From a virus, in IMG/VR virus record IMGVR_UViG_3300035212_000325, positions 1 through 38,351 of that record: a stretch of 38,351 nucleotides of DNA, one strand, 5' to 3'. Below, in pieces: positions 1 to 38,351 of this stretch. The notes beneath the pieces were generated by a model. It was given only the letters and a program-made list of their open reading frames with translations, was not told the origin of the DNA and ran no database searches. The position numbers and the translations under genes were made by a program. Position 1 is the first letter of the stretch. Each line of letters opens with the position of its first letter.

Positions 1-127
1 GCGACAAGGGCCGCGTGACTGTCGATATGCTGCGGCAGGTCTATGACCGGGGGATCGGCGCATATCGCACGAACCCGGGCAGCGTGCGGCCAAGCGTCAG
101 TTCACCCGAACAGTGGGCAATGGCACG
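1..127. repeat. Terminal direct repeat, left copy (assembly overlap of a circular genome)
   Basis: These 127 bases are identical to 38225-38351. The reading frame of the head-protease gene runs through the junction without interruption, so the two ends are one locus seen twice. A 127-base overlap equals a common assembler k-mer length, which suggests a circular contig rather than a biological terminal repeat. A circular map fits a cos phage or a circularly permuted headful-packaging phage. Confidence 0.95.
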
Positions 128-1178
128 GGTCAACAATTTCCTGCGCGCGATCCGCAATGGCCGGTTCCGGTCGGGCAGGCACGACACGGATCTGTTGCCA
201 GAGAAACACCCCATGTCGACCCGTGGCGTCGAGAAGGCCGATTATCAGGGGCGCGAGGTCGAACTAGATCAGCCCTTCCGCCTCCCAGCTGGCGCGAGCA
301 AGAAGTTCGGCGTTTACGTCAAAGACGGCGACAAGACCAAGAAAGTGACATTCGGCGATCCCAAGATGGAGATCCGCCGCGACGACCCCAAAGCCCGCGC
401 TAATTTCCGCTCGCGGCACTCTTGCGACACCGCGACCGATAAGACCTCGGCGCGTTATTGGTCGTGCCAGATGTGGGAAAGCGGAACCTCAGTCTCGGAG
501 ATGACGAAGATGGACAAGATGGAAAAACGGCAGATCTCGGATGACGTCTTCACAACGTCGATCGAGGCAGTGCAGCGCGCGCAGCAACTCGGACTAGGGC
601 TCGTTGCGCATATGACCGAAGGGCCAGACGGGCAGGTGTTCTACATGCCCGGGGCGACGCATGAGGATTACATCGATATGGTCGGCGAGGCGGGCATGAT
701 CTCGCCCGCAGGCGAAGAGGTTGAAGATCCGACGGGCGAGATGATCGAAGCCGTGATCGACGCCGCAATCAGCGCGATCATCGAGGCCACGATGGAAAAG
801 CGCGCGGCTAAGATCATCAAGATCGACGACGAAGCGCGCATCGTTTGGGGCTGGGCGTCGGTCGTATCGGTCGATGGTAAGCCGATGATTGATCGGCAGG
901 GCGACATCATCTCGGTGGAGGTGATGACCAAGGCCGCCGATAACTTCATGGCCGACGTTCGCACCGCCAAAGCGATGCACGAAGGCGGCAAGATCGGGGA
1001 GGTTATTCACTCCTTCCCGCTCACAAAGGCGCTGGGCGAGGCGCTGGGCGTGCACTCTGCACTCGAAGGATGGATCGTGGCTATGAAAGTGCACGATGAT
1101 AGTGTATGGAGCAGAGTTAAGAGCGGCGAACTCGCCGCCTTTAGCATCGGAGGCATAGGGAAACGCAATGCCATATAA
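1..1178 (+). CDS. ChaB/XkdF-type head maturation protease, 3' part (gene starts at 37951)
   Basis: This is the 3' part of a gene that starts at 37951 and crosses the circular junction; joined, it encodes 483 residues. In joined numbering, about 93-140 hold a conserved phage segment with GIGAYRTNPGSVR and EQWAMARVN. About 210-250 carry a recurrent phage motif with FRSRHSCD and ARYWSCQMW. About 357-483 resemble the XkdF-type phage serine protease domain, with WGWASVV, DRQGDII, an early His in AKAMHEGG and the Ser of AAFSIGG. Such proteases trim scaffold and capsid during head maturation. The frame stops at 1176-1178 just after SIGG, before the SLVDxPANP strand that normally closes this fold. 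That strand is encoded in the overlapping +1 frame. Family assignment is from remembered motifs. Confidence 0.75.
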   Translation, partial: DKGRVTVDMLRQVYDRGIGAYRTNPGSVRPSVSSPEQWAMARVNNFLRAIRNGRFRSGRHDTDLLPEKHPMSTRGVEKADYQGREVELDQPFRLPAGASKKFGVYVKDGDKTKKVTFGDPKMEIRRDDPKARANFRSRHSCDTATDKTSARYWSCQMWESGTSVSEMTKMDKMEKRQISDDVFTTSIEAVQRAQQLGLGLVAHMTEGPDGQVFYMPGATHEDYIDMVGEAGMISPAGEEVEDPTGEMIEAVIDAAISAIIEATMEKRAAKIIKIDDEARIVWGWASVVSVDGKPMIDRQGDIISVEVMTKAADNFMADVRTAKAMHEGGKIGEVIHSFPLTKALGEALGVHSALEGWIVAMKVHDDSVWSRVKSGELAAFSIGGIGKRNAI

Positions 1179-2007
1179 CGTGACGGATCTGGAACTGATC
1201 GAACTCTCGCTGGTCGACGAACCCGCAAACCCGGCTGCACGCGTCGTAATGTTCAAGCGCGACATGATGCCAGACGAAGACAAAATCAAGGAACTGATTG
1301 CGGGGGGGATGTCGGAAGACGACGCCCGCAAACAGGTTGCGCAGATGAGGCGCAGCAAGGGGGCCGGCCCGTCCGGCGATCAGGGCAAAGGGGGTCAATC
1401 TATGTCCGATCAAGAAAAGCGCCTCGTGGAACTCGAGGCGGCAAACAAGCGCCTCGAAGGTTCTGTCGACGCGCTTGTAAAATCGCTTGAGACCGAAGGC
1501 TATGTCGTCCAGATCGCGGACGAAGCGGTGACTGTCGAGAAGCGCAAAGCCGAAGACTATATCGAAGTCGGTGGCGAGACGATCCTGAAGAGCGCGCTCC
1601 CTGCGGGCGTCTTGTCGGTGATCTCGAAGCAGGCTGACGAACTCGCAGCCGTCACCAAGAAGCTGGAAGCCGAAGAACTGGTCAAGCGCGTGAGCGCCGA
1701 AATCCCGCACTTGGCAGGCGACGCCGTGACCAAGGGCGAAGTTCTGAAAGCGATCGACGCGATCGCCGATGAAGCTGTCCGCAAGACAGCCCGTGCTATG
1801 CTGAAAGGCGCGAACGCTCTCGCCTCGAAGCTGACCCGCGAGTTCGGCAGCGTTGCTCCGCAAGAGACCGACGCCATGACCGAACTCAACAAGATGGCAG
1901 AAGATTACGCCGCCGAAAAGAAGGTCACGTTCGCCAAGGCATTCGCCGAAGTGACCAAGACCGGACGCGGCGCGGAACTCTTCGCTAAACGCAATCACGC
2001 GCAGTAA
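1168..2007 (+). CDS. Scaffold-like protein carrying the displaced protease C-terminal strand
   Basis: This gene encodes 279 residues. The ATG overlaps the protease gene by 11 bases in the +1 frame. Residues 8-30 (LELIELSLVDEPANPAARV) match the last conserved strand of XkdF and prohead protease domains, which is normally in the same chain as the SIGG serine. About 40-75 are charged and Gly/Gln-rich. The rest is Glu/Lys/Ala-rich, predicted helical or coiled coil, as in phage scaffolds, and it lies just before the decoration and capsid genes. A GGAGG sits 14 bases before the ATG, rather far for a good ribosome site. It could be made by termination-reinitiation or as a frameshift fusion with the protease. 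The scaffold role is inferred from position and composition. Confidence 0.65.
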   Translation: MPYNVTDLELIELSLVDEPANPAARVVMFKRDMMPDEDKIKELIAGGMSEDDARKQVAQMRRSKGAGPSGDQGKGGQSMSDQEKRLVELEAANKRLEGSVDALVKSLETEGYVVQIADEAVTVEKRKAEDYIEVGGETILKSALPAGVLSVISKQADELAAVTKKLEAEELVKRVSAEIPHLAGDAVTKGEVLKAIDAIADEAVRKTARAMLKGANALASKLTREFGSVAPQETDAMTELNKMAEDYAAEKKVTFAKAFAEVTKTGRGAELFAKRNHAQ

Positions 2008-2018
2008 GGAGGCCTCGA

Positions 2019-2396
2019 ATGGCAACTCAAGACAACATGCTCTGCGTCACGCTCGAGGCTGGTGCAGACCTCTCGACGAAGCAGTTCTACTTCGTTTCCG
2101 TCGCAGCGGATGGTCAGATTGACCCCACCGGTGCAGGGCTCGACGCGGACGGCGTTCTACAAGACGCTCCCGCAGCCGCTGGGCGCGCTGCGCTCGTGGC
2201 GATCGCTGGCAAGGTCAAGGTCGTTTGCGGGGCCGCTGTCACTCGTGGCGGGCCTGTGGCTTCTGACAGTTCGGGCAAAGCCGTTAACGCAACCACCGCC
2301 GGGCATATTATTCTAGGCACGGCTCTAGAAACCGGCGCGTCTGGGCGGATCATCGAAATCCTGTTCCAGCCGCGCAACGCAGTTCCAGCAGCATAA
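2019..2396 (+). CDS. Capsid decoration protein (DUF2190-like)
   Basis: This gene encodes 125 residues and has a strong ribosome site, AAGGAGG, six bases before the ATG. The sequence is Ala/Gly/Val-rich and beta-type, with repeated short strands such as LVAIAGKVKVV and IILGTALETG and no membrane segment. Length, composition and place between scaffold and major capsid fit the DUF2190 family of small head-stabilising proteins that bind the outside of HK97-fold shells. Some databases mislabel that family as RecA-like; no ATPase motif is present here. Confidence 0.7.
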   Translation: MATQDNMLCVTLEAGADLSTKQFYFVSVAADGQIDPTGAGLDADGVLQDAPAAAGRAALVAIAGKVKVVCGAAVTRGGPVASDSSGKAVNATTAGHIILGTALETGASGRIIEILFQPRNAVPAA

Positions 2397-2412
2397 GGCA
2401 GGGGGATAAATC

Positions 2413-3405
2413 ATGCCACAACCTAACGTCGGCGCGTTCCATATCGACGCAGCCCTTACCAACATCTCTGTCGCGCTGCTGCAAAACCCGGGGTCGTTCA
2501 TTTCCTCGCGCGTTTTCCAGAACGTGCCAGTGCAGAAGCAGTCGGATAAATTCTTCACGTTCGACCGTTCTTACTTCAACCGCAACGGCGCTAAAAAGCG
2601 CGCAGCGGGTGCTCGCGTGTCCGAAGTGGGCTACGAAGTATCGAACGACAGCTATTTCTGCGAAGAATACGGCGTCGCGATCCCGATCCCTGATCAGGTG
2701 CGCGCCAACGCAGATCCCGCTGCGGATCCTGCGCGCGCAGCCGCAGAACTGGCGACCCACCAGATGCTGATCCAAAAAGAAAACGACTTCTCGTCGTCTT
2801 TCTTTACGACTGGCCTGTGGGGCAAGGACATCACGGGCGTTGCGTCTTCGCCTTCGACTGATCAGGTCATCCGCTGGTCGGACACGACCAACGGCGACCC
2901 TATCGGCAACGTGCGCACCGGGATTGACTATATCCTCGGCTCGACCGGCATCAAGCCAAACGTCATGGCGATGGGCCGTCCGGTCTATTCGGCATTGATC
3001 GACCACCCAGACATCCAAGGTCGGATCAACGGCGGCGCGACAACCTCGCAGCCCTCGATCGCTTCGCTGAACCTGCTCGCGCAGATCTTTGAAGTGGATG
3101 AGGTTATGGTAGGCGAAGCCATCCAGAACACCGCAGCAGAGGGCGACACCGCCTCTCACTCGTTCATTCTGGGCAAGAAGTGTTTGCTGACCTATCGCCC
3201 ACCATCGCCCGGCATCATGACGCCCGCAGCAGGCTACACGTTCTCGTGGTCTGGCTATCTGGGCGGCACGAACGAGTATGGCTTCGTGATCGACACCAAG
3301 CGCCGTGATGAAGAAGACACCGACGTCGTGCGCGCTCGCTCGCACTACGATCACAAGCTGGTCTCCTCTGCACTGGGCTACTTCTGGGACGCGATCGTCG
3401 CATGA
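2413..3405 (+). CDS. Major capsid protein (HK97 fold)
   Basis: This gene encodes 330 residues and has a purine-rich ribosome site (GCAGGGGG) before the ATG. It follows protease, scaffold and decoration genes, the usual place for the shell protein. Sequence features fit the E-type HK97-fold capsids of siphoviruses: an N-terminal region with FISSRVFQNVPV, a central segment on TGIDYILGSTGIKPNVMAMG, and a C-terminal beta-rich part ending in ARSHYDHKLVSSALGYFWDAIVA. No N-terminal delta domain of the HK97 gp5 kind is evident, consistent with a separate scaffold. Protease cleavage sites cannot be placed from sequence alone. Confidence 0.85.
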   Translation: MPQPNVGAFHIDAALTNISVALLQNPGSFISSRVFQNVPVQKQSDKFFTFDRSYFNRNGAKKRAAGARVSEVGYEVSNDSYFCEEYGVAIPIPDQVRANADPAADPARAAAELATHQMLIQKENDFSSSFFTTGLWGKDITGVASSPSTDQVIRWSDTTNGDPIGNVRTGIDYILGSTGIKPNVMAMGRPVYSALIDHPDIQGRINGGATTSQPSIASLNLLAQIFEVDEVMVGEAIQNTAAEGDTASHSFILGKKCLLTYRPPSPGIMTPAAGYTFSWSGYLGGTNEYGFVIDTKRRDEEDTDVVRARSHYDHKLVSSALGYFWDAIVA

Positions 3406-3689
3406 TAAAGCTCGAGCAACGATCTTTCCAGAAGTCGGATCCGCTGTTCGCGTTCCGCGCGTTCGTGGCTCACGGACGCCGGTTTAATCGCGGCGCGGCA
3501 TTCGATTGGCAAGCCCTTGGCATTGCCGCAGAGAAGGTCGAGCTCCTATTCCGGGCGGGCAAGGTTCGCCATTACGCGCCCGGAAACCTTGAGGTCGACC
3601 TCAGTGAAAATGGCCTCGGCGAAGAAATCGCCGAAGATGTCCCAGATCCCGCGCCGGCTAAACCGACGCGAGCCAAAAAGGTGATCTAA
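3402..3689 (+). CDS. Small conserved head gene, function unknown
   Basis: This gene encodes 95 residues. Its ATG overlaps the capsid stop codon as ATGA, so it is translationally coupled. The N-terminal half has a compact fold-like segment (FDWQALGIAAEKVELLFRAG). The C-terminus is acidic, then Pro/Ala/Lys-rich and probably disordered. Small proteins of this kind between the major capsid and the head-tail adaptor are frequent in siphoviruses and may help head completion. I do not recognise a named family. Confidence 0.6.
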   Translation: MIKLEQRSFQKSDPLFAFRAFVAHGRRFNRGAAFDWQALGIAAEKVELLFRAGKVRHYAPGNLEVDLSENGLGEEIAEDVPDPAPAKPTRAKKVI

Positions 3690-4147
3690 TGACGTGGACT
3701 TACGGGGGAGCGCCCGGCACAACGAGCGCAACAACGCGGCGTGATGCCGTGCGCCTCCTCGTAGGCGACACCGACACGACCGATCAGCAAGTCAGCGACG
3801 AGGAGATCGCCTTCGGGCTCTCGCAGGCCGCTGATGACATTTACAACGCGAGCGCGCTTATCTGCCGCGCGCTGTCTGGCAAATACGCACGGCTGGTCGA
3901 CACCAGCATCGAAAGCGTCTCGTCGTCCTATTCCCAGCGCGCAACGCAATACGCCGAACTGGCGGTTCGCCTGATCAAAGAAGGCAAGCGGCTGGGATCC
4001 GTCGGGCTGGGCGTGCCCGTCGCAGGCGGGATGTCGATCTCGGAGATGCAGGGCGTCGAAGACGACAGCGACCGCGTGCCGTCGGCCTTCCGGGTCGATC
4101 AATTCAGCAATCCGCCGCGCTTCGACCCGATGCTTGACGAGGACTGA
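3689..4147 (+). CDS. Head-tail adaptor (head completion) protein
   Basis: This gene encodes 152 residues and starts within the upstream stop (TAATG). The N-terminal pattern, with RRDAVRLLVGDTDTTDQQVSDE followed by a helix (IAFGLSQAADDIYNASALIC), is typical of small, mostly helical adaptor proteins that bind the portal after DNA packaging. Position after the capsid and before stopper, gp10-like and tail terminator genes supports a neck role. Confidence 0.65.
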   Translation: MTWTYGGAPGTTSATTRRDAVRLLVGDTDTTDQQVSDEEIAFGLSQAADDIYNASALICRALSGKYARLVDTSIESVSSSYSQRATQYAELAVRLIKEGKRLGSVGLGVPVAGGMSISEMQGVEDDSDRVPSAFRVDQFSNPPRFDPMLDED

Positions 4148-4152
4148 TCACA

Positions 4153-4530
4153 ATGGCAACCGGCGCGGAGATGCAACGGGATGTCGTCGCGCTCCTTCGG
4201 GAGCACGGCTACAATCTGACATTCCGCCGCCCAAACAACGGCGGCAGCTATAACGCAGCAACGGGCGCGATCACGGGCGGATCCAATGCCGACGAAACGG
4301 CGCGGGTCGTCTTCCTCAGTTATACCGCGCGCGACATCGACGGCACGCTGGTGCAGCGCGGCGACCGCAAGGCCGTCATGGCCGCGACCTATAACGGCAC
4401 GGCGCTGACCAAGACGCCGCAGATTGATGATGAACTGCGGGGCGAAGGCGACGCGGTGCGGGTCGTCTCCGTCCAGACGATCAAGAGCGGCGCGTCAATC
4501 CTCGCCTATATCTGCCAAGTGAGGGAATGA
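4153..4530 (+). CDS. Probable head closure (stopper) protein
   Basis: This gene encodes 125 residues, with a GAGGA ribosome site about nine bases before the ATG. Predicted beta-rich, with LTFRRPNNGGSYNAATGAI near the start. This resembles small phage stopper proteins that are read as a five-stranded barrel and seal the head below the adaptor. The call rests mainly on gene order (adaptor, stopper, gp10-like, terminator) and size. It overlaps the next gene by four bases. Confidence 0.55.
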   Translation: MATGAEMQRDVVALLREHGYNLTFRRPNNGGSYNAATGAITGGSNADETARVVFLSYTARDIDGTLVQRGDRKAVMAATYNGTALTKTPQIDDELRGEGDAVRVVSVQTIKSGASILAYICQVRE

Positions 4531-4967
4531 TGGCGCAGGGCCAGATCCTCCAGAAAATCACAGTCGACCTCGACAAGCTCGCCGCTGACGCAGGGGCGAC
4601 TGTAGCGCAGGCGCGCAATGAGTTCGTGAATAAGCTGGCCGAAGAGGTCGTCAAAGGAACGAAAGTCGTCACGGGCAGGCTCAGGGCGTCGTGGTTCTTG
4701 TCGCCAACGCTGACCGCAGCGCCGGGCACAGCTGAAACCGAAATCACAACCGACAAGATTGCCACGCTGACGATGGCGCGCCTCTCTGGGCAGGCTGGCG
4801 CGCTGGCAAGCCTCGACGGGTCGCTTTACCTGCTGAACGGCGCGAACTATGCGATCTTTGTCGAAGCGCGCACGCAGTTTCTGGCAAAAGTGCTGGCGCG
4901 TGCTTCAGCAATCGCCGCAGATGTCGTGATCGAGATCCGGAACATCAAAGCGACGGGGATCCCATGA
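4527..4967 (+). CDS. HK97 gp10-like neck/tail component
   Basis: This gene encodes 146 residues. Two adjacent ATG codons (4527, 4530) could both serve as start, and it overlaps the previous stop. It has an N-terminal helix, then VVTGRLRASW, then GANYAIFVEARTQFLAKVLARA. The paired motifs 'TGxLRxSW' and 'Y..fvE.GT/R..f..' are the signature of the HK97 gp10 family, minor tail/neck proteins of siphoviruses. Position before the tail terminator agrees. Confidence 0.7.
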   Translation: MMAQGQILQKITVDLDKLAADAGATVAQARNEFVNKLAEEVVKGTKVVTGRLRASWFLSPTLTAAPGTAETEITTDKIATLTMARLSGQAGALASLDGSLYLLNGANYAIFVEARTQFLAKVLARASAIAADVVIEIRNIKATGIP

Positions 4968-5383
4968 CAGTTATGAACGACATCCGCGCAGCGCTTGAGC
5001 AGCAGATCGCCAACGTGTCGGGCATCCCGTCCAGTGCGAACCGCGCTTTTGAGAACGTGCGGTTCACCCCAACGACCAACACCGCATGGGTTCGCATGGC
5101 GCTTGTGCCCGTGACGAGCCGGCCAGCCGTGCGCGGGCCCAGCCCGCAGATCCGGCACGACGGCAGCTTTCTCGTCACCGCGCACTTGCCAGAAGGCGCA
5201 GGCCCAGCCGCCGCTGACGCTCTGGCAGACGCGATCCGCGCAGCCTTCACAGTCGACACTGGGCTAACGTCCAACGGCGTGAATGTGCGGTTCAACTACG
5301 CAGAGCGCGGGGTCGCCGTGCTCGACACGCCGTGGTATATCGTCACTGTCTCGATTTCATGGTATAGCTACACCAGCTCATAA
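4964..5383 (+). CDS. Tail terminator protein (DUF4128-like)
   Basis: This gene encodes 139 residues with an ATGA overlap on the previous gene. It begins with a helix (MNDIRAALEQQIANVS), followed by strands with VRFTPTTNTAWVRMALVP and a C-terminal VAVLDTPWYIVTVSISW. Helix-strand order and length fit the lambda gpU / DUF4128 tail terminator group, which caps the growing tail tube and joins it to the head. The next gene is the tail tube protein. Confidence 0.7.
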   Translation: MTVMNDIRAALEQQIANVSGIPSSANRAFENVRFTPTTNTAWVRMALVPVTSRPAVRGPSPQIRHDGSFLVTAHLPEGAGPAAADALADAIRAAFTVDTGLTSNGVNVRFNYAERGVAVLDTPWYIVTVSISWYSYTSS

Positions 5384-5398
5384 AAGGAGGGCTCGAAG

Positions 5399-6310
5399 AT
5401 GCCGTTTTCACAAGGTTCCAGAACGCAGCTCGCCTATGTGGTGGAGAGCACTTATGGCACGACACCCGCGACGCCCGCGATGGTCTCGCTCCCGTTCGTC
5501 ACGCACTCAGTGGATCTCACCAAGACGCGCGTGCAGTCGGCGGAGATCACGCCTGATCGTATGCCGCGCATTGATCGCCACGGGCAGCGCACTGTCACAG
5601 GCGACATCTCTGTCGAGATGCGCCCGGCTGATTATGACTTCTTGCTCGAAGCCGCGCTGTTCGGCGCGTTCAGTTCAAACGTGCTGAACACTGGCACGAC
5701 AGTATCGTCTTTTACCCTCGAAGATGGTGCGCTGGACATCACGCAATATCGCGCATTCACGGGCTGCATGGTCAACACAATGCAGATGTCGATCGCGCCC
5801 AACCAGATGACAACTGCGACCTTCGGGATCATGGGCAAGAACATGACGCAGAGCACGAGCCCGCTCGACGCCAGCTTGACCGCCGCGTCGAATAACGAAC
5901 CTTTCGACAGCTTCTCTGGCGCGATCAGCGAAGGCGGATCCACCATTGCCTACGTCAACACAATCGACTTCACGTTGAACAACAACCTCAACCCAACCTT
6001 TGCGCTGGGCTCGGTGACGACACCGCAGATGGAGTTCGGGATGTCGACGCTGGAAGGCACGATGACTGTGTTCTATCAGGATGCGGCGCTGATCACCAAA
6101 TTCTTGAACGAGACCGAAAGCGCGCTTTCGATCGTGCTGGACGACCGCGTGGCAGGCCTAAACTACACGTTCCTGATGCCACGCATCAAAATCAACGGCG
6201 CGGCTGTTCCTGTCGCCAACCCAGCATCCCGTCTGCTGACCATCCCGTTTGTCGCGCTGCGCGACAGTTCGACGGGCACGCAACTGCGCATCACGCGCAC
6301 GACATCGTAA
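5399..6310 (+). CDS. Major tail tube protein
   Basis: This gene encodes 303 residues, preceded by a very good ribosome site (AAAAGGAGGG). The sequence is soluble, beta-rich and Thr/Ser-rich with no membrane segment. The opening (SRTQLAYVVESTYGTTP) and the mid-protein 'GDISVEMRPADYDFLLEAALFG' pattern are typical of phage tail tube proteins. It sits between terminator and chaperone genes, as in most siphoviruses. Its length is above that of lambda gpV, so it may carry an extra surface domain. Confidence 0.8.
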   Translation: MPFSQGSRTQLAYVVESTYGTTPATPAMVSLPFVTHSVDLTKTRVQSAEITPDRMPRIDRHGQRTVTGDISVEMRPADYDFLLEAALFGAFSSNVLNTGTTVSSFTLEDGALDITQYRAFTGCMVNTMQMSIAPNQMTTATFGIMGKNMTQSTSPLDASLTAASNNEPFDSFSGAISEGGSTIAYVNTIDFTLNNNLNPTFALGSVTTPQMEFGMSTLEGTMTVFYQDAALITKFLNETESALSIVLDDRVAGLNYTFLMPRIKINGAAVPVANPASRLLTIPFVALRDSSTGTQLRITRTTS

Positions 6311-6320
6311 AGGGCAACTG

Positions 6321-6689
6321 ATGGATCTTTACGATCTCACATTCCGCGAAACCTATACCTACACTGTTTTGCACCCGATCAAAAAGGAGCCCGTCTTGAA
6401 CAAAGACGGGTCGCCTCAGTGGATCGAGATCTATGGGGCGGACACCCCGCAGTATCGGAACGCGCTGGCAGAAGTCGGGCGGATGGGTCTCGAAGATCCG
6501 ACGGAAAAGCTGGTCGCGTTTCTTGGACGGATCACAGCGCGCTGGGACATCACCGCAGGCAAGGATCGCCCGCGCGTGGAAGACGCCGGGGCGATCTATG
6601 CCAAGTTTCCCGCGTGGCTGCGCGATGACGTCTTTGCAGCCGCGTCGACCCGTGCCAATTTTTTCGAGGAGCCCTCGGCGAGCTCATAA
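6321..6689 (+). CDS. Tail assembly chaperone, short product (gpG-like)
   Basis: This gene encodes 122 residues. I choose the ATG at 6321, after AAAGGG, rather than upstream in-frame codons that lie inside the tube gene. The product is acidic and soluble with no domain signature. Position between tail tube and tape measure, plus the frameshift site at its 3' end, identifies it as the G-type chaperone. In lambda, G and GT bind the tape measure and recruit tube subunits but are absent from the finished tail. Confidence 0.8.
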   Translation: MDLYDLTFRETYTYTVLHPIKKEPVLNKDGSPQWIEIYGADTPQYRNALAEVGRMGLEDPTEKLVAFLGRITARWDITAGKDRPRVEDAGAIYAKFPAWLRDDVFAAASTRANFFEEPSASS

Positions 6690-7012
6690 AGCACGCTGAG
6701 GGCGTCTTTCGGCTCGCGCAACGGGACAAAGACGGCATCTCGCTGCGCGAGCATTACGAACAGGTCGAGAAGGCGACGGGGATACGGCCGCACGAACTGG
6801 ACATCACGCCATTGCCGCAGACGATGGGCGAGTTCTGGTCTGTGTTCTTGCGATTGCATCGTGCCCGACCGGCTGATGCGCCCATAGCATTTTCGGAGGT
6901 GTTAGCGTATAGTAGGCTTACCGGGCGTGTCTTCACGCCCCTAGAAGTCGACGCGATCGCAGAACTCGATGGCTTGTGGCACGCAGAGAGGGCAAAGAAG
7001 TGGAAGACCTAG
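6321..7012 (+). CDS. Tail assembly chaperone, -1 frameshift fusion (gpGT-like)
   Basis: Reading leaves the short chaperone frame at T-TTT-TTC (6659-6665), slips one base back and continues to the stop at 7010-7012. The fusion is about 230 residues: 115 shared with the short product and 115 new ones running from RGALGELIKHAEG to HAERAKKWKT. The -1 frame is open from the slip site and has no good start of its own near its beginning. A ten-pair hairpin begins five bases after the slippery heptamer. This matches the conserved G/GT arrangement of tailed phages. Confidence 0.85.
6659..6703 (+). promoter_or_regulatory. Programmed -1 ribosomal frameshift signal
   Basis: The heptamer TTTTTTC (6659-6665) is in the correct phase, with zero-frame codons AAT TTT TTC. 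After a five-base spacer, GCCCTCGGCG (6671-6680) pairs with CGCTGAGGGC (6694-6703): ten pairs, one of them G-U, around a 13-base loop. The zero-frame stop TAA (6687-6689) lies in the loop. This is a textbook slippery-site-plus-stem arrangement. Confidence 0.88.
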
Positions 7013-9174
7013 TTACTCTCGGCGTCGAAGTTCAGACCAAAGGAGCGGCGCAATCTGCGCAGCAACTTGGCCAATTCACGAACGCGGCCAAAGGCGCGGC
7101 GACCGCAGCCGACAGCTTGGAGAACCAGCTTAACGCGACCTCTGCCGCGCAGGGTAAACTTGCAAATACTGCCCGCCCGCTTCCGGGCGCAATGGATCGC
7201 ATCGGGGCTGCGTTTAACAACAATTCATCGCGCATCCAAAACACCAGCTTCCAGCTTTCTGACCTCATCGTTCAGATGGAGATGGGCGTCCCGGCTTCTC
7301 GCGCGCTCGGGCAGCAACTCCCGCAGATGCTCGGGGGCTTCGGGCCGTTGGGTGCTGTCATCGGCGTTGCAGTCGGCGCTCTGCTGACCTTCGCGCCTTC
7401 CTTAATCGGCGCTGCGGACAGCGCGGAAACGCTCACAAAGGCAGTCGAAGAGCTTGGGGATGCTGTTGATGCCTACGCAGCCGCATCAGCTGCCGCTGCT
7501 TCACCTACCGATAAGCTGATCGAACAATATGGCGCAGCATCCGGCAAGGCGCGTGAACTTCTACAGATCAACCAAGAACTCGCCAAACTCGACGCCTTAG
7601 ACGCGCTCGCGGCATCTTCTGAAGCACTTGTCGGCGCGTTTGGTGACTTCGAAGGGCAGACGGGCGAACAGCTAATCGCCACGGGGGAAAAGGTCGAAAT
7701 CCTGCGTGCGCAGATGGCGGATCTTCAGAAGCAAACAGAGACAGCCGGATCTGCGGAAGCGGGGTTCTTATCTGGGCGGATTGCAAGCTTGCAAGTTCAG
7801 ATAGATCAGTTGGACGGGTACCGGGCGGGCATTGAGCGCGTCAAGGTCGCGCTGGGTTCGACGCAAGAAGAGGCCATCACGTTCTCAGTTGCTTTGGCAA
7901 ACCTTCAATCTGCCCTGACTGTTGACGAGCAGGTCGCTGCACTTGATGAAGTTAAACGGCTGTTCCTCGAGATTACCGGCGGCACGGAAAACTTGACAGA
8001 GGCGCAGCGCCTGCTTGCCAAGCAGATGATCGCTGGTGCGCTCGCTAGTCTAGACATGGCAGACGGAACCGCAGCGGCGGCAAACAACATCAGTGCGGCG
8101 ACGTCTAACGCCACCGCCCTAGCGGACGAGATGGGCCGCGCGGCATCGAACGCCATCTCGATGGCAGCCAACGCTGCTGCTGCGCGACAAGACGCCGAAA
8201 TCCGGCAAAAGTTCGTTGGAGACCCAATCGGAGAGGCGGGAGCCCTTGCGGCGGCGCAATTTAGGCGTTCGTCAGGTGCGCTGCTTGGGGCTCAGGATGC
8301 GCCACTGCGCGCGGTAGGAGCGGCGCTACAAGCGCAGATCATTGCCGATGAGAAAGAAGCGGCGCGACTTAAATTAGAGACAGCCGACGCGACCGCCAAG
8401 CTGAACGAAACGATGAAGGGCGGTGCAAAGACGATCAGTGACGTCGAAAGTGAAGCCAAACGGCTCTACGAAAGCACACGGACGGAGGCTGAAAAGTTTG
8501 CAGTTGAACAGGATAAAATAGAAACCCTTTACCGAACCGGCGCAATTAGCAGCGAGACCTACACCCGCGCTCTTGATGATCTAAACTCCAAATTCGATCC
8601 GTTCACAAAGCTGGTCGAGAACGTCGCGGGCACGATTGAGAGCGAACTAAATAGCGCATTCGCGTCGGTCTTAGATGGAACGAAAACACTTGGCGGGGCG
8701 TTGCTCGACTTTGCATCAAACGTGCTTGCGCAGGTCGCGCAGGATCTATTCGCGCAGCAGTTCTCTAAGCCTATCGCGGCCGGGATCGCTGGGCTGTTTT
8801 CAGCGAATGGGAACGTGTTTAACAGCGCGGGCGTCACACCCTTTGCGAACGGCGGCGTCGTCGGTGGGCCCACCATCTTTCCATTCGCAAACGGCATCGG
8901 GCTGATGGGCGAGGCAGGGCCAGAGGCGATCATGCCGCTGGCGCGCGGCGCGGATGGTAAGTTGGGCGTGGCCGCAGCCAACGGAAACAGCGCGCCGAAT
9001 GTCATCATCAACAATTACAGCGGGCAGGATGCCACGGCGTCATCCGACAGCGCGGGGAACCTCGTCGTGGATATTGGCCGCGCCATCGCGCAGGACATTA
9101 CATCGGGCGGGCCTAGCTATCGCGCCATTCGAACGACGTTCGGGCTCGGCAGCCGCTTGCAGCAGAGGGGCTAG
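7000..9174 (+). CDS. Tail tape measure protein
   Basis: This gene encodes 724 residues from the GTG at 7000 (MEDLVTLGVEVQTKG), a typical tape-measure opening. Upstream in-frame GTG 6976 lies further inside the chaperone gene. It has long Ala/Gln/Glu-rich helices, a hydrophobic segment around residues 111-138 (GGFGPLGAVIGVAVGALLTF), further coiled coil, and a C-terminal part with FANGGVVGGPTIFPFANG and MGEAGPEAIMPL, a motif common to siphovirus tape measures. At roughly 0.15 nm per residue the tail would be near 110 nm; that is an inference. It sets tail length and is thought to exit ahead of DNA. Confidence 0.88.
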   Translation: MEDLVTLGVEVQTKGAAQSAQQLGQFTNAAKGAATAADSLENQLNATSAAQGKLANTARPLPGAMDRIGAAFNNNSSRIQNTSFQLSDLIVQMEMGVPASRALGQQLPQMLGGFGPLGAVIGVAVGALLTFAPSLIGAADSAETLTKAVEELGDAVDAYAAASAAAASPTDKLIEQYGAASGKARELLQINQELAKLDALDALAASSEALVGAFGDFEGQTGEQLIATGEKVEILRAQMADLQKQTETAGSAEAGFLSGRIASLQVQIDQLDGYRAGIERVKVALGSTQEEAITFSVALANLQSALTVDEQVAALDEVKRLFLEITGGTENLTEAQRLLAKQMIAGALASLDMADGTAAAANNISAATSNATALADEMGRAASNAISMAANAAAARQDAEIRQKFVGDPIGEAGALAAAQFRRSSGALLGAQDAPLRAVGAALQAQIIADEKEAARLKLETADATAKLNETMKGGAKTISDVESEAKRLYESTRTEAEKFAVEQDKIETLYRTGAISSETYTRALDDLNSKFDPFTKLVENVAGTIESELNSAFASVLDGTKTLGGALLDFASNVLAQVAQDLFAQQFSKPIAAGIAGLFSANGNVFNSAGVTPFANGGVVGGPTIFPFANGIGLMGEAGPEAIMPLARGADGKLGVAAANGNSAPNVIINNYSGQDATASSDSAGNLVVDIGRAIAQDITSGGPSYRAIRTTFGLGSRLQQRG

Positions 9175-9177
9175 ATC

Positions 9178-9543
9178 ATGCCAACGTGGCCGGGATCACT
9201 TCCACAATACTTCGAGGTCGGCGTGCAGGACACGCGGCAGCAAGGCTTCATCCGTTCGCAGACCGAAACTGGCCCCTACAAGCAGCGCAAGCGGTTCACC
9301 GCAACATCGCGCTTTCTATCGGGCACGATGCTGTTGACGGGCACAGAGCGCGCGACGTTCGAGACATTCTACAAGACGACGATATCAGAAGGCACGGACG
9401 CTTTCGATTTCATCGATCCTGCGGATTTCTCGACCATCTCAGCGCGGTTCGTGTCGCCGCCTGCCCTGTCCGCCGTCTCTGGCGGGGGCACGGCGGGCAC
9501 TGGGCAATGGCGCATTGAGATCGTGCTTGAGGTGCTCCCGTAA
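9178..9543 (+). CDS. Tail tip-proximal protein, family not named
   Basis: This gene encodes 121 residues with a GAGGGG ribosome site. It starts MPTWPGSLPQYFEVG and contains SQTETGPYKQRKRFTATSRFLSG, a pattern seen in small conserved tail proteins directly after tape measures in phages of alphaproteobacteria. The C-terminus is beta-type with a glycine run. It probably belongs to the distal tail complex; the exact role is unknown. Confidence 0.55.
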   Translation: MPTWPGSLPQYFEVGVQDTRQQGFIRSQTETGPYKQRKRFTATSRFLSGTMLLTGTERATFETFYKTTISEGTDAFDFIDPADFSTISARFVSPPALSAVSGGGTAGTGQWRIEIVLEVLP

Positions 9544-10019
9544 TGGCGCGCACCCTCCCCACCGCTGTTATCACCGCCGTGAACTCGCAGACGACGGCGC
9601 GCGCGTTTCTTGTGCTGCTTGAGATCACGCACAGTGATCTGGATACGTTTTATCTAGTCAACAACACAGAGAACATCACATCTGGCGGCAACACCTATAT
9701 CGCCTTTCCATTCGCTGTGACGCTTCCGCCAGACGACCCAGAGCTGCAAGTTCGGGCGCGCCTCACGCTGTCGCACGTCACGACCGAACTTAACATCCTG
9801 CGCACGCTGGCAGGGCAGCGCGAGCGGCCCGCGTTCAAGCTGGAGGTGATCGACGCGAGCGCGCCCAACACCATCTTGCAGAGCGTTTCTGGGCTTGTCG
9901 CGGCGTCAGTCAGTTATAACGCAGACGCGATGAACATAGACCTCACAATCGACAACTTCCTCACGGAGCCCTTCCCAAGTGCAACCTTCTCGCCGTCTAC
10001 CTTCCCCGGCATCTTCTAA
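9543..10019 (+). CDS. Tail protein, DUF1833-like
   Basis: This gene encodes 158 residues. The start codon overlaps the previous stop (TAATG). Features include FLVLLEITHSDLDTFYLVNN, a 'GGNTYIAFPFAVTLPPDDPE' segment and ERPAFKLEVID, all of the kind found in DUF1833 phage proteins. These lie between the tape measure and the NlpC/P60 hydrolase and are part of the tail tip. Gene order here is the same. Confidence 0.65.
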   Translation: MARTLPTAVITAVNSQTTARAFLVLLEITHSDLDTFYLVNNTENITSGGNTYIAFPFAVTLPPDDPELQVRARLTLSHVTTELNILRTLAGQRERPAFKLEVIDASAPNTILQSVSGLVAASVSYNADAMNIDLTIDNFLTEPFPSATFSPSTFPGIF

Positions 10020-10416
10020 CTGGTGGAACAATTATGTCGGGATCCCGTTCAAATGGAACGGGGCGACGCGCGAAGGCGCGTCATGCTGGGGGCTTGTCTG
10101 CTTGGTTTACAAAGAAGTCTACAAGATCAATCTGCCGCGACATGATGAGATGGAGGCTCAGATCGAGCGCGGGGCAGGATCATTCGCGGATTTTGCCGCG
10201 ACAGGCGTGCAGATTGATCTCGCAGATGTGCAATCTGGCGACGTCTTGCATATGTGGGGGTTCTATAAGGGCAAGCGACGCGCCACGCATTGCGGGATCG
10301 TCACGCAGCCCGGCTTCGTGCTCCATGCAGAAGAGGTTATCGGATCCTGCATTTCGCGCTATAAGGGCGACAACCGTTTCTTGCAGCGCGTGATCGGAGC
10401 ATATCGCCTTGAATGA
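9979..10416 (+). CDS. NlpC/P60-family tail peptidase
   Basis: This gene encodes 145 residues from GTG 9979, which overlaps DUF1833 by 41 bases. No later start exists before the conserved WWNNYVGIPFKWNG segment, so this GTG (CACGGAG about ten bases upstream) is the best choice, though the start stays uncertain. Catalytic Cys36 lies in GASCWGLV, His104 in ATHCGIV, and His116 in FVLHAEE. This is the cysteine-peptidase triad layout of NlpC/P60 enzymes, which cut peptide cross-links in cell-wall peptidoglycan. In tail tips they open the wall during DNA entry. Confidence 0.82.
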   Translation: MQPSRRLPSPASSNWWNNYVGIPFKWNGATREGASCWGLVCLVYKEVYKINLPRHDEMEAQIERGAGSFADFAATGVQIDLADVQSGDVLHMWGFYKGKRRATHCGIVTQPGFVLHAEEVIGSCISRYKGDNRFLQRVIGAYRLE

Positions 10417-13400
10417 CCTCACCCACCCAAATCAGAGCGCGCTCGCAGAATACATTGAAGTCACGCTTGTTCTAAACCCGCTGGCGCAAGGGGGCCGGAT
10501 GGTCGTTCGCGTCGCGCCAATGGGCACGCTTGCGGATTTGGTCGCGGCGCTCGTTCCAGACGAACTTGACCGCGACCATATCAGCGCGTTCATTGGTGGC
10601 GATTACATTGATCCAGACCTCTGGGCGAAGATCCGCCCGAAGTCTGGCGCGTCGGTATATCTGCGCATCGTTCCGCAAGATCCAGTCACGCTGATTTCAA
10701 TCCTTGCAACCGCAACCGCGCCGACAATCGCAACCGCAATCGGCTTTACCGCTGGGACGCTCGCGGCATCTATCGCGGGCGCGGCGATTTCTATGGCGAT
10801 CACTTATGCGGCTTCGGCGCTGATCGGGCCGCGCACAACGCAGAACCGCACTGAAAGCCCGACTTACGGGATCACAGCGGCGCGCAATGGCATAACGCCA
10901 TTCCAGACTGTGCCGGTGGTGCTGGGCACGCACCGCATGGTTCCGCCTTACGGCGCGACCCCATACACAGAGATCGTCGGCAATGCGCAGTATTTGCGTT
11001 TTGTGCTGATTTGGGGCTATGGGCCGGTCACAGTTTCTGACATCAGGATCGGAAACACGCCGATTGGCGATTATGTTGATGTTGAAACAGAGCATGATTT
11101 TAACGGCACGGAGACGCAGCTTGATCTCTACCCAGCGGACGCCAGCCAAGAAGACCTATCAATCCGATTGACGGCTGATTATGTCGAGCGCAGGACGCCG
11201 CTCAACACGACGGAGATCGGCGTGACGCTGACTTTTCCATCAGGGCTCTTTAAACAGAACAATAAAGGCAATCGCGTAAATACTGAAGCACGCATCATCG
11301 GGCAGTATCGGCTCGTCGGCGCGGGATCATTCACAGATTGGTTTGACCAGACCTATACTGATGACACCGCGCAGGTGAAACGCGTGTCACAGCGCCAGCG
11401 TGGGCTCACCTCTGGACAATATGAGGTGCGGATCAAGCGCCAAAGTTCACAGTCAACCAACCCGAAGATCAGCGATAGCTGCATCTGGACGGATCTGCGT
11501 TCATTTAACACGCAATCGGAGCCGGTGCTGCTGTCTGGTATCGCAAAAAGCGCGTTTCGCATCAAAGCGACAGACCAGCTCAACGGCATCATCGATCAGC
11601 TAAACGCGCTTGTTTCGCTCAAGATCCCAACATGGAACGGGTCTGCGTGGACAACGGCGACGAGCGGGACGTCGAACCCCGCAGCGATCTTTCGCTACGT
11701 CCTAAAAGGCGCGCCGAACAAGAAGCCCGTCACGGCAGCAAACATCAACGACACCGATCTGGGCGCATGGTATGAATTCTGCGCGACAAACGGGTTCGCT
11801 TTTGATCAGGTCATAGATTTCCAACTGTCGGTGCGCGACCTGCTGCAAGACGTCGCGAACGCAGGCAAAGCCAGCCCCGCATATGTCGATGACAAATGGA
11901 CAGTCATCATTGAGAAACCGCGCTCGACAGTCATCCAGCACTTCACGCCGCGCAACACCCGCAATTTCGCCGGGCAGATCATATATAACGAGATCCCAGA
12001 TGCGCTGCGGATCCGGTTCTTTAACAAGAACAAGGGCTACCGCGAGGACGAGCGCGTGGTCTACGACTATGGTTTCAACGAGGCGAACGCAACGACTTTC
12101 CAGCTGATTGATTTGCCCGGCCAGACAAACGCGGCCAACGTCTACAAACTGGGTCGGCACTATATCGCGTCGGCGCGCCTCCGGCCGGAGGTGTTCACCT
12201 TCGAGCTCGACATCGAACATCTGGTCGCGATGCGCGGGGATCTGTGCCGCTTAACGCACGATGTGCCGGGGATCGGCCAGATGTCGGGGCGCGTGGTATC
12301 GCGCGCCACGAATACGATTGTGCTAGATGAGCCAGTCACGCGAGAAGCCGGCAAAGCCTACACCCTGCGGATCCGCGAAACCGCGACGGGCACGACCCGC
12401 GCGCTGGCAGTCGCGGCATCAGGCACGACTGTGACCAGCGACACTGTCGAAGTGACGAGCGGCGGGTCTGATGTCAACACCGGCGACCTGTTCCAATTCG
12501 GAGAACAGAACCTAGAGAGCCTAGAGGTGCTGATCGCGGGCATAGAATACCTCGATGACCTCGCGGCGGCCGTCACATGCGTGCCGTATTCTGCCGCGAT
12601 TTACGACGCGGCAACAACGATCCCAGACTACACGACCATCCTATCGGATCCGGTCTCCGCGTCCTTCACCGGCCCCCCGCGCCCGTTTATTTCGAACGTC
12701 GTGTCGGACGAGGCGGCGCTGCAAGTCACGTCGAGCGGCGCGATTGTGCCATCGATCTTCCTCTATGTGCAGGCGGGAAAAACGGCCAAAGCATCAGACG
12801 GCACGGTCACCAGAACCGCATTTTTTCAAGCGCGATTTCGCAGATCAGGCACAGATGACCCGTTCACCTATATGCCCTATTCCGCAGTCGACAGCCCTTA
12901 TGTCGAAATATTCCCCGTCGAAAGCGGAATCAACTATGACATAGCCGTGCGCGCAATCGGCCCAGATGAAGGAACGACCAGCGCGTTTGCCGAAATCGCA
13001 AACCACACAGTCATTGGCGCGACAGCCAAGCCGCCGCAAGTCGACACATTCACCCTAAACACAATTGGCGATCATACCTACGTCGAATGGACTTATCCAT
13101 CAATCGCGGTCGATGTGACGGGCTATGAGATCCGCTATTCGGCAAACCAGAACAACACGTCGTGGACAACGATGACAGTGCTATCGGACGCGCTCCCCCG
13201 AGAGGCGCGCTCCTTTACTGTGCCCAGCCGTTCCGGGTCTTACGCGATCAAAGCGATTGACGTGTTGGACAACCGGTCAACCCTCGCAACATTTATCAAT
13301 GCGTCACTAGAAGACCCGGCCGCGCAGAATGTCGTTTCGACGCTGACGCAGGAACCGCTCTGGACGGGCACTTTGACAGATGTGGATCGCAGCGGTTCGA

Positions 13401-14092
13401 TCATCTTGCTGCGCAGCCAGAACTTCATGGCGAATTGGACGACGCTTGCATCCATCGTCAGCATCGGCGTGTCGCCTGATCTGGGATACGCTGCGGAAGG
13501 TTACTATGAGTTCGGCGAGACGGATCTAAGCGAGGTTTACACATCGCGCGTCATTGTCGACGCGGTAGTTTCGACATCTGGCGGCCTCACGACAATGGCG
13601 ACGTGGGTCAACCTTGTAGGCCTTGCCAACATCGCCGGGGCCGATACCGGCGACGAGGTATCAGTCGAACTGCAAGTCAACTATTCCATCGTCGACAGCG
13701 CGACCCCGGTCTATCAGGGGTGGCGGCGCTTCGTCGTCGGGGATTACACGGCGCGCCATCTCAAGTTTCGCGCGGTGCTAAAAACCAACTTTGCCACAAT
13801 CAGCCCGACAATCAGCGCGCTGACAGTCGTGATTGATATGCCTGATCGCGTCGACTATGGAAACGACATCACATCGGGCGCTGGCACTTATTCCGTCGTG
13901 TTCTCGCCTAGTTTCCGCGAACTGCGGTCGGTGACCATCGCCGCGCAGAACATGAGCACGGGAGATTATTACATCATTTCTAGCAAGACGCGAACGGGCT
14001 TCGATGTTATATTCCGCAACAGCGCCGGGGCTGCGGTTAGTCGTTCGTTCGATTATCAAGCAATCGGCTTTGGCAGAGAAAGGAGCACCTGA
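10409..14092 (+). CDS. Tail tip / central fibre protein (J-like)
   Basis: This gene encodes 1227 residues from TTG 10409 (CGGAGC upstream), overlapping the hydrolase stop. The next in-frame ATG would remove the conserved EYIEVTLVLNPL strand. It has an N-terminal beta-grasp-like region. Residues about 92-142 are hydrophobic (IATAIGFTAGTLAASIAG and neighbours), as in gpI/gpJ-type tips. A long middle part carries VPVVLGTHRMVPPYG and VSDIRIGNTPIGDY, typical of TipJ-type proteins. A fibronectin-III-like domain lies at about 874-965 (YVEWTYP, GYEIRYS). The protein closes the tail tube and usually contributes to host recognition. Confidence 0.82.
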   Translation: MNDLTHPNQSALAEYIEVTLVLNPLAQGGRMVVRVAPMGTLADLVAALVPDELDRDHISAFIGGDYIDPDLWAKIRPKSGASVYLRIVPQDPVTLISILATATAPTIATAIGFTAGTLAASIAGAAISMAITYAASALIGPRTTQNRTESPTYGITAARNGITPFQTVPVVLGTHRMVPPYGATPYTEIVGNAQYLRFVLIWGYGPVTVSDIRIGNTPIGDYVDVETEHDFNGTETQLDLYPADASQEDLSIRLTADYVERRTPLNTTEIGVTLTFPSGLFKQNNKGNRVNTEARIIGQYRLVGAGSFTDWFDQTYTDDTAQVKRVSQRQRGLTSGQYEVRIKRQSSQSTNPKISDSCIWTDLRSFNTQSEPVLLSGIAKSAFRIKATDQLNGIIDQLNALVSLKIPTWNGSAWTTATSGTSNPAAIFRYVLKGAPNKKPVTAANINDTDLGAWYEFCATNGFAFDQVIDFQLSVRDLLQDVANAGKASPAYVDDKWTVIIEKPRSTVIQHFTPRNTRNFAGQIIYNEIPDALRIRFFNKNKGYREDERVVYDYGFNEANATTFQLIDLPGQTNAANVYKLGRHYIASARLRPEVFTFELDIEHLVAMRGDLCRLTHDVPGIGQMSGRVVSRATNTIVLDEPVTREAGKAYTLRIRETATGTTRALAVAASGTTVTSDTVEVTSGGSDVNTGDLFQFGEQNLESLEVLIAGIEYLDDLAAAVTCVPYSAAIYDAATTIPDYTTILSDPVSASFTGPPRPFISNVVSDEAALQVTSSGAIVPSIFLYVQAGKTAKASDGTVTRTAFFQARFRRSGTDDPFTYMPYSAVDSPYVEIFPVESGINYDIAVRAIGPDEGTTSAFAEIANHTVIGATAKPPQVDTFTLNTIGDHTYVEWTYPSIAVDVTGYEIRYSANQNNTSWTTMTVLSDALPREARSFTVPSRSGSYAIKAIDVLDNRSTLATFINASLEDPAAQNVVSTLTQEPLWTGTLTDVDRSGSIILLRSQNFMANWTTLASIVSIGVSPDLGYAAEGYYEFGETDLSEVYTSRVIVDAVVSTSGGLTTMATWVNLVGLANIAGADTGDEVSVELQVNYSIVDSATPVYQGWRRFVVGDYTARHLKFRAVLKTNFATISPTISALTVVIDMPDRVDYGNDITSGAGTYSVVFSPSFRELRSVTIAAQNMSTGDYYIISSKTRTGFDVIFRNSAGAAVSRSFDYQAIGFGRERST

Positions 14093-15525
14093 TGGCTCAA
14101 TACGATTTTGGCACGATTGACCCGAACACCAAGAGCGGAACCGCGCTCGCCACGGATCTGAACTCCTACCGCAACGCGGTCAACTCAATGCACAGCGGAT
14201 CTGCCGCGCCCAGTTATATCACGGCGGGGATGATGTGGGTCGACACGACATCGGCGGACTATGAGGTCAAACTCTATGACGGCGCGCAGTCGATCACTGT
14301 CGCGATCATCGACGCGACAAACAACGTGGCGCGGGTCGCAGTTGACCCTGCGGAGACCAGCTACATCACATCAACGACCAGCGCGCAGATCCGCCATGTG
14401 ATCGCCAGCACAAACATCTTTACGACCCGCTCAACCGGGATCCAGTTCAATCTAGCATCGCCCGTGATCGCGGACAGCAACAACAACGAACTGATATCGT
14501 TCACGACAACGGCGAGCGCGGTCAATCATGTCGACGTCGCGAACTCCGCGACCGGCGGCGCGGTGACCTTATCAGCAGTAGGATCCGACACGAACATATC
14601 GATTGCCCTGACGCCAAAGGGCACGGGCCGCGTGGGTATTGGCACTACCACCCCGGTAGACACATTGGATGTGGCTGGAACTATTGCCGCCACTGGCGCA
14701 CTCACCCGCACAGGGGCAGACAGCAACGCATCCTCAACTATGATGCAGGCTTTTCGCGCAGGGGATGGGGTGCAGACAGGCGGCGCTTGCAGAATACGCT
14801 CTATCGGGGACGGCACAGGCGACGCCGTCACAATGATCTTCGACACGAACTCCACCGAAGCTATGCGGATCGACGTCTCACAAATTGTGATGGTCGGCAC
14901 AACCGACACCAACCCAACGGCAGCCAATGTTGCAGGCGTTGCTATGAACGCTGGGACTTTTAGCGCCAACGCCGAAGCTACGTTCCACCGCATCGGTCGC
15001 CGCCAAGATGGACAAGTAGTTGGGTTCTATTCGGCGGGTGATCTTGAGGGCAACATCAGCATCAGTGGCACAACAGTGTCCTATAATGGTGGTCACTTGG
15101 CTCGCTGGTCGCAGACGGCGGACAACACCCGCATCGACGGACTGCTCAAGGGCACAGTGCTTACGAACCTTGATCAGATGGCCGTGTGGGCTTCACAGGC
15201 TAACGAGCAGCTAAACTGCATGGCGGTGTCAACAGTCGAGGGCGACCCGAACGTCGCGGGCGTATTTGTTAACTGGGACGATGACGATGATGTGTTTACG
15301 TCAGACATGAACGTCGCCATGACGGGCGACATGGTAATCCGTATCGCGGCAGGCACGACTGTGCAGCGCGGCGATCTGCTGATGTCGGCAGGCGATGGCA
15401 CGGCCAAGCCGCAGGGCGATGACATTGTGCGCGCAAAAACCATCGCCAAGGTCACATCCACCCACGTATCGGAAACTTACGCGGATGGCTCTTACGTCGT
15501 GCCGTGCGTCTTAATGGCTTGCTAA
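14092..15525 (+). CDS. Tail fibre / receptor-binding protein
   Basis: This gene encodes 477 residues. The ATG overlaps the J-like stop (TGATG). An N-terminal attachment-like segment (NTKSGTALATDLNSYRNAVNSMHSG) is followed by Thr/Ala/Gly/Asn-rich beta repeats. A stretch with TPKGTGRVGIGTTTPVDTL recurs in many unrelated fibres and bacteriophage-like baseplate spikes. The C-terminal region (about 290-477) is more compact and would be the receptor-binding tip. Specific receptor unknown. Confidence 0.75.
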   Translation: MAQYDFGTIDPNTKSGTALATDLNSYRNAVNSMHSGSAAPSYITAGMMWVDTTSADYEVKLYDGAQSITVAIIDATNNVARVAVDPAETSYITSTTSAQIRHVIASTNIFTTRSTGIQFNLASPVIADSNNNELISFTTTASAVNHVDVANSATGGAVTLSAVGSDTNISIALTPKGTGRVGIGTTTPVDTLDVAGTIAATGALTRTGADSNASSTMMQAFRAGDGVQTGGACRIRSIGDGTGDAVTMIFDTNSTEAMRIDVSQIVMVGTTDTNPTAANVAGVAMNAGTFSANAEATFHRIGRRQDGQVVGFYSAGDLEGNISISGTTVSYNGGHLARWSQTADNTRIDGLLKGTVLTNLDQMAVWASQANEQLNCMAVSTVEGDPNVAGVFVNWDDDDDVFTSDMNVAMTGDMVIRIAAGTTVQRGDLLMSAGDGTAKPQGDDIVRAKTIAKVTSTHVSETYADGSYVVPCVLMAC

Positions 15526-15535
15526 GGAGTTGACG

Positions 15536-15766
15536 ATGGAATGGATCATCAAATATTGGCCGATCGCCGCCAGCTTCGTTGCGGTGGTGGTCTGGCTGGT
15601 TCGCCTTGAGGCAGGCAGCGCGGAGAATACCAAAGAGATCAAGCGCCTTTGGAACCAGCGCCGCGAGGACATGGACGCCGCGCAACGCTCGCGCAGCGAG
15701 ACAAACAGTATGCTCGCGGAGATCCGCGACGACATCAAAGCCCTGATTTCAAAGGTGGGAAAATGA
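15536..15766 (+). CDS. Small membrane coiled-coil protein, candidate holin
   Basis: This gene encodes 76 residues. The ATG at 15536 has TAAGGAG six bases upstream; the in-frame TTG at 15530 lies too close to that site. One membrane helix at residues about 4-22 (YWPIAASFVAVVVWLVRL) is followed by a charged coiled coil (about 28-76). It lies directly before lysozyme and spanin genes, so holin or holin partner is likely. The single N-terminal helix differs from class I holins and could also be a membrane anchor for endolysin control. Confidence 0.55.
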   Translation: MEWIIKYWPIAASFVAVVVWLVRLEAGSAENTKEIKRLWNQRREDMDAAQRSRSETNSMLAEIRDDIKALISKVGK

Positions 15767-16464
15767 ACATCAACAAAGCGGCTGTCGATCTGGTCAAAGA
15801 GTTCGAAGGATTTGAGGCGCGCTCTTACAAATGCCCTGCCGGGGTCTGGACGATCGGCTACGGCACAACTGCGGCGGCCGGTGTTGGCATCGTTCCTGTC
15901 GAGGGCATGACGATCAGCAAGGCTAAAGCGGAGGGCTATCTGCACGCCGCGATGAGCAAGTTTGCCAACGCAATCTCAATGGAGATTGTCGAACCGATCA
16001 ACGAAAACGAGTTCGGCGCGTTCGTATCGCTGGCATACAATATTGGATCGGGCGCGTTCAAGAAGTCGTCCGCTCTGCGGCACTTCAACGCCGGCGACAA
16101 GGCAGCAGCAGCGGACGCAATGCTGCTATGGAACAAAGCAGGCGGAAAGGTTCTGGCAGGGCTGGTGCGGCGGCGTGCCGCCGAACGCGCGCTGTTCTTG
16201 ACGCCTGTCGGCGCGGTTACGCAGATTGCTACCCGGGACACGCGCGTCGTGCCGGATGCGCCGCGCGAAAGCGCAACGCAGTCGACGACAGTGCAAGCCT
16301 CTGCCGTGCAGATCGTGTCGGGTGCGGGAGCGGGCGTTGCTGCTGTCGCTACGCTTGATGGGCACGCCCAGATCGTGGCGCTGGCTTTTGCTGGCGTGAT
16401 CATGCTGGCTGCGCTCTGGATCCTGCGCCAGCGCCTGCGCAGCTGGGCTGACGGGGATCGCTGA
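15763..16464 (+). CDS. Endolysin, GH24 lysozyme with C-terminal membrane segment
   Basis: This gene encodes 233 residues; the start overlaps the upstream stop (ATGA). Residues 1-150 form a T4/P21-type lysozyme: Glu15, Cys24 (in the place of Asp20 in T4) and Thr30 keep the 9- and 6-residue spacing of the catalytic triad, in SYKCPAGVWTIGYG. It cuts the glycan chain of peptidoglycan. Residues 151-200 are a variable linker. A hydrophobic helix at about 203-221 (IVALAFAGVIMLAALWI) follows, with a basic tail RQRLR. No N-terminal signal-anchor is seen. The C-terminal helix is unlike classical SAR endolysins. Confidence 0.88.
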   Translation: MNINKAAVDLVKEFEGFEARSYKCPAGVWTIGYGTTAAAGVGIVPVEGMTISKAKAEGYLHAAMSKFANAISMEIVEPINENEFGAFVSLAYNIGSGAFKKSSALRHFNAGDKAAAADAMLLWNKAGGKVLAGLVRRRAAERALFLTPVGAVTQIATRDTRVVPDAPRESATQSTTVQASAVQIVSGAGAGVAAVATLDGHAQIVALAFAGVIMLAALWILRQRLRSWADGDR

Positions 16465-16691
16465 TGTTGCGGCTCAAACTCTGGCTCGCCGCGCTGGGCG
16501 CGCTGATCGTGGCATTCGTCGCGGCTTATTTGAAGGGGCGCGGCGACAGCGCGGCCCGGGCAGAAAACCAGAAACTCGAGGCGGAGATTGACGCGCATGA
16601 ACGGATCAACGATGCGGACACTGGCGGCGGCGCTACTGACGGCGAGCGCATTAAGCGGCTGCGCGACATGGCAGACCAGCTCCGCGATTGA
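16464..16691 (+). CDS. i-spanin (Rz-like)
   Basis: This gene encodes 75 residues and overlaps the lysozyme stop as TGATG. It has a membrane helix at about 6-22 (LWLAALGALIVAFVAAYL) followed by a charged coiled coil containing RAENQKLEAEIDAHERI. This is the inner-membrane spanin plan, though shorter than lambda Rz (153 residues). The o-spanin gene starts inside it in another frame. The pair would bridge inner and outer membranes and disrupt the outer one at lysis, which implies a Gram-negative host. Confidence 0.8.
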   Translation: MLRLKLWLAALGALIVAFVAAYLKGRGDSAARAENQKLEAEIDAHERINDADTGGGATDGERIKRLRDMADQLRD

Positions 16692-16809
16692 TCGGCTAAA
16701 GCCAGCCGCAGCGGATCACGCGGACGCGCTGGCAGGCTCAAGTATGCCTGCGGCGCGCGAGACGGGCCTCGCCCTACTGGCGCAGCTTGCGGCGTTCGCT
16801 GATTGGTAA
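16597..16809 (+). CDS. o-spanin lipoprotein (Rz1-like)
   Basis: This gene encodes 70 residues, read in the +1 frame overlapping the 3' half of the i-spanin gene and extending beyond it. ATG 16597 has GGAG ten bases upstream; ATG 16612 is an alternative. The signal peptide MRTLAAALLTASALSGC ends in a lipobox (LSGC), making Cys22 the lipidated first residue of a mature chain of 49 residues. This is the classic Rz/Rz1 overlap. The mature part is Ala-rich rather than Pro-rich. Confidence 0.8.
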   Translation: MNGSTMRTLAAALLTASALSGCATWQTSSAIDRLKPAAADHADALAGSSMPAARETGLALLAQLAAFADW

Positions 16810-16830
16810 ACGCCCGCGCAAGGCGGGCGT
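16810..16830. terminator. Convergent terminator-like hairpin
   Basis: ACGCCCGC (16810-16817) pairs with GCGGGCGT (16823-16830) around a five-base loop, giving an eight-pair G+C-rich stem. CTTATT follows on the plus strand and GTTTACC on the minus strand, so the T-tracts are weak. It lies exactly between the o-spanin stop and the end of the leftward genes, the expected place for a bidirectional terminator. Confidence 0.7.
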
Positions 16831-16834
16831 CTTA

Positions 16835-17020
16835 TTAGTCGCGATCCCAAGGCGCGCGCGGCACTGTGACGACCGCGACGCGCCGCTCCATTGTATGCGT
16901 GGACATCACCAGAAATTCGATTTTCTTGCGCGGCGCGGTGATCGCATCCCGAACGGCATACATGCTGGGCCTGTCACTGTCGGATCCGCCCGGGGGCATC
17001 TTTTGTTTACTTACTCTCAT
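16835..17020 (-). CDS. Small gene, function unknown
   Basis: This gene encodes 61 residues, basic, with two prolines after KQKM and a beta-like C-terminal part (MERRVAVVTVPRAPWDRD). It overlaps the upstream gene by four bases (ATGA), so it is read as the last member of the leftward operon. It ends just before the convergent terminator. No family recognised. Confidence 0.5.
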   Translation of the reverse strand: MRVSKQKMPPGGSDSDRPSMYAVRDAITAPRKKIEFLVMSTHTMERRVAVVTVPRAPWDRD

Positions 17021-17241
17021 GTCGGCCTCTTCTTTGGGAATGGCGACACACTGGGCGCGATCGTGCCCTTGCAGTGGACGCCGATTACGTCCAGACCCCG
17101 CGCCTCGAACACCTCACGCAGCGTGTTGATGCTGGCGCTGCACGCCGCATAGGACGGGAAAACCAGCGCGGTGGTTGGCCCCTGCCCCTCAAACGGGCCG
17201 CCCAGCGACAGGGCCATAATTGTCCATGTTGGTATGCTCAT
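17017..17241 (-). CDS. Small gene, possibly exported, function unknown
   Basis: This gene encodes 74 residues and begins inside the previous stop (ATGA). The N-terminus is mildly hydrophobic (MSIPTWTIMALSLGG) but lacks a clear basic start or cleavage site. A middle segment (PSYAACSASINTLREVFEARG) followed by VHCKG resembles small phage proteins with a conserved 'Y..C..A' pattern and a late cysteine. Two cysteines could pair if the protein is periplasmic. Confidence 0.5.
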   Translation of the reverse strand: MSIPTWTIMALSLGGPFEGQGPTTALVFPSYAACSASINTLREVFEARGLDVIGVHCKGTIAPSVSPFPKKRPT

Positions 17242-17540
17242 TTTGTTTCTCCGATTAGGGATAAGATAAGTTCTTGCGGCAAGGCATTTCCATCATCAAA
17301 CCACCACTTATATACAACCTCGTAAGCCTCACGCAGCGCAGCCTCACGAATTGCATCTTCCCGCGCTTCGTGCCGCACCTGCGTTTCCGCCTCTCGCTCT
17401 AAGACCATTTTTAATTGCGCGCCGATTTCCTCAATGTGGTCGGCGGCTTCGTCCATCAAGTCTGGGCTTTTTACCTCACCTCTGTCCTTACAAAACTGCG
17501 AACGTCCCCGCAGCCGTGCGAGCAGTTCTGCGTCAGTCAT
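17238..17540 (-). CDS. Small protein of the M(T/S)DEELI paralogous set, copy 3
   Basis: This gene encodes 100 residues. The ribosome site AAGGAGACGACC-ATG is a variant of the module used by other leftward genes. It starts MTDAELLARLRG, followed by LMDEAADHIEEIGAQL and a charged helix. The start and the 'AAD.IE' helix are shared with the next two genes upstream. Phages of alphaproteobacteria often carry such MTDEELI proteins; their role is unknown to me. It overlaps its upstream neighbour by eight bases. Confidence 0.6.
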   Translation of the reverse strand: MTDAELLARLRGRSQFCKDRGEVKSPDLMDEAADHIEEIGAQLKMVLEREAETQVRHEAREDAIREAALREAYEVVYKWWFDDGNALPQELILSLIGETK

Positions 17541-17862
17541 GGTCGTCTCCTTTCATCGCGGCGGCGAGGCGCGTCAGAACATCGCGCACCCAATCGCTGT
17601 TGGCTGCGTCGAGGAAGTCGTCATCTGGGTCGATCTCGTAATCGGGGGCGTCGATAGCCATGCCGTCCAAGATGTAGTCAATCGCCGCCTCCAGCCGCTC
17701 GGCGCGGGCTTCGGCTTTCCGTAGGGCTTCCGTGGCGATCCGTTCCATCCCCGCATAGGCGTTTTTGTATTTCACCAGCACCTCAATGCGGTCGGCGGCA
17801 GTTTTGTTGAAGTAAGCGTTTGTAGATGTTCGCAAAAATTTGATCAGTTCTTCGTCACTCAT
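17533..17862 (-). CDS. Small protein of the M(T/S)DEELI paralogous set, copy 2
   Basis: This gene encodes 109 residues from ATG 17862, chosen because AAAGGAGAG lies just upstream. Longer in-frame starts lie inside the neighbouring gene. It begins MSDEELIKFLRT, then a helix with KTAADRIEVL, a long charged helix and an acidic tail (DYEIDPDDDFLDAANSDW). Soluble and probably helical. Overlaps both neighbours by eight bases. Confidence 0.6.
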   Translation of the reverse strand: MSDEELIKFLRTSTNAYFNKTAADRIEVLVKYKNAYAGMERIATEALRKAEARAERLEAAIDYILDGMAIDAPDYEIDPDDDFLDAANSDWVRDVLTRLAAAMKGDDHD

Positions 17863-18133
17863 GGCTCTCTCCTTTAATCTCTCCAATGGTAGCTCGGGCA
17901 ATGTCGATGCGGCTCGTTGCGATCTTACGCCAGCCCTCATACATCTTCTTGAAGTTGATCCCGTTCTTCCACGTGTAAACGGGCACAGAGGCCTCGGCTG
18001 CAATAGCCTTCAACGCCCTCTCCAACTCATCTATTCGCGCATTAAGCTCCTTGATGCGCACGGCGGCGGCTGCCACTGTTGAAAGCGTAACCTCGCCACT
18101 CCACAGTGTGCTGATCAGTTCTTCGTCGGTCAT
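17855..18133 (-). CDS. Small protein of the M(T/S)DEELI paralogous set, copy 1
   Basis: This gene encodes 92 residues from ATG 18133, where AGGGGG precedes the start. The opening MTDEELISTLWSG and the helix VRIKELNARIDELERAL match the other two copies in plan. The C-terminal half (VYTWKNGINFKKMYEGWRKI) is unique to this one. The ATG overlaps the upstream stop by four bases. Confidence 0.6.
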   Translation of the reverse strand: MTDEELISTLWSGEVTLSTVAAAAVRIKELNARIDELERALKAIAAEASVPVYTWKNGINFKKMYEGWRKIATSRIDIARATIGEIKGESHE

Positions 18134-18498
18134 CCCGTGCCCCCTATTGCCATCGGAATATCGCGCCCGCAGTCTGGGCATACCCATTTCGGGGGCCCTA
18201 GCTGGGGGTGATCTGTCAAAACCATATAGACGTCGCAGAAAAGGCAGATCTTCGGGCTATCGTCCATCACCGCCATGTGCTTGCGCCGCTTTTCCTCGTG
18301 GCTGTCTTGCCGCGCCTCGCTATCGACGCCAATGCAGCGCAGGGCGATGCCCGCGAGCAGCTGAAATTCGACAGCGTTCTGTGCGGCAAGCGTGCCGCGC
18401 GGCGCGTCCAGCGCCATGATGTCGGCCTTGCGCTTGATGCGAAGCAGCGTCGCGCGCAAGGTGATGTCTTCGGCGGCCTGTTGTATTTCCTTGGTCAT
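18130..18498 (-). CDS. Small zinc-ribbon protein, function unknown
   Basis: This gene encodes 122 residues. The N-terminal two thirds are helical and charged. The C-terminus holds two CxxC pairs, CLFC and CPDC, separated by 20 residues, the layout of a zinc ribbon that could bind nucleic acid. It overlaps the downstream gene by four bases and the upstream membrane-protein gene by four (ATGA), so it is tightly coupled in the leftward operon. Confidence 0.6.
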   Translation of the reverse strand: MTKEIQQAAEDITLRATLLRIKRKADIMALDAPRGTLAAQNAVEFQLLAGIALRCIGVDSEARQDSHEEKRRKHMAVMDDSPKICLFCDVYMVLTDHPQLGPPKWVCPDCGRDIPMAIGGTG

Positions 18499-18659
18499 GC
18501 CGCCACCTTGTCAGCTATGGCCGCAACGGCGACCAATACGGCCCACAGCAGCCAGATGATCGCGCGCAGATCATCTTTTGCGCGGGCAGCTAGAAAAACA
18601 AAAACCAATAGTAAAAGAAACGGAAAAACGCGAAACGCGATTTCGATGTATTCAATCAT
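18495..18659 (-). CDS. Small two-helix membrane protein
   Basis: This gene encodes 54 residues. Two membrane helices are clear: about 8-25 (AFRVFPFLLLLVFVFLAA) and about 32-48 (RAIIWLLWAVLVAVAAIA), joined by a short charged loop (RAKDD). It fits the operon exactly: eight-base overlap with the gene upstream and ATGA overlap with the zinc-ribbon gene downstream. Possible roles include superinfection exclusion or a lysis accessory; nothing in the sequence decides. Confidence 0.6.
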   Translation of the reverse strand: MIEYIEIAFRVFPFLLLLVFVFLAARAKDDLRAIIWLLWAVLVAVAAIADKVAA

Positions 18660-18837
18660 TTAATGCTCCATTGGGTTTTGGTTCGTTCAGCATTTCCGCC
18701 AGCGCGCGGATCTGGTCGGATTTGGTCGCCGGAACGACGACCTCCACCCGCGCCAGCCCGCGATCCGCGAACTGGGCGCGCTCGGCGCGCTTGCGCTCCC
18801 GGGCTTTGCGGCGGCGCTCATTGGCTGCGTCTTCCAT
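18652..18837 (-). CDS. Small DNA-binding candidate (ribbon-helix-helix-like)
   Basis: This gene encodes 61 residues. A very basic N-terminus (NERRRKARERKRAERAQF) is followed by RVEVVVPATKSDQIRALAEML, a strand then helix as in ribbon-helix-helix regulators. Too short to be certain. The start codon overlaps the upstream stop by one base (TGATG). If it is a repressor, the GACCGGTC sites near 20844 and 25937 would be natural targets; that link is speculation. Confidence 0.5.
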   Translation of the reverse strand: MEDAANERRRKARERKRAERAQFADRGLARVEVVVPATKSDQIRALAEMLNEPKPNGALND

Positions 18838-19175
18838 CAGCGCACCTCCAAGATCAGCAGCAGGCAGGTGTCGCGCAACTCATCCGACAGTTTCGGATGC
18901 CGGCAGATCAGTTCGTCGAACGCGGCCGTGATCTTCATCTCAACGGCGGCGAGTTCTGCGGCGGACATCGACGACCTGAAGCCGTGCCGCGCTTCCGCGC
19001 GCGCAGCTTCGGCGCGCGTTTCAGCGTCTTTGATCGCGAGCGCGGTCATGGACACAAAGTCTGTCAGGTCGGAAGTTTCGAGGATCCCGCGCGCGCTGAT
19101 GTCGTCGAATAGCGCGGCGCGCTCTGCGGCGGATCCGAACATGGCGGGCAGATAGTAGGAAAGAGGGACTTGCAT
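18837..19175 (-). CDS. Small helical protein, function unknown
   Basis: This gene encodes 112 residues from ATG 19175, with AAGGAGACCCAAG directly upstream, a relative of the repeated start-site module. An upstream in-frame ATG at 19232 lies inside the next gene and lacks a site. The body is Ala/Glu-rich helix (KDAETRAEAARAEARHG). The C-terminal part (FDELICRHPKLSDELRDTC) has two cysteines. No family recognised. Confidence 0.55.
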   Translation of the reverse strand: MQVPLSYYLPAMFGSAAERAALFDDISARGILETSDLTDFVSMTALAIKDAETRAEAARAEARHGFRSSMSAAELAAVEMKITAAFDELICRHPKLSDELRDTCLLLILEVR

Positions 19176-19186
19176 CTTGGGTCTCC

Positions 19187-19306
19187 TTATGGCGTGACGA
19201 TTAAAAACAAGACGAGCAGCGCGCAGAGGCACGCCGCGCCAAGGATCGCCTCAGCGATCTCGGCGGGGGTCGATCTGGAAAAAATGCGGCGGATTTCGTT
19301 TAGCAT
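19187..19306 (-). CDS. Very small membrane protein
   Basis: This gene encodes 39 residues with a perfect copy of the AAGGAGACCTGCC-ATG start module, which is the main reason to call it. It has a basic amphipathic start (LNEIRRIFSRS), then one membrane helix at about 19-37 (EAILGAACLCALLVLFLIV). Gene spacing of 11 bases on both sides matches its neighbours. Function unknown. Confidence 0.6.
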   Translation of the reverse strand: MLNEIRRIFSRSTPAEIAEAILGAACLCALLVLFLIVTP

Positions 19307-19317
19307 GGCAGGTCTCC

Positions 19318-19932
19318 TTATGCGGTGGTGGGGATGGTGATCAGGGAATGGACGAGCGAGCGCCGCGCTTGCGGCCCTAGCAGATTGAACGCGCTGTTGC
19401 GCATTGGCATGACCACCGCGCAGCAGTCTTCGCGCGCGCCAAAGGTCACCAGCGCGGGGTTTTCGCCGTCAGCATAAACGGATGCAACCGAACCTTTTCC
19501 GTCCAATGCTTCCGCTACCTTTTTCATATCGACCAGATTGGCGGGGTTAAACTGCGCGGCAGTCAGCGTCGCCGGCGGATCCTGCGGGATAATGCGCGGC
19601 CAGCTGTCAGGTAAAACTCCGTCAATGGGCGTGAAAACAACGTCACCAGCGCGCCACAGATTGCCTTCGCGGGATATGTAAAGGACGCTGTGCTTATACC
19701 CCTTCAGCGCCCGCGCCAGCGCGTCTTTGGGGATCAGGAACTTATCGACATCAACCACGACACCGACGCGCGCGCAGAACAGCCTGTGGCCATCGGTGCT
19801 GACGACGCGCAAGTCGCGCGGATTCGGTTCAATGCTGACGCCTTGCAAATAATAGCGCGTCTCCTCGTCGCTTGTGCAGATCAGCGCAGCGCGCATGATG
19901 CCAGCGTTTAGTGCGATAGAAAAGTCAGTCAT
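19318..19932 (-). CDS. Shortened beta-sliding-clamp (DnaN) homologue
   Basis: This gene encodes 204 residues from ATG 19932, with the AAGGAGACCTGCC module. Residues 25-51 (TRYYLQGV, then VVSTDGHRL) match the start of DnaN domain 2. About 98-115 match its end (DVVFTPIDGVLPDSWPRIIP). Residues 173-178 (VVMPMR) match the extreme C-terminus of DnaN. These two motifs form the client-peptide pocket of the E. coli clamp. Domain 1 is absent. Only about 56 residues separate the PRIIP and VVMPMR blocks, against roughly 110 in E. coli as I remember it. It could tether the phage polymerase, pair with the host clamp, or compete with it. Confidence 0.75.
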   Translation of the reverse strand: MTDFSIALNAGIMRAALICTSDEETRYYLQGVSIEPNPRDLRVVSTDGHRLFCARVGVVVDVDKFLIPKDALARALKGYKHSVLYISREGNLWRAGDVVFTPIDGVLPDSWPRIIPQDPPATLTAAQFNPANLVDMKKVAEALDGKGSVASVYADGENPALVTFGAREDCCAVVMPMRNSAFNLLGPQARRSLVHSLITIPTTA

Positions 19933-19943
19933 GGCAGGTCTCC

Positions 19944-20399
19944 TTATGCTTTTTTCGCGCACTCTGGCCCAATGCCAGAGATCACGCTTTCGGGTGTCGT
20001 CAGTTTGCGGCCGCAGGCGCAGCAGCGGCCATCGTGAAATATCGACAGCTTATCCGGGATCCGCGCGTGCGCGGCCAGCTGCGCCAGCGTCCAAGACAGC
20101 GCTTTGAAGCTGGGCGCGCCGATCATACCTTTGGCCCCGGCTTTGAGCGTGCCGCGATCCTCGCCAAAAATGCAGCCGATATATTGATAGTCGCGATCAT
20201 TATTGGATCCGCGCAGCACCGAAACGAAGAACGGCGCGCCTTCGTTTTGCTGGCGGATCTTGTAGGTGTATCGCGTGCTGGTCTTTTCGCTGCGGATCGT
20301 GAAGGTGGCGTTTCCGCCAAACATGAAACGCAGCGCGTCGTTCGCCGAAGCGAGCGCGCCCGGCACTGGTTCTGGGATGTAGTCTGGTTCGAAGTGCAT
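19944..20399 (-). CDS. DUF6011-like protein with C-terminal zinc motif
   Basis: This gene encodes 151 residues with the AGGTCTCC/GGAGACCTGCC start module. The N-terminal part is beta-type (ATFTIRSEKTSTRYTYKIRQ) with FFVSVLRGSNN. The C-terminus has CCACGRKLTTPESVISGIGPECAKK, a Cys-rich zinc-binding motif (here positions about 128-150) typical of the DUF6011 domain. That domain occurs in many phage and plasmid proteins of unknown function near replication genes. Confidence 0.65.
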   Translation of the reverse strand: MHFEPDYIPEPVPGALASANDALRFMFGGNATFTIRSEKTSTRYTYKIRQQNEGAPFFVSVLRGSNNDRDYQYIGCIFGEDRGTLKAGAKGMIGAPSFKALSWTLAQLAAHARIPDKLSIFHDGRCCACGRKLTTPESVISGIGPECAKKA

Positions 20400-20426
20400 G
20401 GCAGGTCTCCGTGGTTAAATCGAATT

Positions 20427-20642
20427 CTATCGAAAGTGGTCTAGGCGAACGACTTCTTTCTCCAGCGCGTCCATCACATCCGCAACAGTATCGCCGGAGA
20501 TAGTCTGCTTGAACCCGCCATAATGGATCGTGCCCTTCGGCCCCTCTTTAGCGAGAGATGAAACGGAACCAATGAAACGGTTGTCGCAATAAACTGTGTA
20601 AAGTGAGATGGACGCGTCGATCTCTTGAAATGTCAATCGCAT
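20427..20642 (-). CDS. Small gene, function unknown
   Basis: This gene encodes 71 residues from ATG 20642, preceded by TGAGACCTGCC, a variant of the module with a weaker Shine-Dalgarno core. The N-terminal part is beta-type (MRLTFQEIDASISLYTVYCD), then FIGSVSSLAKEG and a C-terminal helix (ADVMDALEKEVVRLDHF). No family recognised. Confidence 0.5.
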   Translation of the reverse strand: MRLTFQEIDASISLYTVYCDNRFIGSVSSLAKEGPKGTIHYGGFKQTISGDTVADVMDALEKEVVRLDHFR

Positions 20643-20654
20643 GGCAGGTCTCAT

Positions 20655-20804
20655 TTAAATATGGTCATGATAGGTCGAAATGGTGACCGCATCTTTAGCG
20701 TCCCGCAGGGTGCGATGGGCGCTGTGCGATCCGTCCGCATACGTCACGATCCAGCGGCTATTTAGTCCGCGTTGAATGGTCAGGCCTTTGTAAATCCGTG
20801 TCAT
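20655..20804 (-). CDS. Small gene, first of the leftward small-gene operon
   Basis: This gene encodes 49 residues. ATG 20804 has the full AAGGAGACCTGCC module. The sequence MTRIYKGLTIQRGLNSRWIV then ADGSHSAHRTLRDAKDAV suggests a small beta-beta-alpha fold. It directly follows the operator-bearing promoter at 20837-20865, so it is the first gene read from it. No family recognised. Confidence 0.5.
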   Translation of the reverse strand: MTRIYKGLTIQRGLNSRWIVTYADGSHSAHRTLRDAKDAVTISTYHDHI

Positions 20805-20836
20805 GGCAGGTCTCCTTGTTTGTGTTTCGTGTTTCC

Positions 20837-20865
20837 TATATAAGACCGGTCGCAATGAATGTAAA
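20837..20865 (-). promoter_or_regulatory. Early promoter, sigma70 type
   Basis: On the minus strand TTTACA (20865-20860) and TATATA (20842-20837) are separated by exactly 17 bases. This is a close match to the -35/-10 consensus. The predicted start would be near 20830, giving a leader of about 25 bases that contains the AAGGAGACCTGCC ribosome site of the first small gene. Confidence 0.7.
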
Positions 20866-20873
20866 GACCGGTC
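20844..20873. promoter_or_regulatory. Tandem operator: two GACCGGTC palindromes
   Basis: AAGACCGGTCG occurs twice; the palindromic cores GACCGGTC are at 20844-20851 and 20866-20873. The cores are 22 bases apart, about two helical turns. One lies in the promoter spacer next to the -10 box; the other lies just upstream of the -35 box. This geometry suits a dimeric repressor. A third copy is at 25937-25944. Confidence 0.65.
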
Positions 20874-20883
20874 GTAAAAATAG

Positions 20884-22686
20884 TTAGTCCAGATCCGCCC
20901 AGTTCGGGCCGACGCCCCCTTCGATCAGATTGTCCGTCGGTGCGCCGGGGAAAAAATCGAGGTAACCGGCGGTCATGTCTGCGGCCATCGCCTGCTTGAC
21001 GATCTCCGCCTGCGTCTCCAGCGCCTCATCGATCAGCGCGTCGTGGATCGTGGCGAGCAACAGCGTGCGCTGCGGGTCGAGCACGCCGGATCCGCGCAGG
21101 CGATCGAGCGTCGCCTTGTGCCGCGTGATCGCCCGCGCCATCACTGACAGCGCGGCGCGCTGGACGGGATAGTTTGCACATTTGGGCAGATCCGCGTTGC
21201 GCTTGCCCAGATAGATCGTGCCGCCGTCGTTCATGGTCAAATAACCCGTCGCCTGCGCTTCCTCTTGCATCTGAAAACGATAGGCAAATGCGCGGGGATA
21301 ACGGGCTGCCCAAGACGCGATGTGGGTCTGCGCGTTTTCGACAGACGTGCGCATGGTGATCGACAGCCCACCAGCAGCGGCCCCGTAAATAATACCAAAC
21401 GAAACGCCCTTGGCTGCGCTGCGCGCCGCCTTGCCCTCCGGTGTTTTCTTGTCGATCTTGTGCCCGGCGATCACCGCCGCGACTTCGGAGTGCACATCGC
21501 CGAACACCACATCTTCGAGCAACTGGTCATCACCAGACAGCAGCGCGAGCACGCGCATCTCGATCGCCGAATAGTCGTAGGACACCAGCAACGACCCTGG
21601 CGGCGCGATGAATGATTTGCGCACGCGGGTCTGATCGTCATCAGACGCGAACAATTTCTTGTCGCGCGGTACTTGCTGGAGGTTCGGGCCGGAACTGGAG
21701 AACCGGCAGGTGCGCGCCGCTCCGACGTTGAACCGCGCGCGCACGCGCCCGTCTGGCGATCTGGTCGCGGTGTCGATCACAGTCTGCCCAAAACTGGAGA
21801 TATATTTTTGGATCTTGCGGTATCGCGACAGGGCGTCGAGCGCAGCCTCAATCGGTGTTCCGGGGAACAGCCCCGCCATCTTTGAGAGCGCATCGCCGGA
21901 GATCTCCAACTGGTTCGTTTTTTCGGTTTTCGGCCAGACTGCCAGCACGCGATCGGGGAAGATCCGCGCAAAATAGTCGGAGAACTGCGGGTTCGAATTG
22001 AGGTTCACGACATCCGTTTCGGGGATCAGCGCACGCACTTGCGCCGCGAGCTCGTCGCGGATCTGCTCCCAGCGCGCCACCAGATCGCGGTGCGCGCGCC
22101 GGTCAAGCAGCATCCCAGCCTCTTCCATCTCAATGACACCTAGGGTCATGTCGTCGAGGATCTGCGCCGCGCGATCGTGCGCTGCGGTGGTTTTGGCCTT
22201 CCAATGCTCCCAGAGCTCAAAGGTGACATCAGCGTCGCGGATGGCATATTCAAGCTGCTGCTGCGAGAGTTCGGGCGCGGCCCAGTTCGAAACCTGTTCG
22301 TCTTTGGCGAGTTTCTGCTCCAGATCCCAGAGCACCATATCAGCGAGCGAGAACCGGCCCCCGCCCATGCGCGCCCGGCGCAGATGCCCGACGTCGACAA
22401 TATCGGGGCGGGCATCGGCGGCCACGAACCAGCGCATCTCAAAGCCCGAATTGAACACGACCCAAGGGCCACGCTGTTCGAACAGTTTCGCGCAGCCTGC
22501 GAAGCCGCCGGGGATCTGGTCAAAGTCGATAATGCAGCGCAGCTTTTCGTTCCGCAGCTGGGCGAGCCGAACGCGGCCATCTATCGGGCGCAGCGATGTC
22601 GTTTCGAAGTCGAGCGCGGTCGCGGTATGGCACAGCGTCAGAGCGCGCCACAGAGCGGCTTTGTCGGTGATCAGGTCATATGTCAT
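20884..22686 (-). CDS. DNA polymerase, family A (PolA-type, no 5'-3' exonuclease)
   Basis: This gene encodes 600 residues from ATG 22686. Proofreading domain: exo I LDFETT (Asp26, Glu28), exo II FNSGFE with Glu83 where PolI has Asp, exo III YAIRD (Tyr147, Asp151). Polymerase domain: motif A SYDYSAIEMR (Asp371), motif B RSAAKGVSFGIIYG (Lys426, Phe430, Tyr434), motif C ATIHDA (His548, Asp549) where most PolI enzymes have HDE. Phe430 matches E. coli residue 762, so this is the Phe762 type. The 5'-3' exonuclease domain is absent, as in most phage PolA enzymes. It synthesises phage DNA in the cytoplasm with the primase-helicase. Confidence 0.93.
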   Translation of the reverse strand: MTYDLITDKAALWRALTLCHTATALDFETTSLRPIDGRVRLAQLRNEKLRCIIDFDQIPGGFAGCAKLFEQRGPWVVFNSGFEMRWFVAADARPDIVDVGHLRRARMGGGRFSLADMVLWDLEQKLAKDEQVSNWAAPELSQQQLEYAIRDADVTFELWEHWKAKTTAAHDRAAQILDDMTLGVIEMEEAGMLLDRRAHRDLVARWEQIRDELAAQVRALIPETDVVNLNSNPQFSDYFARIFPDRVLAVWPKTEKTNQLEISGDALSKMAGLFPGTPIEAALDALSRYRKIQKYISSFGQTVIDTATRSPDGRVRARFNVGAARTCRFSSSGPNLQQVPRDKKLFASDDDQTRVRKSFIAPPGSLLVSYDYSAIEMRVLALLSGDDQLLEDVVFGDVHSEVAAVIAGHKIDKKTPEGKAARSAAKGVSFGIIYGAAAGGLSITMRTSVENAQTHIASWAARYPRAFAYRFQMQEEAQATGYLTMNDGGTIYLGKRNADLPKCANYPVQRAALSVMARAITRHKATLDRLRGSGVLDPQRTLLLATIHDALIDEALETQAEIVKQAMAADMTAGYLDFFPGAPTDNLIEGGVGPNWADLD

Positions 22687-22709
22687 GAGGCATGCCTTAA
22701 ATGATGGCA

Positions 22710-22732
22710 GAGGGCGCGCCAGACGCGCCCTC
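22710..22732. terminator. Hairpin between two leftward replication genes
   Basis: GAGGGCGCG (22710-22718) pairs perfectly with CGCGCCCTC (22724-22732) around a five-base loop. It follows the stop of the gene at 22742-23440 in the leftward direction and precedes the polymerase. No T-tract follows, so it could be a partial terminator, a pause or an mRNA-stabilising stem. Confidence 0.45.
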
Positions 22733-22741
22733 CGTGGTGTT

Positions 22742-23440
22742 TTAGCGGCGAGCGCGCGTTGCGGGCTTGGTGGTGTCGCCGGCTTCACCATACAGCAGCG
22801 CGTTGAGATCAGTCGAGCCAGCAAAGAACGCTTCGACTTCTTGGCGCGCCACCCAGCCGTGGATGGCGAACTTCGGCTTATAGTTCACTGCGCCCTGCGC
22901 CGTGAACTGCTCCGCAGCAAACTCAAACACCGGCATAGACGGCGCGCCCGACGTCATGCGCCGCACGATCTCGTTCAAAAGGTCGCTGATCGCATTGCGG
23001 CCGCTGACGGAGTTCGTCACGAACTTGACGCTGGTCTGCGCGCCGTCCATCGAGACGCAGCCGAAACCTAGCGCGCGATGCCAACCTTCCCCGGTCTTGG
23101 TGTTGTAGGGCGCATGATCGGGCAGATCCGGCTCCGCCACGGCGGCGCGCTTGTTAAATATCGACCATTCCACGCGGTCGACGGGCTTGCTCGCTTTCCA
23201 GCAGATCCAGCCTTCAACCACTGATTTAGGTTCGATGACAAACAGCTGGTCGTGAACGTCGGTGCGATCACGGCCCAGCGCGTAGGATCCGGTTTTGCCA
23301 GAGAAGGCGAGATACTGGACATTCAGCCCAGTGCCGGTGCGTTGCTCTTCGGTCGTGTCGGAGAGCGCGGCGATCATCTGGTCGTCGGAGATGTCCGGCA
23401 GATCAGCGGATGATAGATAGGCGGTCAAAGATGTGGTCAT
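22742..23440 (-). CDS. Replication accessory protein, candidate ssDNA-binding protein
   Basis: This gene encodes 232 residues with an ATAGGAG ribosome site. Soluble, mixed alpha/beta, no enzyme motif. Features include VVEGWICWKASKPVDRVEW, HRALGFGCVSMDGAQTSVKF and a C-terminal part with KPKFAIHGWVARQEVEAFF, then a disordered, basic tail (TTKPATRARR). It lies between PolA and the Cas4-like nuclease. In many phages with PolA, a Cas4-like DUF2800 nuclease and a SNF2 helicase, this place is taken by DUF2815, an ssDNA-binding protein. The assignment here is by position only. Confidence 0.5.
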   Translation of the reverse strand: MTTSLTAYLSSADLPDISDDQMIAALSDTTEEQRTGTGLNVQYLAFSGKTGSYALGRDRTDVHDQLFVIEPKSVVEGWICWKASKPVDRVEWSIFNKRAAVAEPDLPDHAPYNTKTGEGWHRALGFGCVSMDGAQTSVKFVTNSVSGRNAISDLLNEIVRRMTSGAPSMPVFEFAAEQFTAQGAVNYKPKFAIHGWVARQEVEAFFAGSTDLNALLYGEAGDTTKPATRARR

Positions 23441-23478
23441 GGTGTGCTCCTATTTTGCACGTTGCTACGTTCTGGCGA

Positions 23479-24468
23479 TCAGTTCGCCAGCGACTTTACA
23501 GTCAGCCTTTCTGACGGCAGACCGATCTTTTTGAAGGGCGCAAGGTCAATCCCGGCCTTCTCCATTGCTTTTTGGTCGAGACTAGAACGCCCGGCGACAG
23601 ACGAGAGCGCGACCTCGACGTCCCCGACGATGGTCGACGAGGTGTTACGCTTGCGCAGTTCCTCCTTGATCTCCTCGGCGAGTGCGTCTTTCTCTCCAGA
23701 GAGCGCGTCCTGCGCCTCCTTGATCTCGACATAGCGCTGCACGATTGTGTCCAGCTGCGAGCCGCGATTTGAGCGGGTAAACGCCTTTGTCTCCGACAGA
23801 TCAACGCCGCACCTTTCGGCGTAAGGACAGGTCTTGCAGGCGCCGGTCGTGCGGCCCTCCCGGTCGAGCCGTTCGACGTTGCGCGTCTTGAGCACCTGAT
23901 CAGCGCGCAGCTTCATATCAAACAGGATGCCGGGGTTCCGCTCGATCTGGTAGGGGTCAAGCTGATTGTAGTTTGATGCGTCCATGTAAACGATCAGCCC
24001 ATGCTCAATGTCGAGCTTTGCAACCTTATTCAGCAGTTCCATCGCGATCTGGATCTGAGCGATGTGCTCGCGGCGCGGCAAGTTTGCGCGGTTCGTGCGC
24101 GGATCAATCGTCTTGATCTCCAGCGCGACGTGCGCGCCAGATGCGTTGAACAGCACGCCGTCGGGCGTGGCAGAGATCCGCAGTTCGTCGTCTGCGACAC
24201 TCTCCTGATCATCGCCCGCCAGCATCAGTTCGACGCCCGATGCGCGCAGCATTTCAACGACGTATTTCTCGCCGTGCGTGCCGCGCCGGGCAAAGCCCCA
24301 ATCCTGCGGCGCGTCGCTGGGCTCGTGCTTCGAGAACCACTGTTTTCGGATGCACGACAGCGCCTCGCTGGCATTGAGGTATTTTGAGCGGTCGACGCTA
24401 AACGTCTTGCGCGCGTCGATCACATCGGCGCCGCGCAGGATCGCGTTCTTTAGGTCTTCAGGTGTCAT
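23479..24468 (-). CDS. Cas4/RecB-type PD-(D/E)XK nuclease with probable iron-sulphur cluster
   Basis: This gene encodes 329 residues with the AAGGAGACCTGCC module (one extra T before ATG). Nuclease core: His65 in GTHGEKY, Asp103 in TPDG, Glu117 and Lys119 in LEIKT, then HIAQIQIAME (about 135-144), the order of RecB/Cas4 nucleases. Cys39 with Cys211, Cys214 and Cys220 (CKTCPYAERC) gives the C...C-x2-C-x5-C layout of the Cas4/AddB 4Fe-4S site. A coiled coil fills about 245-275. It probably trims DNA ends in phage recombination-replication together with the neighbouring SNF2 helicase. No CRISPR genes are nearby. Confidence 0.8.
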   Translation of the reverse strand: MTPEDLKNAILRGADVIDARKTFSVDRSKYLNASEALSCIRKQWFSKHEPSDAPQDWGFARRGTHGEKYVVEMLRASGVELMLAGDDQESVADDELRISATPDGVLFNASGAHVALEIKTIDPRTNRANLPRREHIAQIQIAMELLNKVAKLDIEHGLIVYMDASNYNQLDPYQIERNPGILFDMKLRADQVLKTRNVERLDREGRTTGACKTCPYAERCGVDLSETKAFTRSNRGSQLDTIVQRYVEIKEAQDALSGEKDALAEEIKEELRKRNTSSTIVGDVEVALSSVAGRSSLDQKAMEKAGIDLAPFKKIGLPSERLTVKSLAN

Positions 24469-24504
24469 AGGCAGGTCTCCTTTGTTGATTGTAATATTTC
24501 GTGA

Positions 24505-25845
24505 TCAGTCGGCAGCGTTCAATTTCGCGTGATGGCGGGCCTTCTCGCTGCTGATCTTGTGGATCGCGTCGTCGATCTTGGTTTCGCTTTCCAGCGTGTC
24601 GACGTGAACGTGTTTCTCCTGCCCCATGCGGTGCAGGCGCGCGTAAAACTGATCCATGATAGCAGGGCTCCAATCCTCTTCGACGACGATGATGCAGTTT
24701 CCGCCGCGCTGGAGGTTCAGCGAAACGCCCATCGCGCCGATCTGGCCGACGAGAACGTCAATCTGGCCGCGATTAAACTGGGCCTCAAGTTCAGCCTTGC
24801 GCGCCATCGATGTGCGCCCGTCGAGGATCTCGCAGACCAGCCCCTTGGCGCGCACAGCGGCGCATAGCTGGTCGATCACCTCGGTGTGCCAAGCCCCGAC
24901 GAGAACCGCGTCAGCGGTCAATCCGCTTGCGCGCTCGGCGATCACTTCGACAGCGGCGGCGACCTTACCAAGCCCGATCAGGCGGCGGATGGTCGACAGC
25001 GCCGGGTCTTTCGATGCCAGCTTTTCCTCGACCTGATGCTGCGACATCGCGCGCAGATCCGCCAGCGCAGCCGTGACCTCTGGCGATGCAGACAGCGGGA
25101 TCGAATAACGATTGTGCGTGATGGGCGGCATAGCAGCCCAGACGTCGGCAAGTTCGCGCCGAACGGCGACGCGGCCTGGGCCAGAATATAGGATGTCGCG
25201 CAGTTCTTCCGTGTTGCGAGATCCGACAGTCATTGTCGTCGGGAAGCGCGCGCCGGGGAATGTTTTCTGCTGGCGGATCGTATAGCGGATCTCGAACCGC
25301 TCGATCGACAGCCCGCCCAGTTTCGCCTTCATCGCTTCGGGCGCGGCGCGGAACAGGAACGGGATGAGGTCATCGTTCCAGCGCGTCGATGGCGTGCCCG
25401 TCAGCATCCACGAATGGGCGAACGCGGAGCACAGCCCCCCGAACCCAAGGATCGCCTTCGTGCGCTTGGCTTTGATGCTCTTGAGCGCGTGGCTTTCGTC
25501 GCAGATCAAGACCGACTTTGCCAGCGGGGATGCAATGCGCTTGAGCTCTTCCGTGCGTTTGGTGGCGATCTCGTAGGACATGATCAGGATCTGGGCGAGT
25601 GGGTCGATCTTGCTCGCGCCGGTCTTGATCACCTGCGCGGGCAGCATCAGGTGGTCGCGCGCCTCGCGTGCCCACATCCGCAGCGCAATGGGCGGCGCAA
25701 TGATGACGACGCACTCCGCGCCGACGAGGCGCGCGGCTTCGAGCGCGGTGCGGGTCTTGCCCGAACCCATGCCGCTAAAGCACCCGGCAAATTTGCGGGA
25801 TGCGAGAAAAGCAGCGTCTTCTATTTGGTGAGGTAGTAAGATCAT
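24505..25845 (-). CDS. SNF2-family DNA helicase/translocase
   Basis: This gene encodes 446 residues. ATG 25845 follows GCGACCTGCC, a variant of the start module. Motifs in order: Q-like start LPHQIEDAAF, Walker A SGMGSGKT (24-31), motif Ia IIAPPIALRMW, Walker B DESH (116-119), motif III LTGTPS (148-153), motif V VGQIGAMGVSLNLQ, motif VI QFYARLHRMGQ. These are the complete superfamily 2 SNF2 motifs in compact form. It would move along duplex DNA and assist replication or recombination beside the Cas4-like nuclease. It is first in the leftward replication operon. Confidence 0.9.
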   Translation of the reverse strand: MILLPHQIEDAAFLASRKFAGCFSGMGSGKTRTALEAARLVGAECVVIIAPPIALRMWAREARDHLMLPAQVIKTGASKIDPLAQILIMSYEIATKRTEELKRIASPLAKSVLICDESHALKSIKAKRTKAILGFGGLCSAFAHSWMLTGTPSTRWNDDLIPFLFRAAPEAMKAKLGGLSIERFEIRYTIRQQKTFPGARFPTTMTVGSRNTEELRDILYSGPGRVAVRRELADVWAAMPPITHNRYSIPLSASPEVTAALADLRAMSQHQVEEKLASKDPALSTIRRLIGLGKVAAAVEVIAERASGLTADAVLVGAWHTEVIDQLCAAVRAKGLVCEILDGRTSMARKAELEAQFNRGQIDVLVGQIGAMGVSLNLQRGGNCIIVVEEDWSPAIMDQFYARLHRMGQEKHVHVDTLESETKIDDAIHKISSEKARHHAKLNAAD

Positions 25846-25897
25846 GGCAGGTCGCTTTCGGTTACGTTGCTACGTGGGCCCATTCGGCCCGGTCTCA

Positions 25898-25927
25898 TTC
25901 ATACGCGCAGATCAAACGCGCCGTCAA
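25898..25927 (-). promoter_or_regulatory. Candidate promoter for the leftward replication operon
   Basis: On the minus strand TTGACG (25927-25922) and TATGAA (25903-25898) are 18 bases apart. The expected start is near 25890, some 45 bases before the helicase ATG. A GACCGGTC palindrome (25937-25944) lies nine bases upstream of the -35 box, linking it to the operator-controlled promoter at 20837. Confidence 0.55.
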
Positions 25928-25936
25928 CCCCTGCAA

Positions 25937-25944
25937 GACCGGTC
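25937..25944. promoter_or_regulatory. Third GACCGGTC operator-like palindrome
   Basis: This palindrome is identical to the two cores at 20844 and 20866 and sits, as AAGACCGGTC, in the divergent region between the helicase and primase genes. It is close to the candidate leftward promoter and could affect both directions. Confidence 0.5.
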
Positions 25945-25948
25945 AACG

Positions 25949-25977
25949 AAAAAAGATCACCCGCCGGAGCGGGTGAT
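25949..25977 (-). terminator. Minus-strand intrinsic terminator in the divergent region
   Basis: Read leftward, ATCACCCGC pairs with GCGGGTGAT (25977-25969 with 25964-25956) around a four-base loop. After one C the transcript enters TTTTTT (25954-25949). Stem plus T-run is a good Rho-independent terminator for leftward transcription, yet no leftward gene lies just upstream. It could stop antisense transcripts or act as a leader attenuator. Confidence 0.65.
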
Positions 25978-26068
25978 GAGAACAGGGAGGATCTATGCAG
26001 TCTTGCGGTGATCGCAGTCTTGGGTTTATTGTGCAGACCTGCCAAGGATACACAACAGCGAGGATATT

Positions 26069-28252
26069 ATGAGCCAGAACACTGACCGAACACAACTCCT
26101 AGCGGACGCGATCACCGCAAGCACTAAATACCCTATATTTTGGGTAAATGTCTATACCGATAAAGAAGGGTCAAAGCACAAGATCCCAGCGCTGAACCGC
26201 GATATTTGCGCGCGCCACGGCTGGGGACACGGCGCAGGCGACGATTTCAAGGCCGGGTTTTATGCCGCAACGCGCGACCGATCCGTCATTGAGGCGATGA
26301 TGATCGAGGCGGGAGAACGCGCGACAGCGATCGGCGTTGCGACCGGTGCGGCGGGTCTGATCGTGATTGACGATGATCGCGCGAAGAAAGACGACCCAGT
26401 GGCCGAAGCGTTCTTCGCGCGCCATGCGGCAGAACTGGCGCAGGCGCGGATCCACCGCACGACCAGCGGCGGGAAACATTTTATCTTTGCAGCCGCTGGG
26501 GCCGTCGTGTCATCGCGCAAAACTGCCGACGCGATCGACATCAGGGGCGCGAGCGGATTTGTCGTCTGGCCCCCGTCACTGGGCTATTCGGTGGTGCACG
26601 ATGTCGAACCGCCGGAGATGTCGCGCGCGCTGCTCGCGGATCTGCTGCGGATGCAAACAGCTTACCGCGTCAGCGGCGCGGCAGATGCTGGCGCGGATCT
26701 GTCGGGCGTCGATGTCGAGGATCTGGAACAGCGGATCCGCAGCGGAACCGATTTCCACTATGCGACGCTGGAATTGACCAAGCGGTGGGCGCTGGCGGGG
26801 ATGGAACAGGACGCGGCGCTCGCGGCGCTGATGGCGCTTTACGATGAGGCGCGGCCAACAGGCGGCGCGGCGCTGGGTAGATGGCAGAAGGCGCGCAAGG
26901 ACGCGGAGCGCGCGCTGGACGGCGCGATGCGCAGGTTCAAGCCCCGCGATGAGCGCGCCGTGCTCGACGCCTTGGTCGGCCTGTTTGGTGCGGATGACGA
27001 CCCAGAACTACCGATTGAGGAGGACGAGCCCCCGCAGGATCCCGTCGCAGGGCACATCCCGCGCCCGCTCGATCAGTATGAGCCGCGCCGCTGGCTGCTT
27101 GGCAATGTGCTTATCCGTCAATATGTTACAGTCTTGGCTGGGTCGGGCGGCGGTGGCAAGACGTCGCTCGCGATAGGCTGGGCGCTGTCGCTCGCATCTG
27201 GCAAGCCGGTGATGGGCGAGCGGGTCGGCAAGCCGCGCCGGGTGCTGGTCTGGTCGGAGGATCCACCGGAGGAACTCTCGAAGCGCGTCGACGCGGCGAT
27301 GCAGATCCACGGGCTGACGCGCGCCGATATTGCGGATCGGTTGATCGTGGTTTCGATCGACGAACTCAAGATCACCATCGCGCGCTTTTCGCAGGAACTG
27401 CGCGAAGTCATCCCGGTCGATATCGAGGTGCTCAAAAAGATCATCGTCGCGAACCGGCTCGACGTCGTGATGCTCGACCCGATCGCGGAACTGCACGAGC
27501 TCGAAGAAAACGATAACGTCCAGATGGCAAAGTTGATGGGCATGGTGCGGTCGGTGGCGCGCGAGACAAAGGCGGCAATCCTGCTTTTGCATCACGCGTC
27601 CAAAGCGTCGGTCGATGCTGGCAAGTCGCGCGCCGCAACAGCGACCCGTGGCGCGGGCGCCATTGTGAACTCGGCGCGCGTGTCGATGGTGCTCAACGAA
27701 ATGACGGCGAAGGATGCGGAGGATCTGGGCATCCCAGAGAGCGAGCGACCGCTTTACGGCGAACTGACGCGCCCAAAGGCGAACATGGGCCCGCGCAGTT
27801 TCGGCGGTGATTATCTCAAGGTCGAAGTCGTGTCGTTCGGCAACGGCGACGCAGACAACGACGAAGACACAGTGGCGGTCGCGACGCAGTGGAAGCCGTC
27901 GCCAGCGTCGCAGGCGGAGCGCATGGGGGATCTGGTGGTCGCGGTGCAGGTCTTGCAGGATCTGCCCCCACAGGAGCGCCGCACGAAGGGCGCATCGCGT
28001 GCTGACTATCCCGTCGCCAAGGCGCTGGGCCTAGATCTGGGCTATGAGAAGCCCAAGGCGGAGTTGACGAAGGAGGAGAGCGCGGCGCGTGGCCGCGTGT
28101 TGAGCGTGCTCTCGCAGCTGGTCGGCATGGGTGCGTTGGAGGTGGTGGATTTCAAAGATACGGGCCCAAGCAAGAACAGCGGCAAGGCCTACGCGGTGAC
28201 CAAAGGCGGGGTCGCGCTGGTCGAAAATATGATCGACGGGGGTGCGCAATGA
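26069..28252 (+). CDS. Primase-polymerase / RepA-type replicative helicase fusion
   Basis: This gene encodes 727 residues with an AGGA site before the ATG. Residues about 1-190 form a prim-pol (AEP) domain: Asp101 and Asp103 in IVIDDD, SGGKH with His137, then DIRG (Asp157). About 335-580 form a RecA-fold hexameric helicase of the RepA/AAA_25 type: Walker A GSGGGGKT (Lys364), Walker B DVVMLDP, and LLLHHASKAS. The C-terminal 120 residues look like a winged helix. The protein would make primers and unwind DNA at the phage origin, ahead of the family A polymerase. It is the only gene of this rightward unit. Confidence 0.88.
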   Translation: MSQNTDRTQLLADAITASTKYPIFWVNVYTDKEGSKHKIPALNRDICARHGWGHGAGDDFKAGFYAATRDRSVIEAMMIEAGERATAIGVATGAAGLIVIDDDRAKKDDPVAEAFFARHAAELAQARIHRTTSGGKHFIFAAAGAVVSSRKTADAIDIRGASGFVVWPPSLGYSVVHDVEPPEMSRALLADLLRMQTAYRVSGAADAGADLSGVDVEDLEQRIRSGTDFHYATLELTKRWALAGMEQDAALAALMALYDEARPTGGAALGRWQKARKDAERALDGAMRRFKPRDERAVLDALVGLFGADDDPELPIEEDEPPQDPVAGHIPRPLDQYEPRRWLLGNVLIRQYVTVLAGSGGGGKTSLAIGWALSLASGKPVMGERVGKPRRVLVWSEDPPEELSKRVDAAMQIHGLTRADIADRLIVVSIDELKITIARFSQELREVIPVDIEVLKKIIVANRLDVVMLDPIAELHELEENDNVQMAKLMGMVRSVARETKAAILLLHHASKASVDAGKSRAATATRGAGAIVNSARVSMVLNEMTAKDAEDLGIPESERPLYGELTRPKANMGPRSFGGDYLKVEVVSFGNGDADNDEDTVAVATQWKPSPASQAERMGDLVVAVQVLQDLPPQERRTKGASRADYPVAKALGLDLGYEKPKAELTKEESAARGRVLSVLSQLVGMGALEVVDFKDTGPSKNSGKAYAVTKGGVALVENMIDGGAQ

Positions 28253-28349
28253 ACGCGGTGTTGACCCCTCTGGAGTGCAGAAGGAGGACAGAGAGAGTGC
28301 ACAAAACGTCTACTCCAAGCGCGCTTTTTGGGCGCGCCAGAAACCCTTA

Positions 28350-28420
28350 AAAACATGGGAGGGGAGGGGAGGGGGAGGACGCGCCGCCCTATAGTATTCC
28401 TCCGTCCTCTACTCTCTGTC
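28350..28420 (+). promoter_or_regulatory. Late-unit element A (repeat of 37765-37837)
   Basis: AAAAAC is followed by a G/A-rich run, then CCCTATAGT-ATTC (28387-28399), then a C/T-rich run with CTACTCTCTGTC. The same order occurs at 37765-37837. TATAGT (28390-28395) is a good -10 box, but the -35 place is G-rich, not TTGACA. The element lies upstream of the HNH-to-virion-protein unit, so a phage-activated late promoter is one reading. Confidence 0.45.
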
Positions 28421-28663
28421 TTTCACCGGTGGGATCGCTTACTTTAACTGGGTCCCCCCCACAGAGTGGGACCCCCCCAATTAAAGCGCGATCCTTCCGA
28501 TTTTGGACCCCGGCATTCCTCAAAAGAAAGAGCGCGGAAACAAATTTACAGCGCGCTGGGCGCGGTTGACAAAGGTGAGGATAATAAGTTAAGAACGCGG
28601 GGCAAGGAGACGCTACAACGTCAATCCCTGCCCCTATCAATCGACCTAAGCAAGAGGTGCGAC
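28351..28663. other. Non-coding region before the packaging unit
   Basis: This 313-base gap has no convincing gene. It holds a G-tract run, (GGGAGGGGAGGGGAGGGGGAGG-like, 28358-28378), able to form a G-quadruplex. Element A with CCCTATAGT follows, then an inverted repeat, GGGTCCC (from about 28450) with GGGACCC (from about 28468), flanked by C-runs. The right half is A/G-rich with GGTTGACAAAGG near 28562. It could hold a promoter, a replication origin or both. Confidence 0.5.
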
Positions 28664-29164
28664 ATGACTAAGCAAGACTTACCCTCAATCGACTATTTGC
28701 GTCAACGCCTGCGGTATGACCCAGATACGGGAAAACTGTTTTGGCTGAATTTAGGCGCGATGCCAACCCATCTGCGCTCCTCATATGACGAGGCGTTCAC
28801 CTCGCGTGGCGGCGCAGGCTACCTGCAAGGAAAAATAAATGGCCGCACTTTTGTCGCGCATCGGGTGATCTGGGCGCTGCATTACGGGGAATGGCCAGTC
28901 GGGAGGATTATTCACGCGAACAGGGTATTCACCGACAACCGGATCGAGAACTTGCGGGTTCCTGATGAGCGCGACGTGCAAAGACGAGGCAGGAACACAA
29001 GTGGCTTTGTCGGGGTCAGCTTTGATAAGATCAAAGGTCAATGGTGTGCCCAGCTTCAAGCGCGTGGTATCATACATCGGCTCGGCTCCTTTCCTACCTT
29101 CAAAGAGGCGGTCTTTGCTCGCATCGAGGCGGAGGCGGCTTACAAACGTAAGCCCATCCGCTGA
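28664..29164 (+). CDS. HNH endonuclease with AP2-like C-terminal domain
   Basis: This gene encodes 166 residues from ATG 28664 (AAGAGGTG upstream); longer in-frame starts would include the non-coding region. Residues about 1-60 start with IDYLRQRLRYDPDTGKLFW, a common HNH opening. The HNH core is HRVIWALHYGEWP then IIHANRVFTDNRIENLR. The usual Asp-His pair is Ile-His here, so activity is uncertain. About 108-160 (NTSGFVGVSFDKIKGQW) form an AP2-like DNA-binding domain. Such free-standing HNH genes are often mobile and sit between phage modules. Confidence 0.78.
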   Translation: MTKQDLPSIDYLRQRLRYDPDTGKLFWLNLGAMPTHLRSSYDEAFTSRGGAGYLQGKINGRTFVAHRVIWALHYGEWPVGRIIHANRVFTDNRIENLRVPDERDVQRRGRNTSGFVGVSFDKIKGQWCAQLQARGIIHRLGSFPTFKEAVFARIEAEAAYKRKPIR

Positions 29165-29183
29165 TCATATAAAAGGCATCCAG

Positions 29184-29663
29184 ATGGCGCGCTATCTAGG
29201 CATCGACCCCGGACTAAGCGGCGGGCTCGCACTGATCGAAACAAAAGAGGGCGCGCCCCCGGTGTTCATCGCCGGGCTGCGCGTCCCGACGATCAAGAGC
29301 CGGGGCAAGAACCTGATCGATGCGCGCAGGCTGGTCGTGTGGATGACGCAGCTGGGCCAGATCGACCAAGCCGTGATTGAACAGGTCGGATCCCGTCCCG
29401 GACAGGGCACTGTCTCCGCGTTCACATTCGGCAGGGCAACCGGCGCGGTCGAGGCATTGGCGCAGCTGATGGCCGACAGCGTGATCTGGGTGACGCCGGC
29501 GGTCTGGAAGCGGGATCTAGGTCTGGGCAAGGAAAAACAGGGCAGCCTTGATCTGTGTCGCCTGCGGTTCGGTGAGGCGTTCACGTCGCAGTTCCGTGCG
29601 CTGGCTGACGACGGAGTGGCGGAGGCCGCGCTTTTAGCGTATCATGCGGCAGGATACCGGTGA
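29184..29663 (+). CDS. RuvC-like Holliday junction resolvase
   Basis: This gene encodes 159 residues from ATG 29184, with AAAAGG upstream. RNase H fold with the RuvC acidic set: Asp8 in LGIDPGLSGG, Glu66 in AVIEQV, and Asp142/Asp143 with Glu147 in ADDGVAEAALLAYH. The enzyme would cut branched DNA before or during packaging, just upstream of the methyltransferase and terminase genes. Bacterial RuvC is about 170 residues, so length is normal. Confidence 0.85.
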   Translation: MARYLGIDPGLSGGLALIETKEGAPPVFIAGLRVPTIKSRGKNLIDARRLVVWMTQLGQIDQAVIEQVGSRPGQGTVSAFTFGRATGAVEALAQLMADSVIWVTPAVWKRDLGLGKEKQGSLDLCRLRFGEAFTSQFRALADDGVAEAALLAYHAAGYR

Positions 29664-29671
29664 GGGACATC

Positions 29672-30898
29672 ATGACCACAAAGTTTAAAACTGTTTCGAC
29701 GCATGATCTGATCCCGTATGCGCGCAACAGCCGCACGCACAGCGAAACGCAGGTCGCAAAGATCGCGGCCAGCATCCGCGAGTTTGGTTTCTTGAACCCG
29801 GTCATTGTCGACGGCAAGAACGGCATCATTGCGGGCCACGGGCGCGTTATGGCGGCCCAGAAGCTGGGTCTAGCCGAAGTGCCGGTGATTGAGGCCGCGC
29901 ACCTGACAGACGCGCAGAAACGGGCCTATGTGATCGCGGACAACCGCCTCGCGCTCGACGCTGGCTGGGACGACGCGATGCTCAAAATCGAGTTGCAAGA
30001 TTTGGATCTGGAAGGGTTCGACCTCACGCTGACCGGCTTTGATTTAGGGGAGCTTACCGATCTGCTCGCCGAACCCGTCGAGGGCTTGACCGACGAGGAC
30101 GACGTTCCAGAAGTGCCCGCGATCCCGCTGACTGTCGAGGGCGACGTTTGGCTGCTTGGCCGGCACCGCTTGATGTGCGGGGACAGCACCAGCACCGACG
30201 CAGTAGGGGTGCTGTTAAACGGGGATGACTGGGACGTTTGTTTTTTTGACCCTCCCTATGAGCAAGAGAAGCTTTACGCTGACGCTATGCCCATTGCTGC
30301 TCCAAACAAAAAATTGCTAATCATGTGGGACTTCAAGCGGTTTGCATTAGCGCCGCATTCCGCATTAATTGCTGGCTGGACGCCTCAATATGAACTTATT
30401 TGGGACTGCATTCAAAGCTGGTTTACCCCAAACCGCCCTCTCCAACGGCACAAATCTCTCGGCGTATTTGCAGACGACCCATTTTTTGATACTGGGAAGG
30501 CGCTCATTCAAGACGGCAAAGACCGGGGAAAGCCACGTATTGTCAGTAATACTAGGGGGCTGTCTCATTACAGCCCTTTAGACGGCGCAAAGCATATTTC
30601 AACTGTCGAGGCGTTTTCAAACGTTGCACAAACTGATGAGCACGGGCACGGGGAGCCTTTTGCTTGGCTAGAGGCTATTTTTAATGGTGTTGGCGGGCGT
30701 GTGTATTTAGACTTGTTTGGGGGGTCGGGCACTACATTGATTGTTTGCGAAAAGACCGCTCGAGATTGTCGCATGATGGAGCTCGATCCGAAGTATTGCG
30801 ACGTAATCATTAAGCGGTGGCAGGAATTCACTGGGCAGCCAGCAACGCTTGAGGCGACCGGCCAGACATTTGCAGAGATGGGGGCGCGTCGTGATTAA
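29672..30898 (+). CDS. ParB-domain DNA methyltransferase (beta class, N6A or N4C)
   Basis: This gene encodes 408 residues from ATG 29672 (GAGGGA site); GTG 29660 is an alternative. About 1-110 is a ParB/Srx-type nuclease-like domain (IPYARNSRTHSE, IIAGHGRVMAAQKLGL). The methyltransferase follows: motif IV DPPY (193-196) comes before motif I DLFGGSG (Phe349), the beta-class order of CcrM-like adenine or cytosine-N4 enzymes. The region between, where target recognition lies, is visibly poorer in G+C: 30241-30360 has 55 G+C of 120, while 29941-30000 has 37 of 60. Probably protects phage DNA or changes its gene control; site unknown. Confidence 0.85.
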   Translation: MTTKFKTVSTHDLIPYARNSRTHSETQVAKIAASIREFGFLNPVIVDGKNGIIAGHGRVMAAQKLGLAEVPVIEAAHLTDAQKRAYVIADNRLALDAGWDDAMLKIELQDLDLEGFDLTLTGFDLGELTDLLAEPVEGLTDEDDVPEVPAIPLTVEGDVWLLGRHRLMCGDSTSTDAVGVLLNGDDWDVCFFDPPYEQEKLYADAMPIAAPNKKLLIMWDFKRFALAPHSALIAGWTPQYELIWDCIQSWFTPNRPLQRHKSLGVFADDPFFDTGKALIQDGKDRGKPRIVSNTRGLSHYSPLDGAKHISTVEAFSNVAQTDEHGHGEPFAWLEAIFNGVGGRVYLDLFGGSGTTLIVCEKTARDCRMMELDPKYCDVIIKRWQEFTGQPATLEATGQTFAEMGARRD

Positions 30899-31382
30899 AC
30901 ACCCGGCAACGACTGAAAAACAGAACGTAAAAAAGACCGGGCAGAACGGCGGCGCGCGCGCAGGGGCCGGTAGACCGGCGTTTGTGCCCACCGCAGCCGA
31001 ACGCAAACAGGTCGAAGCGCTGTCCGGTTATGGGCTCACAGTCGAAATGATCCGCCATCTTGTGCGCGACGGCATCGCGATCGAAACGTTGCTGACGCAT
31101 TTCCGCGCCGAACTTGACGCAGGCAAGGCCAAGGCGAACGCGCAGGTCGGCAAGCGGCTGTTCCAGAAGGTGATGGAAGGCGACACAACCGCCATGATCT
31201 GGTGGACAAAAACGCAGATGCGCTGGTCGGAAACGCAGAAGGTCGAGATCACCGGCGCGGCCGGCGGGCCGATCCAGACTGTCGATCTGTCGAAAGTATC
31301 GACCGAAGCCCTCCTTGAACTGTCAAAGGCCATTGCAGATGCAACTCCCGCAGATCACGACGGCAGACAAAGACTTAATTGA
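30891..31382 (+). CDS. Terminase small subunit
   Basis: This gene encodes 163 residues from GTG 30891, overlapping the methyltransferase stop by eight bases. The N-terminus has GQNGGARAGAGRPAF, a typical opening of small terminases. A helix-turn-helix-like segment follows (GYGLTVEMIRHLVRDGIAIE), then TMMIWWTKTQMRW-like helices. It binds the packaging start site and guides the large subunit, whose gene overlaps its end. Confidence 0.75.
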   Translation: MIKHPATTEKQNVKKTGQNGGARAGAGRPAFVPTAAERKQVEALSGYGLTVEMIRHLVRDGIAIETLLTHFRAELDAGKAKANAQVGKRLFQKVMEGDTTAMIWWTKTQMRWSETQKVEITGAAGGPIQTVDLSKVSTEALLELSKAIADATPADHDGRQRLN

Positions 31383-32805
31383 TGCGGAGCTCTGCCGCCG
31401 GTCGGTGCTTTATTTCGCGCAGACCTTTTGGCCCGTGCTCGAACCCGGGCGCAGTCTGGTCACTGGCTGGCCGATTGATGCGATCGCGGAGCATCTCGAA
31501 GCGGTGACGCGCGGCGAGATCCGCAAACTGCTGATCACTGTGCCGCCCGGGTCGATGAAGTCGCTGTTGACGCGGGCGTTCTGGCCCGCATGGAGTTGGG
31601 CAAAGGATCCGTCGCTGCGATACATCGGCGCGTCCTACGCAGAAGCGCTGGCAGCGCGCGACAACAGGCGCGCCAAGATGATTGTCGAGAGCCCACTCTA
31701 TCAGCGGCTCTTCCCGCGTGTGCGGCTGTCTGATGACCAAGCGCAGAAGGTGAACTTCGCGAACACTGCGACCGGCTCAATGATGGCGACATCGGTGCGC
31801 GGGCGCGCGACAGGCGAGCGCGGGGATGTGTTCGTCATCGATGACCCCCACAACGTGTTAGAGGCGGAGAGCGAGGCGATCCGGGGCGAGACGCTGCAAT
31901 GGTTTCGCGAGGTCGTGCCCAGCCGCGTGAACGACCTAGACCTCAGCGCGTTCGTCTGCATCATGCAGCGCGTGCATCACGAGGACGTGGCCGCAGCGGC
32001 CATAGAACAGGGCTATGAGCATCTGTTGATCCCGATGCACTATGACCCCTCCAGAGCGCGCACCACATCGATAGGATGGCGGGATCCGCGCACGCAGCCC
32101 AATGAACTGATGTGGCCCGCGCGCTTCTCTGCGCAAGCGGTGGCGGAACTGGTGCAGACGCTCGGCCCCTACGCATCGGCAGCCCAGCTGGAGCAGCGGC
32201 CAACGCCGCGCGAAGGCGGGCTGTTCAAGGTCGACAAGATCCAGACGATCGACGCCGTGCCCGACGAGGAGATCAACTGGTGCAGGGCATGGGATCTCGC
32301 GGCGACCGATGGCAGCGGCGCATATACCGCAGGCGTGCTGGTCGGCTGGCGCGTCGAAGCGCGCCGGGTGATCATCGCGGACGTGCGGCGCGCTCGGATG
32401 GGCCCAGATGGCGTGCGCAAGATGGTCGCAGACGCCGCAGACTTCGATGGCGACGACGTGCCTATCTCGCTCCCGCAGGATCCCGGGCAGGCGGGCAAGG
32501 CGCAGGCGCGCGACTTCGTGGTGCGTCTGGCTGGGTATCGCGTGCGGATCGAGCCGCAGAGCGGATCCAAAGAAACCCGCGCCGAACCGCTGGCGGCGCA
32601 GATGGAGGCGGGAAACGTCGATATTGTGACCGGTGCGTGGAACCGCGACTTCATAGAAGAGCTTCGACATTTCCCCAGATCAGTGTATAAAGACCAAGCG
32701 GACGCCGCGAGCTCGGGCTTTAACGCCGTCTCGCCGAAGAAGCAGAAGAAGACCGGTCTATTCGTGATCGGTGATCATGTGGGCAACAAAGCGAGGCCGG
32801 TCTGA
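31339..32805 (+). CDS. Terminase large subunit (ATPase-nuclease)
   Basis: This gene encodes 488 residues from ATG 31339; upstream TTG codons are less likely. Packaging ATPase: Walker A VPPGSMKS (Lys74, Ser75), Walker B VFVIDDPH (Asp168, Asp169). C-terminal RNase H-type nuclease: Asp319 in RAWDLAATDGS and later DFIEELRHFPR. The deviant Walker A (PPGSMKS) is usual in this terminase branch. It pumps DNA into the head at the portal. A GACCGGTC copy at 32751-32758 lies inside the gene and is probably chance. Confidence 0.92.
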   Translation: MQLPQITTADKDLIDAELCRRSVLYFAQTFWPVLEPGRSLVTGWPIDAIAEHLEAVTRGEIRKLLITVPPGSMKSLLTRAFWPAWSWAKDPSLRYIGASYAEALAARDNRRAKMIVESPLYQRLFPRVRLSDDQAQKVNFANTATGSMMATSVRGRATGERGDVFVIDDPHNVLEAESEAIRGETLQWFREVVPSRVNDLDLSAFVCIMQRVHHEDVAAAAIEQGYEHLLIPMHYDPSRARTTSIGWRDPRTQPNELMWPARFSAQAVAELVQTLGPYASAAQLEQRPTPREGGLFKVDKIQTIDAVPDEEINWCRAWDLAATDGSGAYTAGVLVGWRVEARRVIIADVRRARMGPDGVRKMVADAADFDGDDVPISLPQDPGQAGKAQARDFVVRLAGYRVRIEPQSGSKETRAEPLAAQMEAGNVDIVTGAWNRDFIEELRHFPRSVYKDQADAASSGFNAVSPKKQKKTGLFVIGDHVGNKARPV

Positions 32806-34163
32806 TGAAAGCACCAATAAAGTCAACGGCGACGCGCGAGCTAGGCGCAGCGGGCAATTACGGGCGCGACGATCAGCTGCGCCCCGATGAGTTTCTACCA
32901 AAGCTGCGCGGGCTAAACGCGACGCGCACATTCCGCGAGATGAAAGACAACGACCCGACGATCGGCGCGATCCTGATGGCGTTCGAAATGCTGCTGCGCG
33001 CGGCGGAGTTCCGCGTCGACGCAGCCGACACCAGCCCAGAAGCGGAAGAGGCGAAACTGTTCGTTGAGCAGTGCTTTGACGACATGGAAGGCACTGTTGA
33101 CGACTTCCTCGCCGAAGTGCTGACGTTCCTCCCGTTCGGATTCTCGGTCTTCGAGGTGGTCTATAAAACCAGATCCGGGCGCGTGACCGACGATCCGACG
33201 CGCTATTCGCAGTTTGACGATGGCCGCTATGGCATCCGCAAGCTCGCGCCGCGTGCCCAGTGGACGATTGACCGGTTCCTGACTGATGAGAACGGCACGA
33301 TCACGGGCGTGCGGCAGAGCGCGCTGTCGCTCAAACTCGGATCCGTCGACATCCCGTCGTCGAAAATGCTGCACTTCCGCACCTCAACTGTGAACAACGA
33401 TCCCAGCGGGCGATCCATCCTGCGCAACGCGTTCACCTCGTATCACTATGCGTCGCATATCCAGATGATTGAGGCGATCGCGGTCGAGCGCGAGATGAAC
33501 GGCATCCCAGTGGGCAAGATCCCATCCGAATATCTGGGCGAGAGCGCGAGCGCCGCGCAGCAGGGCTTCACCAATGCGTTCAAGAAGATCCTGCGCGACG
33601 TCAAATTCAACGATCAAGGGTTCATTTTGATCCCGTCCGACGTTTACGAGAACGACGACGGCACAAAGACATCGATCCCGATGGTCGAGTTCGGGCTGGT
33701 GACTGCCCAAGGATCGCGCGCGATCCCGACGGGCGATGTGATCCTGCGCCACCAGCAAAACATCGCGCGCTCCGTGCTGGCCGATTTCCTGATGCTGGGC
33801 GGCGGCGACACTGGGTCGTTTGCCCTATCCAAAAGCAAGACAGACCTATTCCTAGCGGCAGCAAGCGGCTATACTGAAGCGATTGCATCGGTGCTAAACC
33901 GCCAACTTTTGCCGCGCCTCTGGGAGATCAACGGGTTCGACCCGGCAGTCATGCCCAAGGTCGGCTTTGGCGAGATCGCGCCGGTGGATCTGGCCGAACT
34001 GGGCGCGTTCGTGCGCGACATCTCGGGCGCGGGGATGCCGCTATTCCCAGACGACGACACAGAAAACACGCTGCGGCGCGCCGCAGGCTTCCCAGAAAAA
34101 ACAATCGACCCGGATCTGCTCGGGTCGCCAAACACGCAGATTGACGATGGGGTTCCAGCATGA
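32805..34163 (+). CDS. Portal protein (DUF935/Mu gp29-like)
   Basis: This gene encodes 452 residues; the ATG overlaps the terminase stop (TGATG). Features include REMKDNDPTIGAILMAFEMLLR, FLPFGFSVFEVVYKTRSGR and a long C-terminal helix with GYTEAIASVLNRQLLPRLW, the pattern of Mu-type portal proteins. Twelve copies would form the ring at the unique vertex. It lies between terminase and MuF genes, as in many siphoviruses. Confidence 0.82.
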   Translation: MKAPIKSTATRELGAAGNYGRDDQLRPDEFLPKLRGLNATRTFREMKDNDPTIGAILMAFEMLLRAAEFRVDAADTSPEAEEAKLFVEQCFDDMEGTVDDFLAEVLTFLPFGFSVFEVVYKTRSGRVTDDPTRYSQFDDGRYGIRKLAPRAQWTIDRFLTDENGTITGVRQSALSLKLGSVDIPSSKMLHFRTSTVNNDPSGRSILRNAFTSYHYASHIQMIEAIAVEREMNGIPVGKIPSEYLGESASAAQQGFTNAFKKILRDVKFNDQGFILIPSDVYENDDGTKTSIPMVEFGLVTAQGSRAIPTGDVILRHQQNIARSVLADFLMLGGGDTGSFALSKSKTDLFLAAASGYTEAIASVLNRQLLPRLWEINGFDPAVMPKVGFGEIAPVDLAELGAFVRDISGAGMPLFPDDDTENTLRRAAGFPEKTIDPDLLGSPNTQIDDGVPA

Positions 34164-34543
34164 GGTTCCAAGTTTACCCGCGCGGCATATGGATCGCGAT
34201 CGATGACTTTACTGTGGCCGCTATCGAAGCGTCGATGTCGGGCGAAACGATGATCGTGCACGCGCCGGGCTTGCAGTTCGCCGTGACCAACGGCGCGGAG
34301 TTCATCGAGACCGACGCATTCGCGCGCGACTTCATCGAGATGAGCCCGCAGCGGTGGATCCGCACCTCGGCGATCACGTCGATCAAGCGGTTCGGCGACG
34401 AATATGCGCGCGTCATGCTGCAAGATGTGCGGCAATGTTTTGACATCTTTCCCGGCGACAACGACCTGTTCGAAGTCTATCAGGCGTTTCGCGTGAAACT
34501 GCCGCTCGGCGCGCCTGCGTTCACAGATCTGGACAGCATCTGA
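34160..34543 (+). CDS. Small protein between portal and MuF, function unknown
   Basis: This gene encodes 127 residues, coupled on both sides (ATGA with the portal stop, one-base overlap with MuF). Mixed alpha/beta with VYPRGIWIAIDDF near the start and RWIRTSAITSIKRFGDEYAR in the middle. A role in the head vertex is likely from position alone. No family recognised. Confidence 0.5.
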   Translation: MRFQVYPRGIWIAIDDFTVAAIEASMSGETMIVHAPGLQFAVTNGAEFIETDAFARDFIEMSPQRWIRTSAITSIKRFGDEYARVMLQDVRQCFDIFPGDNDLFEVYQAFRVKLPLGAPAFTDLDSI

Positions 34544-36729
34544 TGGACGCCGCCATCCGCAAGATCACCGCGTCCGACGCCGTGGCCGTGTTTTTGCGGG
34601 CGGCAGAGGGTATGGATCCGAAGATTGCAAAAGCGTTCATCTCTGCCATCGAAGCGATCCGCACCCGCGTTCCTGCGGAGACGATCGCGCGGCTGATCGA
34701 GCGGCGCGACTTCACCTCGCTGGAGGCGGCGTTCGCGGGGCATTTCACCTCGACCGAATGGCAGCCCTACGGCAAGGCAATCGAGCAGGCGGTGCTGGCG
34801 GGGGTCAAGGCCACGAGCAGCACGCAGGGCGTGATCAACGGCGCGCAGGCGGACTTCGAAATCGCCGTCGGGCTGAACCCGCGCCTCGAGCAGTTCGCCA
34901 TCACGATGACCTCGACGCGGATCCGCGAGATCGACCAGACGACGCGCGACACGATCCGCCAAGTGCTCCAGCGCGGGCTGACAGCGGGCGATGACCCGTT
35001 CGCCATTGCGCGCCAGATCAGGGGGTCGATCGGCTTGACGCGGCGTCAGGAGGCGGCGGTGTCGAACTATGAGCGGATGCTGCGCGCCCTCGACCCGGAG
35101 GCGCTCGATCGCAAGCTGCGCGACCGGCGCAGCGACGCATCCGTCGGGCGCGCAATCGCCAACGACAAGGCGCTGACGGACGCGCAGATCCGCTCGCTGG
35201 TCGACCGGTATCGCGACCGCTATGTCAAATACCGGGCAAACGTCATCGCGCGCACAGAGAGCATCCGCGCCGTGCAGGGCGCGCAGTGGGAGCTCTTTCA
35301 GGACATGATCAACAAAGGGCAGATCGACGCCCGACAGGTGCGCAGAACGTGGATTAACACCAACGACGGGCACGTCCGCAACTCGCACGTCCAGATCCCG
35401 CAGATGAACCCGCGCGGCGTCGGGCAAGCCGAAACCTTCACGAGCCCGCTCGGCCCGATCCTCTACCCCGGCGATCCCAGCGCGCTCGCCGCAAACACGA
35501 TCCAATGTCGGTGCGCGGTCTTCGCGCGCATCATCTCTCGCGATCTGCTCCCGCCCTCCCCGGGAGCGGTGATCGCGCCGCCCCCGCCGCCACCCAAGGT
35601 CAAGCCTAGGTCCACCCCTAAGCTAACTGACGAGGAACGGCGGCGGCGGGTCTGGGCGAACAAGACGCAGGACGAACAGCTCAATGTCGCGCCCGCGTTC
35701 ATGGAGACAGACCCGGCGCGCATGGCAATCATCGAGAAGCTCGGAAACCTTAGGGGCGGCGTGCGGTTCCTGAACCCGGGGGATGTCGATGCGGATGGGA
35801 AGTCAATTTATGGCGGCGCATGGCATGAGAGCAGGAACTTAAAGATCGCGATGTCAGAGCGTGACACCAACCTACAAGACTACCAGACAGTCATGCGGCA
35901 CGAATACGGGCATCACATTGACGCGGTTATTGACCACCACCTCCTTGTAAAGCGCGGAATAACACAGGCACAGGCAGAATACCTTAACGGCTTTGCATCT
36001 CGGCGCGCCCTTGCAGCGATTGCTGCGGATGCGAAAGACCTCGAGAAAAACCTGATTAAGACCCAGCAATCTGCGTGGCGTCCAGACAGCGCGCCCAGAT
36101 CAGTCTCCGCTCACGCTGCGGTGATGAGCGCGCAAGTCGATATGGCAGACGAACTAGGGCTATTGGACATTCCAGACGCTGCGGGCGCATATGCAAAGTT
36201 AGAGGCGGCGTTCAAGAAGCGCGGGCTAGATTATGCGGAGGCGATAAAGATCGCGCCATCAATCGGGATCCCAGACGGACGCGCGCCGGGCAACGACCTG
36301 ACAACATTTGCAACTGTCAGGCGTGCGGCGCATTTCCTCGTTGCCTATGAGAAGGGCGATCACCATACGTTGCTCACAGAACTTGCGAGTTTCAGCCAAG
36401 GCAGTTTGCTAACGGGGCTATCCGACAGCATCGGGGCGGCGACGATCCAACGCATCGGATACCAGTTTGGGCATACTGTCGATTATTACAGTGAGTTTCT
36501 GGAGACGTCGAAGAAACTAGAAAACTACTCTTCGGTGCTCAATCTAAATGACAAATACACCTATAAAAAGGGAAAACAAGAGTATGGGATCGGGACATCT
36601 GCCCAGCTATTCGCGAACTGGTTCGAAGCATGGACGAGCGGAAACGCGACCCAATACCTGCTGTTTAAGCAATTTTTCCCGCGCACTTCGAAGATATTTG
36701 AAAAGATGGTAAAGGAGGCGCTGGCATGA
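34543..36729 (+). CDS. MuF-type minor head protein fused to an HExxH metallopeptidase-like domain
   Basis: This gene encodes 728 residues. About 1-330 are a MuF (Mu gp30/SPP1 gp7) head protein: a helical N-terminus, then RTWINTNDGHVRNSHVQI and a CRC motif (Cys322, Cys324). A Pro-rich linker lies at about 336-365. The C-terminal extension holds HEYGH (453-457), a zinc-peptidase HExxH motif, with Glu695 in FANWFEAW as a possible third ligand. G+C drops sharply there: 21 of 60 bases at 36541-36600 versus 46 of 60 at 35101-35160. MuF proteins with C-terminal toxin domains are a known polymorphic family; the effector role here is inference. Confidence 0.72.
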   Translation: MDAAIRKITASDAVAVFLRAAEGMDPKIAKAFISAIEAIRTRVPAETIARLIERRDFTSLEAAFAGHFTSTEWQPYGKAIEQAVLAGVKATSSTQGVINGAQADFEIAVGLNPRLEQFAITMTSTRIREIDQTTRDTIRQVLQRGLTAGDDPFAIARQIRGSIGLTRRQEAAVSNYERMLRALDPEALDRKLRDRRSDASVGRAIANDKALTDAQIRSLVDRYRDRYVKYRANVIARTESIRAVQGAQWELFQDMINKGQIDARQVRRTWINTNDGHVRNSHVQIPQMNPRGVGQAETFTSPLGPILYPGDPSALAANTIQCRCAVFARIISRDLLPPSPGAVIAPPPPPPKVKPRSTPKLTDEERRRRVWANKTQDEQLNVAPAFMETDPARMAIIEKLGNLRGGVRFLNPGDVDADGKSIYGGAWHESRNLKIAMSERDTNLQDYQTVMRHEYGHHIDAVIDHHLLVKRGITQAQAEYLNGFASRRALAAIAADAKDLEKNLIKTQQSAWRPDSAPRSVSAHAAVMSAQVDMADELGLLDIPDAAGAYAKLEAAFKKRGLDYAEAIKIAPSIGIPDGRAPGNDLTTFATVRRAAHFLVAYEKGDHHTLLTELASFSQGSLLTGLSDSIGAATIQRIGYQFGHTVDYYSEFLETSKKLENYSSVLNLNDKYTYKKGKQEYGIGTSAQLFANWFEAWTSGNATQYLLFKQFFPRTSKIFEKMVKEALA

Positions 36730-36941
36730 GGGACGACTTCACCGAAAAGCTCGCAGAAGCCACGGCGCGCTATAGCGCGGCGTTTCCCAGCAAGATGCCT
36801 GATATGCGCTCAATAGGTCGCAAAGACTATTACGCGCTGCCCGACATCATGATCCGTGCGGTATTGCGGGGAAGCCCGATCACGGATGCAGATTTTATAG
36901 GGGTCTCAAGGCCAGAGCCAGAACTGGGACGCGTGCTATGA
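36726..36941 (+). CDS. Small protein coupled to the MuF fusion; possible partner or immunity protein
   Basis: This gene encodes 71 residues. The ATG overlaps the MuF stop (ATGA) and its end overlaps the next start by four bases. Sequence: a charged helix, then FPSKMPDMRSIGRKDYYALP and PDIMIRAVLRGSPITDADF. No family recognised. Direct placement after a toxin-like domain fits an immunity or chaperone gene; equally it may be an unrelated head gene. Confidence 0.45.
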   Translation: MRDDFTEKLAEATARYSAAFPSKMPDMRSIGRKDYYALPDIMIRAVLRGSPITDADFIGVSRPEPELGRVL

Positions 36942-37756
36942 CAGAAGTCGGCTACACCAAGACGATCAAGCCCGTGCGCGACTGGTCGCAGCGGATCTGG
37001 CGGCTGATGTTCACGCAGCAGGTCGAGATCGCCCGGGGGCGCGTCGAGGGCGCATATCCCGTTGTCATCGACGGGCATCTCGCCGCCAGCGGCGCGGTGA
37101 CGGATGTGCTGGTGCTTGACGGGTCTGCAATCAAGGATCCATCGGTCGCGCCGTCCACCGGCTTGCAGATGTCCATCGTGTCGACCAGCGCGCAGGATGG
37201 GGCCGGCGGCACGGGCGTGCGCTCAATCGTTATGACCTATCTCGATGCTGATCTGGTGCAGCGCACTGAAACAGTCGTACTGAACGGCACGACGCCTGTG
37301 CTGACGACCGCGACCAACATTCGCTGGGTCGGCGAGATCCACCTGCTGACCTACGGCTCAGGCAAGGCGTTTGCCGGGGATGTCACAGTCACGAACGCGG
37401 GGACGCGCTACAAGTTCATTCCAGCGGGGAACCGCACGACGCGCAGTTCGGCCTACCGCGTCCCAGCGGGCAAGCGGCTGATCGTGCACACGATCTATGC
37501 CGCGTCGACGTCTGGGTCAGCCGCTGCGCGCGTCACAATCGATATCGTGGTGTCTCGCATCGACGGGGATAGTTTCGCAGACGCTGGGCTGCTTCTCACG
37601 CAAGGCTCAATCGGGCTGCAAGACGGGTCGGCGATCCTATCGGATGGCGCGCTCTATGCCGTCCCTGCGGGCGATATCATCGCGCTAAGGGCAACGACGG
37701 ACAAGAGCGCGACCATCACCGGCGGGTTCTTTGGGTGGCTAGAAGATGCCGATTAA
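36938..37756 (+). CDS. Virion structural protein, beta-rich, function unknown
   Basis: This gene encodes 272 residues. The N-terminal 35 residues are helical (DWSQRIWRLMFTQQVEIARG). The rest is beta-rich with strands such as VTDVLVLDG, VVLNGTTPVL and RWVGEIHLLTYGSG. A conserved-looking repeat of Thr/Gly strands resembles head fibre or decoration proteins of phages. It is the last gene before the non-coding region upstream of the protease. Confidence 0.55.
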   Translation: MTEVGYTKTIKPVRDWSQRIWRLMFTQQVEIARGRVEGAYPVVIDGHLAASGAVTDVLVLDGSAIKDPSVAPSTGLQMSIVSTSAQDGAGGTGVRSIVMTYLDADLVQRTETVVLNGTTPVLTTATNIRWVGEIHLLTYGSGKAFAGDVTVTNAGTRYKFIPAGNRTTRSSAYRVPAGKRLIVHTIYAASTSGSAAARVTIDIVVSRIDGDSFADAGLLLTQGSIGLQDGSAILSDGALYAVPAGDIIALRATTDKSATITGGFFGWLEDAD

Positions 37757-37764
37757 CCGCGCTC

Positions 37765-37837
37765 AAAAACTGGGTGGAGAGGGGAGAGTAGGGGACAGAC
37801 TTCCCTATAGTGTATTCTCTACTACTCCTCCCTGTGA
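37765..37837 (+). promoter_or_regulatory. Late-unit element B (repeat of 28350-28420)
   Basis: AAAAAC is followed by a G/A-rich run (GGAGAGGGGAG), then CCCTATAGTGTATTC (37803-37817), then a C/T-rich run with CTACTACTCC. TATAGT (37806-37811) is a -10-like box without a consensus -35. It precedes the capsid-to-lysis unit by 139 bases. Confidence 0.45.
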
Positions 37838-37848
37838 ACCTGCGGATG

Positions 37849-37896
37849 GAACCCGAAGGGGAGACCTGCTAGCGCAGGGTCGCACCTCCGGGGTTC
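37849..37896 (+). promoter_or_regulatory. Nested RNA stem structure in the protease leader
   Basis: GAACCC (37849-37854) pairs with GGGTTC (37891-37896), GGAG (37860-37863) with CTCC (37886-37889), and ACCTGC (37864-37869) with GCAGGT-like bases (37874-37880, one bulge) around a TAGC loop. The nested order suggests a folded leader of the head operon. Energy not computed. Confidence 0.4.
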
Positions 37897-37950
37897 TGGC
37901 CGATTTTGCGCCCCCTTCAAATCTCTGTCCTCCCATGAGTAGGATCTAAT

Positions 37951-38351
37951 ATGCCCTATCAAACGAATGACGATCTGCCGGGCGCGGTGAAGCGCGTCCT
38001 ACCCAGCGATAAGGCGCGTTCGCTCTGGAGGCGCGTGTTCAACGACAGCATCGATCAGGGCTATCAGGAGGGCCGGGCATTCGGCGCGGCCTATGCCGCG
38101 ATTGAAAGCGCGGGCTACACGAAGGGCAAGGATGGCGTCTACATCGAGAAGATCGATGAAGAACTCGAGAAGGTGTCGACGGACACGCTGCGCGCCAAAG
38201 TCGAAACGCACAACGCAGAGGACGGCGACAAGGGCCGCGTGACTGTCGATATGCTGCGGCAGGTCTATGACCGGGGGATCGGCGCATATCGCACGAACCC
38301 GGGCAGCGTGCGGCCAAGCGTCAGTTCACCCGAACAGTGGGCAATGGCACG
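37951..38351 (+). CDS. ChaB/XkdF-type head maturation protease, 5' part (continues at 128)
   Basis: This 401-base segment holds the first 133 codons of the gene whose 3' part is at 1-1178; the window cut makes it partial. ATG 37951 follows AGGATCTAAT. Residues about 1-60 match the ChaB domain: MPYQTNDDLPGAVKRVLP, then a W in SLWRRVFN and GAAYAAIESAGYTK. ChaB was named after an E. coli cation-transport regulator, but phage copies usually sit at the start of head proteins. Residues about 93-133 enter the GIGAYRTNPGSVR segment. Its role in a protease precursor could be a scaffold-like arm; that is inference. Confidence 0.75.
   Translation, partial: MPYQTNDDLPGAVKRVLPSDKARSLWRRVFNDSIDQGYQEGRAFGAAYAAIESAGYTKGKDGVYIEKIDEELEKVSTDTLRAKVETHNAEDGDKGRVTVDMLRQVYDRGIGAYRTNPGSVRPSVSSPEQWAMA
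38225..38351. repeat. Terminal direct repeat, right copy
   Basis: These 127 bases are identical to bases 1-127. They show that the contig closes on itself; the next base in the circle is base 128. Confidence 0.95.

Follow-up and report, generated by a model that had tools for sequence, protein, structure and literature searches.

What controls the leftward promoter that directly follows the polymerase gene of this phage, and what do the two copies of one palindrome packed into it do? The window analyzed here is the whole stretch of 38,351 nucleotides (IMG/VR record IMGVR_UViG_3300035212_000325). An exact 127-bp direct repeat at its ends (1-127 / 38225-38351) makes it probable that the assembly is complete and circular, with a length of ∼38.2 kb. 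The earlier note had described a minus-strand promoter, TTTACA-N17-TATATA, with one copy of the 8-bp palindrome GACCGGTC in the 17-bp spacer and another adjoining the -35 box. Our analysis confirmed this arrangement, with palindrome starts at 20844 and 20866, 22 bp apart (Table 1).

Table 1. Features of the paired-palindrome promoter, the genes behind it, and the region of the helicase operon.
Feature	Position	Strand	Remark
Putative outer operator palindrome GACCGGTC	20866-20873	minus	Abuts the -35 box; same position in all relatives that cover the site
-35 box TTTACA	20860-20865	minus	Reads CTTTAC if the C before it is included; most relatives have CTTGAA/CTTGAC
Putative inner operator palindrome GACCGGTC	20844-20851	minus	In the promoter spacer
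-10 box TATATA	20837-20842	minus	
Translation leader AAGGAGACCTGCC	20805-20817	minus	Directly before ATG
First small gene, 49 aa	20655-20804	minus	Read from the promoter; first gene differs between relatives
Accessory/early gene block	18652-20804	minus	Downstream of the promoter
DUF6011 protein	19944-20399	minus	In the accessory block
Clamp-like/RusA-like protein	19318-19932	minus	In the accessory block
61-aa basic protein	18652-18837	minus	Contains RVEV[V/I/R]VP; candidate regulator, weakly supported
Terminator-like hairpin with T run	25956-25977	minus	Intrinsic-terminator type; lies upstream of the remnant operator and is kept in relatives
Remnant outer operator of second paired-operator promoter	25937-25944	minus	From alignment with relatives
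Promoter of the helicase-exonuclease-polymerase operon, TTGACG-N18-TATGAA	25896-25927	minus	Leftward
Degenerate operator-like GACCGGGCC	25886-25894	minus	Just past the helicase-promoter -10 box

We then asked whether such a pair could arise by chance. The window contains four exact copies of GACCGGTC (20844, 20866, 25937, and 32751), and Markov models of order 0 to 4 predict 0.7 to 1.2, which bears out the earlier estimate of about one; the copy at 25937 had been noted before, the one at 32751 had not. This fourth copy (32751-32758) lies within the terL coding sequence and is kept in relatives along with the conserved protein, probably as a matter of codon conservation; in the relatives compared, it is kept at synonymous-capable positions. 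Two copies of GACCGGTC separated by a gap of 12 to 16 bp are expected only ∼1e-4 times. However, an identical pair of 8-bp palindromes of any kind, 20 to 24 bp apart, turned up ∼0.23 times per simulated genome, so that the pair in a single genome is merely suggestive.

Conservation settled this point. Searching with the DNA polymerase (20884-22824) gave 40 related viral loci. In every close relative (84 to 96% polymerase identity) that covers the site, the stop codon of the polymerase gene is immediately followed by the paired-palindrome promoter, whereas the distant relatives (52 to 56% identity) have no such promoter after the polymerase gene. The outcome that the earlier note had named as refuting its reading, sites that are not conserved near promoters in relatives, was thus not observed. 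A second, equally oriented copy lies between the helicase and primase genes in the longer contigs G002, G003, G007, G008, G011, G012, and G018, and likewise upstream of the helicase operon in the fragments L309, L313, and L315. In the resulting comparison of 27 distinct instances from ∼20 phages and two genomic places, seven of the eight positions of the inner palindrome never change, the exception being position 3 (C in 21, T in 6); the outer palindrome varies at the same position (C in 16, T in 10) and is otherwise nearly invariant. The TTG of the -35 box is also nearly invariant and as strongly conserved as the palindromes, whereas the other -35 and -10 positions and most of the spacer are more variable. 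The distance between palindromes is confined to 23 bp (17 cases), 22 bp (9 cases), or 21 bp (1 case). Because the element occurs in two places per genome, ahead of differing first genes, it is kept for its own sake. These data place the pairing far beyond chance and leave coincidental palindromes near a promoter, for which the simulated rate could be cited, with a negligible probability. An IMG/VR scan for GACCGGTC-N12-16-GACCGGTC returned 101 stretches, and on inspection of their context the promoter-like ones all belonged to this phage group; a DNA-level comparison with phage records gave no match to the window.

What has become of the second promoter in this phage? Alignment showed that the inner palindrome and -10 box of the second promoter, together with its gene cassettes, are gone from the window and its closest relative, G001, leaving the outer palindrome ∼10 bp upstream of the -35 box of the helicase operon (TTGACG, 25927-25922). 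The copy at 25937 thus does adjoin a replication-operon promoter, as the earlier note had it, but the promoter is the leftward one of the helicase operon rather than the rightward one of the primase, and the copy is a half-deleted remnant. In relatives, where the promoter is duplicated, the proposal of a single regulator for both early units finds good support; here, the second promoter is reduced to one site. In most relatives, the identical promoter upstream of the helicase operon would let the regulator govern a further accessory block as well. After the helicase-promoter -10 box, all relatives compared have GACCGG[G/A]CC, a form with one mismatch that may act as a weak operator or belong to a 5' hairpin. 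The strong hairpin with a T run at 25956-25977 is directed leftward, away from the region upstream of the primase gene; because no leftward gene that it could terminate is obvious, it may belong to a short antisense RNA.

An alternative explanation is that the repeats work not as DNA operators but in the polymerase mRNA, as a hairpin at its 3' end, be it a terminator, an attenuator, or a stabilizer. The two palindromes can indeed fold into a strong hairpin, whether in RNA or in single-stranded DNA, which counts against reading them as operators: polymerase read-through transcripts fold into stems of 8 to 13 bp (-15 to -24 kcal/mol), and the C-to-T change at position 3 can preserve G-U pairs. 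However, the stem has no T run after it, the -35 and -10 boxes are fixed in place relative to the palindromes, and the element is found again ahead of the helicase operon, which is not a gene end, followed by a ribosome-binding leader and a start codon. Hairpins therefore form, but lack terminator features, and we regard an RNA function as very improbable.

Which sigma factor would read the promoter? The form CTTGAA/CTTGAC-N17-CTATAT found in relatives matches the consensus quoted for S. meliloti sigma70, CTTGAC-N17-CTATAT (PMC2573895). The window promoter has no T at -7, which is often the case for alphaproteobacterial sigma70 promoters (PMC8407463). A generic sigma-70 scan did not list the promoter at 20837-20865, although it fits this published alphaproteobacterial consensus. 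One could argue instead that the heat-shock sigma factor RpoH reads the promoter, with the palindromes as a gate, since many relatives carry exactly CTTGAA-N16-CCTATAT, the quoted RpoH1 consensus (PMC4843759), and several fit the RpoH type with a spacer of N15/16. But the RpoH and sigma70 consensuses overlap in alphaproteobacteria (PMC3616915), the C before TTG and the C before TATAT are already fixed by the end of a palindrome, and the window's own promoter (CTTTAC-N16-CTTATAT) is further from the RpoH form than those of its relatives. Sequence does not separate the two factors, and we give RpoH only a slim chance. The promoter form fits an alphaproteobacterial host, and the group probably consists of phages of alphaproteobacteria. 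The nearest TerL among described phages is 45% identical (a Rhizobium phage), and the best polymerase matches are at ∼25 to 29%; in a host-group search, TerL matches reached 38% in Rhodobacterales and, in one case, 45% in Sphingomonadales, giving no clear host assignment.

The genes behind the promoter share a translation leader. In the form GACCTGCC, it also occurs on the minus strand at 19314, 19940, 20407, 20650, 24477, and 25853, immediately before the ATG of many small genes and usually preceded by AAGGAG; GACCTGCCATG was observed 6 times in the window versus 0.03 expected. Counting the gene at 20812, (AAGGA)GACCTGCC immediately precedes the start codons of at least seven unrelated leftward genes, and most of the relatives G001-G018 have this leader 3 to 7 times. 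One copy of GACCTGCC lies on the opposite strand (26036-26043, plus), near the expected start of the primase transcript; it adjoins no start codon and is invariant in five aligned phages. Besides the proteins in Table 1, the accessory block encodes a 131-aa protein. The small genes behind either promoter vary between close relatives, and the promoter and first gene are nearly identical in L015 and L024, phages from different polymerase clades, so that promoter-plus-cassette units are evidently exchanged.

Taken together, we consider it likely that the element is a leftward early promoter read by the housekeeping sigma factor (sigma70) and equipped with paired operators for one dimeric regulator, most likely a repressor. 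A recognizable promoter is overlapped by operator copies that are kept in sequence and helical phase across relatives (27 instances, 21 to 23 bp). One regulator dimer would sit between the -35 and -10 boxes, and a second would sit against the upstream edge of the -35 box, two helical turns away on the same face of the helix. With this spacing, the dimers could bind cooperatively and exclude RNA polymerase. Operators over the spacer or against the -35 box are in the usual position for repression, and the site between the two boxes makes an activator less likely. The repressor would keep polymerase off until it is removed, or would turn the block off later in infection; the promoter would thereby gate a variable block of small early or accessory genes that share a ribosome-binding leader.

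Is the regulator encoded by the phage or by its host? Family matching recognized no helix-turn-helix (HTH) or ribbon-helix-helix (RHH) protein among the window proteins searched, which weighs against paired operators. In a genome that is probably complete, it also favors a host transcription factor, in which case the phage would have borrowed a host operator and its accessory genes would follow host physiology. This alternative concerns only the identity of the binder and is compatible with paired operators. It draws on several Rhizobiales as well, in which pairs of GAGACCGGTCTC, 21 to 23 bp apart, lie between LacI-family repressor and transporter genes, so that such sites do exist in alphaproteobacteria. 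However, these sites are longer palindromes beside their own repressor. Moreover, the promoter pattern was absent from the 780 alphaproteobacterial genomes sampled (395 in a Rhodobacterales set, 385 in an alphaproteobacterial set); this absence tilts slightly, without proof, toward a phage-specific regulator. We therefore view a host factor as quite possible but not probable, and a phage protein as somewhat more likely. In a scan of bacterial genomes for GACCGGTC-N12-16-GACCGGTC, most of the matches listed look like chance or like the LacI sites of Rhizobiales.

These Rhizobiales sites share with the phage sites the same 8-bp core in two copies 21 to 23 bp apart. They differ in that the palindromes are at least 12 bp long and intergenic, between a LacI-type gene and a gene for an ABC-transporter binding protein, whereas the flanks in the phage are different (AAGACCGGTCGC, AGGACCGGTCCT) and no LacI protein was found among the phage proteins searched. 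The phage pair is thus not a LacI operator pair of this kind. The GAGACCGGTCTC pairs by the binding-protein gene come from Martelella, Microvirga, Rhizobium, and similar bacteria (L210, L226, L258, L272, and L167); four of the five loci have a divergent LacI-family gene, which was not seen in the fetched stretch of L258.

Could the regulator be the 61-aa protein, the RHH-like candidate binder of the earlier note, acting as an autoregulator at the distal end of the operon? All operator-bearing relatives whose sequence extends over its position have this protein. Its 21 invariant residues fall in the pattern RERKRxER...RVEVxVPxxKADQIRALAExL, and its model shows a basic helix, an extended, ribbon-like RVEVxVP segment, and a helix. 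In addition, the ribbon residue expected to face the DNA is V or I in phages with GACCGGTC at every site and R in those whose sites have T at position 3; this correlation, however, is confined to a single clade and amounts to one event, so that it is uninformative about operator/regulator covariation. An RHH fold requires two helices after the strand. Here, only one helix follows the ribbon segment, the other preceding it, and searches of Pfam, NCBIfam, PDB sequences, and folds gave no RHH match and no known family, leaving the RHH identity unsupported; in 395 Rhodobacterales genomes, only two weak, partial matches to the protein were found. The 131-aa neighbor has an all-helical model with no fold match.

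Two hybrid phages bear directly on both small proteins. In G020 (L320/L321), the structural genes and the 61-aa gene are retained but joined to a different replication module, and paired operators are missing; the fragment L285 has the same cassettes, its 131-aa and 61-aa genes follow a different promoter, and it contains no GACCGGTC. Both conserved candidates thus also occur in phages without the sites, which counts against the paired-operator reading, and the suggestion that the 61-aa protein is the binder was not supported; we rate it unlikely. From the hybrids, a regulator that belongs with the polymerase-type replication module, or a host protein, is more likely. Beside its promoter, L285 has a divergent Cro-like open reading frame (1359-1607, minus; PF13560, E 0.007, below the cut-off). 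A bolder proposal, distinctly unlikely in our judgment, is that the 61-aa protein, perhaps with the 131-aa protein, represents a new fold class (basic helix-ribbon-helix) and a portable master switch, with two identical promoters gating exchangeable anti-host or accessory blocks in units swapped across clades.

How does this promoter compare with known systems? In lambda OR/PR and in P22 Arc/Mnt on Pant, at least two operator copies lie over the -35 box and spacer of an early promoter, on one helix face, and the same operator serves more than one early promoter. The paired palindromes resemble these systems in overlapping the -35 box and spacer, in lying on the same helix face, and in serving more than one early promoter. 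Unlike them, the phage has no recognizable repressor gene and no divergent lysogeny switch, its operator is an 8-bp palindrome with a central CpG, and an accessory-gene block lies downstream. The stoperators of Cluster A mycobacteriophages are asymmetric, numerous, scattered sites of the repressor type. They are likewise short repressor-type sites repeated within a phage genome, whereas the present sites are palindromic, number two to four, and lie at promoters only. Stoperators are mentioned in a study of Cluster K mycobacteriophages (PMC3203893), in which a 13-bp SAS (GGGATAGGAGCCC) precedes the starts of nonstructural genes and a subset of SAS has upstream ESAS, 17-bp imperfect inverted repeats 4 to 13 bp apart, at single genes (PMC3203893). 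The likeness lies in a short conserved sequence just before start codons and in paired inverted repeats that precede some of them. However, the leader here (GACCTGCC) is unrelated to GGGATAGGAGCCC, the host group is different, and the repeats are perfect 8-bp palindromes that flank embedded promoter boxes and occur once per gene block; the element is thus not a member of the SAS/ESAS family.

The layout of this promoter is familiar in kind, and its operator site and regulator are undescribed within these searches. Judged by its sequence, the element is real, conserved, and functional-looking. It raises a clean question, namely, which protein reads GACCGGTC. As a regulatory signal, it marks blocks of early accessory genes in an uncultured, probably alphaproteobacterial phage group, and the motif could therefore be used to find early, possibly host-takeover, genes in metagenomic phages.
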